The notes under the pieces are model-generated. The model was given only the letters and a program-made list of their open reading frames with translations, did not search any database and was not told the origin of the DNA. The translations under genes and the position numbers were made by a program. Positions 1 through 64,000 of a stretch of DNA of 64,000 bases are shown one piece after another. Origin of the DNA: Methylomicrobium sp. wino1. GTDB lineage: Bacteria; Pseudomonadota; Gammaproteobacteria; Methylococcales; Methylomonadaceae. The stretch lies in contig NZ_CP024202.1 of assembly GCF_003932755.1 (NCBI RefSeq), positions 1,240,001-1,304,000 on the forward strand, in the 5' to 3' direction. Every line of letters begins with the position of its first letter. Position 1 is the stretch's first letter.

Positions 1-2115
1 CATGAAACTTTGGGCATGCTGATTATATATGCCACGGAATCCGATGCTTTCGACAGCGTCGAAATCGAATTATTGAAGGAAGCGGCCGCCGATTTGGCTT
101 ACGGCATTTGCAGACTGCGCGATCAAGCCCGTAGCCGGGAAGCCGACGAAATCGAAGACCTCTACAATAAGGCGCCATGCGGATATCATTCGCTAGACGA
201 ACAGGGATGCTTCATTCGCATCAACGACACCGAATTGGCTTGGTTGGGCTATGCGCGGGAAGAAGTGATCGGCAAGATGCGCTTTTTGGATTTCTTGACG
301 CCGTCGAGCCAACAGAAATTCAAGGAAAATTTTCCAATTTTCAAGGAACGAGGCTGGGTGCGCGAACTCGAATTCGAAATGCTGCGCAAGGACGGCACGA
401 TTTTACCGGTATTGCTGAATGCTTCGTCGATTCGCGACGAAAACGGTAACTATTTGTCGAGCCGATCGACCGTTTACGATATCACCGATCGAAAACGCGC
501 CGAACAAGCGCTACTTCAGGCCAAAGAATCCGCAGAAACCTTATCCCGCATCAAAAGCGAATTTTTGGCCAATATGTCCCATGAATTGCGCACGCCGCTT
601 AACGCAATCATCGGTTTTTCCGAAGTGCTCAAAGACGAGCTGATCGGAGAAATGACGCCGGAACAGCGAGAATATGTCACCGACATCTTTCACAGCGGCC
701 AGCATTTACTCTCGTTGATCAACGACATCCTCGACCTGTCGAAAATCGAAGCCGGCAAGATGGTCTTGGATCTCGAAACGCTCGATATCGACGATTTACT
801 GCGCAACAGTCTTGCTATTATCAAGGAAAAAGCCGCGGCACACCGCGTCCGGCTGCAGCTTAAAACGGCAGAACCGATAGGGCCGGCCATACTTGACGGA
901 CGTAAGACCAAGCAGATCATTTATAACTTGCTGTCCAACGCGGTCAAATTTACGCCTGAAGACGGCTGGGTGACACTACGGTCCCGCAGTGTAAGCCGGC
1001 CCGACATCGAAGCCTGGACTTCCGATGCGGAAACCAGTCTGCGTATGCCTTTGCCGGTAAACCACTTCGAGCAATTTTTGGAATTCGAAATCGAGGATAG
1101 CGGCATCGGAATTTCTGCCGAAGATGCGCCGCGCCTATTCCATGCCTTTTCGCAATTGGATTCCTCACTGTCCCGTAAAAGCGAAGGCACCGGACTAGGT
1201 TTGGTGTTAGTATTAAAACTAGCCCATCTACACGGCGGCACCATGGCCGTGGCCAGCACGCCCGGCCAGGGCAGCCGTTTCATCGTGTGGCTGCCCTGGC
1301 GCGGCATCGGTGCCGATCGCATTGCCCCCTTCACCTCTAACCAAACCGAACTGGGCTCCGGGCAATCATTGGCTCTGGTGATCGAAGATAATGCTACGGC
1401 CGCCGAGTTGATCCGCTTGCAACTGGAACCGGAAGGATTCGAAATAGCGCTTGCCGAAAATGCTATAGCGGGACTTGAGCTAATGTCGCGTCTACAGCCT
1501 GACTTGATCATTTTGGATATCCTTTTACCGGATATGGATGGCTGGGAGCTGTTGGCCCGTATCAAACAATCCGATAGCTCCGCGACGAATATCCCGGTAG
1601 TCATCGTATCGATAGTCGCTGACGCGCAAAAAGGCTTCGCTCTTGGCGCTAGCGCGGTATTGCAAAAGCCGGTGGGCCGAAACGAATTGGCTAATGTGTT
1701 GAAAAAATTAAGGCCGGTAGCGCCGATGAAAGGCGTCAAAGTTTTGGTCGTCGACGACGACCCGAAATCCGTGGAGCTGTTATCCGCTTATCTACTCGAA
1801 CCCGGCTATATTGTATTGAAGGCCTATGGAGGCAAGGACGGCATAGGCCTAACCCACCGCGAGCGACCTGACCTGCTGGTGTTGGATTTGATGATGCCCG
1901 GAATCAACGGATTCGATGTGGTAGAAGCACTGAAGCAGAGCCCCGAAACCGCCGACATTCCGATTGTAGTGGTGACCGCGAAGACCTTGGCGGCAGAAGA
2001 CCGCGCCGTCTTGAACGGAAACGTTGCGGCCATCATGGAAAAATCCCGTTTCAATCACAAAACTTTCGCCAACGAAGTCCGAAGAGCTTTACTACTGAAC
2101 AAGAGAACAATATGA
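1..2115 (+). CDS. Hybrid sensor histidine kinase (GAF-PAS-HisKA-HATPase-REC-REC), 5' end cut by window
   Basis: The frame is open to the first base, so the N-terminus is outside the window. About 35 residues of a GAF-like domain end come first (numbering from the TTG at position 10), then a PAS domain at about residues 50-165. A HisKA dimerisation helix follows, with the phospho-acceptor His191 in the motif MSHELRTP. The ATPase domain has the N box (NLLSNAVKF), G1 (DSGIGIS) and G2 (GTGLGL). Two receiver domains end the protein, each with an acidic pocket and a phospho-Asp motif (DILLPDMDG and DLMMPGING). It is probably cytoplasmic in the visible part. Its stop overlaps the next start by 4 bp (ATGA), so it is the head of a phosphorelay operon running to 5158. 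The signal sensed cannot be told from the sequence. Domain assignment is secure; function beyond phosphorelay is inference. Confidence 0.9.
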   Translation, partial: HETLGMLIIYATESDAFDSVEIELLKEAAADLAYGICRLRDQARSREADEIEDLYNKAPCGYHSLDEQGCFIRINDTELAWLGYAREEVIGKMRFLDFLTPSSQQKFKENFPIFKERGWVRELEFEMLRKDGTILPVLLNASSIRDENGNYLSSRSTVYDITDRKRAEQALLQAKESAETLSRIKSEFLANMSHELRTPLNAIIGFSEVLKDELIGEMTPEQREYVTDIFHSGQHLLSLINDILDLSKIEAGKMVLDLETLDIDDLLRNSLAIIKEKAAAHRVRLQLKTAEPIGPAILDGRKTKQIIYNLLSNAVKFTPEDGWVTLRSRSVSRPDIEAWTSDAETSLRMPLPVNHFEQFLEFEIEDSGIGISAEDAPRLFHAFSQLDSSLSRKSEGTGLGLVLVLKLAHLHGGTMAVASTPGQGSRFIVWLPWRGIGADRIAPFTSNQTELGSGQSLALVIEDNATAAELIRLQLEPEGFEIALAENAIAGLELMSRLQPDLIILDILLPDMDGWELLARIKQSDSSATNIPVVIVSIVADAQKGFALGASAVLQKPVGRNELANVLKKLRPVAPMKGVKVLVVDDDPKSVELLSAYLLEPGYIVLKAYGGKDGIGLTHRERPDLLVLDLMMPGINGFDVVEALKQSPETADIPIVVVTAKTLAAEDRAVLNGNVAAIMEKSRFNHKTFANEVRRALLLNKRTI

Positions 2116-2513
2116 CTGCGCAAATACTGGTAGTGGAAGATACTTTCATCAACATGAAACTCGTCTGCATGCTGCTTGAAAAAGCCGGCTATCGGGTGCT
2201 GCGGGCCGACAATGCCAAAGACGGTATCGCGCTGGCGCAAAGACATTTGCCCGACCTAATTCTGATGGACATTCAATTGCCCGACATGGACGGGCTTGAA
2301 GCGACTCGTCTTTTGAAAGAAGCGGACGCTACAAGGCATATTAAAGTCGTCGCACTGACCGCTTTCGCAATGAAGGGCGATGAGGAAAAGATGATCGCGG
2401 CAGGTTGCGACGGCTACATCGCCAAACCGATTCAATACAAAAATTTTCTTGGAGAAGTTGAAAAAACGCTTTCGATGAATCTCCCAAAGGAAGAACGCCA
2501 TGACCATACCTAA
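2112..2513 (+). CDS. Single-domain response regulator (DivK/CheY type)
   Basis: A 133-aa protein that is one receiver domain and nothing else. The acidic pair is at the start (VVEDT), the phospho-acceptor Asp lies in LMDIQLPDMDG, the switch Thr in ALTAFAM and the conserved Lys in AKPI. There is no output domain, so it must act by protein contact or as a phosphate shuttle. It overlaps the kinase stop by 4 bp and the next receiver gene by 14 bp, which implies translational coupling. The likely partner is the upstream hybrid kinase. Confidence 0.88.
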   Translation: MTAQILVVEDTFINMKLVCMLLEKAGYRVLRADNAKDGIALAQRHLPDLILMDIQLPDMDGLEATRLLKEADATRHIKVVALTAFAMKGDEEKMIAAGCDGYIAKPIQYKNFLGEVEKTLSMNLPKEERHDHT

Positions 2514-2889
2514 AAAAATCTTGATTACCGACGACGATCCGATTAACCGTAAACTGGTGGAAAGCCTATTAAAACCCAATGGTTACGATGTTCGTAGCGT
2601 GGATTCCGGACAAGCCGCGTTGGATGCGATCGACTTCGACCCGCCCGACTTGATTCTGCTCGATCTGATGATGCCGGGCATGGATGGCTTCGAAGTGGTC
2701 AGACGACTCAAAGCCGATGCCGCTACCGGCCGAATCCCTATCGTGATGTTGACGGCGCTCGATGACGCCGGCTCGCGCGCCCGCCTGACTTCGGCCGGGA
2801 TCTCCGTGATCCTGTCCAAACCCTTGGACCGCTGGGCCTTACAAGGCTGTATTAATCAGTTATTAGGGGACTGTCATGGCATCGAATAA
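2500..2889 (+). CDS. Single-domain response regulator
   Basis: A 129-aa stand-alone receiver domain. Visible are the acidic pocket (ITDDDP), the phospho-Asp motif LDLMMPGMDG, the Thr in MLTALDD and the Lys in LSKPLD. Its start lies inside the previous gene and its stop overlaps the next start by 14 bp. With two free receivers plus two attached to the kinase and one on the following EAL protein, the operon encodes five receivers in a row, typical of a branched phosphorelay. No DNA-binding output is present. Confidence 0.87.
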   Translation: MTIPKKILITDDDPINRKLVESLLKPNGYDVRSVDSGQAALDAIDFDPPDLILLDLMMPGMDGFEVVRRLKADAATGRIPIVMLTALDDAGSRARLTSAGISVILSKPLDRWALQGCINQLLGDCHGIE

Positions 2890-5158
2890 TAAGCCTGTCG
2901 GAGAAACCCATACGGAAGCGGAACTGAAGAGGAGGAACCGACTCTATACGATGTTGAGTCATATCAACCGGTGTATTATCCGCACGAAAGATCCTCAGGA
3001 GCTTTACTTTGCAGCTTGCCGCATCGCCATCGAAAGCGGCGGTTTCGCACTCGCATGGATAGGCTTGATCGACTCGGAAACTGGAAACCTGATACCGGTC
3101 GCCTCTGCCGGTAACGTCACGGTAACTCAGCTCAAGAATTTAAATGAAGGCAAATTCGACGTCTTATCGAACGACAAGGAAACCGCCGGCGGGTCGCGCT
3201 TGGCATCCTGGACCGAAATGTCCGAGCAATTAGGCTTGCTTGAAGGCGCATCCTTTCCGATACGGCTCGAAGGCAAGACCGTCGGCTCTTTCAATATCGC
3301 GGCAAAAGAACCGGGCTTTTTCCGCGACGCCGAAATCAACCTATTGCTGGAAGTGGTGGATGATATTTCGTTCGCGATCGACATTATCCGCCGAGAGGAA
3401 GAGCGGATCGTTGCCGAGAGTAAAATGCGTTACTTCGTCTATTACGACTCCCAAACCGGCCTGCCCAGCCGAGCGCTATTCGAAGAACGCTTGAACGAAT
3501 CTTGCTATAACGGAAACGCGCATCAAGTCGTTGTGATGGTCGTCAACCTTCGCAGGCTACAAATCGTCTTGCATTTACTGGAACCCGATACCGGTCTGGC
3601 GATTATCCGGACTCTGGTCGACAGACTCGAATCGGTATTGCCGGCCGTCCCTCGCGCACGCATCGACGAGGCAAAATTCGCCCTGCTATTGCAAGATCCG
3701 GAAGGCTTGCATGTCGCGGAAGAGCTGGCCTGGGAAGCTCATAAAGTCCTGACCGAGGCCATCGAGATCGACGGGCAAGAGTACTATCTCGACCCGTTCA
3801 TCGGACTCGCAAGATTTCCATTAGACGGCGAACCGAAGGAGGTTCTCAAACACGCCATACTGGCCGCATCTTCCCCCGATACCGATACTATTTGCCGTTT
3901 TTTCTTCGCCGATATGGATGAAGGCTCGCGGCGGCAACTGAATCTCGACACCGCCTTGCGCCGTGCTCTGGAGCGCAATGAATTTATTCTGCACTATCAA
4001 CCGCAATTGGATTTATCGACAGGCCGAATCGTCGGCGCCGAAGCCTTACTGCGTTGGCAAAGCCGCGATTACGGCTTGGTATCTCCGCTGAACTTCATCC
4101 CGCTGCTCGAAGAAAACGGCATGATAAACACGATCGGCGAATGGGTGCTGCAAGAGGCTTGCCGGCTCAATCGAAAATGGCAAGACGAAGGACTCCCTCC
4201 GTTACGCATGGCGGTCAATCTTTCGGCTAGACAATTTTATGGCGGCGATATTCCGAACATAGTCAAGCGAACTCTCGAAAAAACCGGTCTTGAACCGCAA
4301 TGGCTGGAATTGGAACTGACCGAGAGCATCGTACTGATGGATGCCGATAAAGTCATCCGTACGATGCACGAGATATCGGCTGAAGGCATCGGTTTCGCAT
4401 TGGATGATTTCGGTACCGGCTATTCATCGCTCAGTTATTTGCAGCGGCTTCCGGTTGACCGAATCAAAATAGACAAATCTTTCGTAGCCAATCTCACTTC
4501 TAATCCGAGCGATGCAGCGATCGTTCGCGCGGTCGTCGGAATGGCGCACAGTTTAGGCTTGAAAGTCATCGCCGAAGGCGTCGAAACCGAAGGACAACTG
4601 GGTTTTTTACGCGGCATCAACTGCGAAGAAATCCAGGGTTTTGTATTCAGCCGCCCATTGCCGCCCGATGATTTTACCTTGTTATTACGAGAGGGCCGAA
4701 GCATTCCGCCCAAGCAAATCGAGAAGCCGGAACGGATCGTATTACTAATCGACGACGAGTCGAATATCATTTCGGCATTGACGCGCGTATTACGACGCAA
4801 AGGATTTCGCATCGTCGGCACTACGAGTATTAAGGAAGGATTCGAATTGATGGCGATTCATCAACCGGGAGTCGTAATTTGCGACCAGCGCATGCCGGAA
4901 ATGACCGGAACCGAATTTCTAAGGCGGATCAAGGACATTTACCCCGACACGATACGCATCGTGCTGTCGGGCTATACCGAGTTAAACTCCGTGATCGATG
5001 CGGTAAACCACGGCGAAGTCTATAAGTTTCTGACCAAGCCGTGGGAAGACGAAGCGCTTTGCCAAGTAATCGGCGATGCGTTTAATATTTACGAATTACG
5101 GCAGGAAAATCGCGATCTTTCACGAAAGCTAAATACAAATCGAGCTATATCCGAATAG
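2876..5158 (+). CDS. GAF - degenerate GGDEF - EAL - receiver protein, predicted c-di-GMP phosphodiesterase
   Basis: 760 aa. A GAF domain covers about residues 20-175. A GGDEF-like domain follows (about 185-345) but its signature is replaced by RIDEAKF, so it should not make c-di-GMP. The EAL domain (about 360-605) keeps the catalytic set: EALLRW, NLSARQF, ELTES, DDFGTGYSS, IDKSF and AEGVET. A C-terminal receiver (about 620-740) has IDDES and the phospho-Asp in CDQRMPEMTG, and resembles receivers usually joined to HD-GYP domains. Location is cytoplasmic. It is the last gene of the operon and the likely output: kinase signals would reach c-di-GMP breakdown through the attached receiver. A receiver at the C-terminal end of an EAL protein is the less common order. 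Confidence 0.88.
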   Translation: MASNNKPVGETHTEAELKRRNRLYTMLSHINRCIIRTKDPQELYFAACRIAIESGGFALAWIGLIDSETGNLIPVASAGNVTVTQLKNLNEGKFDVLSNDKETAGGSRLASWTEMSEQLGLLEGASFPIRLEGKTVGSFNIAAKEPGFFRDAEINLLLEVVDDISFAIDIIRREEERIVAESKMRYFVYYDSQTGLPSRALFEERLNESCYNGNAHQVVVMVVNLRRLQIVLHLLEPDTGLAIIRTLVDRLESVLPAVPRARIDEAKFALLLQDPEGLHVAEELAWEAHKVLTEAIEIDGQEYYLDPFIGLARFPLDGEPKEVLKHAILAASSPDTDTICRFFFADMDEGSRRQLNLDTALRRALERNEFILHYQPQLDLSTGRIVGAEALLRWQSRDYGLVSPLNFIPLLEENGMINTIGEWVLQEACRLNRKWQDEGLPPLRMAVNLSARQFYGGDIPNIVKRTLEKTGLEPQWLELELTESIVLMDADKVIRTMHEISAEGIGFALDDFGTGYSSLSYLQRLPVDRIKIDKSFVANLTSNPSDAAIVRAVVGMAHSLGLKVIAEGVETEGQLGFLRGINCEEIQGFVFSRPLPPDDFTLLLREGRSIPPKQIEKPERIVLLIDDESNIISALTRVLRRKGFRIVGTTSIKEGFELMAIHQPGVVICDQRMPEMTGTEFLRRIKDIYPDTIRIVLSGYTELNSVIDAVNHGEVYKFLTKPWEDEALCQVIGDAFNIYELRQENRDLSRKLNTNRAISE

Positions 5159-5377
5159 ACTTAAAGAGACCTTTCCCCACACGAATTAACCTGAAAAGAG
5201 CAGTTGGCATGTGTTGTAGGCCGTTCGTGCTGAGCTAAGTCGAAGCATGAAGGACCTACATAAACAGGGGTGAGATTAATAGACAGTAATTGATGAGATA
5301 AATGGGAAAAAACGGGAAGAAATGAAACAGGGAAATAAAAGTTTGTTGCAAAATACGCAAGTTAAAAAATTTATGAT

Positions 5378-5839
5378 TTATCCGGTCGATTCCGCTAAAT
5401 AATCTTGAATGATCGACAATATTTTATCTTCGTCTTCCGAGGATATTCCCAAAAAAGGGCGGGCTGGAATATCACCCCATAGATGTGGAAATTCAGCTTT
5501 GGTTCCTCCGAATTGCTGCATGGCTGCGTATTCCTGCGGCGAGCCGATTTCCACTGAGTCGTTTCCGATTACGTCGCGTCTTATAAGATCGTTCAATAGA
5601 CCTGTTTCACCGGTGAGAGGGCGGTCGTGATCTTTATATAATAGCGTACTCAAGACGCTGTTCAATTCCCATTTGGTGCCGTCCGGCGCGGTCATAGTTC
5701 CGAAGCGTTTATGGGTCGATTCCACTAACGCATCGCCGATTTCAAGTAAGGCGGGGCGAAGATTAGATGTTCTTTTTTGCAATTTTTGTAACGCTTCGAT
5801 AACGAGGCGACCATCATTTTCTATTTGAACATCGAGCAT
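5378..5839 (-). CDS. Phage virion morphogenesis / tail completion protein (Mu gpG / P2 gpS-like)
   Basis: 153 aa, close to the usual length of the phage virion morphogenesis family. Family-like features: an N-terminal helical stretch, a 'RFGTMTAPDG..W' segment typical of these proteins, a 'RPLTGETGLLNDLI' segment, then 'YAAMQQFGG' and 'IPARPFLG' near the C-terminus. In phages the product helps finish the tail. Here it is alone, with no other structural gene next to it, inside an insertion that splits a MITE, so it is likely a relic or a domesticated remnant. The family call comes from motif recognition only. Confidence 0.72.
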   Translation of the reverse strand: MLDVQIENDGRLVIEALQKLQKRTSNLRPALLEIGDALVESTHKRFGTMTAPDGTKWELNSVLSTLLYKDHDRPLTGETGLLNDLIRRDVIGNDSVEIGSPQEYAAMQQFGGTKAEFPHLWGDIPARPFLGISSEDEDKILSIIQDYLAESTG

Positions 5840-5862
5840 GTTGAACTAAACCTCATAAAAGC

Positions 5863-5958
5863 TTATCTTACAGATTGCCATGGGCGGTTGTTTCCAATAG
5901 GAACGGTTGCAGGCGCTACGGTGATTGCATGATCTGGTTCGAATCCGGCGCCGCTCAT
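5863..5958 (-). CDS. Short ORF upstream of the phage gene, possible remnant
   Basis: A 31-codon ORF from ATG at 5958, ending 23 bp before the phage gene start and on the same strand. It begins MSGAGFEPDHAI. It may be the tail of a truncated phage gene cut off at the insertion edge. No family is recognised and it could be chance. Confidence 0.2.
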   Translation of the reverse strand: MSGAGFEPDHAITVAPATVPIGNNRPWQSVR

Positions 5959-6147
5959 GGTTTTATATCCAGTCTTTTATAGCGGTTTTCAGCAAGATCG
6001 GCGAAATCAATAATATCTACAACACTTTCACCTGCCTGGTGAAGCCTCAAACTACCGTTCACCCTTCGACAGGGCTCTCCTGAACGCAGCCGAAGGGCTC
6101 AGAGCGAACGGTAGATTAAGGCTCTCAACTGCTCTTTTTAGGATTAA

Positions 6148-6439
6148 GCTAAGCACAGCACCCCGCCGCTAACCGCTACCGACCGCTTCCGGCGAGTCCA
6201 GCAGCGTAGTCCAAATGGAGCGCAGCGCAATCCGGAAAGTTCGAAACCACGTCATTCCCGTATTCCGCTATGCCGCATAAGGGCTACATGCTTTAACAGC
6301 ATTAACCTAGAAAAAGCATTTCACCATGAAGGTCATATGGAATTTTCGCTCACCAAAAAGGTTGACGAGGATGTTTAGGTATTTTCTTAAAATCCTTCAT
6401 GAACTTCATCTGCTTCATGGTTAAACTATCGAATTTAGG
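6148..6439. other. Intergenic stretch, no gene seen
   Basis: No coding frame with a start and ribosome site is visible. The last 26 bases (6414-6439) are a repeat shared, inverted, with 50167-50192 (25 of 26 positions identical by eye), next to several TTCATG motifs in both copies. Confidence 0.6.
6414..6439 (+). repeat. 26-bp dispersed repeat (copy 2 inverted at 50167-50192)
   Basis: The sequence starting TTCATGGTTAAACTATCG is found on the opposite strand upstream of the Aer-like gene, with one mismatch. In both places it is preceded by spaced copies of TTCATG. Function is unknown. It lies at the very end of the hypothetical gene at 6440-6790. Confidence 0.5.
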
Positions 6440-6790
6440 TTAATACACTACCGTGATTTCGGAGGTAACCGCATCGGTATCGCCAACATCATCGAAGGCT
6501 ACAAAACCCGGATAATCACGAGTCGGATAATAGGGCTTCAAACTGTCAGGCAAACGATCCAGTCCAATCAACGCACAAAATTCGGCTTTGTTATTCAAAG
6601 GGTCTGTCGCTGGAATGTCGCCGTTGATGTCATCGCATATAATCTTTCCATTTTCTTTCGCTAACAATGCCCAACCCTTAATTTCATCAGCATCTTTTCC
6701 AGACAACTCGCCAGACTCATCGTCCCACGAGAACACATATTCGTGCATAGGGCCAGGGAGCGGCATAGAAAATCGAAATTTATGGCGCAT
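6440..6790 (-). CDS. Hypothetical protein, 116 aa, acidic
   Basis: A 116-aa soluble protein rich in Asp and Glu with no signal peptide or membrane segment. It opens MRHKFRFSMPLPGPMHEYVF and contains several DD and DE pairs. I recognise no family. The ribosome site is weak (GGGG about 12 bases before the ATG). It stands alone between two mobile-element relics, so it may be a horizontally acquired or decaying gene. The clean reading frame and ordinary residue mix support a real protein. Confidence 0.5.
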   Translation of the reverse strand: MRHKFRFSMPLPGPMHEYVFSWDDESGELSGKDADEIKGWALLAKENGKIICDDINGDIPATDPLNNKAEFCALIGLDRLPDSLKPYYPTRDYPGFVAFDDVGDTDAVTSEITVVY

Positions 6791-6998
6791 AATTGAATAA
6801 AACCCCGATGACTAAATCAAACAATTCCCGATCTTTTTTTGAGCAAATCAGAAAACGGATGCCCTGAATCACTTAACGGACTATCGTGAGATATAACACT
6901 TTCAAGTGACATTGTCATTATAACGTCGAAGATTTGTAGCGTGTGTGACCCCTTGTGTCAGACTAGTTGTCGCCTCTAAAATTTTATAGAGGTAAAAA

Positions 6999-7238
6999 AT
7001 GCAAACCCGTTATAGTGAAGAATTTAAAGAGCAAGCCCTGAGCAAAGTATTGCAACGCGGTGATAAAAGTATTCAATCGATTGCCGAAGAATTGAATATC
7101 AGTGTGTTTACACTGAAAGGCTGGCTTAAACGGACACAATCTACTTCAATTACAAAGACTATGAAACAACAACGTCCTAAAGACTGGACCCGGCACCAAC
7201 GGTTTGAAGCCTTGAGCCACTCGGGGACTGGACCGTGA
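6999..7238 (+). pseudogene. Truncated IS3-type orfA transposase
   Basis: The first 70 or so residues are a typical IS3-family helix-turn-helix protein: it starts MQTRYSEEFKEQAL, continues with 'SIQSIAEELNISVFTLKGWLKR', a DNA-binding helix pair, and reaches 'RPKDWTRHQRFEAL', after which similarity stops. A full orfA is usually about 90-110 aa and is followed by orfB with the DDE core, which is absent. The downstream DNA is an IS110 right-end remnant, so a second element probably cut this one short. Not expected to be active. Confidence 0.7.
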
Positions 7239-7243
7239 CAACG

Positions 7244-7756
7244 GATAACCACAAAACCTGTTGTGCTGTGCACAATTGGACAAGACTTGGCACCGATCAT
7301 TTTTCTGGGGCTCAACGCTGAGCCAGGGGCGGTCCGCTGGCCATGCGTCAGCGGCACCGTCTTGATCCTGATGGGTGACTGACGCGCATCAGTTCGATGA
7401 GCGAATCACACGAGCGAGAAATCGGGCGCGTAGATAGCGAACTGAACGGAGTAACGATCATGAAACACAGGCAAATCGGCATGAGAAAAGACTGTCGGAA
7501 CAACGATTAAACCGGTAACCGGTGGATTTGTGGACGCGTCCAGCGGACCGGTCCGAGCAGAGCCGCGTGGATAAGTTATGGACAGCGTCCCTGTTGCCCA
7601 CAACTTACCCACACTCTCGGACCTCGCGACCACGAACTCCACCGGTTCAATAACAGGTTGAAAAGATTGATTCGCAAGACAGAGAAATCGAAAAAGGCAA
7701 AATTTGCTTGAGGGATTAGTTTGGCTTATTGACTACGACAGGCTAATGGGTGACCC
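7244..7756 (+). mobile_element. IS110-family right-end remnant (copy A)
   Basis: From 7286 to 7756 this is nearly identical (three or four visible differences) to 12010-12481, the non-coding region behind the intact IS110 transposase. A short shared block (GATAACCAC..ACCTG) also starts both, at 7244 and at 11937, but the DNA between the shared blocks differs in sequence and length (about 42 against 73 bases). No transposase is left in this copy. Identical 78-aa ORFs on the - strand occur in both copies, but they look like chance frames. Confidence 0.7.
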
Positions 7757-8226
7757 CTATTCATCTCTGTAGCTTGGTCCGCTGTGAATTTTTACGCATT
7801 TGCTCTGGGAACGAGCCGTTACTTTTTTCTTGAATCACTATTTGTTTGGCGCACCTGTTTGGTGCCGTACCGAACAGAATCTCACCATTTTAGAGCAGAT
7901 GCGCACGAACCGCTGTTCGACCGAGGTGCGAATGCCCGCATAAGCCCCATTTCCAGTCTTTTCTGGCACTTTATTTGCTTGATTGCAAGGTAGCGAATAC
8001 GCCAATGTCGGCGTTCAAAGATTCGCTTTGTCAAAATTAGCCAATGCTTACCGGTCTGGCAGATGCGTCTTCGACAAAGCGCAAATTTTGGCTAGTGCAC
8101 CGGAACCCCCCAATTCGAGACAAAGCAACGGCGCTTTACCCTTGACCGGGTTGGCGCCTTTTTTTTAGGAAATTCGTTTCCCGCAGTCCTTTCGATTTTT
8201 TATTTCTTGTCCGCCAGGAGTATTTC
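7757..8226 (+). promoter_or_regulatory. Long leader of the chemoreceptor gene, with possible attenuator
   Basis: About 470 bp without a convincing gene. It contains several complementary segments and ends with an intrinsic terminator (8130-8166) only about 60 bases before the chemoreceptor start. A terminator pointing into a gene suggests either an upstream small RNA or an attenuation leader. I compared it by eye with c-di-GMP-I and other common riboswitch cores and saw no match. Confidence 0.35.
8130..8166 (+). terminator. Rho-independent terminator in the chemoreceptor leader
   Basis: A GC-rich stem, GGCGC paired with GCGCC plus an inner ACCC/GGGT pair, is followed by eight T residues. It is on the + strand, ahead of the receptor gene. 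It would end any transcript coming from 7757-8130 unless antiterminated. Confidence 0.75.
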
Positions 8227-9408
8227 ATGTTTCGGCATAGCGTTTCGATACTTCAATCTTTTCTGAATACGATCGTATTTCGGAAAAAACTCCTTTTGAT
8301 CGTTATCAGCGCTTGGTTGCCCTCGGCTATTTTATTTGCTCGCTCGCTAAACGCTGGTGTGTTTTTTTCCGCTTACGAACTCGCAACGGTCGCATTGGCC
8401 TTTCTTGTCTGTATGCTGACCGCGGCCTCGGCCGCCGCGCGTGTCGATACCTTGCGTTTGGAGTTGAACTCAGCGTTCGAGTCTTTATCGGGCGGCGACT
8501 TCAGCGTTCGGTTGTTGCAAAACGGGACCGACGAAGCCGGAGCGTTGGCACGGGCGTTCAACGATACCGTTCGTTCACTGCAACGGCGGTTTATGCGGAT
8601 CGGCGATTCGATAGCCGAAACGGGACATTCGGCACAGCAGTTGAAAGAAAGTGCGTCCAGTGTTGCCGAACGCCTTGATACGCAAAGCGAAAACACCGAA
8701 ATGATTGCCGCCGCGATCGAACAGATGTCGGCGAGCATCGCCGAAGTCGCCAACCAGTGCCGAAATGTCGAAGAGAACTGCCGGTCTACGCAAGCGTTGA
8801 CGCAAAGCAGCAAAACCTCGATCGCACAATTGACCGGCGCCTTGCGTCTGTTGTCTGACGATGTACTGTCGGTTACCGATCTGATGCGCAATCTTGAGGA
8901 ACATTCGAAACAGATCACCCAAATCTCTGAGGTTATTAAAACCATTTCCGATCAAACCAATCTGTTGGCACTGAATGCTGCGATCGAAGCGGCAAGAGCC
9001 GGAGAGTACGGACGAGGCTTTGCCGTCGTGGCCGATGAAGTCCGTTCGCTAGCGGCGGGTGTCGGACGTTCGGCCGAAGAAATTACCGGTACGATCGAAA
9101 GCATCAGAGAAAAAATCCGGCAGGCGGCAACTTCGGTCGAACAAACACAAAGTAAAACGCGAGAAGGCGTGAAGAACGCTTCGATACTGGGTGAGGCCTT
9201 GAACGAAATTCATGGTTATATGGTAACGACATTCGACAATGTCAGTATGATCGCTACCGGTATCGAGCAGCAAAGCCAAGTCAGTACCGACATCGGACGC
9301 CGGATAGAAACCATTTCGTCGGGTGTTGAAAGTAATGCCCGATCGGCGCAGGAATCGGCCGATATCGCAAACCATCTGGCCGAACTGACGCAGCCGTTCA
9401 CCCATTGA
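8227..9408 (+). CDS. Methyl-accepting chemotaxis protein lacking a periplasmic sensor domain
   Basis: 393 aa. Two membrane helices lie at about residues 22-40 and 48-70 with almost no loop between them, so there is no periplasmic ligand domain. A HAMP-like linker follows (about 70-125), then a cytoplasmic signalling domain with the hairpin tip [16 protein letters not shown], the invariant contact site for CheA and CheW. A ribosome site (CAGGAG) precedes the ATG at good spacing. The next gene, 12 bp downstream, encodes a separate membrane-anchored NIT-like domain, so the sensing half may be supplied in trans. The family call is certain; the partnership is inference. Confidence 0.9.
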
Positions 9409-9420
9409 AAGGAGCATGCG

Positions 9421-10386
9421 ATGCCATTTCTCAGCGCTTTGATTATATTTACAGCCGCTTGTGTACTGCTGCTCGTTTCTCTAAAGATTCTGGTTTCTGC
9501 AGGACGAAGGAAAGCGTTGCAAACGCAACTGTCCAGTTTGGCCATGAGTTACGAGCTCAAGGAACTACTGATCAAGATCCAAATCCATCGAGGCATGACC
9601 GTGGCCTTTCTGAAAGGCGATACTTCGTTCGAATCCGCCATCGCCAAGAGGCGTCAAGAAATCGAGTGCGTATTCGAAACGCTGCGCGCAACGACCGGGA
9701 AAAACTCCGTTTATTTCGCCGAGTTGGATCGTCTATATAGTGATTGGCGGAGTTTGCGCGACCGTGCGTTCGGTTTGTCCTCTACGCGGTGCTTCGTCGA
9801 GCACAATCGTCTCGTCGATGCCGTGTTGTTTTTTGTGATGACCGTGGCTGAACAAAATCAATTGAAAACACCGAAACTCTTCGCGATCGAATATGTCGCC
9901 ATTATTTGGCAATTATTTCCGATTACGGCCGAATCCTTAGGCAGGATTCGGGCGGTAGGCAGCGGCATCGCCGCATCAGCGGCACCACAGGTTTTGGACC
10001 GTATTCAACTGGAGTTTTTGATCGGTAAGATCGAAAAGGCTCTTGGCCAAGTCGAAGGCCGGCTGCAATGCGTTCAGGAGGCGGACGAGGAACTCAAGTG
10101 TATATTCGAGCGCATTCATCGAGAATTGACGGATTTTATCGAGACGACGGCGGCGCAGTTGCTGGTGCCGGGCAAATCGACGATTTCTGCGGGCGAATTT
10201 TTTGATCGAGCCACGAGTTCAATGAATTCCGTTTATACACTCTACGATCGGGGGCATATGATGGTTGTCCGAAACGTAGAGGCAGGTTTTCAGGCAACCC
10301 GGGAGCGGGGCGGTTTTGTTTCAGGAACCATGCTGCTCGGTAGCCTTGCGGCGTTGATTTCGGCTATTGCGATATTGCCGACGTAA
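9421..10386 (+). CDS. Membrane-anchored NIT-like sensor domain protein
   Basis: 321 aa. One membrane helix is at the N-terminus (residues 3-27) and one at the extreme C-terminus (about 300-320), with a long all-helical middle. The segment 'IQIHRGMTVAFLKGD' and a later repeated helical bundle resemble the NIT (nitrate/nitrite-sensing) domain family, which normally sits as the periplasmic part of receptors. It has a strong ribosome site (AAAGGAG) and lies 12 bp after the sensorless chemoreceptor, so the two are almost surely co-transcribed. It has no signalling domain of its own. The ligand is unknown; the NIT call is moderate. Confidence 0.6.
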   Translation: MPFLSALIIFTAACVLLLVSLKILVSAGRRKALQTQLSSLAMSYELKELLIKIQIHRGMTVAFLKGDTSFESAIAKRRQEIECVFETLRATTGKNSVYFAELDRLYSDWRSLRDRAFGLSSTRCFVEHNRLVDAVLFFVMTVAEQNQLKTPKLFAIEYVAIIWQLFPITAESLGRIRAVGSGIAASAAPQVLDRIQLEFLIGKIEKALGQVEGRLQCVQEADEELKCIFERIHRELTDFIETTAAQLLVPGKSTISAGEFFDRATSSMNSVYTLYDRGHMMVVRNVEAGFQATRERGGFVSGTMLLGSLAALISAIAILPT

Positions 10387-10487
10387 ATAGTAAGAAGGGT
10401 TTCGAGTAGGACAGGTACCCCAAACGCGGTAAGAATGAAGGGGCCGGGTTGAGTTAATTAAAGGTGCATACCTACAACCGATTTGAC

Positions 10488-10697
10488 AGACTTGGACCTC
10501 AACAAACGAACTTGAAGAGTGTGACACTGGGATATTCTGACCTTCTTCTTTAAGCCCCTCAATATGACATTCAATAGATTCTCGAATAAGTTGCAAAGCT
10601 TCTTCTAACGATTTGCCGAGAGTTCTCAACCAGGAGGATCAGGGGCATAGGCGCCAAAGCTTGTTCGACCTTCTTCAATAGCAACCATGTAGCGCAT
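10488..10697 (-). pseudogene. Frameshifted hicB-like antitoxin remnant
   Basis: The - strand reads 'MRYMVAIEEGRTSFGAYAP' followed by DPPG and then a stop. Shifting the frame by one base continues as 'GKSLEEALQLIRESIECHIE' and on to a hydrophilic end, which together make the compact beta-beta-alpha fold of HicB antitoxins. A one-base loss at about 10625 explains the break. No hicA toxin is next to it. It is transcribed in the same direction as the integron cassettes at 12.7-14.5 kb, so it could be a displaced cassette; no attC is visible beside it. Confidence 0.6.
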
Positions 10698-10716
10698 GTA
10701 AACACGGTGGGGGGGG

Positions 10717-10780
10717 CAGGTCTTGAATTTTGCAAATACGTGCTTGCATAAACGAGCCTTGATGCAAATTACAAGACCTG
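10717..10780 (+). repeat. Stem-loop just upstream of the IS110 transposase
   Basis: An 18-base arm beginning CAGGTCTTG (10717-10734) is complementary to an arm ending CAAGACCTG (10763-10780), with two or so mismatches and a 28-base loop. It lies about 80 bases before the transposase start, in the region expected to be the element's left end. It could be part of the left end, a recombination-end structure or part of a guide RNA. Confidence 0.55.
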
Positions 10781-10861
10781 ATAATCATCTAGCCTGTCTC
10801 CCCGATCGGAACCCTCAGTGGTATAAAAAGGGTGATGATCGAAACAACCGAGGAGACAGAC

Positions 10862-11878
10862 ATGAAACTATACGGTGGAATGGATTTGCATTCAACGAAT
10901 GTGGTGACGCAACTGATCGACGAGCATGACCGGGTCGTGTACCGGAACAAGCAGGGCTGCGATTTGGTCGATATCTTGCGAGGCTTGGAACCCTTTCAAG
11001 ACAGCATCGAAGGCTTGGCGGTGGAATCGACGTACAATTGGTACTGGCTGGTCGACGGCCTGATGGAAGCGGGATACCGGGTGCATTTGGTTAACACGGC
11101 GGCGGTTCAGCAATACGAAGGCCTGAAATACACCGACGACGATACGGATGCGTTTTGGTTGGCGCATTTACTGCGGCTGGGCGTCTTACCGACCGGCACG
11201 ATCTACCCGAAGGAAAGCCGGGCCGTGCGGGACTTATTGCGCAAACGCAGCCAATTGGTCCGGCAGCGCACCGCGCATATTGTCAGCATCGAAAACCTCT
11301 ATGCGCGCAATACCGGCAGTCGGCTGAACAGTAATGCCGTCAAACGCCTGACCCAGGAGCAAGTTCAACAGCATTTCGCCGATCCGAACCTGGCGTTGGC
11401 GGTCGAGAGTAATCGGGTGATCCTGATGACGTTATCGGAACAAATCGAGGTGTTGGAAAGCGCCATCCTGACGCAAGCCCAACTGGATTCGCGCTACCGC
11501 TATTTGCTGAGCATCAGCGGCATCGGTCAAGTCTTGGCCTTGACGATCATGCTGGAAACCGGCGGTATCGAGCGCTTTCGGCAAGTCGGCAACTTCGCCT
11601 CGTATTGCCGCTGTGTGGACAGTGAAAAACTCAGCAACGGCAAAAAGAAAGGCCGGGGCAATACCAAAAACGGCAATAAATACTTGGCCTGGGCCTTTAT
11701 CGAGGCGGCCAACTTCGCGATACGCTACAACGACCGGGCGAAACGCTTTTATCAACGCAAGGCCGCCAAGTGTAACCGTGTCGTCGCACTCAAAGCGGTC
11801 GCGCATAAACTGGCCAGGGCGAGTTACTTCGTGATGCGGGACCACGTCCCCTTTGACGACACAAAATGTTTTGTATGA
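10862..11878 (+). CDS. IS110-family transposase (DEDD recombinase)
   Basis: 338 aa from the ATG at 10862, which has a good GAGGAG ribosome site; the frame extends ten codons upstream but that start is poorer. The N-terminal RuvC-like half starts MKLYGGMDLHSTN with the first catalytic Asp, and has 'VESTYNWYW' and 'DDDTDAFWLAHLL' acidic motifs. The C-terminal half has the 'LLSISGIGQVLALTIMLETG' helix-hairpin and a Ser-containing 'FASYCRCVDSEK' segment typical of the family. No break is seen, so it may be active. These enzymes are now known to use a structured RNA from the element's own end to choose targets. Confidence 0.9.
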   Translation: MKLYGGMDLHSTNVVTQLIDEHDRVVYRNKQGCDLVDILRGLEPFQDSIEGLAVESTYNWYWLVDGLMEAGYRVHLVNTAAVQQYEGLKYTDDDTDAFWLAHLLRLGVLPTGTIYPKESRAVRDLLRKRSQLVRQRTAHIVSIENLYARNTGSRLNSNAVKRLTQEQVQQHFADPNLALAVESNRVILMTLSEQIEVLESAILTQAQLDSRYRYLLSISGIGQVLALTIMLETGGIERFRQVGNFASYCRCVDSEKLSNGKKKGRGNTKNGNKYLAWAFIEAANFAIRYNDRAKRFYQRKAAKCNRVVALKAVAHKLARASYFVMRDHVPFDDTKCFV

Positions 11879-12481
11879 CCGAATAAGCGAATAGGTTGAG
11901 TAGCTGAACCGGCAAAGGGGTTGGCTGATAACCACCAGACCTGATTGGCAGGCTGCTCGACCGACCCAATAAACGTTATCTCCCAAAGGGGGTGCTGATA
12001 CGCCCAAGCCTTGGCACCGATCATTTTTCTGGGGCTCAACGCTGAGCCAGGGGCGGTCCGCTGGCCATGCGTCAGCGGCACCGTCTTGATCCTAATGGGT
12101 GACTGACGCGCATCAGTTCGATGAGCGAATCACACGAGCGAGAAATCGGGCGCGTAGATAGCGAACTGAACGGAGTAACGATCATGAAACACAGGCAAAT
12201 CGGCATGAGAAAAGACTGTCGGAACAACGATTAAACCGGTAACCGGTGGATTTGTGGACGCGTCCAGCGGACCGGTCCGAGCAGAGCCGCGTGGATAAGT
12301 TATGGACAGCGTCCCTGTTGCCCACAACTTACCCACACTCTCGGACCTCGCGACCACGAACTCCACCGGTTCAATAACAGGTTGAAAAGATTGATTCGCA
12401 AGACAGAGAAATCGAAAAAAGCCAAAATTTGCTTGAGGGATTAGTTTGGCTTATTGACTACGACAGGCTAATGGGTGACCC
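11879..12481 (+). ncRNA. IS110 right-end non-coding region, candidate guide-RNA locus
   Basis: About 600 bp behind the transposase with no credible gene. It is strongly conserved with the remnant at 7286-7756 and contains several GC-rich self-complementary blocks, for example near 12045-12085 and the CCGGT...ACCGG arms around 12235-12275. In the IS1111 branch of the IS110 family the target-guiding RNA is encoded on this side of the transposase; in the IS110 branch it is on the other side. Which branch this element belongs to is not settled, so the RNA assignment is inference. Confidence 0.35.
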
Positions 12482-12587
12482 TGATTGCTTTTGGTTCCTT
12501 TTGATTTAGTGGTATTTTTAATTACGTTCTATATTGTTACCTAAATATACCTGCAATTGTTTAATTCGTCTGATAAGAAAAGCATAA
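12482..12587 (-). other. Truncated last integron cassette remnant
   Basis: After the second ORF-less cassette copy the - strand continues with TTATGC, a passable cassette start (TTRRRY-like), and runs about 106 bp until it meets the IS110 right end. AT-rich, no full gene. Best read as the start of a sixth cassette cut by the insertion sequence. Confidence 0.35.
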
Positions 12588-12732
12588 TCGCGGCGCTCAC
12601 CAGCGGAGTGGGCGGCAAGCTGTAAGCTTGACGGCTGCGCAGTCTGGTGAAGTGCCTTGTTCCGGCGCAAGGCGACGGGACAAGGCCGAACGAAGTGAGC
12701 GCCGCGATTCCCGGCGGCGAAGCCGCCGGGAA
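12588..12732 (-). repeat. ORF-less 145-bp integron cassette, copy 2
   Basis: On the - strand it starts TTCCCGGCGG right after the G of an attC core site, contains a perfect hairpin (CCCGGCGGC / GCCGCCGGG), then a 15-bp arm AATCGCGGCGCTCAC and its complement near the end. It is the same length as 14499-14643 and differs at about three positions. Both copies begin at a G^TT recombination point, one at attI and one at an attC, which is how a cassette would insert. No protein is encoded; frames across it in both strands look accidental. Confidence 0.6.
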
Positions 12733-12788
12733 CGTAAAGCTCAGCCGACGCGACGTCAGGAGCGGTCGGCTGGAGCGCTTGGTTGGGC
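12731..12788 (-). other. attC site of the 143-aa cassette
   Basis: 58 bp. On the - strand it begins GCCCAAC (R'' fits RYYYAAC), has CAGCCGAC pairing with GTCGGCTG, and ends at GTT. The cassette's stop codon lies inside the site, as is common. Length and imperfect dyad match classical attC sites. Recombination would cut between the G at 12733 and the T at 12732. Confidence 0.75.
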
Positions 12789-13187
12789 CGATGAAGTTGT
12801 TTGCTGGCAAGGCTTTTCGGGTTGTTTAAATACGTCGCTGTGCGCAAGAGCGCCAAGAGATAACGCAAGCCCAGCCCAAATCGCAATGGAGAGTTGCTGT
12901 CCATGTTTGTACAGTTCGAAGCTTTCGGGAAGTCCTTCGCCTATATAAAGAAAAAAATACTCGTACCAAAACCACACCGGGGCTCCAATTGCCCAAAGAA
13001 AAGCAAGGCTGATAGCGATACCGTGGCCACCCTCGAAAGGGTGTGAGACTGCCCATAGGATTAGAATACCTGTCAGACCGAATAGGCCAGCGCTTATAAA
13101 TCCTGCAGTCCTAGTTTGTTTATAACCTCTCGAAGTAGTAGTGCCCCAGATTTTATGTTGTGGATTTACGTCTACCGAATCAGCCAT
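12756..13187 (-). CDS. Integron cassette protein, 143 aa, membrane protein
   Basis: Starts MADSVDVNPQHKIWG after an ATG at 13187. Three hydrophobic helices are visible at about residues 30-48, 58-78 and 95-115, so it is an inner-membrane protein of unknown function. The N-terminal 25 residues are polar and cytoplasmic or periplasmic. The last 25 residues are encoded within and next to the attC site and are probably low in constraint. It is the third ORF cassette from attI and reads in the same direction as the others. No family recognised. Confidence 0.65.
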   Translation of the reverse strand: MADSVDVNPQHKIWGTTTSRGYKQTRTAGFISAGLFGLTGILILWAVSHPFEGGHGIAISLAFLWAIGAPVWFWYEYFFLYIGEGLPESFELYKHGQQLSIAIWAGLALSLGALAHSDVFKQPEKPCQQTTSSAQPSAPADRS

Positions 13188-13223
13188 GTAATGCCTCCAC
13201 TAAATAGTTATATGAATAGCGCC

Positions 13224-13313
13224 GCCCAACGTAGGGATAACCGGGCGCGGACACGGAAAGCCGAAAAACAAAACCGTGTTGTAACCGCGCTCCGGTTGAG
13301 CGCCATGTTAGAG
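13224..13313 (-). other. attC site of the 132-aa cassette
   Basis: 90 bp. On the - strand the ends are CTCTAAC and GTTGGGC; the second fits the consensus GTTRRRY exactly. Inside, AACCGG-GCGCGG pairs with CCGCGC-CGGTT and CACGG with CCGTG, with unpaired extrahelical bases, the expected layout of a single-strand-folded attC. The upstream cassette gene's TAA stop is inside R''. Confidence 0.78.
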
Positions 13314-13706
13314 ACCACCGACATACTCAACCGATTGGGCCAACACCCAGCCCGACATACCATAAGACTGCTCTAGCTCGTACCCCTTTAGCCCTCTCGA
13401 GTTGCAGTAGTTCACAGCTGCTTCGAGAGACGTTGCCCAAGAGCCAGGCCAGCCACATTGGCGATGACCCTCAGCCAGTTTCGGCCACTGTCGCGAGAGT
13501 AAGTCTGCTGCCTGAACTTCAACAAGATCTAATACGATTGAGAGTATCTGTGGGTGCTCAAATTGATGTGCGGCGACACCGCAAAACAAAATTATAAATT
13601 CTTGTCGAGCCGAGCCAGTACCGGGGGCCAGCGTAAGAACAAGCTCCTCGGTTCTTGAATCGACTGAGTAAGCTACTATTTCGCTATCGTGAACTCCCTT
13701 GAACAC
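13308..13706 (-). CDS. Integron cassette protein, 132 aa, function unknown
   Basis: Begins with GTG at 13706, 13 bp after the cassette boundary, and reads MFKGVHDSEIVAYSVDSRTE. It looks like a soluble alpha/beta protein: an N-terminal beta-rich half with 'LTLAPGTGSARQEF' and 'FCGVAAHQFEHP', and a helical C-terminal part with 'CGWPGSW' and 'GYELEQSYGMSGW'. No signal peptide or membrane helix. The type of cassette protein is familiar but I do not recognise a named family. Stop overlaps the attC. Probably transcribed from a promoter near attI or within the previous cassette. Confidence 0.65.
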   Translation of the reverse strand: MFKGVHDSEIVAYSVDSRTEELVLTLAPGTGSARQEFIILFCGVAAHQFEHPQILSIVLDLVEVQAADLLSRQWPKLAEGHRQCGWPGSWATSLEAAVNYCNSRGLKGYELEQSYGMSGWVLAQSVEYVGGL

Positions 13707-13713
13707 TGATAAC

Positions 13714-13750
13714 CCCTAACGCCATGGTCAGCTGGAGCTAATTGTTAGGC
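13714..13750 (-). other. Short, probably deleted attC site of the 242-aa cassette
   Basis: Only 37 bp. The - strand has GCCTAAC at the start, then an L''-like arm AATTAGCTCCAGCTGACC, and then GTTAGGG. The two core sites are there but the matching L' arm and loop are missing, compared with the 58- and 90-bp sites nearby. It may be a natural minimal site or one damaged by deletion. Confidence 0.55.
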
Positions 13751-14473
13751 GTTTCTTTGCACAACTTTTAGTTCCTCCAATGCATCGATTATATTTGAAA
13801 TACTTTCATCAATTCCACTTACCCCAGCCTTGTGCTCATAGAGATAAACAATCATATTGATTGTATTTACTAAACACCACTCTGCATTTGAAAATCGATA
13901 TACCGAGAATTTCCAATCGACGCCGACATTCAAATCAGGCCTTGTGCAAGCATTCTTTAGCTCAAGCGATGGATGCACCGCCATATCTCGGTATTTTATA
14001 ACTTGGGTAGTACAACGACTAAAACTTTTCAAGATGTCTTGTTTTAGTTTAAAGGTGCGTCGCACAACCTCAACAATCTGTTTAGCACGAGATGTTCCTT
14101 TGGTTTTCCACGCTTGGATCTCTTGAGTCGTGATCTTGGCATGAGGGCGTAACGTGTCATAAAGCGCATCTAAAGCAATTCCACAACAAACAAATACTTG
14201 AACTGAAGGCGTGAGCTCAGCGATTAGTAACCGTCTTTGTTCGTCAGCATCCTCACTCCAATTAGATGCTATTTTTTCTGAGGCAATTTTAGATTGCTTT
14301 GAATGATCATGGGCGGCTCGCAACCAAAGAGGGATAACATTATAAGCAGTAGAAAGTACTAATTTTGAGTCTGTTTCACCATTCTCATTTACAGAAATAG
14401 TAAAATCGCCCGGCAATACCCCTACCTTCATACCTTTAAATATCAAAATCCCAGTTGGCACAATTTCCTCCAC
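13745..14473 (-). CDS. Integron cassette protein, 242 aa, helical, possible HEPN-like
   Basis: Starts with GTG at 14473 (preceded by a purine-rich region) and reads VEEIVPTGILIFKG. Mostly alpha-helical after residue 45, no membrane helix. Near residue 165 it has 'YRDMAVHPS', which fits the R-x4-H pattern of HEPN RNases/toxins and lies after a long helix, as in that fold; this is weak evidence on its own. It is the first ORF cassette from attI and so the best expressed if a promoter lies there. Codon use is more AT-rich than the chromosomal neighbours, fitting recent acquisition. Function unknown. Confidence 0.62.
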   Translation of the reverse strand: MEEIVPTGILIFKGMKVGVLPGDFTISVNENGETDSKLVLSTAYNVIPLWLRAAHDHSKQSKIASEKIASNWSEDADEQRRLLIAELTPSVQVFVCCGIALDALYDTLRPHAKITTQEIQAWKTKGTSRAKQIVEVVRRTFKLKQDILKSFSRCTTQVIKYRDMAVHPSLELKNACTRPDLNVGVDWKFSVYRFSNAEWCLVNTINMIVYLYEHKAGVSGIDESISNIIDALEELKVVQRNA

Positions 14474-14498
14474 TGCCAGCGAATAATATTACGCCTAA

Positions 14499-14643
14499 TC
14501 GCGGCGCTCACCAGCGGAGTAGGCGGCAAGCTGTAAGCTTGACGGCTGCGCAGCCTGGTGAAGTGCCTTGTTCCGGCGCAAGGCGACGTGACAAGGCCGA
14601 ACGAAGTGAGCGCCGCGATTCCCGGCGGCGAAGCCGCCGGGAA
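14499..14643 (-). repeat. ORF-less 145-bp integron cassette, copy 1 (at attI)
   Basis: Same element as 12588-12732, at the first position of the array. It begins TTCCCGG after the attI G at 14644 and ends just before TTAGGC, the start of the next cassette. The 15-bp end arms AATCGCGGCGCTCAC and complement would pair to form a long folded site, so the whole cassette may be little more than an attC plus hairpin. The base before the last TT is A instead of G, which is unusual for a core site. Confidence 0.6.
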
Positions 14644-14774
14644 CAAGTTATTATCTAGACCCGCACATTTTATACACTAGAACACATTTTTGAGTCAAAT
14701 GTTACTGAATTCCTTGTAGTTCTAAACGGGATAACATACATTCCTTACATGATAACCAGATTTGGATAAATACG
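14644..14774 (-). promoter_or_regulatory. attI region and intI upstream
   Basis: The 131 bp between the first cassette and the integrase start should hold attI and the divergent promoters for intI (+) and the cassettes (-). The crossover G^TT is at 14644/14643. AT-rich stretches that could serve as -10 boxes are present (TATACAC-type around 14672, TACATT around 14738), but I cannot assign promoters with confidence. Confidence 0.5.
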
Positions 14775-16211
14775 ATGCTCAGTCTTCCCGATGATTTGTC
14801 TCGTCAGTTCAATGCGCTATTGGATCAGAAACAGTGCCCTGAAAAACTCAAACTCTTTTATCGAAAATGGCTTCGTTTCTATTGGGATTTTTGTCACAAA
14901 TATCATCACGATCCTTCTCACCGCTCCAGCTTGCCGTTGTTTCTCGACAAACTCGACCAAAAAGGCCAATCGGCTCAACAACGAGAGCAGGCTCGCCAGG
15001 CTATTGTGCTGTTTTACCAAGTAAAAGCAACCGCCGATGCCGAAGACACCGAACTGCCAAGTAATGCAGTCCAAACCTTGCCGATGCAAGCTCCGCCAAT
15101 GCCGGACGTTTCGCATCAAAAGAGCTCGCCCGAACCGAATCACTCGCATCATCGATCACCACCTTATGAACACTCGCGGCATTCTGCCGCCTCCGATAAC
15201 AACCACCAAAATAATACGGTTGCTGAAAAACAAACCGGATGCAGTTGGGTTTTTGTTTTTGACGAGCTGACCCGTGAAATTCAATTACGCCATTATTCGC
15301 CGAAGACTTTGAAATCCTATCGCGGTTGGGCGCGCCGTTTGCAAGCGTTTACCCAAAGCAAAGATTACCGGAATTTGACGCAACAGGATGTGGTGGCATT
15401 TTTAAGTGATCTTGCCGTCGAGAAGAAAGTGTCTGCGTCGACTCAAAATCAGGCGTTCAATGCCTTGCTGTTTTTGTTTCAACACGTTTTGAAAAAGGAT
15501 TTCGGCGAAATCAAAGGCGTCGCGAGAGCCAAACGCAGGCCTTATATTCCGGTGGTCTTGTCCCGCGAAGAGGTCGAGTTGATTTTCGATCATCTCGACG
15601 AGCCGGTCGATCTCGTCGCCAAACTGTTATACGGTTGCGGGCTGCGGCTTTTCGAGTGCTTGAATCTGCGTGTCCAATGTTTCAATTTCGATGCCGGCGT
15701 TTTGACCGTCCATGACGGCAAGGGGCAAAAGGACCGAACGGTTCCGTTGCCGCAAACATTGATACCGGCATTGAAAAAACAGTTGCGAAAAGCCGCGGAT
15801 TTACACGAAGCCGATCTAAAAGCCAATTTTGCCGGTGTGTTCTTGCCGAACCAATTGAGTCATAAATATAAAAACGCCACCAAGGAATTCATCTGGCAGT
15901 GGTTTTTTCCGCAACCGTCATTAACGCTAGTTGCGGAAACCCAAGAACACAAACGCTATCATCTTCATGAGTCCATCGTACAAAAGGCGATCAAACGCGC
16001 GGTGAATGACGCCAAAATCACCAAGCGAGCGACAGCGCATACGTTACGGCATTCTTTCGCCAGTCATTTATTGGAGGCGAATTACGACATTCGCACGATT
16101 CAGGAGCTGCTGGGGCACAGCGACGTCAGAACCACGATGATTTATACCCACACCGTTCAGAGCAGGACCTTGAAGCAAGCCAAAAGTCCGTTGGATTTTG
16201 ATCAAGAATAG
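14775..16211 (+). CDS. intI: Integron integrase (tyrosine recombinase) with N-terminal extension
   Basis: 478 aa; typical IntI proteins are about 320-340 aa. The first 85 residues form an extra helical SAM-like segment, followed by a Gln/His/Ser/Pro-rich linker (about 86-152). The usual N-terminal core-binding domain starts at about 155 and the catalytic domain at about 260. Catalytic residues are R291, K316, H422, R425, H448 and Y457. The IntI-specific insert between them is clear: 'GVFLPNQLSHKY..ATKEFIWQWFFP' with a following 'YHLHES', which plain XerC/D proteins lack. It reads away from the cassettes, as expected. No frameshift, so probably functional; the extension is the odd part. Confidence 0.92.
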   Translation: MLSLPDDLSRQFNALLDQKQCPEKLKLFYRKWLRFYWDFCHKYHHDPSHRSSLPLFLDKLDQKGQSAQQREQARQAIVLFYQVKATADAEDTELPSNAVQTLPMQAPPMPDVSHQKSSPEPNHSHHRSPPYEHSRHSAASDNNHQNNTVAEKQTGCSWVFVFDELTREIQLRHYSPKTLKSYRGWARRLQAFTQSKDYRNLTQQDVVAFLSDLAVEKKVSASTQNQAFNALLFLFQHVLKKDFGEIKGVARAKRRPYIPVVLSREEVELIFDHLDEPVDLVAKLLYGCGLRLFECLNLRVQCFNFDAGVLTVHDGKGQKDRTVPLPQTLIPALKKQLRKAADLHEADLKANFAGVFLPNQLSHKYKNATKEFIWQWFFPQPSLTLVAETQEHKRYHLHESIVQKAIKRAVNDAKITKRATAHTLRHSFASHLLEANYDIRTIQELLGHSDVRTTMIYTHTVQSRTLKQAKSPLDFDQE

Positions 16212-16215
16212 TCGC

Positions 16216-16252
16216 GTAGGTTGGGTTGCCGTTGTTTGGCAACCCAACCTAC
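16216..16252. repeat. Palindromic hairpin behind intI
   Basis: Perfect 15-bp arms GTAGGTTGGGTTGCC and GGCAACCCAACCTAC with a 7-base loop, starting 5 bp after the integrase stop. No T-run, so it is more likely a REP-type repeat than a simple terminator, though it could slow decay or end transcription. Confidence 0.7.
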
Positions 16253-16345
16253 AACTCAGAAACGGTCGAACAATCGCACAGCGTCGATCGGCAGTTGACC
16301 GCCGCGTGGGCGCGCAGCTGCCGGCGTAATTGTTCGTCACGAAAT

Positions 16346-16380
16346 GGGAGCAGGTTTAATTAATAATTTAACCTGCTCCC
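16346..16380. terminator. Possible bidirectional terminator
   Basis: Arms GGGAGCAGGTT and AACCTGCTCCC around an AT-rich loop, followed by TTT on the + strand. It sits between the convergent intI and the small gene at 16391, where a two-way terminator would be expected. Confidence 0.5.
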
Positions 16381-16390
16381 TTTGGGACCG

Positions 16391-16582
16391 TTATCGGCCA
16401 CCAGCGTTATGGAAAATATATCGAATCAAGGTTCTGCACTCTTTTCTGACAATCTTTTCGAAAATCGACATTGTATCGGCTTCCGGTTCTGTTGATTGTT
16501 TCAAGTGCGACTGATCTACAGATCCGGCTTTCAAAACTGCACGTTGATGAAACATTTTATGCAACTTGTTCGCATGAATCAT
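16391..16582 (-). CDS. Small hypothetical protein, 63 aa
   Basis: A 63-aa ORF starting MIHANKLHKMFHQ. The gene is too small to judge by composition, but a perfect ribosome site (AGGAGG) stands 5 bases before the ATG, which strongly supports translation. Basic, no membrane helix, a His- and Lys-rich start. No family recognised; it stands alone beside the integron. Confidence 0.55.
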   Translation of the reverse strand: MIHANKLHKMFHQRAVLKAGSVDQSHLKQSTEPEADTMSIFEKIVRKECRTLIRYIFHNAGGR

Positions 16583-17151
16583 AATGACCTCCTAGAGGAT
16601 GGAAGAACATTATTTTGCAAAAAATGGCAAGGCTAAACTTCCATGTTTTTCGCTGCCATTCGGGTTAATCCGGACATAATTTCCGCATTTCAAATTTCGG
16701 CATTCCGCTACTTATTTCAGCCCGCCTAATCTTGATTTACGAAAAATTACTCCATAAAAATACCCTGCATGATTTTCCAAAGACTTCATTAATTGGCGTC
16801 TTCGAAAATAAATTTATCCACTTTTCCTTTCATTTTTCTTTCATCTAGCAGCAAATAGACACCTATCTCCCAAAGTATGTATCCATATTGCGATGACTAT
16901 ACTCATCGGAGATCAAAATTCGGCACCGGGGTGCCCGTCAAAGGACGCCGTGAATACGTCCCTGTAGATACTCTATGCCAGCTCCATGCTGGCCCCTCAC
17001 CTAGCGTTAGGTGAGGGGCCGAGCACCCCGAGGCCTCCTCCGGCACTGCCGAAATTTGAAGTGCGAAAAGTATAATTCAATGTTAAACAGGCTAGACGAG
17101 CGCAAGGTGTAACCTAAGGACATTTGAAACACGCACTTAGCGTACCCGGCT
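16583..17151. other. Intergenic stretch with one dispersed repeat
   Basis: No gene seen. The right half is the repeat at 16911-17074; the left half (16583-16910) is AT-rich with no clear structure and should hold the promoter for the small gene at 16391. Confidence 0.5.
16911..17074. repeat. Dispersed ~150-165-bp repeat, copy 1 (second copy 34592-34737)
   Basis: Starts GATCAAAATTCGGCACCGGG and ends with CACTGCCGAAATTTGAAGTGCG, so the ends are inverted repeats (ATTCGGCA / TGCCGAAAT). The middle carries GTCAAAGGACGCCGTGAATA and a hairpin TCACCTAGCGTTAGGTGA, which the other copy lacks. Fragments of the right end (CCGAAATTTGAAGT) also occur near 42562. Confidence 0.7.
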
Positions 17152-19821
17152 TCAATCAGAAAGATCTGCATCGAATTTCTGCTTGGCCAATAGCTTCAGG
17201 AAGCTTTCGGCGTCCAGCGGGCGGCTGTAATAATAGCCCTGCACTTCGTCGCATTTTAATTCGTTAAGAAAAGCCGCTTGTTCTGCGGTTTCGACACCCT
17301 CGGCCAAAACGGTTAGTTTCAAACTGTGTCCGAGTGCGAGAATCGCTCGGGTAATGGCCATATCGTTGCTATCTTGCGGAATATCCATCACGAATGAACG
17401 GTCGATTTTCAGCTTGTCGACCGGCAGGCGTTTCAAATAACTGAGCGACGACTGCCCGGTTCCGAAATCATCGATCGCCAGGCTCACGCCCAATGCGCGA
17501 AGTTCTTCCATGATACGAACGTTCTTTTTCGCTTGACGCATGATATAAGTTTCCGTGATTTCGAGCTCTAGGTGCTGAGAAGGCAGTCCCGTTGTTGCAA
17601 GGACGTTGCCGACCGTTGCCAAAATATCGCTGCGTTCGATCTGCGCGCCGGACAGATTGACCGCGATCTGTTTGAATGCGAAACCGTCATCGAGCCATGC
17701 CTTGGCCTGACGGCATGCGGCCAATAGCACCCATTCGCCGATCGCGACGATCAGCCCCGATTCTTCTGCGATCGGAATGAACTTGTCGGGCGCGATCAGG
17801 CCGTGTTCGTGATGATTCCAGCGCAATAAAGCCTCGGCTCCGATCAATTCGCCGCCGGATAAGGCGAATTGCGGTTGGTAATGAAGATGGAATTCCTTGC
17901 GTTCCAGTGCGTCGCGCAGCTCACTTTCGAGAAAAAGACGTTCTTTCGCGCGCGTAGTTAGATACGTTTCGTAAAACTGAAAATTACCGCGTCCTTTTTC
18001 CTTGGCTCGATACATCGCAAGATCGGCGTGTTTGATCAAGGACATGGTGTCTTTGCCATCCTCGGGATAACAACTGATGCCAATCGACGTGCCGATCTCC
18101 AGCTTATGGCCTTGAACGATGAAAGGTCTAGAGAGGTACGCAATGATTTTGCGGGCGACCTTTTCGACATCGGAGCGGCTCCCGGTATTTTCGAGCAAAA
18201 TGATGAATTCGTCGCCCCCCAAGCGCGCGACTGTATCGTCTTGGCGCAAAGAACTCTTGATTGCGTGCGCGACCATGCGCAAAAGCTCGTCGCCGGCCGG
18301 ATGCCCGAGACTGTCGTTGACGTGCTTGAACCGGTCCAGATCAAGAAACAAAACCGCCAGCGGCTGGTAGTCGCGATTCGCCCTCTCCAGTGCATGCTCG
18401 CAGCGCTCGTTGAATAACTGCCGGTTCGGTAGTTCGGTCAAGGCATCGTAATAGGCCAGATGGTAGATATGTTTCGCGCTTTGCTTTTGTTGGGTCAAAT
18501 CGTAAAAGACGCTGATATAGTGTGTCACGCGTCCGATGGCGTCGCGCACCGACGATATATTTTGCCACAGTGGTATCAGTTCGCCGTTCTTACGCCGGTC
18601 CCAAATCTCACCCTGCCATTTGCCGTCCCGTTCGAGTGCGGCCCACAGACTGCGATAAAATTGCTTATCGTGGTGCTCGGATTTCAGCAAGCTCGGTTTT
18701 TGTCCCAACACCTCGTCGGACGAATAGCCCATGATTTCGCTGAACATGCGGTTGACCTTGACGATGCGCGTATTAGCATCGGTGATTAGAATGCCATTCA
18801 GGCTATTGTCGAAGACGCTCGCCGCGAGTTGCAACTGTTCTTCGGCTAAGCGTTGTTCGGTGATATCCTGAATCGTTCCGACCGACCGTAAAGCCCGCCC
18901 GGCATCGTCATAGTAGATGATGCAACGCTCGTGCACCCATTTGATTCGTCTGCCGGCCGCTAACAGACGATGTTCGATGTCGTAAGAACCATGCGTGCTT
19001 AGGGCGGATGTGAAAGCCCGGTCGACTGCGGCCCGGTCGGCTGGATAGACGAGTTCGAGAAAGTCCGCATAGTTACGGGGTATCGAAGCCGAATCGAGCT
19101 CGAAAATAATACACACTTCCTCCGACCAAGTGAGTTTGTCGCACGTCAAATCCATTTCCCAATGCCCCAGGCGGGCGATTTTTTGCGCCTCTTTCAGGCG
19201 TTTTTCGCTTCGGCTCAATCGCTCTTGTTGTTGTTTGAGCAGCGTGATATCGCTCGCGCAAATGACGGCGCCTTCTTCTTTGCCTTGAGGGTTGTGTTGC
19301 AGACTCGCCTCAAACCAATAATGGCGATAGCTTCCGTCGTGGCTTGCCAGACGGTGCTCAGCGGCATAGGAACCCGAACGCCGCACGACTTCGAACAGCG
19401 GAGAAAAAACGGACCACGGCAAACCGATCGCTTGTTCGACAAGCGCTTGTCGTTCGTCGGGATGCAACCAGTCGTCCAGCACGCGATTGTCCGGAATCGA
19501 ATCGGTTCCGGTCAACTCCTGCGCGCAACGCCGATTGACTTGGCGTATATGCCCATCAGGTCCCAGCACGATCATCATCGCGCCGGTCGAATCCATGACG
19601 CGACGGATGAAATTACTTTGATTCAGCTGATGTAGGTTGGCTTCCTTTAGCTCGTTACTACGTATTTCGAGCACCCGCAGCATCGAATCGGCCTGCTTGG
19701 CGTCGATCGACAATTGTTGCTCGAGCGCCGCGTTGGCGATTCGAAGCGCTTCGACTTCGACCCGCAAACGCGTCAGTTCCTCATTTAGGTGCGATTCATT
19801 GACGGGAAACTTGCTCGGCAT
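17152..19821 (-). CDS. PAS-PAS-PAS-GGDEF-EAL protein, c-di-GMP turnover, coupled to hydrogenase genes
   Basis: 889 aa from the ATG at 19821, which lies 26 bp inside the protease gene; the frame is open further upstream but earlier starts sit deeper in that gene. A coiled coil (about residues 10-65) comes first, then three PAS/PAC domains (about 70-190, 200-325, 330-450). The GGDEF domain is intact (RLGGDEF) with an RxxD inhibitory site five residues ahead, and the EAL domain is intact (GAEALLRW, NLSGAQ, ELEITET, DDFGTGQSS, AEGVET). So it could both make and break c-di-GMP. No membrane helix: a cytoplasmic protein. The tight overlap with a cytoplasmic hydrogenase suggests that H2 or redox state is its input, by protein contact through PAS domains. 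Confidence 0.88.
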   Translation of the reverse strand: MPSKFPVNESHLNEELTRLRVEVEALRIANAALEQQLSIDAKQADSMLRVLEIRSNELKEANLHQLNQSNFIRRVMDSTGAMMIVLGPDGHIRQVNRRCAQELTGTDSIPDNRVLDDWLHPDERQALVEQAIGLPWSVFSPLFEVVRRSGSYAAEHRLASHDGSYRHYWFEASLQHNPQGKEEGAVICASDITLLKQQQERLSRSEKRLKEAQKIARLGHWEMDLTCDKLTWSEEVCIIFELDSASIPRNYADFLELVYPADRAAVDRAFTSALSTHGSYDIEHRLLAAGRRIKWVHERCIIYYDDAGRALRSVGTIQDITEQRLAEEQLQLAASVFDNSLNGILITDANTRIVKVNRMFSEIMGYSSDEVLGQKPSLLKSEHHDKQFYRSLWAALERDGKWQGEIWDRRKNGELIPLWQNISSVRDAIGRVTHYISVFYDLTQQKQSAKHIYHLAYYDALTELPNRQLFNERCEHALERANRDYQPLAVLFLDLDRFKHVNDSLGHPAGDELLRMVAHAIKSSLRQDDTVARLGGDEFIILLENTGSRSDVEKVARKIIAYLSRPFIVQGHKLEIGTSIGISCYPEDGKDTMSLIKHADLAMYRAKEKGRGNFQFYETYLTTRAKERLFLESELRDALERKEFHLHYQPQFALSGGELIGAEALLRWNHHEHGLIAPDKFIPIAEESGLIVAIGEWVLLAACRQAKAWLDDGFAFKQIAVNLSGAQIERSDILATVGNVLATTGLPSQHLELEITETYIMRQAKKNVRIMEELRALGVSLAIDDFGTGQSSLSYLKRLPVDKLKIDRSFVMDIPQDSNDMAITRAILALGHSLKLTVLAEGVETAEQAAFLNELKCDEVQGYYYSRPLDAESFLKLLAKQKFDADLSD

Positions 19822-20263
19822 ATTTTTCCAGTAGAACGAAGGCATCGTCGACAGCTTGGCGCACCGGTTTTGACAAGCCCGGACGGAACGGTGCCGCTCC
19901 AAGGATTTCCGCGGCGATGATCTCGATGCGTGGGCAGTCCGGCAACGCAGAGACAGCCTTTAACAAATAGCCTACGCCGATGCCGTGGCCCGGTAACGTG
20001 ATTTCGGCGGTAACAACATTCGGCGATAATCGGCTTAATGTCCCTGGTATGCCGCCCGATGCGACGGCGTCGACGACCATCACCTCACTGCACCCTTGAA
20101 ATAACGCTAATGCCGCCAGACCGGGCGTTCCGGCGTCGAACACGCGCACGTTATCCGGCAGCGGCAGCGCCGCTAGCCGTTGGTAAACCGCCGGACCGAA
20201 ACCGTCATCACCGTGGAGCGGATTACCGAAGCAAACGATATGACATAATTGCCGATTACTCAT
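19796..20263 (-). CDS. [NiFe]-hydrogenase maturation protease
   Basis: 155 aa from the ATG at 20263, which overlaps the large-subunit stop (ATGA). The upstream in-frame extension lies inside the large-subunit gene and is not real. Motifs of the HyaD/HupD peptidase family: GNPLHGDDGFGP with metal-binding Asp, and 'VVDAVASGG' with the second Asp and 'LPGHGIGVG' carrying the likely His ligand. This enzyme removes the C-terminal tail from the large subunit after nickel insertion; the large subunit here has such a tail, so the pair is consistent. Followed directly by the GGDEF-EAL gene. Confidence 0.88.
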   Translation of the reverse strand: MSNRQLCHIVCFGNPLHGDDGFGPAVYQRLAALPLPDNVRVFDAGTPGLAALALFQGCSEVMVVDAVASGGIPGTLSRLSPNVVTAEITLPGHGIGVGYLLKAVSALPDCPRIEIIAAEILGAAPFRPGLSKPVRQAVDDAFVLLEKYAEQVSRQ

Positions 20264-21789
20264 GGCCCGAAACGAAGCCTCGTGCCGGTGTTCAGCACAT
20301 GTACCGTGCACACTAGGCACGGATCGTGGGAGCGAATGACATGCCCGATTTCTACGGGATCGTCCGGAACCTGAACGCTCAGTCCGACTAGGCTTTGTTC
20401 CCAATGCCCCGGCAAGCCTCCGCTGTCTCTAGGAGAGGCGTTCCAGGCGGTTGGCGTGATGATTTGATATTTTTCGAAGACACCGTCTTTGATTTTGAGC
20501 CAGTGCCCGAGCGCCCCGCGCGCGGCCATGATCAGCCCGTATCCTTCGCCGTCGGTTTCCTGTGTTTTGGCCGGATTCAAAATATGCGGCTCGTGTAGAT
20601 TCGCTGTTAACTCGTCGAGTATCAGTCGCGCTTGCTTCAATTCGACGGCGATTCGCCTGACCCGCGCGAATTGCCGAAGCCAAGCGCTGCCGCCTTCGGC
20701 TCGGTGCAGCGACGCAATCAATGCATCGCCGCCGATCAAAAGCTCGGCCAACGGTCCGGTCTGTACCGCCTTATCACCGTAGCGCGGCGCCTTCGCCCAG
20801 GTATAGCGGTCGCTGTTCGGCTGAAAATCGGGGACGGTTTCGCCGTTCCACGGATGCTGCCCGCCGTCATAAGGCCGAAACCAGGAATGACGAACGTGCT
20901 CATTGATCAATTGTTGATCGTAAGGCTCGACCGTGCCGCTTCCGCCGTCGTAAAAACCACCCGGCAGCAAACGCGCGTCGTGCGGCGAGGACCAACGGTC
21001 GGGATTGCACCAGGCACCATAGCTGAGCATGTGCGGCGTACCCGAGGCGCACAGGTGTAGGCCGAGCGACCGTGCCGCGCGGCTCATCAAACCCAGCGCG
21101 CTGCCGGCATGCGCCGGCGTATCGAGCCAAGCGAAATAGCGCTCAGCATCTTCCAAGGCCAGCCAATCGTCGAGCGAAGCGCCGATGACGCGCCGTTCGT
21201 ACCAGCGCTGAATCTCATCCAATACCGAGCGGCACGCCAACACACGGCGCAAATCGGCCGGCGTCGTCACGCCGCCGGGCAGCATATAGGATGAATGCGG
21301 CCATTGCCCGCCGAAATGCGCGACGATTTCGACGACCTTCCGCGTTTGGGCCAACGTTTCGAGATAAATCGAACCGCGAAACGGTTCGAGAGCGTCGACC
21401 GCATCGTCGAACCAGTTGTGCTGAGCATAGCGTCGATGGCAAAAATCGGGCGCGAAAAACAGAAAAGTTTGACGTAAATCGTTTTGTATACCTTCGGCAA
21501 TCAGGCAAAGATTGCGGATGCGCGTCGCATTCGGCGGCACCGGGGTTCGCCAGGCATGTTCGAGCGCGAGCACCGCCGAGTACAAATGAGCCGTGCCGCA
21601 GATGCCGCAGACCCTCGGTGTGATCACCAGCGCATCGCGGGGCGCCCTGCCCATCATGATCTGCTCGAAACCGCGATACAGTGTGCCGACGGTCCGTGCC
21701 TCCGTGACGACGCCGTCGTCGAGCACGAGCGCGATTTCGAGGTCTCCCTCGACGCGGTTCAAATTGATGTTGACTTCAATCGTGGCCAT
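20260..21789 (-). CDS. [NiFe]-hydrogenase large subunit
   Basis: 509 aa from ATG at 21789, one base after the small-subunit stop. Nickel-iron ligands are all present: RVCGICGTAH (C61, C64) near the N-terminus and DPCLVC (C491, C494) near the C-terminus. After the terminal His497 there is a 12-residue tail for the maturation protease. Sensor-type (HupV) large subunits usually lack this tail, so this one needs processing and is catalytically competent in principle. No signal peptide. The overall length and the 'GTLYRGFEQIMMGRAPRDAL' start fit the group 1h/group 2 lineage of cytoplasmic or non-Tat enzymes. Which subgroup cannot be fixed without a tree. Confidence 0.92.
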   Translation of the reverse strand: MATIEVNINLNRVEGDLEIALVLDDGVVTEARTVGTLYRGFEQIMMGRAPRDALVITPRVCGICGTAHLYSAVLALEHAWRTPVPPNATRIRNLCLIAEGIQNDLRQTFLFFAPDFCHRRYAQHNWFDDAVDALEPFRGSIYLETLAQTRKVVEIVAHFGGQWPHSSYMLPGGVTTPADLRRVLACRSVLDEIQRWYERRVIGASLDDWLALEDAERYFAWLDTPAHAGSALGLMSRAARSLGLHLCASGTPHMLSYGAWCNPDRWSSPHDARLLPGGFYDGGSGTVEPYDQQLINEHVRHSWFRPYDGGQHPWNGETVPDFQPNSDRYTWAKAPRYGDKAVQTGPLAELLIGGDALIASLHRAEGGSAWLRQFARVRRIAVELKQARLILDELTANLHEPHILNPAKTQETDGEGYGLIMAARGALGHWLKIKDGVFEKYQIITPTAWNASPRDSGGLPGHWEQSLVGLSVQVPDDPVEIGHVIRSHDPCLVCTVHVLNTGTRLRFGP

Positions 21790-21790
21790 C

Positions 21791-22732
21791 TCAAACGTCC
21801 ATTTTCTTGTCTTTGACGCGTTCCGGCGCAGCGGCGCGGGCAAGATTCTTGTAGGCCATGTACCGGGGGCGTTCGACGCCCAGCGGCAAACGCAACGGAA
21901 TGTCGCCGACTTTCTCAGTCAGGAACAAATCGGCGTCACGTGGGAAGCTCGGCGACGTGCAACCGAAACAAGGCACGCCGGCGCGGGTCTTGCTGCTGGT
22001 GCCGTTCCACAGATCGCTATTGCATACCGCTTGCGTCATCGGCCCTTGGCAGCCGAGATTGAAAAACAGACAGGCTCTTCCGCCCGGTTCGTTTTCTTCG
22101 ATGTCGTATTCGTGATACTCGTTGCGAGTGCAGCCTTGATGAACGACGGTATTGAAGAACGCCTTGGGACGATTCAGTTCATCCAGCGGTAACGGCAGTC
22201 CGGCGGCGAGCCAGGCCAGCGTCTGGGTCATGGCGTGGGGATGTGCCGGGCAACCGGAGACGTTGACGACGGGAAGGCCCGCGCGCGAACGCCATTCCGG
22301 CGGCAACAGACCGCCCGGAGCCGAACGGTTGTATTGCAGGCCGATACAATCACCCGGATTCGGCGCCGCGGCATGAACGCCACCGTAGGCAGCACAGGTG
22401 CCCATCGCGACGACCGTACCGGCCCGCTCTGCCAATTCACGCGCGATATCCATGCGCGCCCGGCCGCGGTAGCTGTCATACAGACCGGTACCGCGCGGGG
22501 CCGTGACGATGCTGCCTTCGACGCAAAGTATGTCCAACGCTTGTTCGCCGTTGACGATGCGTTCGAGCAGCGCGTCGTGCTCGCGCATCGACGCGCCGGA
22601 CAACGAGGGGTGCCATAGCAATTCAACGCCGTGAGCCGAAAAAATTTGTTCGAGGCTCGGTGATTCGGCACTCAATAGCGCCAGCGAATCGCCGCCACAG
22701 GCGCCTGTCTGTAGCCAGAATAAGGTAGCCAT
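21791..22732 (-). CDS. [NiFe]-hydrogenase small subunit, cytoplasmic type
   Basis: 313 aa from the ATG at 22732; 19 further codons upstream look non-native. No Tat signal and no C-terminal membrane helix, so it stays in the cytoplasm. Electron-relay ligands: C12, C113 and C161 for the proximal cluster; H198, C201, C221, C228 for the distal; C237, C255, C258 for the medial. The expected second proximal Cys is Asp15 (GACGGDS). Such a 3-Cys/1-Asp site is known from actinobacterial-type (group 1h) enzymes; the related Huc-type group 2 enzymes also vary here. First gene of a four-gene overlapping unit; no hyp genes or membrane partner nearby in the window. Confidence 0.9.
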   Translation of the reverse strand: MATLFWLQTGACGGDSLALLSAESPSLEQIFSAHGVELLWHPSLSGASMREHDALLERIVNGEQALDILCVEGSIVTAPRGTGLYDSYRGRARMDIARELAERAGTVVAMGTCAAYGGVHAAAPNPGDCIGLQYNRSAPGGLLPPEWRSRAGLPVVNVSGCPAHPHAMTQTLAWLAAGLPLPLDELNRPKAFFNTVVHQGCTRNEYHEYDIEENEPGGRACLFFNLGCQGPMTQAVCNSDLWNGTSSKTRAGVPCFGCTSPSFPRDADLFLTEKVGDIPLRLPLGVERPRYMAYKNLARAAAPERVKDKKMDV

Positions 22733-22860
22733 CGTTTTCGTCTCATTTGAAGTAAAACATTGCATTATAGGGAAATTGCTTAACTTCACAACACATCGCT
22801 AGATATCCCCATATCTTTTCATTTTTAGACGTTTTTTCAATAGAAAGGGAATACTTCGAC
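22733..22860. promoter_or_regulatory. Upstream region of the hydrogenase unit
   Basis: 128 bp, AT-rich, between the hydrogenase small subunit and a doubtful ORF on the other strand. It should carry the promoter for the hydrogenase unit. I see no clear inverted repeat or -24/-12 box. Confidence 0.3.
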
Positions 22861-23076
22861 GTGGCGAGCGTGCAAGATACCGCTCAGAATTTTGGGCTCG
22901 GCGGTGGCGGTTACGCCGATGACCTGGATGCGATGCTTTGCTCATTCGGCGCGATCGGTTTGGTGGTGAATGAGATCAATAGGGACATGGGTTTGCTCGA
23001 CTTGACGCCCGAGCTCATCACGCCCGCAATTCAGGGCAAACTCGCCTACATTCACGCACTGGCGTGGGGAAGATAA
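22861..23076 (+). CDS. Doubtful small ORF, 71 aa
   Basis: A 71-codon frame with a GTG start, divergent from the hydrogenase unit. Residue use is ordinary (MASVQDTAQNFGLGGGG, then a hydrophobic and acidic stretch), with a purine-rich AGAAAGGGAA about 12 bases before the start. The opposite strand carries a frame of similar quality, so coding is uncertain. It could be a fragment of a larger lost gene. Confidence 0.25.
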   Translation: MASVQDTAQNFGLGGGGYADDLDAMLCSFGAIGLVVNEINRDMGLLDLTPELITPAIQGKLAYIHALAWGR

Positions 23077-23231
23077 GTCGATTGGCATGGCGACCAATGC
23101 GACAAGAATGACGATGCGGTTTGTTTTTGTTTCAGTATTGTCTAAGGAGGCTTCGGGGAGTGCGGCCGACATCTGTCAATCGAATCCTCCTTCCTTGCGA
23201 TATTAGAATGAAGTTATTTCATGCTCGTTCC

Positions 23232-23654
23232 TTAGCAAAATAAACCGGCGGCATGAATGCCTGTGATCGCGCAACGTTCGTCTTGATCGGAGACATCGCC
23301 GGAGATGCCTACCGCACCGAGAATTTTGTGGTCGGCATTGCGAATCAATACGCCGCCCGGCACGGGCATGACTTTACCTCCCGCTAGGCCGATCAGCGCA
23401 TTCATGAAGTCGGGGCGTTGCTCGGCGACGGTGGCAAGGCTTCGCGAGGACATACCCATGTTTACCGCACCCCAGGCTTTGGCGATTGCGACTTGCTCTC
23501 GAATCATCGTGGCGCCGTCTTCACGTTGCATCGCTTTGAGATGGCCGCCTTCGTCCAACACGACGATCGTCAGCGGTTCCAGGTTGAGTTGGCGGGCATT
23601 GGTTAATGCGACATGAATGATTTGATTGGCTTTTTCCAGAGTTAAGGCATTCAT
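23232..23654 (-). CDS. GlcG/HbpS family protein
   Basis: 140 aa, the standard length of the haem-degrading/GlcG family. It starts MNALTLEKANQIIHVAL, has 'VLDEGGHLKAMQR' and 'PVPGGVLIRN', and ends with 'GAVGISGDVSDQDE', all hallmark pieces. Members are small soluble proteins found near glycolate oxidase, propanediol use and haem-binding systems; the biochemical role is poorly known. No signal peptide here, so cytoplasmic. It seems to be a single-gene unit between the hydrogenase region and tesA. The family is clear; the function is not. Confidence 0.85.
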   Translation of the reverse strand: MNALTLEKANQIIHVALTNARQLNLEPLTIVVLDEGGHLKAMQREDGATMIREQVAIAKAWGAVNMGMSSRSLATVAEQRPDFMNALIGLAGGKVMPVPGGVLIRNADHKILGAVGISGDVSDQDERCAITGIHAAGLFC

Positions 23655-23718
23655 CGATGATCTCGTTATTATAATTTTAGGAATGAATCGGCCGGGTAAA
23701 AACCCGAAATAAGTCTTG

Positions 23719-24321
23719 TCATTTTAGCAGGGGACCTAAATATTCCCATACTTTTTCGGCGATAATCGGTTGAGCATCGGCATTCGGATGAATTCGGTCG
23801 CGCTGCATTAATTCCGGTTTTAGGGCCACGCCTTCGAGTATAAAAGGTACGAAAGGCAGGTCGTGATTCTTGGATAATTCCGGATAGACCCGATAAAACA
23901 TTTCGATATAGCGTTTACCGAGATTGGGCGGCATACGCATGCCCAGCAACAGAACTTGTGCGCCGGCACGTTGCGAGCGCTTGACTATTTCGCTCAAGTT
24001 GTCGTGCATTTGTTTAGGCGTCAGTCCTCTTAAACCGTCGTTGCCGCCCAGTTCTAGCAGTACCCACTCCGGTTCATGCCGCGCCAACGTGCTGTCGATG
24101 CGCGCCAATCCGCCGGCGCTGGTATCGCCGCTGATGCTTTCATTAACGACTCGGTGCGGGAACTTTTCGGCCCCCAGCTTTTTCTGAAGTAAGTCGACCC
24201 AGCCTTTCCCCACTTCTATTCCGTAACCGGCGCTGATACTATCGCCTAATACGACAATCGTTTTCGCCGGCACGGCCGCTGAAACTAACGCTATCATTAC
24301 TGCAAGCAAAAATTTGAACAT
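23719..24321 (-). CDS. tesA: TesA, periplasmic thioesterase I / lysophospholipase L1
   Basis: 200 aa from the ATG at 24321; the longer frame runs antisense through ybbA. An N-terminal signal peptide (MFKFLLAVMIALVSAAVPAK) sends it to the periplasm. The SGNH hydrolase blocks are visible: GDSIS with the catalytic Ser, the Gly block around 'SGDTSAGG', 'LGGND' with Asn, and 'DRIHPN' with the catalytic Asp-His pair. It hydrolyses acyl-CoA and lysophospholipid esters in relatives. It is divergent from ybbA with start codons sharing bases (see below), the same arrangement as in E. coli. Confidence 0.9.
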   Translation of the reverse strand: MFKFLLAVMIALVSAAVPAKTIVVLGDSISAGYGIEVGKGWVDLLQKKLGAEKFPHRVVNESISGDTSAGGLARIDSTLARHEPEWVLLELGGNDGLRGLTPKQMHDNLSEIVKRSQRAGAQVLLLGMRMPPNLGKRYIEMFYRVYPELSKNHDLPFVPFILEGVALKPELMQRDRIHPNADAQPIIAEKVWEYLGPLLK

Positions 24322-25027
24322 GACACAGACCCAACCTGAAAGAAAGTTACCTGAAAGAACGTTAAAAGATATTATCGTCACCGAAAATCTCGGAAAAACC
24401 GTGCAAACTTCGGACGGTACCTTGCATATCTTGGCATCGGTCGATTTACAAATCAAACCGGGAGAGAGTCTCGCGGTGGTAGGTGAGTCCGGTTCCGGAA
24501 AATCGACTTTATTGAGTTTGTTGGCCGGTCTCGATACGCCGACCACCGGTTCCGTAACGATCGACGGACGCGAATTGACCGCGATGGATGAAGATGGGCG
24601 GGCGGCAGTACGCAACGAATTGATCGGCTTTGTATTTCAATCGTTTCAATTGTTGCCGGGTTTGACCGCTGTCGAAAATGTGATGTTGCCCTTGGAGTTG
24701 GGCGGGAACAAAAATGCGCGCGTCTTGGCCAGTGAGCTACTCGGTCGCGTCGGGCTGAGCCATCGGCTCAACCATACATCCAGGCAGCTTTCCGGCGGTG
24801 AGCAACAGCGCGTTGCATTGGCCCGCGCGTTCGTGACGCGGCCGGCCATTTTGTTCGCCGACGAACCGACCGGCAATCTGGACAGTAAAACCGGCGAACA
24901 AATCATCGATTTATTGTTCGAACTGAACCGTGAAAGCAGCACCACGCTCATATTAGTCACACATGACACCCATTTGGCCGAACGCTGCCGGCGCAGCATT
25001 AAACTCGATGCGGGGAGACTGGTATGA
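24320..25027 (+). CDS. ybbA: YbbA-type ABC transporter ATP-binding protein
   Basis: 235 aa from the ATG at 24320; a TTG two codons earlier is in frame. Walker A is GESGSGKST, the Q-loop lies in FVFQSFQLL, the ABC signature is LSGGEQQR, Walker B is ILFADEPTGNLD, and the H-loop is VTHD. It belongs to the LolD/MacB-like class that powers mechanotransmission rather than transport through the membrane. Its permease partner follows with a 4-bp overlap. Its ATG and that of tesA overlap on opposite strands in the palindrome CATG (24319-24322), leaving no space for a conventional intergenic promoter, so each promoter or ribosome site must lie within the other gene. Confidence 0.9.
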   Translation: MTQTQPERKLPERTLKDIIVTENLGKTVQTSDGTLHILASVDLQIKPGESLAVVGESGSGKSTLLSLLAGLDTPTTGSVTIDGRELTAMDEDGRAAVRNELIGFVFQSFQLLPGLTAVENVMLPLELGGNKNARVLASELLGRVGLSHRLNHTSRQLSGGEQQRVALARAFVTRPAILFADEPTGNLDSKTGEQIIDLLFELNRESSTTLILVTHDTHLAERCRRSIKLDAGRLV

Positions 25028-27507
25028 CGCGTTTTAATCTGGCGCTTCGCTTGTTGTTTCGCGATAGCCGTTCCGGTGAACTCACGATATTGATTGCCGC
25101 GTTGATCATTGCGGTGACTAGCTCTACTGCGATCACGCTATTTGCCGACCGCCTGCATCGCACGATGACCTTACAAGCCGCCGATTTTCTCGCGGCCGAT
25201 TTGGTAATTACCAGTCCCGAACATATTCCCGATGCATGGTTGGAAAAGGCCGGCGAATTGGCTTTGATCCGTTCGGAGACCGCCGAGTTTTCAAGCGTCT
25301 TGATCGAAAACGACGAACTGTTGTTGGCCGGCGTGAAGGCGGTCAGTCCCCGCTATCCGTTACGCGGTTTCTTAAAAGTCGCCGGCGCGGACTTCAGCGA
25401 CGAGCAAACAGTTTCGTCGGGGCCAGAGCCGGGCTCGGTATGGGTCGAAAAACGCGTGCTATCGGCGCTGCATTTGCAAATCGGCGATGCCTTGACGGTC
25501 GGCGAAAAAGCGTTGACGATCCGTCGTATCTTGACTTACGAGCCGGACAAGCGCGGCGATTTTTACAGTCTGTCGCCCCGGGTCATGATGAATGCCGACG
25601 ATTTACCCGCTACCCGCGTGATTCAACCGGGCAGTCATGTGCATTATTTCTTTCAGTTCGCCGGCGAAGCGCCAGATATCATGGCATTCAATCGCTGGGT
25701 CAAGCCGCAACTCAATCCGTCTCAGCGCATCATGGATATTCATCAGGACCGCCCTGAAGTCGGCAATGCATTGAACCGAGCCGAACGTTATTTGGGGCTA
25801 TCCAGCATCGTTGTAATTTTGATCGCCGGCGTCGCGATTGCCGCCGCAACCCGCCGTTATAGCGAGCGTCATTTCGATGCCACGGCGGTGTTGAGATGCT
25901 TAGGCTTGAAGCAAAAAGAAATTTTATGGCTTTACGGCAGCCAGTTTTTTATTCTCGGAATGCTGGCGAGTGCGATCGGGTGTCTTCTTGGCTGGTTTGC
26001 GCAGGCCGGACTGTTTCATCTTTTGCATGATTTGTTACCGGATACTATCGCCTCACCGAGTCTATTTGCGATGTTTTTCGGTTTCGCGACGGGTATGGCC
26101 GTGCTGTTGGGTTTTGCTCTACCGCCGCTGCTGAGACTCAAGCGAGTGTCGCCGCTACGCGTGTTGCGCCGCGATTTGGAGCCATTACCGTCTGCGGCAT
26201 GGCTGATTTATGGTCTTGCTATCGCTATTATCGCGGTTTTGATATGGCGCTATACCGAAGATTTTAAAATGACCGGTATCATCATCGGCGTCGGCCTGAT
26301 CGCGTTACTCGTATTGGGCAGCGCGGTTTACGGAATCCTTTGGGCTTGTCAAAAATTGTTGCCCGGTTTGCCGCTGACCTGGCGTTTCGGCGTGCAAGGT
26401 TTAATTCGTAACCGGCAGGCATCGGTGAGTCAGATTTTGGCATTTAGCATCACGCTGGTGGCGATGACCTTGAGCTTTACGGTCAGAAACGATTTATTGA
26501 CCGATTGGCAACGTCAGTTGCCGGAACAGGCACCAAACCATTTTGTGTTGAATATTTTTTCCGAGCAGCAGGCCGGTTTTCAGCAGGATTTGGATGACCA
26601 AGGACTTACCGGCAGCCGCTTTTATCCGATCGTACGCGGACGGCTCGTTCGAATTAACGGCATTCCTGTGCAGAAAATCGTCAGTAAGGATTCCCAAGGC
26701 GAACAAGCCACGCACCGCGACTTGAGCCTGACCTGGTCGGAACAAGTACCCGATGAAAACAAGATCCTCTCAGGTCAGTGGTGGACGGATGATCGACCAG
26801 GCTTAGTGTCGATCGAACAAAAACTGGCTTCGAGTCTAGGTGTCAAGCTCGGCGACAAGCTGACTTTTACAATCGGCAGCGAACAATTGCAAGCGGAAGT
26901 CGTCAATATTCGCAGTGTTAAATGGGATACGATGAAGCCCAATTTTTACATGATTTTTTCTCCGGGGACGTTGGACGGATTTGCCAGTACTTCGATGACC
27001 AGCTTTTATTTGCCGGAAAATCAAAAACATTTCTTGAATGAATTAGTTAAACGCTACCCGAGCGTGACGGTTTTGGAAGTGGATTTGATTCTCAAACAAT
27101 TCCAAACGATCTTGGCGCAACTGACGCAAGCGATCAATTATTTGTTATATTTTGCACTACTGGCAGGTTTTACCGTGTTGTTCGCGGCGGTTCAAGCCGG
27201 GTTAGACCAACGCATTCATGAAGGTGCGCTGATGCGAACGCTAGGAGCGCATCGAGTTTTTTTTCGGAAAACGCATGTGATCGAATTTGCACTATTGGGT
27301 TTTAGTGCGGGCATTTTGGCGATCGGCCTGTCCGAAATCGTGCTTTTCGCTTTGTATACGGAAGTGCTCCATTTGAATTACCGGCCCAATTTTCTGCTAT
27401 GGTTGGTCATGCCCTCGCTTAGTGGTTTTTTTATCGGACTTGCCGGTTTTTGGGGAGTTAGGCATGTAGTGAATAAGCCGCCGGTTACGGTTTTAAGCCA
27501 GACTTAA
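25024..27507 (+). CDS. ybbP: YbbP-type FtsX-like ABC permease
   Basis: 827 aa with an N-terminal membrane helix (about residues 18-42), a large periplasmic domain, then three helices (about 255-365), helices around 395-450, a second large periplasmic domain, and three C-terminal helices (about 700-815). This is the duplicated FtsX layout of YbbP. It pairs with the upstream ATPase through a 4-bp overlap. The tesA/ybbA/ybbP locus is conserved across gammaproteobacteria and its role is not firmly known; release of hydrophobic compounds or help to TesA has been suggested. Confidence 0.88.
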   Translation: MTRFNLALRLLFRDSRSGELTILIAALIIAVTSSTAITLFADRLHRTMTLQAADFLAADLVITSPEHIPDAWLEKAGELALIRSETAEFSSVLIENDELLLAGVKAVSPRYPLRGFLKVAGADFSDEQTVSSGPEPGSVWVEKRVLSALHLQIGDALTVGEKALTIRRILTYEPDKRGDFYSLSPRVMMNADDLPATRVIQPGSHVHYFFQFAGEAPDIMAFNRWVKPQLNPSQRIMDIHQDRPEVGNALNRAERYLGLSSIVVILIAGVAIAAATRRYSERHFDATAVLRCLGLKQKEILWLYGSQFFILGMLASAIGCLLGWFAQAGLFHLLHDLLPDTIASPSLFAMFFGFATGMAVLLGFALPPLLRLKRVSPLRVLRRDLEPLPSAAWLIYGLAIAIIAVLIWRYTEDFKMTGIIIGVGLIALLVLGSAVYGILWACQKLLPGLPLTWRFGVQGLIRNRQASVSQILAFSITLVAMTLSFTVRNDLLTDWQRQLPEQAPNHFVLNIFSEQQAGFQQDLDDQGLTGSRFYPIVRGRLVRINGIPVQKIVSKDSQGEQATHRDLSLTWSEQVPDENKILSGQWWTDDRPGLVSIEQKLASSLGVKLGDKLTFTIGSEQLQAEVVNIRSVKWDTMKPNFYMIFSPGTLDGFASTSMTSFYLPENQKHFLNELVKRYPSVTVLEVDLILKQFQTILAQLTQAINYLLYFALLAGFTVLFAAVQAGLDQRIHEGALMRTLGAHRVFFRKTHVIEFALLGFSAGILAIGLSEIVLFALYTEVLHLNYRPNFLLWLVMPSLSGFFIGLAGFWGVRHVVNKPPVTVLSQT

Positions 27508-27859
27508 CATTAGGGGGACATTAGGCGGCCATAAGATATTGAAAACTAAATACTCCCTTTATACTCAACAATTGCTAACTTTGTGAAGGTATGGGGTGTG
27601 GCTAGCGAGGATGTCGGCAGCAGGGAGCTGCCGTCAAGCCCCCATGGACGGGTATACGGCGGTCCTCGATAGACACATCCCATGCCTTTTATTCATAGGC
27701 GTTTTTTCAGTCAATAGGGAGTAATATGGTTCTGCGATGTTAAGCCAGCTTATTCGTTACATATGGGTTAAGGGAACTTTAACAAAAGTTATTCATTCTT
27801 TATTCATATAAAAGGTTTTATTTTTGCTCCAGCTATAAACTCAACAAAGAGGTACGCTT
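27508..27859. other. Intergenic stretch with palindromic repeat and lipoprotein promoter
   Basis: Mostly the repeat at 27551-27723. The remaining part before 27860 is AT-rich with an AAAGAGGT ribosome site for the lipoprotein. Confidence 0.55.
27551..27723. repeat. Palindromic repeat family P, copy 1 (173 bp)
   Basis: Outer ends TACTCCCT and AGGGAGTA, then GGTATGGGGTGTGGCTAGCG facing CGATAGACACATCCCATGCC, so the element folds along its length. The core holds GAGGATGTCGGCAGCAGGG and CCCCCATGGACGGG. Related copies: 48338-48631 (inverted, with a nested insert), 57555-57656, and a diverged one around 56665-56775. Confidence 0.72.
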
Positions 27860-28255
27860 ATGAATAAATCGGCACTTGGAATCACCATGATCGGCGGATT
27901 GCTGCTATCCGCTTGCGCAACTCAAACCGGCTGGACACCCACGGTCGATACTTACGATAGCCCCAATGCTTACCGCTTGAATCAAGACCTCTACGAATGC
28001 GAACAACTTGCTCGTCAAGCAGCAGGCGGGACTGTTAAAGAAACCGCGATTGGCACCGGCGTCGGCGCGGCAATTGGAGCGGCGGGCGGTGCAGTGGTTG
28101 GAGCCTTTACAGGCAGTCCCGGAACGGGAGCTGCGATCGGTGCTGCGGCCGGCGGTTTCGGCGGCGGTGCTAAACAAGGCTTCGAGGCCGAGGAAGCTTT
28201 CAAACGAGCTTTTCGGACTTGTTTACGTAACCGCGGCCATAGAGTCGTCAATTAA
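27860..28255 (+). CDS. Glycine-zipper lipoprotein
   Basis: 131 aa. A lipoprotein signal peptide with lipobox LLSAC puts the mature N-terminus at the Cys. Residues 60-105 are a glycine-zipper run (GTGVGAAIGAAGGAVVGAF and GTGAAIGAAAGGFGGG), two small membrane-active helices typical of outer-membrane lipoproteins of the SlyB/YMGG type. Two Cys residues flank the zipper region (YECEQ and RTCLRN). Single-gene unit. Probably an outer-membrane or stress-envelope protein; the exact function is unknown. Confidence 0.82.
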   Translation: MNKSALGITMIGGLLLSACATQTGWTPTVDTYDSPNAYRLNQDLYECEQLARQAAGGTVKETAIGTGVGAAIGAAGGAVVGAFTGSPGTGAAIGAAAGGFGGGAKQGFEAEEAFKRAFRTCLRNRGHRVVN

Positions 28256-29029
28256 TCGACTTATCCTAAAAAAGACTGTTAGAGCGCTTAGAATCCGTTT
28301 GTGCTGAGCCCTTCGGCTGCGCTCAGGACGAACGGGATTTAGAATGCTTAATTTATTTTTTTCAGACTTATGGCTATCTAAATCCTTAGAGGCGATACAC
28401 TTATCGCTTCTAAGGCCACTTGAGGAAACAACTTACCTCATCCTCTCTTCAACTCCCGTTTACCTATCGTCGAAAAAACTCGAACGATTTTCGTTTTTCC
28501 ACCATACTTTCCTATAAAACCGGGCAGTAGCAAGGGTATCTCAGGATATCTAACCCAGAGCTAATACATCTCTATCATAAAAACTGAATAACTAAGTAAA
28601 AAATAAATATTATGGCGCTACAACATTTACATTCCCTCGCTCTGCGTCACTGTCACTAAGGATTTCGCGAAAAATAACTTCCTGGAGTTATGAGCTTTGT
28701 CGAGCCCCGTAGGGTACGCTATGCGTACCATGACAACCCTACTAATGCTAACGCAAGCCCTTAGGGTTTGATCCGGACAGGGATTCGGTACTTAACCTCA
28801 TGGAGGTACGCGCGCGTACCCTACCCTACAATTTATGTATAACGATGAGCGCTCCTCTGTGTGATCCCATAACTTGACTACCGAGGCGAGATCGGTATGC
28901 ACTCCCGCGTTGGATCAGTGATAGCAAGGAAAATTATTGAATTGGTGGCGGTATTTTTTACAACAGCTAGAATTTATGGCATAGACTCCTGCTAAAAATG
29001 TATCGAACCTCATAAGGCGCATCACAACG
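28256..29029. other. 774-bp intergenic region rich in small palindromes
   Basis: No gene seen. It contains the hairpin at 28282-28347 and two short palindromes of the type GGTACGC..GCGTACC around 28715 and 28805, which recur before the atp operon (31206). The block TTATGTATAACGATGAG near 28834 is also found at 41869. Confidence 0.5.
28282..28347. repeat. REP-like hairpin
   Basis: Arms AATCCGTTTGTGCTGAGC and GCTCAGGACGAACGGGATT around the loop CCTTCGGCTGC. It shares the CCGTTCGTGCTGAGC motif with the MITE family at 38344 and with the repeat at 41367, so these are probably related structural modules. Confidence 0.65.
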
Positions 29030-29569
29030 ATGAAAAAAAATATTATCCCGAATAATAACGAAAAAAAACTGGGCGATAACGACTTTATCGTTTCGAAAAC
29101 CGATATTATCGGTAAGATCACCTACGCTAACCGTATTTTCATGGAAATTGCAGGATACACCGAGTTCGAATTACTCGGCGTGCAGCACAACATTATTCGG
29201 CATCCGGAAATGCCGCGCGGCGTGTTTCGGTTTATGTGGGATACCCTAAAGTCCGGAAACGAATTTTTCGGTTTTGCCAAAAACCTGTGTTCTGATGGTG
29301 GATTTTATTGGGTTTTCGCGAATATCACGCCGGACTACGACAAAGACGGCAAATTGCAGGGTTATTATTCGGTTAGGCGCAAACCGCCGACATCGGCTTT
29401 GGATGTTTTGGTGCCGATTTATCGGGAAATGCTGGCGATAGAAAAAAACTGTTCCGCAAAAGAAGCTCCGGACAAATCGTTGGCTTATTTATTCGATGTC
29501 GTCGCGCAGACCGGCGCCAAAAATTATGACAGTCTCGTTTTAGGGCTTTATAAACCGAATGGAGTTTAA
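29030..29569 (+). CDS. Aer-type PAS domain protein (sensor half of a split receptor)
   Basis: 179 aa. One PAS domain (about residues 15-125) closely resembling the FAD-binding PAS of Aer: '[15 protein letters not shown]', '[20 protein letters not shown]' and '[11 protein letters not shown]'. The last 50 residues are helical. There is no membrane segment or signalling domain. The next gene, beginning at its stop codon, encodes a chemoreceptor without such a PAS domain, so the two together equal the Aer-like protein encoded at 50295. A redox/oxygen-sensing role is inferred from the Aer match. Confidence 0.82.
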
Positions 29570-29571
29570 TG

Positions 29572-31050
29572 ATGAGCGGTCATTCCAGTGCCGATATCCC
29601 TTTTCTCAAAGCCAAGGTTAATTATGCCGTCGCCGGTATTATTTTCTTCGCTACGATCAATTTTTTTTACACGACTTTTATCAACGGCTTTTCATGGTTA
29701 AATTTACTCTTTAGCCTTGGCTTGACCGTCATTGCGATTTACGCGCTTAAAGAAACAAAAAAATATTTGAGCATTATTGCAATCATCCAAGATGTTTTGA
29801 TTAAAACCAATGATGGTGAACTGTACCATCGCATCACCGGCACCAAGGGAATGGGCGAGCTCGGCAAAATCGCTTGGGAATTGAACGAAATGCTCGACAT
29901 CATGGAGTCTTATTTCAAGGAAATCACGACTTGTTTCGATCAAGCGGCCAAAGGCAATCATAACCGTTATGCTCTTGCGGACGGCTTTCCCGGCTTACTT
30001 AAATCGTCCGCGAAATCGGTCAATAAAGCATTGCGAGTCATGAGCGATAATGAAACGATGATCACGAAAAATCGCCTATCTGCCGGACTGCACATGCTGA
30101 ACACCTCGAATTTACTCGATAATCTCAAGTCCAACCAGGATGACCTACTAAGCATTACCGAACAAATGCACAAGGTAGAAGGCATAGCGATCAATACTGG
30201 CAATAATGCCGAAAATAGTCTCTCGTCGGTCAATACGATTAGCCATTCGTTAACTAATATCAATGACAATATTCATTCGGTTACCGATGTCATCACCGCA
30301 CTGATCGACGACAGTAAAAAAGTAACCGAATCCTTATCGATGATAACCGGTATCGCCGACCAAACCAATCTGTTGGCGCTCAATGCCTCGATCGAAGCGG
30401 CCCGAGCCGGCGAGTACGGGCGAGGTTTCGCGGTCGTCGCGGAAGAAGTCAAAAACTTGTCCGATCACACTAAGAATGCGGCGCTGGAGGTTACTAAAAC
30501 ACTCAATTCATTCAATAAGCGCGTCAATCAAATGCATACCGAAGCCGAGGCATCCGCCGAACTTTCCCAGGAGATCATGGAAAAAGTCGACGAATTCCGG
30601 AATCAGTTTGCCGACCTTTCAGTTTCGGCGAAAGCGTCGGTCGGCTATATCAGTTATGCCAAGGATAAAACATTTGCTTTATTAACCAAAGTCGATCATA
30701 TCGTTTATAAACAGAACGGCTATATTGCGATCGAAAACCTAAAGCGTTGCCCGCAAGCCGATGCGATCGATACCGATCATCAGCATTGCAGGCTCGGCAA
30801 ATGGTATTTCGAAGGACTTGGGTATGAGCAATTTAGATCCACGCAAGCCTATGTCAGGCTGAATAAGCCTCACGAAGACGTACATAAATTCACGCGACGC
30901 GCCTATGAATATTCACGAAACAACTGGCAAAGCAACAAAGCGATCATCGACAATATAATCAACGACATGCAACAGTCGGAAGATGCCAGCGCCGAAGTGA
31001 TGGCCTTGATCAGCGAGATGGTTGAAGAAAAGCATGCTAATTTGTCCTAG
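29572..31050 (+). CDS. Chemoreceptor with C-terminal CZB zinc-binding domain
   Basis: 492 aa from the ATG at 29572 (an ATG one codon earlier overlaps the previous stop; a GGAG site fits the later one better). Two membrane helices at about residues 17-37 and 41-60 with hardly a loop, then a HAMP-like region, and the signalling domain with the tip [16 protein letters not shown]. The C-terminus (about 375-460) is a CZB domain with the motif [10 protein letters not shown] and further His residues (YKQNG..., 'PHEDVHK'); CZB domains bind zinc through three His and a Cys. It pairs with the upstream Aer-like PAS protein. Confidence 0.88.
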
Positions 31051-31056
31051 TCAGGC

Positions 31057-31151
31057 TTTCCTCGTTCCCACCGCTCCAGCGTGGGAATGCATACAGAATT
31101 TGTTTCGGCAGCCAACGTATGGGTTCCCACGGAGGACCGTGGGAACCAGAA
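31057..31151. repeat. Dispersed repeat (GTTCCCACCGCTCCAGCG type), copy 1
   Basis: About 95 bp with CTCGTTCCCACCGCTCCAG and GTGGGAATGCAT at the left and GGAGGACCGTGGGAACCAG at the right, so the ends pair. A second copy is at 41925-42019 in the same orientation with about ten differences. Confidence 0.72.
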
Positions 31152-32822
<1,671 letters not shown>

Positions 32823-32829
32823 GGCCACT

Positions 32830-33234
32830 ATGAACTCGTCATCGATGCGTCTTAAAATTTTGTTGCCTTTCCGGGTATTCGCCGAGCACGAGAGCGTCAC
32901 TCGGATCGTTGCCGAGACTTACCAAGGTTCGTTCGGCATACTGCCGAACCGCCTGGATTGCGCGTCGGCTTTGGCTCCGGGAATCCTAACCTATGAAACG
33001 GCGACTGATGGCGAGGTTTATCTGGCCATCGATCAAGGCGTGCTGGTCAAGACCGGAACCGAGGTGCTGGTATCGGTGCGCAACGCCATCGGCGGTATCG
33101 AATTGGATCGATTGCGCGAGGCAGTGGAGCTCGAATTTCTGGAATTCGACGAACACGAAAAAAACGTTCGCTCGGTCATGGCCAAACTGGAAAGCGGTTT
33201 CGTCCGGCGCTTTATGGAGTATCATCGTGGCTGA
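32830..33234 (+). CDS. atpC: N-ATPase subunit epsilon
   Basis: 134 aa from the ATG at 32830, 7 bp after atpD; an in-frame start inside atpD is rejected. The beta-barrel N-terminal half has 'ILLPFRVFAEHESV' and 'SFGILPNRLDCASALAPG', a recognisable epsilon start. The C-terminal part is shorter and more charged than in E. coli. It couples the central stalk to the c-ring and regulates ATP hydrolysis in relatives. Its stop overlaps the next start. Confidence 0.87.
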   Translation: MNSSSMRLKILLPFRVFAEHESVTRIVAETYQGSFGILPNRLDCASALAPGILTYETATDGEVYLAIDQGVLVKTGTEVLVSVRNAIGGIELDRLREAVELEFLEFDEHEKNVRSVMAKLESGFVRRFMEYHRG

Positions 33235-33565
33235 GCAAAACGATAAAAAAAAGCGGTCTACCGACTCGCCGTTGAGCCGTCAAGTCGGTGCAAAGGCCGA
33301 ACGCAAGCTCGAAGCCCAACGGCAAGTGAATAAGACAATCTGGTTCGGCTTGGGTTGGTTCGGCTTAATCGGCTGGTCTGTCGCCATTCCAATGTTACTG
33401 GGAACCATCGTCGGTTTATGGCTAGACAGTCGATATCCCGGCTCCCATTCCTGGACCTTGATGTTATTGATCGGGGGATTGATGCTTGGGTGCTGGAACG
33501 CCTGGCGTTGGGTGTCCGAAGAAGAAATCCGAATCCATAAAAAACAGGATAAAAATGATGACTGA
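33227..33565 (+). CDS. atpQ: N-ATPase accessory membrane protein AtpQ (AtpI-like)
   Basis: 112 aa starting with GTG at 33227, overlapping the atpC stop by 8 bp and preceded by a GGAG site. A charged N-terminal 35 residues is followed by two membrane helices (about 42-65 and 72-92) and a charged tail. Position and topology match AtpQ/AtpI of N-ATPase operons, thought to help c-ring assembly. The gene name follows operon order. Confidence 0.8.
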   Translation: MAEQNDKKKRSTDSPLSRQVGAKAERKLEAQRQVNKTIWFGLGWFGLIGWSVAIPMLLGTIVGLWLDSRYPGSHSWTLMLLIGGLMLGCWNAWRWVSEEEIRIHKKQDKNDD

Positions 33566-33857
33566 AAATCTGATGTTGGCACTGGCTTTCGGGGCCGGCA
33601 GCTTGCTGGGGATGTTTTTTTTCGGAGGACTTTGGTGGACCGTGCAAAAAGGCCTTCAGTCAAAACGTCCCGGACTCTGGTTTTTCAGCAGTATGCTGCT
33701 TCGAACCGGCATCACGCTGGCCGGTTTTTATTGGTTGGCTGCCGATCATTGGCCAAGGCTTTTAGCTTGTCTATTAGGCTTTGTCGTTGCCCGTTTCATC
33801 GTCGTTCGGTTGACCCGTTTCGAATCGATAAAATTGCCCGAAACTGTCGAGGAATAA
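33555..33857 (+). CDS. atpR: N-ATPase accessory membrane protein AtpR
   Basis: 100 aa from ATG at 33555 (a second ATG follows at once); the longer frame is inside atpQ. Three hydrophobic helices: residues 8-32, 45-62 and 66-86, with 'RPGLWFFSSMLLRTGITL' between. AtpR is found only in N-ATPase operons, between AtpQ and AtpB, and is believed to sit by the c-ring. Overlaps atpQ by 11 bp and ends 4 bp before atpB. Confidence 0.8.
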   Translation: MMTENLMLALAFGAGSLLGMFFFGGLWWTVQKGLQSKRPGLWFFSSMLLRTGITLAGFYWLAADHWPRLLACLLGFVVARFIVVRLTRFESIKLPETVEE

Positions 33858-33861
33858 GCAC

Positions 33862-34530
33862 ATGCGTTTGAGTTCAGATCAAATCATTTTTTGGCAATAC
33901 GGTATTATTAAGCTTAACGGCACGATCGTGACGACTTGGGCTATTATGCTAGTGTTGGTTGTCGGTGCGATTCTGATCACTCGAAACCTAACCAGAAGCC
34001 TAGAAAATAAACGCTGGCAGAGTGTTCTGGAAGTCATCGTCATTACCCTGAATCAACAAATCGAGGAGGTCGGCCTGAAGCGACCGGAAAAATACCTCGG
34101 GTTTCTGGGTACCTTATTTCTGTTTATCGTCACCGCCAATCTGTTTGCGATTTTACCCGGCTATGAACCGCCGACCGGTTCGTTATCGACCACGGCAGCA
34201 TTGGCCATCGCCGTTTTCATAGCCGTGCCGTTTTACGGTATTGCCGAGCAAGGCTTTGGCGGTTATTTAAAGTCCTACTTAAAGCCGACGCTGATTATGT
34301 TGCCGTTCAATATCATCGGTGAATTATCCCGCACCTTGGCATTGGCCGTGCGTCTGTTCGGCAATATGATGAGCGGTACGATGATTGTCGCGATATTGTT
34401 AGTTGTGACACCCTTGTTTTTTCCGATTATCATGAATGCATTAGGTCTACTAACCGGCATCGTGCAAGCCTATATCTTTACGATACTGGCGACAGTGTAT
34501 ATTGCTGCGGCCACCCGCCGTCATGATTGA
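33862..34530 (+). CDS. atpB: N-ATPase subunit a
   Basis: 222 aa, five or so membrane helices. The essential Arg that faces the c-ring is in 'SRTLALAVRLFGNMMSG'. 'FIVTANLFAILPGYEPPTGS' gives the conserved loop. It forms the ion half-channels. It is separated from atpE by a 277-bp gap holding a repeat, whereas the other genes of the operon overlap or nearly so. Confidence 0.92.
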   Translation: MRLSSDQIIFWQYGIIKLNGTIVTTWAIMLVLVVGAILITRNLTRSLENKRWQSVLEVIVITLNQQIEEVGLKRPEKYLGFLGTLFLFIVTANLFAILPGYEPPTGSLSTTAALAIAVFIAVPFYGIAEQGFGGYLKSYLKPTLIMLPFNIIGELSRTLALAVRLFGNMMSGTMIVAILLVVTPLFFPIIMNALGLLTGIVQAYIFTILATVYIAAATRRHD

Positions 34531-34807
34531 CGACATGCGAAGGTAAAGTATGCATCGCGTACCCATTACGGGACAAATTATACCCATCGTAGATCAAAAT
34601 TCGGCACCGGGGCCCGTCAAAGGACGCCGTGAATACGTCCATGTAGGCTCTATGCCAGCATCCATGCTGGCAAAGCCTTTGTCAGGCACCCCGGTGCCTC
34701 CTTAGGCACTGCCGAAATTTGAAGTGCGAAAGGTATAGCCGGGATACCTTTGCAAAGGCTGCGCAGCATACCTTACAAAACTAACATCAAAAATTAGAGG
34801 AGTCATT
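34531..34807. other. Gap inside the atp operon holding a dispersed repeat
   Basis: 277 bp between subunit a and c genes. The repeat at 34592-34737 fills half of it. A short GGTATGC-type palindrome is at 34741-34778. An AGAGGAG ribosome site precedes atpE. This gap may carry a processing or stability signal, or a second promoter for the highly expressed c subunit. Confidence 0.5.
34592..34737. repeat. Dispersed ~150-165-bp repeat, copy 2, within the atp operon
   Basis: Same family as 16911-17074: starts GATCAAAATTCGGCACC, ends TGCCGAAATTTGAAGTGCG. It has GTCAAAGGACGCCGTGAATA, then GCATCCATGCTGG hairpin bases, and lacks the TCACCTAGCGTTAGGTGA hairpin of copy 1. Inverted ends should fold in the mRNA between atpB and atpE. 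Confidence 0.7.
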
Positions 34808-35089
34808 ATGGATATTATCGCTTACATTGCCGTCGCATCGATCATGACCGCTGGCATTACCATCTGCATTGGCAGTATTGGGCCAGCTTTGGGTGAAGGA
34901 AAAGCGGTTGCAGCCGCATTAACGGCATTGGCACAACAACCTGATGCTGCGGCAACAATTACCCGAACGCTGTTTGTTGGTCTGGCCATGGTCGAATCGA
35001 CCGCCATTTATTGTTTTGTCGTGTCGATGATTCTGGTCTTCGCCAATCCTTTTTGGAATTATGTGATAGCCCAGTCAGCGGGGCAGTAA
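34808..35089 (+). CDS. atpE: N-ATPase subunit c with Na+-binding signature
   Basis: 93 aa, two membrane helices. The ion site has E63 with S64, T65 and Y68 (MVESTAIY), the set that coordinates sodium in Na+ F-ATPases such as Ilyobacter. Helix 1 has a second carboxylate, E30 (GPALGEG), as seen in N-ATPase c subunits. The loop 'LAQQPDAA' is the F1-contact region. It makes the rotor ring. Strong ribosome site. Confidence 0.93.
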   Translation: MDIIAYIAVASIMTAGITICIGSIGPALGEGKAVAAALTALAQQPDAAATITRTLFVGLAMVESTAIYCFVVSMILVFANPFWNYVIAQSAGQ

Positions 35090-35093
35090 AGCC

Positions 35094-35894
35094 ATGCTAA
35101 TCGACTGGTTCACCGTTTTCGCTCAACTTGTCAACTTCTTGATTTTGATGGCTTTGTTGAAGCGCTTTCTTTATAAGCCCATCATGCAGGCGCTGACCGA
35201 TCGCGAAAACAAAATTGCCGGACAGCTGGAAGAAGCCCGAAAAATAAAGGCCTCTGCCGAACGAGAACGCATCGAATATGTCGACAAAATTGAACGTTTC
35301 GAGCGGCAGCGCGAGAGCCTTTTGAAACAGGTACATGATGATGCGGCACATGAGCGCGAAAAGCTGATCAAGGCGGCGAGAACCGAGTCCGATGAACTTC
35401 GTTCCGCCTGGCAACAAGCACTACAAAACGAGCAAAATCGCTTAAATCGGGAACTCATGCGAAATACCCGGGAGGAAGTTTTTGCCATAAGCCGCAAAAC
35501 GCTAGCCGATTTGGCTTCGGTGAGCCTGGAGCAGCGTATTTGCGAAGTCTTTCTCCAACGCTTGCACACGCTCGACGACTCCGATAAAAATCGGCTTAGC
35601 GATGCAATCCAATCGTCATCGGATACAATCCGGGTCCGTAGCGTTTTCGCTCTGATGCCGGAACAGAAAAACGCGATAAAACAAGTTGTCAGCGACGTAT
35701 TTAAAGTTAATGCCACGATTGAATTCGATGTCGATGCCGATCAAATCAGCGGCATCGAACTGAGTGCGAATGGACGGAAACTTTCCTGGAACATCGCAGA
35801 ATACCTGCAAGACTTTGAGAACAGCATAGGGCGGGCATTAACGGCTAAAACCGTATCTCAGAGCCATTCCGGAACCGATACTCATGTCGTCTGA
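35094..35894 (+). CDS. atpF: N-ATPase subunit b, long form with delta-like C-terminus
   Basis: 266 aa, longer than usual b subunits (about 156 aa). One N-terminal membrane helix, a long charged coiled coil (about residues 30-150), then a C-terminal domain (about 160-250) that resembles the delta subunit ('[19 protein letters not shown]', '[17 protein letters not shown]'). No separate atpH exists in the operon, as expected for N-ATPases where one protein does both jobs of the peripheral stalk. Its stop overlaps atpA by 11 bp. Confidence 0.88.
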
Positions 35895-37407
35895 TCAGTT
35901 AGCAAGCGTTCTGGAGCGCTCCTTCGAGAACATCAAACAGGCTCGTGAAACCTTTAGCCCGCAAATGACCTTGCAAGAGGTGGGTACGATCACAACCGTG
36001 TCTACCGGCATCGCCAAAGTTTCCGGTTTGCCGGGCGTGGGTTTTGAAGAGTTGGTCAGGTTTCCGAACGATTTATACGGCATCGCCTTCAATGTCGAAG
36101 AGGACGAGACCGGCGTCGTGCTGCTCGGCGATTATTGGCATTTGCAGGCCGGCGATGAAGTCGAACGCACCGGCCGGGTGATGGACGTGCCGGTGGGCAC
36201 AGGACTCATTGGACGCGTGCTCGACCCGCTAGGTCATGCCATGGACGGAAAAGGACCTATCGATTTTAGCGAGCGCCGTCCCATCGAGCGCGAAGCGCCT
36301 GCGATCATGGACCGGTCTCCGGTAACCGTGCCGCTGCAAACCGGAATTAAAGTCATCGACGCATTGATCCCGATCGGTCGAGGTCAGCGCGAACTGATCC
36401 TGGGCGATCGGCAAATCGGCAAAACCTCCATTGCGATGAACACGATCCTTAATCAGCGCGATCAAAATGTTCTATGTGTTTATTGCGCGATCGGCCAACG
36501 GGCTTCGGCCGTGTCCCAAGTGATCGCCACCTTACAGGAAAAAGGCGCGATGGATTATACGGTGGTCGTGGTCACGGGCGGCCACCGCCCATCCGGTCTA
36601 GCCTATATCGCGCCTTATGCGGCGACCAGCATAGCCGAATATTTCATGGAACAAGGCCGTGACGTACTGATCGTTTATGACGACTTAACCAATCATGCCC
36701 GCGCTTACCGCGAGCTTTCATTATTGTTGCGCCGGCCGCCGGGACGCGAAGCTTTTCCCGGCGATATTTTTTATATTCATTCCCGATTATTGGAGCGCGC
36801 GACACATTTGCATGACGATCTCGGCGGCGGCTCATTGACCGCGCTGCCGATCATTGAAACCGAAGCTCAGAATCTGTCCGCCTATATTCCGACCAATCTG
36901 ATTTCGATTACCGACGGGCAGATTTATTTGTCGCCGGCCTTGTTCGAATTAGGCGTGTTGCCGGCCGTCGATGTGGGCAAATCGGTATCGCGGGTGGGCG
37001 GCAAGGCACAGCGCCCCGCCTACCGTTCCGTTGCGGGCGACCTGAAGCTGGCTTATGCGCAATTCGAAGAATTGGAAACTTTTGCCCGTTTCGGCACCCG
37101 TCTTGATGAACATACCCGCAAGACGATCGAACACGGTCGCCGTATCCGCACCTGCCTTAAACAGCCGGAATTCGAAACGTTTTCGGTAGCCGAACAAATA
37201 GCGGTTTTATTGGCATTGACACAAGGCTTGTTCGATACCGTACCGCTGGACCGAATGCCCGAGGCGGAGCTCGCGGTTCGCGATGCGGCACGGGAGCTGC
37301 CCGAAGCGCTACGACAAAAACTGTTGTCGGATGAATCATTAAGCGATTCGAACCGCGCCGCTATCGTCGAACTCGCCGGCAAGGTACTGGCGCCGATGCA
37401 AACATGA
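35884..37407 (+). CDS. atpA: N-ATPase subunit alpha
   Basis: 507 aa, non-catalytic alpha subunit. P-loop at residues 174-181 (GDRQIGKT), followed by '[14 protein letters not shown]' and '[29 protein letters not shown]', all family-standard. The '[11 protein letters not shown]' and '[12 protein letters not shown]' motifs carry the Arg finger region. It overlaps atpF by 11 bp and the next gene by 4 bp. Confidence 0.93.
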
Positions 37408-38309
37408 CCGATACACCGAACGAGTTGCGCCGTAAAATCGAAGGCGCGGGCGATTTAAAAGGTGTCGTGCGGACCATGAAAGCGCTGGCCGCTTCCAGCA
37501 TCGTTCAATACGAAGAAGCCGTACGTTCCTTGGAGGATTACGCCCGCACCGTCGAACTGGCGTTGACGGCGAGCCTAAAGCCGATGGGCGTAGGCGCCTA
37601 TGGCGAAACCGCGCGACGCAAAGCTGCAGATCGTATCGGCGTGATCGTTTTAGGCACCGATCAAGGCTTGGTCGGACAATTCAATGACGTTTTGGTCGAA
37701 TTCGCGATCAAGCAATTACAAGAACTGGCAGGCGAGCAAATCATCTGGACCGTTGGCGAACGTATTCACGGGCATCTGCTCGACTCCGGATTAGCGGTAA
37801 GCGGAGTGTTTGCGACGCCCAATTCGGTGGCGGCCATTACACCGTTGATCGGCCAACTGTTAATCGAAACCGAAACCCGGCAACTGAGCCATGAAAGTTC
37901 GCTTTATCTTTTCCATAACCGGCCTAAATCGGAGGTCGGAGCCGTCTATGAGCCGGTCTGTCTGCGTTTGTTGCCGCTGGACTCCGCGTGGCGGCTCAAG
38001 TTTGTCAAGGCGGCTTGGCCAACCGATAATCTACCGGAGACTGTCGGCGATTACGATGGGACGCTGAGAGCCCTGATCCGGGAGTATCTCTTCGTTTCGA
38101 TGTACAGAGCCTGCGCCGAGTCGCTCGCCGGCGAAAACGCCAGTCGTCTGGCGGCGATGCAGCGGGCCGAAAAGAATATCGACGAACTGTTGGATGAACT
38201 CAGCCGAACCTTCAATCAGACACGCCAGAGAAGTATCGACGAGGAATTGTTCGATGTCATTTCCGGTTATGAATCGATGTCTAAAAAAGCCGATTCGGGC
38301 AAAAGGTAA
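37404..38309 (+). CDS. atpG: N-ATPase subunit gamma
   Basis: 301 aa, the rotating central shaft. N-terminal helix '[27 protein letters not shown]' and C-terminal helix '[45 protein letters not shown]' are both family-standard; '[12 protein letters not shown]' marks the Rossmann-like middle. Starts within the atpA stop (ATGA). Last gene of the operon; the MITE follows 35 bp later. Confidence 0.88.
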
Positions 38310-38343
38310 GGTACGAACAACATACCTGTCAAAAACTTGCCTA

Positions 38344-38544
38344 TTAACCTAAAAAGAGCAGTTGGCATGTGTTGTAGACCGTTCGTGCTGAGCCAAGTCG
38401 AAGCATGAAGGGTCTACAACACTTTCACCAGCTTGGCGAAGCCAAAAACTACCGTTCACACTTCGACAGGACTCTTCTGATCGTAGCCGAAGGGCTCAAG
38501 GCGAACGGTAGTTTGCGGTTCTCAACTGCTCTTTTTAGGATTAA
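38344..38544. mobile_element. Intact 201-bp MITE
   Basis: Ends are near-perfect inverted repeats of about 21 bp (TTAACCTAAAAAGAGCAG and its complement), differing by one inserted base. Inside are two further stems: TTGTAGACC with GGTCTACAA, and AAACTACCGTTC with GAACGGTAGTTT. It codes for nothing. Sequences TTAA at both outer ends suggest a TTAA or TA duplication. The same family is split at 5186-6147 and partial at 56448-56508. It separates the atp operon from the potassium-uptake genes. Confidence 0.78.
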
Positions 38545-38592
38545 TCGATACTATAAAATGATACGTGTTCTCTCCGGAGGAGCATTTTCGAC

Positions 38593-40059
38593 ATGAGTCT
38601 TTCCGATGTTTCCCGCGCCTTGGCTCAACCCGTGCGTTACCGGGTCTTGGCCCTTTATCTGTCACGCATCGGACTGGTTGTCATCATGTTGAGGCTGATT
38701 CCGGTCTTGGTGTCCTGGATAAACGGCGAATGGCTATTCACGATACATCAGTTGCTGGCCTTGGCCGTACTTTCCGCGATCTGTCTGCCTTTGGCCCGGT
38801 TACGGCCGCCCGAAGACATCAAGCGCAATGAAGTGATGGTCATTTCGGCGCTGTCTTTCGTCCTGGCCGCGGCACTGGAGGCGATACCTTTCGCCGGCAC
38901 CGGTTTGAGCGGCATCGACGCCTTCTTCGAAGCGGTATCGGGCGTCACGACGACCGGCTTGAGCACGATGAGAGGATTACAGGAACATTCGACCGGTGTT
39001 CTGTTCGCGCGTTCCTGGATGCAATGGTATGGCGGACTGGGTGTCGTGGCCTTTTCGGTTGCGTTGTTATTTTTGGATAGAGGCATTGCCTCCCGCCGTT
39101 TGGCGATGGGCGAAATCAACGATAGCCGCGATTTTCTGGGCAATGCACACAGTCATTCGATCAATTTATTGGTCATTTATTGTGCGCTGACGCTGTTTGC
39201 AATCGGTGTGTTATTGATAGCCGGCGCCTCCCCGTTGAGCGCCGTCACACATGCTTTGAGCGGCGTATCGACCGGCGGCTTCTCGATTTACGACTCCAGC
39301 CTCGCCGCGATAGACGCCTGGCCGGTCCAGTTTTTAATGATGTTGTGCGGTTTGGCGGGAGCTGTTTCGTTGCCTTTTTATTATCGTCTCTATCGAACCG
39401 GTATCAAAGAATTGTCATACAATCCGGAAATTCTGGCATTGCCGGTCATATTGCTTGCGATAATAGGCTTGTTGTTTTCGAGTTTGGATTCGAGCAGCGC
39501 CGATGTCTTATCCAAGCTGAAAATAGCCGTGATCATGGGGCTTTCGGCGCAAACGACGACAGGATTCGCAAATGTTGATGTTGCATCATTGGATGATACC
39601 GCTAAACTGAGCCTTATTCTTTCTATGCTGGTCGGCGGCTCGATAGGTTCGACCGCGGGTGGTATCAAGATTCTCAGATTCTTGATCGTACTGCGTTTGC
39701 TGCAGTTTATTATCGAGCGCACGGCTCTGCCGGCTCATGCCGTATTGGAGCGGCAATTGAGCGGCGACAAGCTGGAATCGGACGAGATCGAAAGAGTCTT
39801 GCTGCTGATTTTGATATTCGTCGGCACGGTGGTATGTTCGTGGCTGCCGTTTCTGATGGCGGGTTACGATCCGATGGATGCCTTGTTTGAAGTGGTCTCG
39901 GCGTGTTCGACGACAGGCTTGTCGGCCGGCATTACCGGAAGCGGTCTGGAACCGTGGCTGAAAGCGGTATTGATTGCCGACATGTTGCTGGGACGGGTTG
40001 AGTTCATCGCTATTTTAGTGTTCTTTTATCCTCGAACCTGGATCAAAATTAGGAGTTAA
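38593..40059 (+). CDS. TrkH/KtrB-family potassium-translocating subunit
   Basis: 488 aa, about ten membrane helices arranged as four M-P-M repeats. The four selectivity loops are visible: GVTTTGLSTM, GVSTGGFSIY, QTTTGFAN and CSTTGLSAG. This is the potassium path of Trk/Ktr systems in the inner membrane. The partner gene follows 2 bp later and is a single-RCK protein, which is the KtrA pattern, so a KtrAB-like complex is likely; KtrAB uptake is often Na+-dependent, which would fit the Na+ ATPase next door. Confidence 0.88.
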   Translation: MSLSDVSRALAQPVRYRVLALYLSRIGLVVIMLRLIPVLVSWINGEWLFTIHQLLALAVLSAICLPLARLRPPEDIKRNEVMVISALSFVLAAALEAIPFAGTGLSGIDAFFEAVSGVTTTGLSTMRGLQEHSTGVLFARSWMQWYGGLGVVAFSVALLFLDRGIASRRLAMGEINDSRDFLGNAHSHSINLLVIYCALTLFAIGVLLIAGASPLSAVTHALSGVSTGGFSIYDSSLAAIDAWPVQFLMMLCGLAGAVSLPFYYRLYRTGIKELSYNPEILALPVILLAIIGLLFSSLDSSSADVLSKLKIAVIMGLSAQTTTGFANVDVASLDDTAKLSLILSMLVGGSIGSTAGGIKILRFLIVLRLLQFIIERTALPAHAVLERQLSGDKLESDEIERVLLLILIFVGTVVCSWLPFLMAGYDPMDALFEVVSACSTTGLSAGITGSGLEPWLKAVLIADMLLGRVEFIAILVFFYPRTWIKIRS

Positions 40060-40061
40060 AC

Positions 40062-40718
40062 TTGAAAGTCGTATTCATCGGCGCGTCGTCGTTGGCGATC
40101 GCAACAGCCGAACGTTTATTGAAGGAAGGTCACGAAGTCATCATCATCGATAATGATAAGACCGTGATCGATGAATTAATGGAACGCCTCGATTGCGTTT
40201 TCATACATGGTAACGGCAGCAAACCGGCGATTCTGAAGGAAACCGATCCGGCATCGATCGATGTACTGTTTAGCTTGACCAAGAGCGACGAAGCCAACAT
40301 CATCGCGAGCCTCGTGGCGCGTTCGCTCGGCGTTAAACGCGTCATTACCCGAATTGAAGATCACGAATTCGAACATATCTGCGTCGAACTGGGTTTGAAC
40401 GACACGATCGTACCGACCCTAACCAATGCCCGTTATTTGGCGAATATCGCCGCGGGCAGGAATATTCTGGAGCTATCCGCGGCGATCCGCGGCAATGTCA
40501 GGCTGTTCAGTTTCATCGCCGACGAAGCCGAGGTAGGCCCTATCGACGACCTCGACTTACCGAAGCACACACGAGCGATCTTCTTTTACCGGGATAATAG
40601 ATACCATACCGCCGACCGCGATACCGAACTCAAACAAGGCGATGAAGTCGTGCTGGTAACAACGTCCGGCGAATATGAGCAATTACATGACAAATGGTCA
40701 AACGGCAAGGCGAGGTAG
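40062..40718 (+). CDS. TrkA/KtrA-like RCK regulatory protein
   Basis: 218 aa with a TTG start at 40062, backed by a perfect AGGAG site 7 bases upstream; there is no ATG that fits better. RCK_N Rossmann domain (about residues 1-125) with 'IIDNDKTVIDEL' after the first strand, and a C-terminal RCK_C domain (about 135-212). E. coli TrkA is two such units in tandem (458 aa), so a single unit is KtrA-like and should form an octameric ring gating the TrkH/KtrB channel in response to nucleotides. Confidence 0.87.
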   Translation: MKVVFIGASSLAIATAERLLKEGHEVIIIDNDKTVIDELMERLDCVFIHGNGSKPAILKETDPASIDVLFSLTKSDEANIIASLVARSLGVKRVITRIEDHEFEHICVELGLNDTIVPTLTNARYLANIAAGRNILELSAAIRGNVRLFSFIADEAEVGPIDDLDLPKHTRAIFFYRDNRYHTADRDTELKQGDEVVLVTTSGEYEQLHDKWSNGKAR

Positions 40719-40890
40719 GCTGTGGTTGCCGGTTCGCTTTTCTTCGCTTATGGTTTCTTGTCGGGTTTAAAACGGCGACAACAAAAACCGCCGCGATTCA
40801 TCATTGCCGGTTTCCGTTTCATGACAAATAGAGTAACCGGCTTTTACCATTCTGCGATCGACCATCGCCTTATTTCCGAGGAGGACAAAA

Positions 40891-41304
40891 ATGAAATTAA
40901 CGAAACCGCTTTCACTCTTAATGATATTGGCCGCATTGAGTTCGGCCGCAGGCGCCAAGGAACAAGCAACCGATTCCGCTGAACAACGCAAGGCCCATCA
41001 CGTCGTGATCATCTGGCTGAAACAACACGGCGACGAAAACGCGCGCCTTCAATACATCGAGGGCACCAAACGCCTGGCCAAGCTGCCCGGAGTGCTTGCC
41101 TACAACATCGGCACGCCTACCGCCGTCAAACGCAAACACGCCAGCCATTCGCTTGACGATTCCTACGACATAGCCATTTCGAGCACATTCGAGAACCAGC
41201 AAGCACTGGAAAATTATTTGAATCACCCGGTCCATGATCAAGTCCTCAAAGAAGTCCTGAAACCCTTGGTCGAAAAATACAAGGCCTACGATTTCATCGA
41301 ATGA
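40891..41304 (+). CDS. Secreted Dabb (A/B-barrel) domain protein
   Basis: 137 aa. A signal peptide (MKLTKPLSLLMILAALSSAAGA) is followed by a Dabb domain: 'AHHVVIIWLKQHGDENA' starts it, and 'YDIAISSTFENQQALENYLNHPVHDQV' and 'YDFIE' end it. The His in 'HHVV' and the 'HPVHD' motif are typical. A strong GAGGAGG site precedes the ATG. Dabb proteins have varied enzymatic or stress roles; a periplasmic one is of unknown function. Confidence 0.82.
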   Translation: MKLTKPLSLLMILAALSSAAGAKEQATDSAEQRKAHHVVIIWLKQHGDENARLQYIEGTKRLAKLPGVLAYNIGTPTAVKRKHASHSLDDSYDIAISSTFENQQALENYLNHPVHDQVLKEVLKPLVEKYKAYDFIE

Positions 41305-41366
41305 TCATGAGCCACGATTAGTGGCGGAATTCAAATTTTGGAACAAGCATAAATATACCGGCTACT

Positions 41367-41498
41367 CACTTAACGCGGGACAGTTTAAGGTTAATCCGTT
41401 CGTGGTGAGCCTGTCGAACCATGGGCGGATTAATCGTCCACCCTTCGACAGGCTCAGGGCGAACGGTTAATCCTTAGTGAATTATTCCGCCTTAAGTG
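41367..41498. repeat. Palindromic repeat, 132 bp
   Basis: Outer ends CACTTAA and CTTAAGTG, inner stem TTAATCCGTTCG facing CGAACGGTTAATCC, plus GAGCCTGTCGAA facing TTCGACAGGCTC. Shares the CGTTCG..GAGC module with the MITE and the hairpin at 28282. Confidence 0.65.
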
Positions 41499-41719
41499 GG
41501 AAGCCAATACACCTTATCGAGCGCTAGATTGTCCCATCGCCCGGCAAATCTATTGTTGATTGAGCGTTAGCGGCTTCCCCGCACCTAATGCTGTTACCCA
41601 AGCTGGAGCTCTCGCCGTTATACACAAGTATCGGTAAACTTGCTAAACAGAGGTCATCGTAGACCTGGAAACGGTGCTGTTTGATAAATCTGCGGATATT
41701 GAACATCAGTGGCTTCGAA

Positions 41720-41787
41720 ATCGCGACGAAGGCGTCGCTCCCACAAGGGGGGCGGATGCTCTGTGGGAGCGATCCCCTGATCGCGAT
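41720..41787. repeat. REP-type hairpin (TCGCTCCCACA)
   Basis: Arms GTCGCTCCCACA and TGTGGGAGCGA, with outer ATCGCGA and TCGCGAT. A common proteobacterial REP type; no gene. Confidence 0.65.
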
Positions 41788-41924
41788 CTCGAGGTCGAAA
41801 GTGTTAAGTAACAATAAATGGTATCGAAGACTCATTAGCTAAGATTGCAAAACGGTAATTTTTGACTTATGTATAACGATGAGAGCTGGAGCTTGGGAAA
41901 GAGCGGGATGCGGGTTGGTCGTTT

Positions 41925-42019
41925 TTTCCTCGTTCCCACCGCTCCAGCGTGGGAATGCATACCGATCTTGCCTCGGCAACCAAGGTATGGGTTGCCACGG
42001 AGGACCGTGGGAACCAGAA
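41925..42019. repeat. Dispersed repeat (GTTCCCACCGCTCCAGCG type), copy 2
   Basis: Matches 31057-31151 in the same direction. Both have a TTTCCTCGTTCCCACC start and a GGACCGTGGGAACCAG end. Confidence 0.72.
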
Positions 42020-42059
42020 AAAGTCAACAGCATTGAGATCGCCCCTCATCCTGTTCACC

Positions 42060-42524
42060 CTATGCCGTCTGGTGAAACATGCCGTGCGGCGCGTTGTCGA
42101 ACAGCGCATTGCATCCGGCTTCCAATAGTCCGCCGACGACACGGCTGTTTCGAAACGGTGTTTTTGCGGCGACTTCCTCGGCGCGGATTTCGATCTGCCA
42201 CCACCCTCGGCTTCGCAGATACGGAATCGACGTGCCGTAATAAACCGTACCGATCCCCGCCCATTCGATCGCACTTTGGCACATCGGACACGGCTCGGCC
42301 GTCGTGTAAAGATCGAATTCGCTCCAATCCGCCGAAAGATGCTTCTCGGCGCAGCGGTTGATCGCATCGATTTCGCCGTGCCAAGTCGGATTCAGCGCCG
42401 ACCGGTTATGGCCTTCGGCGACGATCTCGCCGGTCGCCCGCCGCACGATCACCGCCCCGAAAGGAAACTCGGGAACCAGCAAAGCCAGTTCGATCGCTCG
42501 GCGCATGTAATCTTCATGAGTCAT
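42060..42524 (-). CDS. CMP/dCMP-type nucleoside or base deaminase (guanine-deaminase-like)
   Basis: 154 aa from the ATG at 42524, where AGG is 8 bases away; an ATG two codons earlier is too near its AGG, and the longer frame is unlikely. Zinc-site motifs: HGEIDAI (His and catalytic Glu) and EPCPMC (two Cys). Length and the C-terminal extension fit B. subtilis-type guanine deaminase more than TadA. It would deaminate guanine or a related base in the cytosol. The substrate is inferred, not shown. Confidence 0.8.
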   Translation of the reverse strand: MTHEDYMRRAIELALLVPEFPFGAVIVRRATGEIVAEGHNRSALNPTWHGEIDAINRCAEKHLSADWSEFDLYTTAEPCPMCQSAIEWAGIGTVYYGTSIPYLRSRGWWQIEIRAEEVAAKTPFRNSRVVGGLLEAGCNALFDNAPHGMFHQTA

Positions 42525-42623
42525 CGACATACCTCGTAAAAGGGAGAAGGCATTGAAGGGCCGAAATTTGAAGTACGTTAAGTATATAACCTCTCTCGCA
42601 CTAGCACTCTCACCATTCACTGC

Positions 42624-45600
42624 TTACTGCTTACCATTCTCTTCCCGATGGCCTGAATCCAACGGCGATTCCAGCTTGACGATATCCCTTTTCCATAGCC
42701 CGTTCGACGAGAAACAAGTCCAACCCCATTTCAGCCAGTTCAATAATGCAACTGCAAGCCAGAGCGACCAGGCTAGCATCAGCAGGCGGTAGACCATCAG
42801 CGGAACCGATACGACGGTTGCGGTCGGCAGTAACTCGGCACTTCTGTCCTGGTACCAATTCAGACGGTAGGCGCTTGATTGGTTACCGGTAATCTGCATG
42901 TCCGGCGAGCCTAGGAGCCCTTGTTCGACGGCCCAGAATAACAACATCAACGACAACAACGTCAAAAGCCCGAGACCGACTTGCGCGGCATTGAAAGTCT
43001 TGGTCGATTGCGCCGGCCGTTCTTTGCGAAGCCCCAATGCAATCAGCCAGAGCACAACGATCAGTGCCGATAACACCGGTATTTGACTCAAGCCGATCAA
43101 CAGCAACAGCCAGTGCCGAGTTTTCAGCGGCGTCAATGTGACTTTGCCAAGGCCGAAAGAGACGATCACGATCACTACCAGCATGCCCCAGATCAACACC
43201 GCCGGCCCGAAACGAGGCCCCATCGTCATCAGAACCCAACGGTCCTCGCCTAATGTGAGATGCAGATTACTGTTGACGCTCGGCAAGGCCAGATCGACTT
43301 GCGGCGACTCGAGTACGCTCGACATCGGCACCGACTCCTGCCAGTTCAAGACGACTTGCTGTTTGCCAGGATCGATAGGCAACACGACATCGCGGTCTTT
43401 TTGCCGAATCGGACGAGATTGGCCGTTGATTGTGACTGCCTCCAATATGGCCTGTTCGGGGAGTTGAATCGTATGTTGCACGGCGAGCGAGCTATCCAAA
43501 GCAAGCTCCAGTTGCGCATTACGGCTGCGGCTTCCCGGAGTCAAATTCAAGCGGCTGCTTTCAATCGTCAGCGTTTGGCCTGGTGCAGGTTCAGGGCGGC
43601 TTACCGTTAGCACGACCTGCTCACCGGGCCAAGGCCGCCATTCGGGCAACCAGTAGCCGCGCTTGTCCTGATGCATCATCGCGATGCCTGCCGTTTCGAT
43701 ATGCCAAACCGGACTGACATCGGCGCGCCAGATTTCGATCCATTGATCGGTTGACGAGGCGGTCAATTCGATACGATCCGATATTTTAAGCACCGACTCC
43801 CAGTGCATGACGTTTTGCGTTGCGCTCATATTGACCAAGGCGCTGCCCTTTTCGACACGCACTCCGCCGGTAATCACCGATTCTCCGTCAAGCAGCGGCA
43901 CGGACAAGACGATTGAAGAGCCGGATGGCGAAACTCTGACGATACGGGTTTCGACTCGCCAATCCAAGCCCAATTGTAAAGTCCGTTCAATTCTGACGAA
44001 CGGCGGCAAGATGCCCGGATCGAATGCGGCTTTTTCCGTTACGACTTCGGTTTGCGCTATTCGGGAAAACTGGAGTTGATCGTCGGTCAAGCCGTTTTCA
44101 TGAACGCCGAAAACCTGCCAATCGCTGACTACCAATTCTGCCCGCTTCGGTTTCAAAGTCAACGGTATGGTAAATTTTGCCAATGGAGGCGCCGCGCCTT
44201 TCATCACGACCCGATGCAAACCGGCGTCAAGAGCGAGCCATAAGCCGTTATTGAAGCTGTACAGCGCTTTTGCCGGTTCGCCGTCAATGCTGACCGTGTT
44301 CGGATACCAATGCTCGTAATGTCCCGGTAACGGCACGGCGACCTTGTCCCGAGTATGAATTTCCAAATCGATCGTCAATTCCTGGTCGGAAATCGTAAGT
44401 CTCATCAGCGAAATACCGGCGCAATTCGGCACGCAATCAGGCGCTTTCCGAAGCCGGTTTTTCAATTCGTCCAGTAATACAGGGTCGGGAAACGCTGCTT
44501 GCACCGGGGGGCTTGGCATCATCAATAGTGGCAGACCCATTAGTATTAACAAACGTGCTGCCGAACGATTGAATTTGAAGCGTTTCGGTAGGCGTTCGAG
44601 CATCGCGATCGCTAAGAAGGCAATCAAGCCGACTCTCAGAAAATTCAGCAGCATTGTCACGAACGGCGGCAGATACCATAAGCTGATTTGCTGGTCAGGG
44701 GCTACCGAACCGTTCCAGCTCAAATTGATTTTTTGCCATTGCCATTGCGGCAAACCGGGGCCGGTTTGGATTTTTGCATTCGGATCGGTACGTTCGGAAA
44801 GCCGCTTTTGCGGTGCGGCAGAAGGCACGGCTTGCGCGACGATGCCGGCGGCGCTTCGCGCCTTTTTACGCACCGCATCCAGCGACGGTGCTTCCATCAT
44901 CATCAATTCATCCGCCGTTTCGGGTATTGCGCCGGCAACGGGACGCTCGTAACGAGGGCCTTGAATCGGTTGCCACGGCTTTTCCAATTGCGGATAGAGT
45001 CCGATGCGGACCTGATCGACCATGAACGGTATCGCAATCAACACCAATACGGCCCAGGCAGCATTACGGTAAGCACCGACTACGCTTCGGAACTTGCCTT
45101 CCGGCAAGACTTTCAATAAGGCCGCCGCCGCCAGGATATTGAGCCATACCCATTGCGGCGCTCCGGGTTCATGCCAGATCAATACCAAGGTCAGCAAAGT
45201 CAGTCCGCCATGATAGATATTCCAAAGGCGCAGTGCAGCGAGTGAGGCGATCAGCACTAAAAACAAATCGAGTAAAGTCCAATGCGACAACCATGAATCC
45301 GGCACATTATCGACACCGCCGGCGGCAAGTAAGCGCCAGCCGGGCGGCAGATTTAATTCTGCACGAACTTGATGAAAGGATTGTGCCCAGCCGACTGCGT
45401 TCAAAGTTCCACGCGAGCCGGAGATTCGGCTATCGGCATCCAATCGAATCGCGCCTTTTCTGACTTCGACGCCTCGGCTTTGTCCGTCGTGCGCGCGCGT
45501 GATCAATTGATTCGCGCCGTCTAGGCTAACGCGCCCGAGTTCGATGCCGGGCTGTGCGTCGAGTCGCCATCCTTTCGATAGGGTTCCGGTGATTTTATCG

Positions 45601-46709
45601 TTAACGGTATATCCTTTGCCGTCGAAATCGAGCCATAGAGTTCGGGTCAAATTTAGGTTGTTCGGTTCGCCGTCCGGGTCTCCCCGGCGAATCGTTTTCA
45701 AAACCAGACTCTCACCTGGTTGAATCGCGTATGCAGGAAAGCGTTTCCAGTTTTCGGGTAAATTGGTTTGTGTCGGGTCGATCGCGGCGGGGCGTTCAAC
45801 TTCGACGACACGTAACGACGGCCGCGCATCGAAGACCCAGAGTTCGGATTTCGGCCAGTCTTTCGACTGATCGGATAGCGGTTCGGAAAAAGGTATCGTG
45901 TTGAGAGCCTCGGTGCTGCGAGCCATGATTTCAAGCCGCCAACGTCCGGGTCGGACTTGTACCAATAACTGCCCGTCCGGTTCCAATCGGGCAGGCAGAG
46001 GACTATCGATGCGTAGCGGCAGAAAGCCTTCCAGCATCGGATAAGCCAGCTTCACTTCGCGCTGTTCGCCAGACACATTCAAATCCAATCTTGTCAGGAC
46101 TTGCATCGGTATCTCGTCGATCAGTTGCCGGAATACCTGAAGCTCCAAGCTATTGCGTTTATCAGGTTTTACAGGGCGGTCGTCGGTTCGGGTAAGCCAC
46201 AATTGGCCTTGTTTCAGGTTGGGTCGGTCGATGATTTGGCCGTTGATGCTTAGGGTGATGAGACCTGTGTCCTGCGGGACAGTCAAGTTTTCGGGCAATT
46301 TATCCCAAGCAAAAGCGCCTTCGATCGTGTAAGTGCCGGGTTCGAGAAAAACGCTTGGACGTCCCTTTTTTTCCGTAACCAATAGCGGCTTACCGTTAGC
46401 CGTTACATTGAGCGGCCATTGCTTGTCATGGCCGGGCAAATTGACCCAACTTTCCCGGTATGCTTGCCAAATGATCGTAAAGCGGCCTTCGGTGCGGCTT
46501 AGCGCTAAGTTCAATCGCGACGGCCAAGCGCAACGCTTTTGTTCGAAGCTGTTGTAGAGAAACGGACAGCCTCGCTCGGTATCGTCGTGCAGGACCCAGT
46601 CGATCCAAGGCTTGAGCGGTTCGGGAACGTTTTCCGGTTTGAGCGGATCGGCCAAGCAGGGCAAGACAAGCCATAAAATGGGCAATAGTAAACACCGAAC
46701 TCTGAGCAT
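42624..46709 (-). CDS. Large membrane protein of unknown function, 1361 aa
   Basis: Begins with a signal peptide (MLRVRCLLLPILWLVLPCLAD) and an AGGAG site 8 bases before ATG. An extracytoplasmic beta-rich region follows (about residues 25-465) with 'EPGTYTIEGAFAWDKLPENL' and 'GRWRLEIMARST', reminiscent of carbohydrate- or envelope-binding beta sandwiches. Helices lie at about 468-590, then about 690-740, a second long beta-rich region (about 745-1150), and a C-terminal set of about five helices (about 1155-1345). The two beta regions share similar phrases ('PGTYTIEG' and 'DAGLHRVVMKG'), which hints at duplication. I know of no named family. It lies alone on its strand, next to the deaminase. 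Confidence 0.8.
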   Translation of the reverse strand: MLRVRCLLLPILWLVLPCLADPLKPENVPEPLKPWIDWVLHDDTERGCPFLYNSFEQKRCAWPSRLNLALSRTEGRFTIIWQAYRESWVNLPGHDKQWPLNVTANGKPLLVTEKKGRPSVFLEPGTYTIEGAFAWDKLPENLTVPQDTGLITLSINGQIIDRPNLKQGQLWLTRTDDRPVKPDKRNSLELQVFRQLIDEIPMQVLTRLDLNVSGEQREVKLAYPMLEGFLPLRIDSPLPARLEPDGQLLVQVRPGRWRLEIMARSTEALNTIPFSEPLSDQSKDWPKSELWVFDARPSLRVVEVERPAAIDPTQTNLPENWKRFPAYAIQPGESLVLKTIRRGDPDGEPNNLNLTRTLWLDFDGKGYTVNDKITGTLSKGWRLDAQPGIELGRVSLDGANQLITRAHDGQSRGVEVRKGAIRLDADSRISGSRGTLNAVGWAQSFHQVRAELNLPPGWRLLAAGGVDNVPDSWLSHWTLLDLFLVLIASLAALRLWNIYHGGLTLLTLVLIWHEPGAPQWVWLNILAAAALLKVLPEGKFRSVVGAYRNAAWAVLVLIAIPFMVDQVRIGLYPQLEKPWQPIQGPRYERPVAGAIPETADELMMMEAPSLDAVRKKARSAAGIVAQAVPSAAPQKRLSERTDPNAKIQTGPGLPQWQWQKINLSWNGSVAPDQQISLWYLPPFVTMLLNFLRVGLIAFLAIAMLERLPKRFKFNRSAARLLILMGLPLLMMPSPPVQAAFPDPVLLDELKNRLRKAPDCVPNCAGISLMRLTISDQELTIDLEIHTRDKVAVPLPGHYEHWYPNTVSIDGEPAKALYSFNNGLWLALDAGLHRVVMKGAAPPLAKFTIPLTLKPKRAELVVSDWQVFGVHENGLTDDQLQFSRIAQTEVVTEKAAFDPGILPPFVRIERTLQLGLDWRVETRIVRVSPSGSSIVLSVPLLDGESVITGGVRVEKGSALVNMSATQNVMHWESVLKISDRIELTASSTDQWIEIWRADVSPVWHIETAGIAMMHQDKRGYWLPEWRPWPGEQVVLTVSRPEPAPGQTLTIESSRLNLTPGSRSRNAQLELALDSSLAVQHTIQLPEQAILEAVTINGQSRPIRQKDRDVVLPIDPGKQQVVLNWQESVPMSSVLESPQVDLALPSVNSNLHLTLGEDRWVLMTMGPRFGPAVLIWGMLVVIVIVSFGLGKVTLTPLKTRHWLLLLIGLSQIPVLSALIVVLWLIALGLRKERPAQSTKTFNAAQVGLGLLTLLSLMLLFWAVEQGLLGSPDMQITGNQSSAYRLNWYQDRSAELLPTATVVSVPLMVYRLLMLAWSLWLAVALLNWLKWGWTCFSSNGLWKRDIVKLESPLDSGHREENGKQ

Positions 46710-46912
46710 GATCTGAACTCCTGTCGATAAATGGCGGGGAAAACATTTTCTAAAGCATGCGTTAAGTCTCGTAGGGCAAGCGCTGCGTACCTATTGAAAG
46801 GCTGTGATTTCGGAATGCTCTTTAGCCGTGAACAATATCGTAAAGCGCACAATTCGCGACTATTCGAAACCTTGTTAATCGGCACCGCAAAAAAAGGTGC
46901 GCGATGCGCACC

Positions 46913-48265
46913 CTACATCAACTCTTGCTGTAAGCGCGTATAAATGCCGCCGAAACTGCCGTTACTCATCAATACGAAGTGTCCGCCGTAACGGGCTTCC
47001 AATTTGAGCTTGGCGATGATTTCGTCGAGAGTTTTACAGATTTCGATATTGCCGGCGTAATTTTTTAGTCCGCCCAAGGCCCAGCCCAGGTTTTCCGGTT
47101 GGAATAGAATGGCTTGATCGGCTTCAGCCAGCGATTTAGCCAGCGACTCGGTATGAATACCCATGCGCATCGTATTCGAGCGAGGCTCGACGATCGCGAT
47201 GATGCGCTCGGAACCGACTTGCTTGCGTAAACCTTCCAAGGTCGTCTTGATCGCGGTCGGATGATGCGCAAAGTCATCGTAGAGCGTCACGCCTTCGATT
47301 TTGGCCAAGACTTCCATGCGTCGCTTAACATTCTTGAACTCGCCCAATGCCGCAATCGCATCGTTAGGCGCAATGCCGATATGGCGTGCCGCTGCAATCG
47401 CGGACAGCGCATTGCCGACATTGTGATTGCCGGTCAAATTCCAAAGCACCTCGCCCTGCTCCGCCCCATCATGATTAACCTTGAATCGAGTGCCGTCCGA
47501 ATTGATCAATTCGGCATTCCAGGCCGACCCGCCTTCGATCGAAGTCTTTTCGACCGGAGTCCAGCAGCCCATGTCCAACACGTCGGTTATATTCTCATCG
47601 GCTTCGGGTGCGATCACGAGACCTTCGCCAGGCACGGTTCTGAGCAAATGGTGAAATTGTTTCTTGATCGCGTCGAGGTCCGGAAAGATGTCGGCATGAT
47701 CGTATTCGAGATTGTTAAGGATCGCGGTTCTCGGCCGATAATGCACGAATTTCGAGCGCTTGTCGAAAAATGCGCAGTCGTATTCGTCGGCTTCGATCAC
47801 GAAGAACGACGATTCGCCGAGCCGGGCCGATATGCCGAAGTTGAGCGGAATGCCGCCAATCAGAAAGCCCGGTTTGAAGCCTTGATATTCCAATATCCAG
47901 CTCAGCATGCTGGTCGTCGTGGTTTTGCCGTGCGTGCCCGCGACACCGAGCACCCAGCGCTCGGCGAGCACATGTTCGGCGAGCCATTGCGGGCCGGAGA
48001 CATATTTATAGCCGCGGTTCAAGACCTCCTCGACTTCGGGATTGCCGCGCGACAGCGCATTGCCGATCACAACTAAATCGGGCTTGCAATCGAGATTTTC
48101 CGGCCGGTAACCGCTCATCAATTCGATGCCTTGCTGTTCGAGTTGAGTGCTCATCGGCGGATAGACATTCTGATCGGAACCGGTGACTTTATAGCCGAGT
48201 TCCCGCGCGATTAACGCCAACCCGCCCATGAAGGTTCCGCAAATGCCCAGTATGTGTATATGCAA
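46913..48265 (-). CDS. mpl: Mpl, UDP-MurNAc:L-Ala-gamma-D-Glu-mDAP ligase
   Basis: 450 aa, the standard length. N-terminal Rossmann domain with 'HILGICGTFMGGLA' and 'GSDQNVYPPMSTQLE'; central ATP-binding motif GVAGTHGKTTTTSM; 'EADEYDCAFFDKRSKFVHYRP' as in MurC-family ligases; C-terminal 'YDDFAHHPTAIKTTL'. It joins recycled murein tripeptide to UDP-MurNAc in the cytosol. The tripeptide of choice is inferred from family. Single-gene unit. Confidence 0.92.
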   Translation of the reverse strand: MHIHILGICGTFMGGLALIARELGYKVTGSDQNVYPPMSTQLEQQGIELMSGYRPENLDCKPDLVVIGNALSRGNPEVEEVLNRGYKYVSGPQWLAEHVLAERWVLGVAGTHGKTTTTSMLSWILEYQGFKPGFLIGGIPLNFGISARLGESSFFVIEADEYDCAFFDKRSKFVHYRPRTAILNNLEYDHADIFPDLDAIKKQFHHLLRTVPGEGLVIAPEADENITDVLDMGCWTPVEKTSIEGGSAWNAELINSDGTRFKVNHDGAEQGEVLWNLTGNHNVGNALSAIAAARHIGIAPNDAIAALGEFKNVKRRMEVLAKIEGVTLYDDFAHHPTAIKTTLEGLRKQVGSERIIAIVEPRSNTMRMGIHTESLAKSLAEADQAILFQPENLGWALGGLKNYAGNIEICKTLDEIIAKLKLEARYGGHFVLMSNGSFGGIYTRLQQELM

Positions 48266-48337
48266 AGTCTTATCCTTTTACGAAAAACAATATGATGTCC
48301 GGTACAATCATAGCCGTAGCGATTTTTTTTGCAACCT

Positions 48338-48631
48338 TACTCCCTTTTGTTTGAAAAACCGTCTAAGAATAAAAGGTATGGGATATGTCTATCGAGGACC
48401 GCCGCTCACCCAGCACCTAAATTATCCTAGATAGTTAACCATAGCCAATGGACTAAGGAATTTAGGTGCTGGGTAAACCCATCCATGGGGGCTTGACGAC
48501 AGCAATCGAGCGCCAGGGATGGCGTGAATGCAGATTTTGCAGGAGCAAAAATCTGCCCTGCTGCCGACATCCTCGCTAGCCACACCCCATACCTTCATAA
48601 AGTTAGCCGTTTTTTGAGTACAAAGGGAGTA
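48338..48631. repeat. Palindromic repeat family P, copy 2, with a nested hairpin element
   Basis: Inverted relative to 27551-27723 and 120 bp longer. Outer ends TACTCCCT and AGGGAGTA match. Extra DNA in the centre includes a 65-bp nested palindrome (48409-48473) with arms CCCAGCACCTAAATT and AATTTAGGTGCTGGG, and another short inverted block (GCAGATTTTGC / GCAAAAATCTGC). So one repeat has jumped into another. Confidence 0.68.
48409..48473. repeat. 65-bp hairpin element nested in repeat P
   Basis: 15-bp perfect arms with a 35-base loop. Not present in the other P copies. Confidence 0.65.
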
Positions 48632-48717
48632 TAAGAAAAACCAATTTTCCGATTCAATGGGATAACTGGAGCGTTGACTTCACCCGGATTTCCCGTAACA
48701 CTTCAAGAGCAGAAAAA

Positions 48718-49812
48718 ATGACTTCCGAAGATATTTTATTTACCTCCGTAAAAATAGGCCGATATACGCTGAGAAACCGTATCATTATGGCGCCGCTGAC
48801 CCGAAGCCGCGCGCAGCAACCCGGAGATATTCCCTGGGAGTTGAATGCCGATTATTACCGGCAGCGAGCCGGCGCAGGATTGATTATCTCGGAAGCCACG
48901 CATATTTCGCCGCAAGGTAAAGGCTATGCTTTCACGCCGGGTATTTATAGCGATGCGCAGATCGACGGCTGGCGTAAAGTAACCGATGCGGTGCATGAAG
49001 AGGGTGGATTGATCTTTTTGCAACTTTGGCATGTCGGTCGCGTTTCGCATCCCGACCTGCAACCGGGCCATGCTTTACCGGTCGCGCCTTCGGCTATCGG
49101 CATTGAGGGCATGGCATTTACCGAGGCAGGTTTGAAACCTTTCGTGACACCTAGAGCGTTGGAGTTGTCGGAAATACCGGACATTATCGACCAATACCGC
49201 ATCGCGGCCGAAAATGCGTTGATTGCCGGTTTCGACGGCGTTGAGATCCATGCCGCGAACGGTTATTTGCTGGATCAATTTCTGAGGGACGGTTCCAATC
49301 ATCGAACCGATGCTTACGGCGGCAACATCGACAATAGAATGCGCCTATTGCTTGAAGTCACCGCAGCGGTCATCGATGTGGTTGGCGCCGACCGCACCGG
49401 TTTGCGTTTGTCCCCGACCAATGCCTTCAACAGCATGCGCGACAGCAATCCGCAAGGTCACTTTAATTATGCGGCCGAGCAATTGAACCGCTTCGATTTG
49501 GCTTATTTGCATATCGTTGAACGCATGGTTCCGATCGAGGAAGATACCGCCGAATTCGATTTTGCCGAATTGCGGAGGCATTTCAGTGGGCATTATATTG
49601 CAAACGGCGGCTATGACGCGGAAAGTTCACGAAATAGTATTGCCCGCAACTTGTGCGACACGGTTGCCTTCGGCAAGCTTTATATCGCCAATCCGGATCT
49701 GACCGAACGTTTTCGCCTGAATGCGCCGCTCAATACGCCCGACCCCGATACCTTTTACGGCGGCAATGAAAAAGGTTATACCGATTATCCGGCTTTGAAT
49801 TCAGTCGACTAG
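48718..49812 (+). CDS. nemA: NemA-type flavin-dependent ene-reductase (Old Yellow Enzyme)
   Basis: 364 aa, standard length. FMN-binding barrel: starts with 'LFTSVKIGRYTLRNRIIMAPLTRSRA', 'HVGRVSHPDLQPG', catalytic 'HAANGYLLDQFLRDGSNHRTDAYGG' (His-Ala-Ala-Asn site) and C-terminal 'ANPDLTERFRLNAPLN'. It reduces activated C=C or nitro/nitrate ester groups with NADPH in relatives. Cytosolic. Monocistronic; the neighbour on the other strand overlaps its end by 12 bp. Confidence 0.9.
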   Translation: MTSEDILFTSVKIGRYTLRNRIIMAPLTRSRAQQPGDIPWELNADYYRQRAGAGLIISEATHISPQGKGYAFTPGIYSDAQIDGWRKVTDAVHEEGGLIFLQLWHVGRVSHPDLQPGHALPVAPSAIGIEGMAFTEAGLKPFVTPRALELSEIPDIIDQYRIAAENALIAGFDGVEIHAANGYLLDQFLRDGSNHRTDAYGGNIDNRMRLLLEVTAAVIDVVGADRTGLRLSPTNAFNSMRDSNPQGHFNYAAEQLNRFDLAYLHIVERMVPIEEDTAEFDFAELRRHFSGHYIANGGYDAESSRNSIARNLCDTVAFGKLYIANPDLTERFRLNAPLNTPDPDTFYGGNEKGYTDYPALNSVD

Positions 49813-50022
49813 TGCGATTTCATGCTCGTCCAGTTCCGAGCGGTATGACCAAGATGCTTTTCGGTTATTGTCCGCCTCGGAACAGTTTTTTTCATCGCCC
49901 AAGGTACTTAAATACTCCGAACTCAAGCCCGGATAAAAACTGATGCAGACTTCATCCAATTCTCTACCCAAAAATTGCGATATGCTTGTCGACTCGTTAA
50001 CTATCATGTTTTTTGCTCTCAT
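49801..50022 (-). CDS. Hypothetical small protein, 73 aa
   Basis: Reads MRAKNMIVNESTSISQ; an ATG at residue 6 with GAGAG upstream is an alternative start. Acidic, no helix or signal peptide. Overlaps the nemA end convergently by 12 bp. No family recognised; modest confidence that it is translated. Confidence 0.35.
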   Translation of the reverse strand: MRAKNMIVNESTSISQFLGRELDEVCISFYPGLSSEYLSTLGDEKNCSEADNNRKASWSYRSELDEHEIALVD

Positions 50023-50166
50023 CTCAATTCAGCTCTCATGATAAGTGCGGAGTTTTACATTTACGTGACAACGCTGAAACAAATAATCGGGTTTAGATAT
50101 ATTTATGAAATAATACTGCGACTTTTGTCATCAAGATGACGAGGGCTCCAAGTTTATTCGGATCAT

Positions 50167-50192
50167 CCTAAATTCGACAGTTTAACCATGAA
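50167..50192 (-). repeat. 26-bp dispersed repeat, copy 2
   Basis: Inverted copy of 6414-6439 (one mismatch), upstream of the Aer-like gene, near a further GCATGAAGTC block. Confidence 0.5.
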
Positions 50193-50294
50193 ACGCATGA
50201 AGTCTTTCAACGGTCTCGTTATGACTAAACATGGCAAACCGATTTAATTCGCTTATTCTCAGCGAATCCCGTGCTCCCCAATAATGGTCAAACC

Positions 50295-51875
50295 ATGAGA
50301 AAAAACCTTCCTATTACACAAAACGAAGTCAACTATCCCAGTACCGCCACGATAACTTCGGCAACCGACCCGAAAGGAAGAATCACGTACATCAATGACG
50401 ATTTCTTGAAAATCAGCGGTTTTAACGAACAAGAGTTGCTTGGGCAGCCTCATAACATTGTTCGTCACCCGGATATGCCGGAAACCGCGTTTGCCGACTT
50501 ATGGAACAATATTCTAAAGGGCAGGCCGTGGATGGGAATCGTCAAGAATCGCTGTAAAAATGGCGATTATTATTGGGTCGATGCCTTTGTAACACCTCGC
50601 TTCGACAAGGGGAAAGTCATCGGATTCGAATCGGTTCGGGTGAAGCCTGAGTCCGAAGCGATCGTGCAGGCAAAAAAAACTTACCTGAAGTTAGCATCGG
50701 GAAAAAGTATCAACACCTTGCCGGGCCGCATGAAATTGGGAACCAAATTATTGACCGGGTTCTCGTTGCTACAAACGCTTATTTTTGCCGGGCTATATAG
50801 TTTCGGCGTCATCGAACTGATACCTGCCGCGATTGGCTGGGCGGTATCGTTGCTATTTTCGTTCGGCCTAATATCGGCATTGGTACGCCCGCTAATCGAT
50901 GCCGCGTCCGAAGCGCGCTCGGTCATCGACAATCCGGTCATGCAGCAAATTTACACTAAGGACGCCGCCGAATCCGGGCAACTGTTACTCGCCGTCAAAC
51001 TCCTTAAAGCCAAATCGAGAACTATCGTACGCCGTTTGATACAAGCGACCGAGACACTTACACAACAAGCAGAGGCCACCGAACGCGAAATCGAACAGGT
51101 CAGTCAAGCCATGAAACACCAATTGCAAGAAACAGAGCAGGTAGCCACGGCAATGCATCAAATGACCGCGACGATCAATGAAGTTGCTCAAAGCGCCAGC
51201 AATGCCGCAAAAGCAGCAACCGACGCCGATCAAATTTCTCAGCAAACGATGCATCGGGTCGGTGATACGGTAAGATTAATCGGCGCCTTGTCCTCCGAGG
51301 TCGACAGTGCCGAATCGGCCATTTTAAATCTCGCTCAATACAGTAAAGACATCGGCGGTGTTTTAGAGGTTATTCAAAGCATCGCCGAACAAACCAATTT
51401 GTTGGCGCTCAATGCCGCAATCGAAGCCGCCCGAGCCGGCGAGCAAGGCCGCGGTTTCGCGGTCGTTGCCGATGAAGTCAGAACCTTGGCCGGACGCACG
51501 CAAAAGTCGACAGAAGAAATCAATAAAATGATCGAGGTATTGCAACAAGGCGCCAAAAATGCCGTCGATGAAATGACCAAGGTACGAATCAAAGCAGCCG
51601 ATGGCGTCGAACACGGAGAAAATTCGGCCAAATTATTGACCGAAACCGCGCGATCGGTCACTACGATTAGCGATATGATCTTACAAATCGCCAGTGCCGC
51701 CGAGGAGCAACACATCGTGTCCGAAGAAATCGCTCGAAACATCGAAACCATCGATCGTTTGTCGAAAGAAACATCCGAGCACGCAACGATAGCCAACCAA
51801 GCCGGCCGCAATCTTTCGATACTCAGCAAAGATCTTGATCTGATGGTCGAGCAGTTCGAAGACAATCAAAGCTGA
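50295..51875 (+). CDS. Aer-like aerotaxis receptor (PAS - membrane - MCP)
   Basis: 526 aa from the ATG at 50295. PAS domain (about residues 10-115) very like E. coli Aer: 'HNIVRHPDMPETAFADLW' and 'GIVKNRCKNGDYYWVDAFVTPRF' carry the FAD-binding residues. Two membrane helices (about 155-200), then a short HAMP-like region, and a signalling domain with [21 protein letters not shown]. Cytoplasmic PAS with a membrane anchor is the Aer layout. It should sense redox or oxygen through FAD and signal to CheA. The window also holds a split version at 29030-31050. Confidence 0.92.
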   Translation: MRKNLPITQNEVNYPSTATITSATDPKGRITYINDDFLKISGFNEQELLGQPHNIVRHPDMPETAFADLWNNILKGRPWMGIVKNRCKNGDYYWVDAFVTPRFDKGKVIGFESVRVKPESEAIVQAKKTYLKLASGKSINTLPGRMKLGTKLLTGFSLLQTLIFAGLYSFGVIELIPAAIGWAVSLLFSFGLISALVRPLIDAASEARSVIDNPVMQQIYTKDAAESGQLLLAVKLLKAKSRTIVRRLIQATETLTQQAEATEREIEQVSQAMKHQLQETEQVATAMHQMTATINEVAQSASNAAKAATDADQISQQTMHRVGDTVRLIGALSSEVDSAESAILNLAQYSKDIGGVLEVIQSIAEQTNLLALNAAIEAARAGEQGRGFAVVADEVRTLAGRTQKSTEEINKMIEVLQQGAKNAVDEMTKVRIKAADGVEHGENSAKLLTETARSVTTISDMILQIASAAEEQHIVSEEIARNIETIDRLSKETSEHATIANQAGRNLSILSKDLDLMVEQFEDNQS

Positions 51876-52345
51876 AGAAATGTAAGAATTCAGACCCCGT
51901 GACAAATTACCGCAATTCATGCGTAATTGTTGACCTCCCCCTTTGAATCATAGGTATCTACACAAGTTTTTATATTATAAATACAATGAGTTACAAGCTG
52001 GCCTAGCTACCTCTTCTGTTGGAGTGGTGAGAGTAAAAACAACTACTTATACCCCCTCATTCCAATCTTCTCCCTCAAGGGAGAAGGAGCAAGTACTTGT
52101 GTAGATACCTATGCCTTTGAATAAGGGGGATTTATTTAAAAAATCTCCCCTAGCCCCTCTTTTTCAAAGAGGGGGACTGAATATTTACGAAGAAATAGGG
52201 GGAAAGGAAAGAGTCCGTCGAGTACAAATAAAAATTTGCGGATCGTAAATCGGAAGTGCTGCTATCTAAGCCGGCACTATACGAGTTATTTCATTAATCG
52301 GAAGCAGGTCATGATTACTTTCGTTAAGTCTGATTTCAAGCCGAT
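51876..52345. other. Intergenic region with nested MITE
   Basis: 470 bp, no gene. It contains the MITE at 51949-52113 inserted in another palindromic repeat whose arms are around CCCCCTTTGAAT and TTTGAATAAGGGGG, and a CCCCTCTTTTTCAAAGAGGGG hairpin at about 52155. Confidence 0.6.
51949..52113. mobile_element. 165-bp MITE with 19-bp terminal inverted repeats and 9-bp target duplication
   Basis: Terminal arms CATAGGTATCTACACAAGT and ACTTGTGTAGATACCTATG are perfect. Flanked by CCTTTGAAT at 51940-51948 and again at 52114-52122, a clean 9-bp duplication. The inside holds an inverted pair around TCTTCTCCCTCAAGGGAGAAGG. No ORF; needs a transposase from elsewhere. Confidence 0.8.
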
Positions 52346-53164
52346 TCAAGCTCCAATCCTTGCAAGAGGAACTTTTTTCCACGGCGCGACCAAGCCCGTA
52401 CCAATCAACCCTAGCAAAAGCAATGCGACGGCTTCAGGTTCCGGAACACTAGGCGGATCAACGATAATCGAATCGTTCGCGCACATTTGAGTCCAATGTA
52501 TATTGAAGCTTTCGCCTTGCCAACCGGCCGCTTTCAATAGATCGACCCCGAGTGCGATCTCATAAAAATAATGCTTGTCCTTTGTCCATTCGCCATAACC
52601 GTCTTGCGGCCCGCTGATGGCCATCTCTGCCTGGCCGAGCAAAATTCCGTCGATAATCGAAGTCGGATGATCCGATTTTTTATATCCGGGTAAGGTGTCG
52701 TCTTCCCATAAGCCGTAAGCCCATTCATTCACTTCGTAGACACCTCCTGCGACGCCGAAAGTATCCCAGTGCGGTTTGACGTTGACGCCTAACTCATAAA
52801 CTCCGTTGAGGCCGAAGTCGAGGGCGAAGTCGCCGGAGCCATAACTGTTTTGTGCCGGGTTTTGAGCGGTTTCAGGATTGTGTCCGGTTGCAAGAGCAAT
52901 AAAAAGATGCGTGTCGGTTAAGTGAGCATATAGGGCTTCGGCATCATAGGCTTGTCCTCCGTAACCGGCACCAAGCCGAACACCGAGACCGCCGGTTTGA
53001 TCTTGAATCGTGTAATGGATGCCTGTATAAGGCAGCCAATCGCTGGCTTGTCCTGTTCCTTGAATTCCCCAGTCCGATAAATCGCCGTCGGTAATCATGT
53101 CGGCCTGGGCATTGAATTGGCAAGATGCAAGAATAAGCAAGGCTGCTTTTGTGATCAATTTCAT
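52346..53164 (-). CDS. PEP-CTERM sorting-signal protein, secreted
   Basis: 272 aa. N-terminal signal peptide (MKLITKAALLILASCQFNAQAD). The C-terminal tripartite signal is clear: Val-Pro-Glu-Pro, then a hydrophobic helix (AVALLLLGLIGTGLVA), then a basic tail (PWKK...). These are sorted by exosortase. The central region has 'DGDLSDWG' near the start, as in some secreted carbohydrate-binding or ligand-binding beta-sandwich proteins. Such systems go with exopolysaccharide production. No exosortase gene is in the window. Confidence 0.85.
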   Translation of the reverse strand: MKLITKAALLILASCQFNAQADMITDGDLSDWGIQGTGQASDWLPYTGIHYTIQDQTGGLGVRLGAGYGGQAYDAEALYAHLTDTHLFIALATGHNPETAQNPAQNSYGSGDFALDFGLNGVYELGVNVKPHWDTFGVAGGVYEVNEWAYGLWEDDTLPGYKKSDHPTSIIDGILLGQAEMAISGPQDGYGEWTKDKHYFYEIALGVDLLKAAGWQGESFNIHWTQMCANDSIIVDPPSVPEPEAVALLLLGLIGTGLVAPWKKVPLARIGA

Positions 53165-53535
53165 TAGGATTTTCCGGTTAAGTTAATTCGTTAAATCCTC
53201 TAAAGCATGTTTGATGCCAATTCTTAAAAAGCCTTATATAGCGGCTCAATCGGCGACATTGAACCTCCAAGACTGACAATTTTGTCCCTCCGACTGCCAC
53301 AATCGTCATGTCGGGATATGGCAATCTAATGTGCTTTGATCGGTTCTTATCATCGCCTCGAAAAAGGTATTTTCAAAGACTCTTCGATCGATGCAACGTT
53401 GGCCGCGAGTGAAATTGGACGGCATTTTCGGAGCAAAACTCGACTGAATCGCAGGTTCTTCTCTAAGAAATACCGGAATTTAAAGTGTGAAATGTATAAT
53501 GCACGGTTTAATACTTTAGAACCGATTACTGCATC

Positions 53536-55929
53536 ATGCCTCATTACCGACCGCTTCCACGCGAAGCCTTGAAATTAACCGTCAACCCGAACAACCTGGA
53601 TATCCCCCAAACAACAACCAGCGAGCAGCCTTCCATTATAGGTCAAGCCCGAGCCCGGTCGGCATTGGAATTCGGGGTTGCAATGCAAAATCCCGGCTAT
53701 AACATTTATGTTATGGGCGAACCCGGAACAGGGCGCTTATCGATGATTACCCAACAGCTTGAACAATCGGCTCCGAGGCAACCGACTCCTCCAAGTTATG
53801 CTTATGTCGATAATTTCGATAATCCGCGCGAACCGGTCTCGATCGAATTGCCGGCAGGATACGGGCAGAAATTCTGCGAAGATATCGATACATTGATCGA
53901 CAATCTGCTAGCCACTTTTCCTGCAGTTTTTGAAAGCCCGACCTATCAGCAAAAAAAAGCCGCGATCGAACGCGCCTTTAATCAACGCTACAACATGGCG
54001 ATTCATCAAGTCGAAAAAAAAGCGGAATCCTTGAATGTCGCGCTTTACCGCGAGAGTGAAACGATCACTTTCGTGCCCGTTAAAGACGACAAATTGTTGG
54101 AAGACGAGCAATTCATCCAGTTGCCGCAAGCGGAGCGCGAAGCGTTTCACCGCCACACGGAGGAGCTCGAAAACTATCTTGGCGATGTCTTGTTGGAGCT
54201 GCCGCAATGGCGGCGATCGCTGGTCGAGCAACTCAAACAATTGGACGATACGACGATTAATCAAGCCATCGAGCCGCTTTTCGAGGCGTTGATCGATGAC
54301 TATCAAAACGTCGACGATGCCATCACCTATTTGGACGAAATCAAAAAAAACTTGAGCCAAATCATCGTCGACGTATTGGCTGCGAATCCGGGGCTCGATA
54401 ATCGCGATCAGATCAGTAAGCGCCTATTGCTGAAAGAGCAGTACGCTCCTAACGTCTTGGTCGATTATAAAACCGAATGCGGCGCGCCGGTCGTTTACGA
54501 GCCGCATCCGATTTATCCGAATTTATTCGGGCGCATCGAATATATCAGCGATCAAGGCACCCTGGTCACTAACTACCGGCGCATCTGCCCGGGCTCGCTA
54601 CATCAGGCCAACGGCGGTTATTTGATACTCGACGCCGAAAAATTGCTCACTTATCCTTTTGTCTGGGAAGGTTTAAAGCGCGCGCTGAAGTCCGGGCGCA
54701 TCGAAATCGAGTCGCCGTATTCAGAGCTCGGCATCAATACAATGACGCTAAAACCGGAAGTTATCCCGCTCAATATCAAAGTGGTTTTGGTCGGTTCGCG
54801 GGATATTTATTATTTATTGCATGAACTGGACGATGAATTTAACGAAATGTTCAGAGTACTGGCCGATTTCGATCACCGCATTTTGCTGAATCCGGATTCG
54901 ATGCAAAATTTTGCGCAACTGATGATAAGACATGCGCGCGACTCAGGCTCCAAAAAACTGACTTCGGCCGCGATTGCCCGCCTCATCGAACATAGTTGCA
55001 GACTTTCCGAAAACCAGCACCGTTTATCGGCGCACATTAACGATTCACTCGAAATCATCGGTGAAGCAAACCTGTTGTGTAGTCCTAGCACTGTTGAATT
55101 CATCGACCAAGTTCATATCGAACAGGCCCTATCAGCACGCGAACAACGCAACGGCAGATTGTCCGAGGAAATTCTCGAGGAAATGCTCGACGGTACGATT
55201 TTAATCGATACCGACGGCACCGCAATCGGCAAGGCAAACGGCTTGACTGTTCTGGAAATCGGCGGCAGCAGTTTCGGCGCGCCGGCGCGCATCACCGCGA
55301 CGGTTTACCCCGGCTCCCGAGGTATCGTCGATATCGAGCGCGAAGCCGAGCTCGGCCAAGCTCTTCATTCGAAAGGCGTGATGATTCTGACCGGCTACCT
55401 CGGACACAGTTACGCACAACAATTTCCGTTTGCCATATCCGCCAGTATCGCAGTCGAACAATCCTACGGTTATATCGACGGCGATAGCGCATCCCTGGCC
55501 GAATTATGTTGTTTGATATCGGCGCTGACACGAACGCCGATCAAGCAAGGTTTTGCAGTGACCGGATCGATCAATCAATACGGCGAAGTGCAAGCTATCG
55601 GCGGCGTCAATGAAAAAATCGAAGGCTTTTTTAGACTATGCAAAGCGCGTGGCTTAACGGGTCAACAAGGCGTGATTATTCCTGTGGCGAATAAACGCAA
55701 TCTCATGCTGATAAAGGATGTTATCGATGCGGTTGAAGCGGGACAATTTGCCGTCTATGCGGTCTCGACCGTCGATGAAGCACTGGAATTATTAACCGGC
55801 CAAGACGCCGGCGCCATGGATTCGGAAGGCAACTATCCGGAAGGCAGTATTAACTTCAAGGCCATTTCGAGACTTAAAGAAATTTCCGATATGGCGCATG
55901 AGGAAGATAAAGAGGAGGGGGCAGAATAA
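53536..55929 (+). CDS. Lon-like ATP-dependent protease (LonB/YcbZ type)
   Basis: 797 aa. Walker A variant GEPGTGRLS (residue ~56; the Lys of GKS/T is Arg), followed by a long helical insert (about 115-315), a P-loop-like AAA region with 'LHQANGGYLILDAEKLL', and a C-terminal Lon protease domain with catalytic Ser in 'GDSASLAELCC' and catalytic Lys in 'GGVNEKIEGFF'. These match E. coli YcbZ-like, LonH-type enzymes. Loss of the classical P-loop Lys is notable. TATAAT (53495-53500) lies 35 bp before the ATG. Confidence 0.85.
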   Translation: MPHYRPLPREALKLTVNPNNLDIPQTTTSEQPSIIGQARARSALEFGVAMQNPGYNIYVMGEPGTGRLSMITQQLEQSAPRQPTPPSYAYVDNFDNPREPVSIELPAGYGQKFCEDIDTLIDNLLATFPAVFESPTYQQKKAAIERAFNQRYNMAIHQVEKKAESLNVALYRESETITFVPVKDDKLLEDEQFIQLPQAEREAFHRHTEELENYLGDVLLELPQWRRSLVEQLKQLDDTTINQAIEPLFEALIDDYQNVDDAITYLDEIKKNLSQIIVDVLAANPGLDNRDQISKRLLLKEQYAPNVLVDYKTECGAPVVYEPHPIYPNLFGRIEYISDQGTLVTNYRRICPGSLHQANGGYLILDAEKLLTYPFVWEGLKRALKSGRIEIESPYSELGINTMTLKPEVIPLNIKVVLVGSRDIYYLLHELDDEFNEMFRVLADFDHRILLNPDSMQNFAQLMIRHARDSGSKKLTSAAIARLIEHSCRLSENQHRLSAHINDSLEIIGEANLLCSPSTVEFIDQVHIEQALSAREQRNGRLSEEILEEMLDGTILIDTDGTAIGKANGLTVLEIGGSSFGAPARITATVYPGSRGIVDIEREAELGQALHSKGVMILTGYLGHSYAQQFPFAISASIAVEQSYGYIDGDSASLAELCCLISALTRTPIKQGFAVTGSINQYGEVQAIGGVNEKIEGFFRLCKARGLTGQQGVIIPVANKRNLMLIKDVIDAVEAGQFAVYAVSTVDEALELLTGQDAGAMDSEGNYPEGSINFKAISRLKEISDMAHEEDKEEGAE

Positions 55930-56100
55930 GAGCGAGTATCAATAGAATTCAGATTTGAAAATGTTTGTGCAACATTTGCGCATGTTTAGTATCAGACAGC
56001 CTTTTACCTTGATTTTTGCAGCACACCGTAAATTTTCAGCAACAGACTCCATCAGTCTTGTGAGAAGCTGCGTGGTGATTTCTTTTCGCTATAACGTTAT
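55930..56100. other. Intergenic region with no gene
   Basis: 171 bp between the protease and a methyltransferase fragment. Nothing recognised. Confidence 0.4.
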
Positions 56101-56420
56101 TGGTAGCCAGCCCGCATTATGATGATGGTTTACTGTGGATTACCATTGGCGATAATGAAAGCCATTATTTGAAAGTTTTGTGTGATGAAGTTTTTGGGAG
56201 AGCAAATTTTGTTGCGAATGTGATTGGGCAAAAGAAAATCTCCCCACAAAATGATGCAAAGTGGATTAATAATAGCCACGACCATATTCTCTGCTATGAA
56301 ATTGATAAATCATCCTGGTTTCCTAATCAGTTGCCAAGACTCAAGCTATGGATGACCGCTATACAAACCCTGATCACGATCCCCAAAAGTATCTATGCTG
56401 CCGGAGCCTTTGTTGAATAC
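56101..56420 (+). pseudogene. Type III DNA methyltransferase (Mod) fragment, frameshifted
   Basis: The frame reads 'YDDGLLWITIGDNESHYLKV' then 'LCDEVFGRANFVANVIGQKK', a well-known internal section of type III Mod enzymes; then 'DAKWINNSHDHILCYE'. After NQLPR, the match continues in another frame (MDDRYTNPDHDP), so a single base was lost at about 56340. The catalytic DPPY motif and the start and end of the gene are absent. It is a dead fragment of roughly 100 codons with more AT-rich codon use than the neighbours. Confidence 0.72.
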
Positions 56421-56447
56421 CCCGGCGCCTCCATGCGCAGGAGAAAA

Positions 56448-56508
56448 TGTTGTAGACCGTTCTGCTTCGACTTAGCTCAGCACGAACGGTCTACAACACA
56501 TGCCAATT
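56448..56508. repeat. Partial MITE copy (201-bp family), inverted
   Basis: Complement of the left part of 38344-38544: TGTTGTAGACCG .. CGGTCTACAACACATGCCAATT. Only about 60 bp. It directly follows the mod fragment. Confidence 0.65.
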
Positions 56509-56918
56509 ACTTTTTTACTGTGAAAGTTCACGATTTGGACTCCTGATCTAATTTTTCGATATGCAAAAGACTGGTGTACACATGCCGCACCCTCCCTCCA
56601 TCCCGCACTTTCTTTTGTCGGGGCAATGGCCGGGGCCTTCATGAACGTTACTGTGAAAGTTGGCGAACCGAAGAGGGTGCGGTTGCTCGACCGACCGGCG
56701 TCGGCGGCAGGGAGCCGCCGTCGAGCCTACATGGACGTATTTACGGCGTCCTGTCGGGCGAGTGATCGTACCCTAGCCCCCACCCCTCGCACTTTCATTT
56801 GCCGGGGGATGACAGCTTCTTCATGATCGTTAGGATAAAGCTTATAGCTCCAAGACGTTATTTATCCGAAATCCTAAGCCGCCAACGCAGGGTCTTGGAA
56901 ACGCATCGGTTGATTTCA
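56509..56918. other. 410-bp intergenic region with a diverged repeat P and a direct repeat
   Basis: No gene. A roughly 52-bp direct repeat (about 56600-56651 and 56782-56832; GCACTTTC..TTG.CGGGG and CTTCATGA.CGTTA) flanks a core (56665-56775) related to repeat family P. Confidence 0.5.
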
Positions 56919-57707
56919 CTAACTTCTCATATCTTGAAGCACTTGTTGAAGCGATGCCGATAAGTCACGGCTCATTCGATTCAGGCATTCATTGAGCGCT
57001 GCCACGATGGTCGAATAATCATCGGTTGATCCCGGCAAACGGTAAGAGACTTGACGGTTTTGTATGACATCCTGACCGCGACGGATAAGCCATTGCGCCG
57101 TTAAACCGGCTTGTCCATGCTGATCGATATGAAACTCCAAAATAGTCAACGAGACGCGGAGCTTAGCCTGCCTGGCTAAGTTTGAAGATCTAGCTTCTAC
57201 GACCTCGGCCGGGACGAGCATTGAAAGATTTTGCGTCAGTACGCGGCTAATGTTGGCATCGAGCGATTCGGCCCAACGGTTAAATTCGTTCAAATGATAG
57301 GTATTTCCTCCGGTTCCGACGACAATTTGCGGCCTATCGACATAGCGAGGAATACGCACCCGACCAAGCGCAATGACAGGTTTTGCTCTTATTTCGGCAG
57401 CGCTGGTTTCGCTTTCGTTGATCGGTTCGAGAAGATAGAATTGCGAAGGCGGAGTCGTCCCGCCCACGCAACCTGTTAAGGATAAGAACAAACAGGTTAA
57501 GACTGGCAAACAAAAGGGTCGGATTGCAATAATTCCCAATTTGGGGATTAAAGAGAGTGTGGAGTTTGCTTGGCGAGGATGTCGGCAGTAGGGAGCTGCG
57601 GTCAAGCCCCCATGGATGGGTGAACGGCGTTCCTCGCCAGGCATACTCCGCACCCTAAGTTCGGCGAAAATGCTCATACTAGGAATTACTGACCGTCTTG
57701 CATTCAT
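56919..57707 (-). CDS. ABC-type transport auxiliary lipoprotein (PqiC/YmbA-like) with repeat-derived N-terminal extension
   Basis: The 262-aa frame starts at 57707, 14 bp after the mlaD-like gene, with a good AGAGGA site. The first 50-60 residues are translated from repeat P (57555-57656) and make little sense as protein. Only after them does a normal lipoprotein signal appear: 'FCLPVLTCLFLSLTGC' with lipobox LTGC at about residue 80. The mature part (about 180 aa) is a PqiC/YmbA-like domain with 'PSQFYLLEPI', 'IALGRVRIPRYVDRPQIV' and 'RWAESLDANISRVLTQNL'. The real start may be lower, at a TTG or an unseen start near the signal. It should be the periplasmic lipoprotein partner of the lipid transporter. 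Confidence 0.75.
   Translation of the reverse strand: MNARRSVIPSMSIFAELRVRSMPGEERRSPIHGGLTAAPYCRHPRQANSTLSLIPKLGIIAIRPFCLPVLTCLFLSLTGCVGGTTPPSQFYLLEPINESETSAAEIRAKPVIALGRVRIPRYVDRPQIVVGTGGNTYHLNEFNRWAESLDANISRVLTQNLSMLVPAEVVEARSSNLARQAKLRVSLTILEFHIDQHGQAGLTAQWLIRRGQDVIQNRQVSYRLPGSTDDYSTIVAALNECLNRMSRDLSASLQQVLQDMRS
57555..57656. repeat. Repeat family P, copy 3, inside the lipoprotein gene
   Basis: CTTGGCGAGGATGTCGGCAG and CCCCCATGGATGGG facing CGTTCCTCGCCAGGCATACT. It lies between the ribosome site/ATG at 57707 and the signal-peptide coding part, and the frame stays open through it. Confidence 0.65.
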
Positions 57708-57720
57708 GATTCAACATCCT

Positions 57721-58734
57721 CTAGTTATGCTTACCGGAAATCAACGATTCCGGATGCCGTTCCAAATAATCGGCCAGAGCTTTGATCGACCGCGATGCCT
57801 CGTTGACCGATTCCAGCGTTTCAATTAAAGCCGATTCCGGGCCAAAAGTATCGCCGACCATGGCTACCGAGTTCTGCGCCTTATTCAGGGCGGCGGTCGC
57901 GGCAGTCAAGGCGTTGTTAGCGGAAGCCAAAATAGGCTTGATATCCTGAACCATCGACCTGGAATCTTGGACCAATAAATTGGTATTATCGATAGCCGTA
58001 TGCGTAGCTTTGAGCATCGGCTCAAGATTTCGGTTGAGCGTGCCGACCGTTTGCTCCATTCCCTCCATGGCATGAGCGAGAGAAACTTGGGATTGCTTGA
58101 GTTCATCGGATGCCAGCAGGTCTTTCATTTCTCTTAAACTGTCCGCAAAGTCGGAGACAATTTGTTCCAGCGGCAATGCGCGTAATTGGTTGACGAATTC
58201 TTCCGCCGAATTTAGGATCTCGTCGCTGGTTGTCAGGATGCCTGGAAACTCCGGAATCCCTTTATAGTTCAGCTTAGCAAACATGGGAGGCTTATTGGGG
58301 TGCTTATCTACATCAACATAGAGAAGGCCGGTCAATAAGCTTTGTGTTTCCAGACGAGCGCGAAACCCGGCCTTAACCAATCTGTCCCGAAGGGCCAGGC
58401 GCTCTTCGTTCGTCATGGCTCTCTTGAAAGCCTTACCACTCGTGCCTATCATCCTACTACGATCGATCGCTACCACGACGGGTTTATAAACTTTGATCGA
58501 TTTTTTATCGAATTGTAATGCGATATCCGTGACTTCGCCGATTTGCACGCCCTGCATTTTTACCGGGGCTCCAATATTCAGGCCATTGAGCGAAGAATCG
58601 AAGAACACCACGAAGTAAACCTTATCCGATTTAAAAAATTGGCCGCCGCCAAACATAAACAAACCTACGACGACCAGTGCGACGGCGCCGACCGTGAAAC
58701 TGCCTATCGCCAATGGGTTTACCGGTTTACTCAT
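57721..58734 (-). CDS. MlaD-like MCE-domain lipid transport protein
   Basis: 337 aa. One N-terminal membrane anchor (about residues 9-30) and an MCE domain (about 38-115, 'GLNIGAPVKMQGVQIGEV'), then long helical regions (about 180-320) like PqiB/YebT arms rather than short MlaD. In the cell it spans the periplasm next to the permease and moves phospholipid or other lipid. Upstream of it are the ATPase and permease in the same operon. It is longer than E. coli MlaD (183 aa). Confidence 0.88.
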   Translation of the reverse strand: MSKPVNPLAIGSFTVGAVALVVVGLFMFGGGQFFKSDKVYFVVFFDSSLNGLNIGAPVKMQGVQIGEVTDIALQFDKKSIKVYKPVVVAIDRSRMIGTSGKAFKRAMTNEERLALRDRLVKAGFRARLETQSLLTGLLYVDVDKHPNKPPMFAKLNYKGIPEFPGILTTSDEILNSAEEFVNQLRALPLEQIVSDFADSLREMKDLLASDELKQSQVSLAHAMEGMEQTVGTLNRNLEPMLKATHTAIDNTNLLVQDSRSMVQDIKPILASANNALTAATAALNKAQNSVAMVGDTFGPESALIETLESVNEASRSIKALADYLERHPESLISGKHN

Positions 58735-58752
58735 AAGACTGCTAGCTCTTTA

Positions 58753-59520
58753 TTAACGCGTTTTCTCGACATTGCCCTCGCCTCGAGTCAGGAATTGAAT
58801 GATTTTGGAATCTTTGGATTCGGCCAGCAAGCGTTTGGGTGAATCGGTTGCCAGCATGGTTTTGGTTTCGGTGTCGAGAAACACTGCATTCGTGCCTATG
58901 GCAAAGATACTGGCCAGTTCGTGCGTAACAACGACAATCGTCGTGCCTAATGCATCGCTCAAATTGATGATCAGATCGTCCAAAAGTCTTGCGCTGACAG
59001 GGTCGAGCCCAGCCGACGGTTCATCGAAAAACAGTATTTCCGGGTCGAGCGCCATCGCCCTGGCCAGCCCCGCCCGTTTTTGCATGCCGCCGCTGATTTC
59101 GGAAGGATAATAGTCTTCGAAACCTGCCAGGCCTACCAATGCGAGTTTGTAAGAAACAATATCGGCGATTTCCGCGCGGCTGAAATGGGTAAATTCGCCG
59201 AGCGGCAAAGCAATATTTTCGGCCAAAGTTAGGGAGCTGAATAGGGCACCGCTTTGATACAGCACGCCTATGCGTCGCAGGATCCGAATGCGTTCCGCAT
59301 CGCTTGAACGCCAAAAATTTTGCCGATCGTAAATGATATCGCCCTGTGTCGGTTGCTGTAGGCCGATTAAGTGTTTGAGCAGTGTGCTTTTGCCGCAACC
59401 GCTGCCGCCCATGATAATGAACACATCGCAGCGGTTAATCGTAAAATTCAAATCGCGTTGAATCACGAAATCACCGTAAGCCATCGTCAAATCCTTTACC
59501 GTGATATGAGGCGTGTTCAT
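58753..59520 (-). CDS. MlaF-like ABC transporter ATP-binding protein
   Basis: 255 aa. Walker A GGSGCGKST, Q-loop in 'VLYQSGALF', signature SGGMQKR, Walker B 'ILFFDEPSAGLD', H-loop VTHE. The 'EISGGMQKRAGLARAMALDPE' run is MlaF/Ttg2A-type. Powers the lipid transporter with the permease (59540-60703). 18 bp upstream of the MCE gene. Confidence 0.92.
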   Translation of the reverse strand: MNTPHITVKDLTMAYGDFVIQRDLNFTINRCDVFIIMGGSGCGKSTLLKHLIGLQQPTQGDIIYDRQNFWRSSDAERIRILRRIGVLYQSGALFSSLTLAENIALPLGEFTHFSRAEIADIVSYKLALVGLAGFEDYYPSEISGGMQKRAGLARAMALDPEILFFDEPSAGLDPVSARLLDDLIINLSDALGTTIVVVTHELASIFAIGTNAVFLDTETKTMLATDSPKRLLAESKDSKIIQFLTRGEGNVEKTR

Positions 59521-59539
59521 GATGACTTCCGAAATGTTT

Positions 59540-60703
59540 TCAAATGCCCAGTCGATTGCAGATCAAGGTGATGATCGAGTCGGCCACGACGATATAGACG
59601 ATGCTGTTGACGACTGAGGCCGTTGCGGCATCGCCAACCGCAGAGGCGCTACGTCCGCATTGCATGCCGCGCATGCAGCCGGCCGTGGCGATCAGCACCG
59701 CAAACACCAAGCTTTTAAATAATCCGATGCTGAAGTCAGTAAGATCGACGGCCTTGCGAAGTTGATTAAAATATTGGGTCAATGATACATCGAAGGCGCT
59801 GGTGGTAACGATGGCGCCGCCAAGTATGCCCATAAAGTCGGCATAGATACATAACAACGGTAGCATTAAGATTAACGCCAACATTCTCGGCAACACCAGA
59901 AACTCCATTGGTGAGATGCCCATGGTCTTGAGCGCGTCTATTTCGCTGTTGACATTCATCGTGCCCAGCTGTGCGGCATAGGCTGCTCCGGTGCGGCCGG
60001 ACATAATGACCGCCGTCATCAAAGCGCCCATTTCGCGTACCGTTCCCAAGCCAACCAGGTCGGCAATGAAAATTTGCGCGCCGAACATTGCCAGTTGTAC
60101 CGCGCCGACGAAAGCCAGAATTAGGCCTACCAATAAACTGATCAGCGTTACGATCGCCAACGCCCCGGGACCCGCTTCTTGTATGCACAAAAATAAATCG
60201 ACGGCGCGAAATCGGGCCTTTCCTCGCATCAGCGAAATGCCAGCCAGCACCGTTTCTCCGATAAATATAACGAGCCCTTTGGTATCTGCGAGTCCGCTTA
60301 ATACCATCGTGCCAATTTTAGCCAAGGCCGGTGTTTGTTGCGCCGAACGGCGATCACCGGCTCGTTCCGGTACCGCACGAGCCAGTTTGAGTAGGCCTTG
60401 AACGCCTTCCGGCAGGCCCGATAAATCGGGCTGAATGCGCTTGGCCTGGCAATAGTCCAGGATTGCGAGCAGATACGTCGGCAAGCGGCTGTCCCATTGC
60501 TTGAGGTCGGCTGCTTGCAGCACGATTCGTACGAAAGGAGTTAAAATAGCGAGTTCCGCCAGTACTTGTTCAACTGGCTTTATTTTAGCAGCCTGAATCC
60601 AATTGCCGGTTAAGTGAATAACTAAGGCTTCTGCATCGATGCGTTCAAGATTGATATCGCCCGATATGTCTTTCATGCTCGGATTGTCCGCTCCCGCTGT
60701 CAT
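59540..60703 (-). CDS. MlaE-like ABC permease with N-terminal STAS-like domain
   Basis: 387 aa from the ATG at 60703; a TTG five codons earlier is in frame. N-terminal 110 residues resemble a STAS (MlaB-like) domain ('ALVIHLTGNWIQAAKIKP' start), fused to a MlaE permease with about five membrane helices. 'EIDALKTMGISPMEFLVLPRMLAL' is the MlaE coupling motif. So the MlaB and MlaE roles are in one chain. First gene of the E-F-D-lipoprotein operon. Confidence 0.9.
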   Translation of the reverse strand: MTAGADNPSMKDISGDINLERIDAEALVIHLTGNWIQAAKIKPVEQVLAELAILTPFVRIVLQAADLKQWDSRLPTYLLAILDYCQAKRIQPDLSGLPEGVQGLLKLARAVPERAGDRRSAQQTPALAKIGTMVLSGLADTKGLVIFIGETVLAGISLMRGKARFRAVDLFLCIQEAGPGALAIVTLISLLVGLILAFVGAVQLAMFGAQIFIADLVGLGTVREMGALMTAVIMSGRTGAAYAAQLGTMNVNSEIDALKTMGISPMEFLVLPRMLALILMLPLLCIYADFMGILGGAIVTTSAFDVSLTQYFNQLRKAVDLTDFSIGLFKSLVFAVLIATAGCMRGMQCGRSASAVGDAATASVVNSIVYIVVADSIITLICNRLGI

Positions 60704-60768
60704 CAAAAAGCTATCCAAAAAAGTTGTTACGAAAAGAGTAAGTTATCAATTTGATGGACGGAAGTCGG

Positions 60769-61179
60769 TCAGTGTTTACCCGGCTCAAGGGTGACACCTC
60801 GTCGTTCGTGCGTCACATAGGCTTGGATTGCGGTCATTTTCGGGTCGTCGGCGGCGAGTGGCTGGCCTTCGAGCGGGTTTTTCAGACACCAATTGATCAT
60901 TTCCCACATCGGCACGACTTTACCTAGCTGTTTTTGAAATTTCGGATAAGTTTCAGGATGCGTGTTCGCGGCATTCGGATGACACTGTGCGCAGGCGACG
61001 CCGTTAGTGCCCAATTCCGGGCTGGTCCATAGGTCGCGGCCTTGTTGGACGACGCCCATGAATTGCTGTTGCCAGCGTTCGAGGTCGGCGTCGGTAAATT
61101 CATCGGCGGAAGCAGTGGGCATTGCGAATGCCAGCGCCAACGGAAGCAACAGGATGGCTTTAATGGGTTTGAGTTTCAT
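60769..61179 (-). CDS. Monohaem c-type cytochrome
   Basis: 136 aa. Signal peptide (MKLKPIKAILLLPLALAFAMPTASA) and one haem motif CAQCH. 'RDLWTSPELGTNG' precedes it and 'VVPMWEMINWCLKNPLEGQPL' provides candidate Met ligands. The layout resembles SoxX-like or DUF-type cytochromes. Third gene of a three-gene unit with a Tat metallophosphoesterase and a di-haem peroxidase, 21 bp after the former. Likely an electron carrier in the periplasm. Confidence 0.85.
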   Translation of the reverse strand: MKLKPIKAILLLPLALAFAMPTASADEFTDADLERWQQQFMGVVQQGRDLWTSPELGTNGVACAQCHPNAANTHPETYPKFQKQLGKVVPMWEMINWCLKNPLEGQPLAADDPKMTAIQAYVTHERRGVTLEPGKH

Positions 61180-61200
61180 GCGGTTCTCCCGATCGAAATC

Positions 61201-62277
61201 CTAGAAATGCGTTTGCGGCGGAATGCGTGCGTCTTCGCTTTGATAAGCGCTGTCTTCCGGTTGCTTGGTTTTAGTATTATAGATAACCGAACGCGCGGTA
61301 TTGTTATACAGCGTGTAATGCAGGTCGGCATTGCCGTTGTTCATATTGATAAACTGCCAGCCGGTCGCGTCGCGTTCGAAAAAAGGATCGGCGCGGTTCA
61401 TCGGCACGGTCAATTTCGGCAGATATTGCTCGGCCTGGGCATAAGACTGCGGATAGGGCCACGGCCATGCAGTGGCCATAACCGAGTTGAAACTGATGTT
61501 GCCGATCTGGTTGTATTGGATTTGATGCACATGGCCGTAAATCACCGATACCTTGTCGAAGGGTTTAAGTAAGGTTTGGATTTCTTCGGCGTCCTCGGTC
61601 CAGAAATTCCAGCCTTTGAAGATTTTTTGTAACGGCGAATGCGATAATACGATGATCGGTGTGGTTTTGGCGACTTTGGACAAATCGGATTTGAGCCAGT
61701 TTCTTTGTTCCTCGCCGACCATGAACGGCGATCCGTTCGGATTGTCGAGTCCGGCCATTTCCAGCATGCGCTGTTCGTTGCTCGGCCAGCGGTTGAAAGT
61801 CCAGTCGTCGTAAGTCCGGATGCTGTTCAAAACGATGAAATGCACGCCCTTATGATTGAAGCTGTAATATTGCGCGCCGAACAGTTGCTCCCAATAGTCG
61901 CCGAGATCGAGATAATAGTCGTGCTCGCCCATTACATAATGGACTTTATAGCGCAGTGCCGACATGATTTCGGCGCCGTGATCCAATTCGGCTTTCGTGC
62001 CGAGTTGGGCCAAATCCCCTCCGAAAAACACGAAATCGGGCTTCGGTACCAGTAGATTGGTTTCGGCCACCGCGCGAATCAGTCCCCGATCCCAATTGCG
62101 GACGAAACGCGTACCTTCGATATGTTGAATATGGGCGTCGGAAATATAGGCGAACGTAAAATTTTCGGCCGTGTCGGCAAAGGCTAATTCAATCAGGCTA
62201 ATCGGTAATGTGCTGCCGATGGCCGCAGCTCCCGCAGTCTTCAAAAAATTCCGGCGGCTTTTATGGATCGTATTCAT
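61201..62277 (-). CDS. Tat-exported calcineurin-like metallophosphoesterase
   Basis: 358 aa. Tat signal with SRRNFLK and AGAAAIGSTLPISL. Metal-site motifs: DAH (ISDAHIQH), GGD, GEHD in place of GNHE, SHSP, and GHVH. A folded metal-binding periplasmic phosphoesterase is implied; substrate unknown. The Tat route fits metal loading in the cytosol. It follows the peroxidase by 14 bp and precedes the cytochrome, a combination I do not know as a named pathway. Confidence 0.85.
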   Translation of the reverse strand: MNTIHKSRRNFLKTAGAAAIGSTLPISLIELAFADTAENFTFAYISDAHIQHIEGTRFVRNWDRGLIRAVAETNLLVPKPDFVFFGGDLAQLGTKAELDHGAEIMSALRYKVHYVMGEHDYYLDLGDYWEQLFGAQYYSFNHKGVHFIVLNSIRTYDDWTFNRWPSNEQRMLEMAGLDNPNGSPFMVGEEQRNWLKSDLSKVAKTTPIIVLSHSPLQKIFKGWNFWTEDAEEIQTLLKPFDKVSVIYGHVHQIQYNQIGNISFNSVMATAWPWPYPQSYAQAEQYLPKLTVPMNRADPFFERDATGWQFINMNNGNADLHYTLYNNTARSVIYNTKTKQPEDSAYQSEDARIPPQTHF

Positions 62278-62291
62278 CGTTCAAGTCTCCT

Positions 62292-63506
62292 TCAATTAAC
62301 CGCTAGAGCCGATTCGGGTTCGGCCGGTTTTTTAGGACTGGTCAATGCTTTCATGAACTCGACCAGATCGTCGATTTGCGTGCCGGTTAAATTGAGCGGA
62401 CGTATGCCGCCGCTCAAGAAATCGTTGACGCGTGCGCTAGCATCCGCGACGCCGCCGTTGTTGTAATGCACGATGACTTCACGCAAGGTTTTCAGGCTGC
62501 CGTCATGCATGTAGGGCGCGGTTAATTCGACATTGCGTAGCGTCGGCGTCTTGAATGCGCCGATCTTGTTCAATTCGTCGGTGACTGCGAAACGGCCGAG
62601 TTCCGACGATTTCGGATCGGTCAAGACCATGATATCGACATCCTTATCTTGATTTTTCGCTTCGAGGAAGGCTTGCGTCAAGGCCGGAATATCCGGTTCG
62701 ATAGAATCGATGCCGATACCGATATTATGAAAGCGGCTATCGGTGAAGGTCGCATTATCCTGTTCGATCACATGACAAGATACGCACCGGCCTTGTCCGA
62801 TGAATAAGTTGAAGCCGCGAATTTGCGCATCGGTCATCGCATCGGTTTCGCCTTTGAAATAGAAACGGTCGAACGGCGAGTTGCCGGTGACTAGCGTACG
62901 CTCGAAACTGGCAATCGCTTGTACGACATGATCGATCGTTAGCGCATCGCCCGCAACTTCAAAGACTTCTTGAAAAGACTGTTGATAATCCGGGTCGCTA
63001 CGAACGATGTCGAGAATCGGGTCGTGATTGGGCAGGCCGTGTTCGACCGGGTTGATAAACGGCTGTTTCGCTTGACTTTCGAGATCCGGTTCGCGTCCGT
63101 CCCAAAATTGGGAATGATAAAACGCCGCGTTCAGCACTGTCGGGGCATTGCGTGTGCCGGTCTTGCCGCTGTGGCCGACCGAAACGGGTAGATTGTCGGT
63201 GAAGGCCTTGCCGTCGTCATGGCAATTTGCGCAGCTGACCGTCCCGTCGATCGAAAAGCGTTTGTCGTGAAAGAGCTTGTTGCCAAGCGCAATCTTGGCC
63301 GGCGTTTGCGGATTATTTTCAGGAATCGGAACCGGCGGTAAACCGAGTAGTTTGTCTTCTTCGGAATAGCGGCTTGGCGGTGCGACTTGAGTCTGCGGAG
63401 GGGATGACGCAGAAGGCTCGAGCGGGTCGGTTTTCGGTGTCTCGGGCGATTGTTCACAACCGAACAAAACGACAATGCCGAGCGTCAATACGAGTGAATT
63501 GCGCAT
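62292..63506 (-). CDS. Di-haem cytochrome c peroxidase / MauG-family lipoprotein
   Basis: 404 aa from the ATG at 63506, chosen for its perfect AGGAGG site; the frame is open 24 codons more. Lipobox LFGC after a short signal peptide, then a Pro/Ser-rich linker, so it is membrane-tethered. Two haem motifs, CANCH and CVSCH. 'GLPPVPIPENNPQTPAKIALGNKLFHDKRFS' is the typical peroxidase start. It reduces hydrogen peroxide or oxidises a partner protein in relatives. First gene of the unit. Confidence 0.9.
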   Translation of the reverse strand: MRNSLVLTLGIVVLFGCEQSPETPKTDPLEPSASSPPQTQVAPPSRYSEEDKLLGLPPVPIPENNPQTPAKIALGNKLFHDKRFSIDGTVSCANCHDDGKAFTDNLPVSVGHSGKTGTRNAPTVLNAAFYHSQFWDGREPDLESQAKQPFINPVEHGLPNHDPILDIVRSDPDYQQSFQEVFEVAGDALTIDHVVQAIASFERTLVTGNSPFDRFYFKGETDAMTDAQIRGFNLFIGQGRCVSCHVIEQDNATFTDSRFHNIGIGIDSIEPDIPALTQAFLEAKNQDKDVDIMVLTDPKSSELGRFAVTDELNKIGAFKTPTLRNVELTAPYMHDGSLKTLREVIVHYNNGGVADASARVNDFLSGGIRPLNLTGTQIDDLVEFMKALTSPKKPAEPESALAVN

Positions 63507-63596
63507 TACGGTCCTCCTACAAAGAGAGAGAAGAGCTAGCTTGCATTGTAGTTCTGAAATCTTATTGTCACAAGACAATTGATTTTAGAGGATAGG
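63507..63596. other. Intergenic region between peroxidase and EAL gene
   Basis: 90 bp; includes the peroxidase ribosome site. Both flanking genes are on the - strand. Confidence 0.4.
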
Positions 63597-64000
63597 TTAA
63601 TCGGTTGGTGGAAACAACGCGCCTAATTGTTCGGCAGGAAGCGGTTTGGAATATAAAAATCCTTGTCCGAGATGGCAACCCGCTTGCATTAAGTAATCGG
63701 CTTGTTCGGCATTTTCAATGCCTTCGGCAATGATATTCAAACGCATGTGACGGGCAATCGAAATGATGGAATGGACGATGACTTTATCGTCGGGGTCGTT
63801 CAAAATGTCCCGGACAAAGGAACGGTCGATCTTGATCGAATTAATCGGAAATTTTTTTAGATATGTCAGCGAGGAGTAACCGGTGCCGAAATCGTCCAAC
63901 GATACTGTCACGCCCATTTGCATCAATTGTTGCAAAATACGTATCACGGCGGACATATGTTGCATCATGACGGTTTCGGTGATTTCGATCTCTAAAAACC
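63597..64000 (-). CDS. EAL-domain protein, C-terminal part (5' end outside the window)
   Basis: About 134 codons are seen; the frame runs off the right edge with 'EIEITETVM' as an in-frame lead, so the gene is longer. Catalytic motifs of the EAL end: DDFGTGYSS, IDRSF, AEGIEN and QGFLYSKPLP. A c-di-GMP phosphodiesterase activity is likely. Its ATG at 63968 is internal, not a start. Confidence 0.88.
   Translation of the reverse strand, partial: FLEIEITETVMMQHMSAVIRILQQLMQMGVTVSLDDFGTGYSSLTYLKKFPINSIKIDRSFVRDILNDPDDKVIVHSIISIARHMRLNIIAEGIENAEQADYLMQAGCHLGQGFLYSKPLPAEQLGALFPPTD

Follow-up and report, generated by a model that had tools for sequence, protein, structure and literature searches.

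The 64,000-nucleotide stretch of Methylomicrobium sp. wino1 DNA analysed here (the window) carries a four-gene locus that probably encodes a sensory system of [NiFe]-hydrogenase group 2c, in which a cytoplasmic H2 or redox sensor would dock on the N-terminal module of a PAS-GGDEF-EAL protein and tune c-di-GMP. An H2 or redox input to c-di-GMP had been proposed in the preliminary description of the window. This part agrees with the published 2c proposal (HydDB Table 1) and with the comparative tests reported below, while the accompanying argument from the large subunit tail and protease for a flux-reporting enzyme was weakened. A literature search judged by titles yielded no experimental study of group 2c, and no hydrogenase demonstrated to feed c-di-GMP appeared in the literature searched. 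The locus offers a test case of only four genes in a genome of the methanotroph family; comparison with relatives confines the likely contact between sensor and output to one module of 200 residues that lends itself to expression, deletion and exchange. If the reading is correct, methane oxidisers would respond to H2 as a cue governing attachment or motility.

Organization of the locus

The locus spans window positions 22732-17152 on the minus strand, in the order small subunit (SSU), large subunit (LSU), maturation protease and PAS-GGDEF-EAL gene, with a putative promoter upstream:

22764..22791, minus strand: sigma-70-like site TTGTGA-16-TATAAT, ~30 bp upstream of the SSU start; 10/12 consensus match
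21791..22732, minus strand: [NiFe]-hydrogenase SSU, 313 aa; PF01058 and PF14720; no Tat signal
20260..21789, minus strand: [NiFe]-hydrogenase LSU, 509 aa; PF00374; group 2c clade; both CxxC motifs intact
19796..20263, minus strand: hydrogenase maturation protease (TIGR00072/HycI), 155 aa; PF01750/TIGR00072
17152..19821, minus strand: PAS-PAS-PAS-GGDEF-EAL protein, 889 aa; PAS, GGDEF and EAL families

The ORF coordinates bear out the spacing given in the preliminary description, namely a 1-bp gap between SSU and LSU, a 4-bp overlap of LSU and protease, and a 26-bp overlap of protease and PAS-GGDEF-EAL gene; the last value presupposes that the latter starts at the ATG at 19821 (an in-frame TTG is also found at 19902). 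All three junctions are identical in three genomes of the same genus (L027-L029). This spacing suggests that the four genes may form one translational unit. The sigma-70-like site is the only one scoring that well within 16600-23300 and its letters are unchanged in the three same-genus genomes; as a consensus match, it would be compatible with a single unit. The neighbourhood is conserved in relatives: the identical four-gene order is found elsewhere in Methylococcales and in other Proteobacteria, a recurrence that exceeds what chance would give.

Assignment to group 2c

Group 2c was reportedly defined by Greening et al. (2016). The window locus has the link to a diguanylate cyclase/phosphodiesterase gene that serves as the criterion of this group. 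In the HydDB classification the group is named "Diguanylate cyclase-linked (putative)" and "may sense H2", its role being listed in 2016 as 'undetermined' (PMC5037454); the sensing proposal is repeated in PMC4853749. The sensory subgroup tied to second-messenger genes, which the preliminary description mentioned as already proposed, corresponds to this HydDB group (PMC5037454).

The suggested placement in a hydrogenase tree was run for the LSU (96 rows; L069, L117, L035 and L030 were excluded as partial or as duplicating an organism). The window LSU belongs to a 2c clade that adjoins group 2a and is separate from group 2b, and in this tree it lies inside neither the Huc/Hup (2a) clade nor the HoxC/HupV (2b) clade. 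SH-aLRT values are 94 for the 86-row 2c clade, 99 for its SHD subclade, to which the window LSU belongs, and 100 for both 2a and 2b, in a tree built by a quick method with long branches flagged. The closest solved relative of the window hydrogenase is the respiratory hydrogenase Huc, to which the window LSU scores 353 bits and L055, the anchor of 2a, 633 bits.

Hydrogenase subunits and their maturation

The SSU opens directly at the hydrogenase domain, which leaves no space for a Tat signal, and its first ligand motif is CGGD (C12, D15); the Asp at position 15 leads us to predict an unusual proximal cluster. The hydrogenase is thus predicted to be cytosolic, as expected of group 2c. The operon carries no membrane or electron-transfer subunit and no hyp genes were seen around it, in line with the preliminary description. 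A genome search covering HypA and HypD found the sole match of each ~2.2 Mb from the locus. The genome has a single PF01750 match, the protease gene of the locus. Its presumed substrate is the C-terminal extension of the LSU:

20263..20298, minus strand: C-terminal tail of the LSU, 12 residues after DPCLVCTVH; putatively cleaved by the protease

The window LSU therefore does not end at CxxCxxH as group 2b large subunits do. The preliminary description had taken tail and protease as a contrast to known sensors and as a hint of an enzyme reporting flux. This contrast loses much of its force because every LSU of the SHD-motif subclade with an available C-terminus (65/65) has a tail of 12-16 aa, including 22 with a histidine kinase partner; the use of tail plus protease as an argument for an energy-conserving enzyme was consequently abandoned. 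Both features are absent from group 2b (no tail is found in HoxC of pHG1 and Afipia, nor in the LSUs of L040 and L041) and from a small number of rows in the sister SFD subclade. L121 is tail-less and L127 has a tail of 5 residues; each adjoins a kinase, and a search with one protease seed detected no protease beside either. Within the SHD subclade tail and protease are the rule; the neighbouring group 2a shares them, and they look ancestral.

The signalling partner

The partner protein has the following domains:

19201..19821, minus strand: NTD, a 70-residue helix plus first PAS, residues 1-207; retained where outputs differ; proposed docking module
18871..19134, minus strand: second PAS (PAS_3), residues 230-317
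18484..18819, minus strand: third PAS, residues 335-446
17986..18456, minus strand: GGDEF domain; GGDEF intact; RxxD site five residues upstream of GGDEF (RQDDTVARLGGDEF)
17218..17922, minus strand: EAL domain; motifs EAL, VNLS, LEITET, IDDFGTG, KIDRSFV, AEGVET and QG present

Judged by their motifs, the GGDEF and EAL domains both seem active; our guess is that the net output would be that of a phosphodiesterase. The predicted structure of the NTD is an ordinary PAS fold. Foldseek returned no telling relative among the best 50 PDB matches listed, which are PAS/LOV-type proteins at large, including DosP and LOV proteins, and the assignment of a cofactor to the NTD was dropped on these grounds.

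Partner linkage and NTD distribution in relatives

A sample of 80 named loci was retrieved through LSU similarity alone. A GGDEF/EAL or histidine kinase gene lies at most 1.8 kb downstream on the same strand in all 70 loci that have more than 2.5 kb of downstream sequence, 69 of them scored by script and L133 by hand (the script gave 'none' because the ORF start lies far upstream, but ORF 7677-11207 matches the HoxJ kinase seed and was counted as a kinase). L136, with 1.2 kb downstream, also carries a signalling partner, and 9/80 loci stop too soon for judgement. Twenty partners were checked against Pfam. A downstream signalling gene was found in 0/4 group 2a relatives (L038, L055, L056; L182 from annotation). 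This linkage across relatives led us to discard a chance adjacency of hydrogenase and GGDEF-EAL gene. The fewest output changes required are 4 on the whole 2c LSU tree and 4 on the NTD tree, but only 2 within the SHD subclade of the LSU tree, a low number that speaks against the sensor reading. In most loci of the SHD subclade the protease sits between LSU and partner, and in six loci (two Pfam-checked) it is fused to an NTD-kinase.

The NTD is found at the partner start in 60/60 assessable loci of the SHD subclade, whatever the output type. A profile derived only from the NTDs of GGDEF-type partners recovers 21 of the 22 kinase-type SHD partners at 110-190 bits; in the remaining one (L097), as in L082, the NTD is on a split ORF. 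Matches of at least 91 bits occur in exactly 11 of the 101 related genomes searched, which are those with an SHD LSU. The window's own genome has no second NTD match, against 46 GGDEF matches. Two observations run counter to the sensor reading: one NTD kinase was found without an adjoining hydrogenase, in a Methylomonas koyamae genome, and the majority of kinases paired with hydrogenases of the sister SFD subclade resemble the NTD weakly or not at all. Overall, the comparison with relatives suggests that the hydrogenases keep one conserved helix-PAS front end behind which the output is exchangeable.

Similarity to the HoxJ kinases of group 2b was searched in both directions. With each of three NTD profiles, all 7 HoxJ-type kinases outscore 46 signalling ORFs of the own genome, a control that includes 38/44 other GGDEF places. 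The window protein scores 23.1 bits with the reciprocal HoxJ N-terminal profile, its best-matching region being the NTD; control PAS proteins of the own genome (up to 35.3 bits) and other ORFs in the loci (up to 40.2 bits) reach higher scores. As the reciprocal search is mixed and does not single out the window protein, HoxJ kinship was not retained as firm proof.

Proposed mechanism and alternatives

In the group 2c sensory system that we favour, the SSU-LSU dimer would owe its maturation to the neighbouring protease and to Hyp proteins acting in trans, remain in the cytoplasm and react with H2 (or respond to its own redox poise), handing no electrons to an energy chain. It would sit on the helix-PAS NTD and alter the activity of the GGDEF-EAL protein, so that H2 would change local or global c-di-GMP. 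A broader scheme, possible but doubtful, is that one portable docking front end, helix plus PAS, is common to the group 2b and group 2c sensory systems and allows the same H2 sensor to be coupled either to kinases or to c-di-GMP enzymes. The 2c protease would then be part of the signalling complex (fused in some lineages), the output may report assembly as well as H2 state, and NTD kinases away from hydrogenases, such as that of Methylomonas koyamae, would be second clients.

The enzyme might instead be a catalytic uptake hydrogenase that passes electrons to some acceptor and informs the GGDEF-EAL protein of its flux. The retention of active-site cysteines, tail and protease and the relationship to respiratory Huc would fit such an enzyme, but we consider it unlikely given an operon devoid of electron-transfer genes, the signalling gene behind the hydrogenase in every one of the 70 loci and its absence from the four judged 2a relatives. 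Quite improbable is a signalling protein that responds less to H2 than to hydrogenase assembly, namely nickel supply and tail cleavage. The position of the SHD-subclade protease between LSU and partner, and its fusion to the latter, speak for it; against it, L121 and L127 adjoin a kinase despite their missing or short tail and undetected protease, and group 2b sensors function without a tail; none was seen in the 2b LSUs examined. Mere proximity to a hitchhiking GGDEF-EAL gene, with no functional contact, draws on how common such genes are in this genome. It is hardly credible and already largely refuted by the linkage, which spans many families and both types of output, the protease-partner fusions and the 11/11 co-occurrence of NTD and LSU among related genomes.

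Comparison with known systems

For [FeFe] group C, HydDB proposes that kinases, chemotaxis proteins or phosphatases mediate sensing (PMC5037454); this group is similar in its proposed role but is an unrelated enzyme class. Group 2a (Huc, Hup) is the nearest clade and shares the tail, the protease and the replacement of the second cysteine in the first pair of the small subunit; it differs by an Asn where the window clade has Asp/Glu and by the lack of a downstream signalling gene in the four cases judged. The role described for Huc is respiratory, unlike the one read here (PMC10017518). Group 2b HoxBC/HupUV with HoxJ/HupT resembles the window locus in combining a hydrogenase with a PAS-bearing signalling protein, and HoxJ N-termini are similar to the window NTD in one search direction only. 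The 2b systems differ in LSU clade, absence of a tail, small-subunit CGGC, kinase output and absence of a protease between the genes.

The closest likeness is to group 2c as described in HydDB, a cytosolic hydrogenase adjoining a diguanylate cyclase/phosphodiesterase gene (PMC5037454). Methylobacter tundripaludum, cited as the top match to a 2c protein (PMC4853749), has the same four genes (L079) and an LSU in the same clade as that of the window. The L2 motif of the window LSU is SHDPCLVCTVH and differs from the quoted 2c consensus SFDxCLVCTVH; the paper quoting this consensus also files an SHD protein as 2c (PMC4853749). The window locus is another case of this already named, proposed class of hydrogen sensors, for whose present clade the label 'diguanylate cyclase-linked' is too narrow because many members are found with histidine kinases.

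Operon Organization and Genomic Context

The four genes of the operon are encoded on one strand of the window:

22732-17152 (-): genes of the [NiFe]-hydrogenase small subunit (SSU), large subunit (LSU), maturation protease and PAS-GGDEF-EAL protein, in that order

The junctions from the SSU gene to the GGDEF-EAL gene have spacings of 1 bp, −4 bp and −26 bp, identical to the values of the preliminary description, and all three are preserved in three same-genus genomes. At the last junction, taking the earliest possible start, the overlap is 4 or 8 bp in 33 of the 52 rows measured elsewhere; the 26 bp are therefore a local detail. The genome is a single contig of 5.06 Mb and belongs to the family of Methylomonas and Methylobacter, as do the searched genomes G015 and G019. 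Of five same-genus genomes searched, G001 (79% complete) and G005 yielded no group 2c LSU. At the G004 locus (L028) the sequence up to ~77 bp before the SSU start (upstream of 4578) is unlike that of the window and of two other relatives, a −35/−10-like site being retained despite this divergence. Other features of the window are:

10832-11878 (+): IS110-family transposase (NF033542, 184 bits)
14775-16211 (+): integron integrase (TIGR02249, 392 bits), ~0.9 kb past the end of the GGDEF-EAL gene
31437-32822 (+): "alternate" F1F0 ATPase beta subunit (TIGR03305, 872 bits)

Given the integrase, the hydrogenase operon may adjoin a chromosomal integron.

Class Assignment and Conservation of the Signalling Partner

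The preliminary description had called for placement in a hydrogenase tree. Among 96 LSUs, those of the window and of M. tundripaludum (L079) fall in one 86-row clade beside group 2a and apart from the group 2b sensors, in a tree built by a quick method, for which the software flagged long branches in the 2b and group 1 reference sequences. The clade (SH-aLRT 94) splits into two subclades named after letters of the LSU L2 motif (SHDPCLVCTVH in the window), SHD-or-AHD (63 rows, 99) and SFD (23 rows, 97). The class to which the operon belongs already has a published name: the HydDB class entry designates group 2c “Diguanylate cyclase-linked (putative)”, with “Undetermined role. May sense H2 and regulate processes through cyclic di-GMP production”, and one report places the group in Methylobacter (PMC12810054).

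Related loci were picked by LSU similarity, the best 80 of at least 582 confirmed candidates being kept; 70 of these 80 have more than 2.5 kb after the LSU while nine end too early for judgement. Within this selection a signalling ORF lies on the same strand within 1.8 kb at all 70 loci (69 by script, L133 by hand), a limit that refers to distance only and leaves room for a small gene between LSU and partner at individual loci. The farthest partners start at 1.1 kb (L119) and, as a split ORF, at 1.7 kb (L082). L136, the one remaining locus of the 80, also has a partner, within 1.2 kb. The neighbourhood whose conservation had been proposed as a check is thus real and well conserved, and had been read correctly in outline. 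The partners of the best 80 comprise 30 GGDEF-EAL proteins, one GGDEF protein and 40 histidine kinases. A Pfam check of 20 partners (19 from the named loci, one from G038) identified 19 kinases, many carrying receiver and Hpt domains, and one PAS-GGDEF protein. A further four-gene set is found on a plasmid of Ideonella dechloratans. At four group 2a loci no signalling gene was found downstream (scripted scan for L038, L055 and L056, annotation for L182); L038 and L055 have a sigma-54-type regulator on the upstream side.

Genes hyp are found near the operons of several relatives (L032, L033, L082, L083, L087; L091-L093, L095, L097, L099, L102): hypA just past the GGDEF-EAL gene in several of them, and hypC, D, E and F just before the SSU gene in Vibrionaceae loci. 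Their absence is therefore not general.

A Shared Front End Behind Differing Outputs

Residues 1-207 of the window's PAS-GGDEF-EAL protein (NTD) are predicted to comprise a helix of 70 residues and, after it, a PAS domain (AlphaFold mean pLDDT 93.7). In the SHD subclade, 21 of 22 kinase-type partners score 110-190 bits against a profile from 34 GGDEF-type NTDs. The 22nd (L097) and the GGDEF-type locus L082 carry the NTD on a separate ORF, which brings the assessable SHD loci with an NTD to 60 of 60. Of 35 further signalling ORFs across the loci, the HoxJ-type kinase of L040 scores highest (45.6 bits), and the next reaches 24.3. Across 101 genomes (our own included), the NTD is found at 91 bits or more in 11, exactly those with an SHD LSU, which are related and so not independent; three further genomes give 20-22 bits. 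No second match was found in our own genome. In Methylomonas koyamae (G015) a hybrid kinase (L184, 6414-9425, -) also begins with the NTD and is the second NTD protein of that genome; the surrounding 10.7 kb that were retrieved contain no hydrogenase gene, and the kinase is possibly a second client of the hydrogenase.

The fewest GGDEF-to-kinase changes are four on the LSU tree with all 2c rows, two with labels restricted to the SHD rows, and four on the NTD tree. The clearest is in Roseateles and Paucibacter, whose kinases sit inside an LSU-tree clade of 21 rows (100) in which the other partners are GGDEF-EAL proteins; on the NTD tree a long branch attaches them to the base of that clade (95). 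At six loci of one clade (L098, L100, L101, L112, L113, L116; Pfam-checked for L098 and L101) protease and NTD-kinase form a single ORF. The present analysis adds the shared front end behind differing outputs, the fusions of protease to kinase, and the strict co-occurrence of NTD and SHD LSU; no published account of them was found in the open-licence literature, a set outside which the main group 2c paper lies.

C-Terminal Tail, Output Motifs and Proposed Mechanism

The LSU tail and dedicated protease had been taken as a hint of a catalytic, flux-reporting enzyme. This argument is weakened: 12-16 residues follow the L2 motif in all 65 SHD-motif LSUs with a covered C-terminus (two organisms counted twice), whatever the partner type, and the tail is therefore no sign of an energy-conserving role. 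In the SFD subclade the tail is missing in L121 and has 5 residues in L127 and 6 in L129. With the seed used, no protease was found near L121 and L127, both adjoined by a kinase, nor at L123, L130 and L132, where a tail is present.

Both CxxC motifs of the LSU are intact. Of 39 GGDEF-EAL partners, counting the window's own, 38 have an intact GGDEF motif (SGDEF in L096) and 37 an intact EAL signature (exceptions L066 and L107, the latter running into a contig end). Linkage, intact motifs and conserved front end are properties of the sequences; contact, signal and sign of output are inferred. Most likely, H2 or the enzyme's own redox state is sensed by the hydrogenase, which would then touch the NTD and so lead the GGDEF-EAL part to alter c-di-GMP. 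The second hydrogenase of the genome (L042), HoxFUYH-like by gene content with NuoEF/HoxF-like subunits, could be a producer or consumer of the H2 in question. A further cluster of our genome (L043) encodes a NuoB-like subunit and matches PF00374 weakly.

Comparison with Known Hydrogenases and Sensors

Group 2b sensors act with HoxJ/HupT kinases. Each of three NTD profiles places seven of seven HoxJ-type kinases first (five annotated beside named hydrogenase sensor genes; L040 and L181, an unannotated record, taken by position), above 46 signalling ORFs of our own genome, by a small margin for one profile (27.1 vs 25.6 bits) and a modest one for two (38.1 vs 34.8; 40.5 vs 35.7 bits). In reverse, a HoxJ N-terminal profile matches many partners at 36 bits or more (to 108). 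The window's GGDEF-EAL protein reaches only 23.1 bits, best at the NTD, and controls reach 35.3 (own-genome PAS) and 40.2 (other ORFs in the loci), leaving aside a few higher hits that align with the beginning of the kinase region covered by this profile. With this forward ranking and mixed reverse test, descent of the putative docking part from a common ancestor is plausible. The HoxB-like and HoxC-like genes of G007 (L041, 784-10673, +) are separated by 7.4 kb that contain other ORFs, as though an insertion had split this sensor operon.

HoxC of group 2b has no LSU tail, unlike the SHD-motif LSUs. The first SSU cysteine pair, presumably a ligand of the proximal cluster, has its second Cys replaced by Asp or Glu in 63 of 63 SHD SSUs (53 Asp, 10 Glu), whereas this position is Asn in four of four group 2a sequences and Cys in the four group 2b sequences aligned. 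Asn is likewise found in Huc, the solved 2a enzyme, whose three clusters are reported as [3Fe-4S] (PMC10017518); by analogy, the group 2c proximal cluster is probably unusual too.
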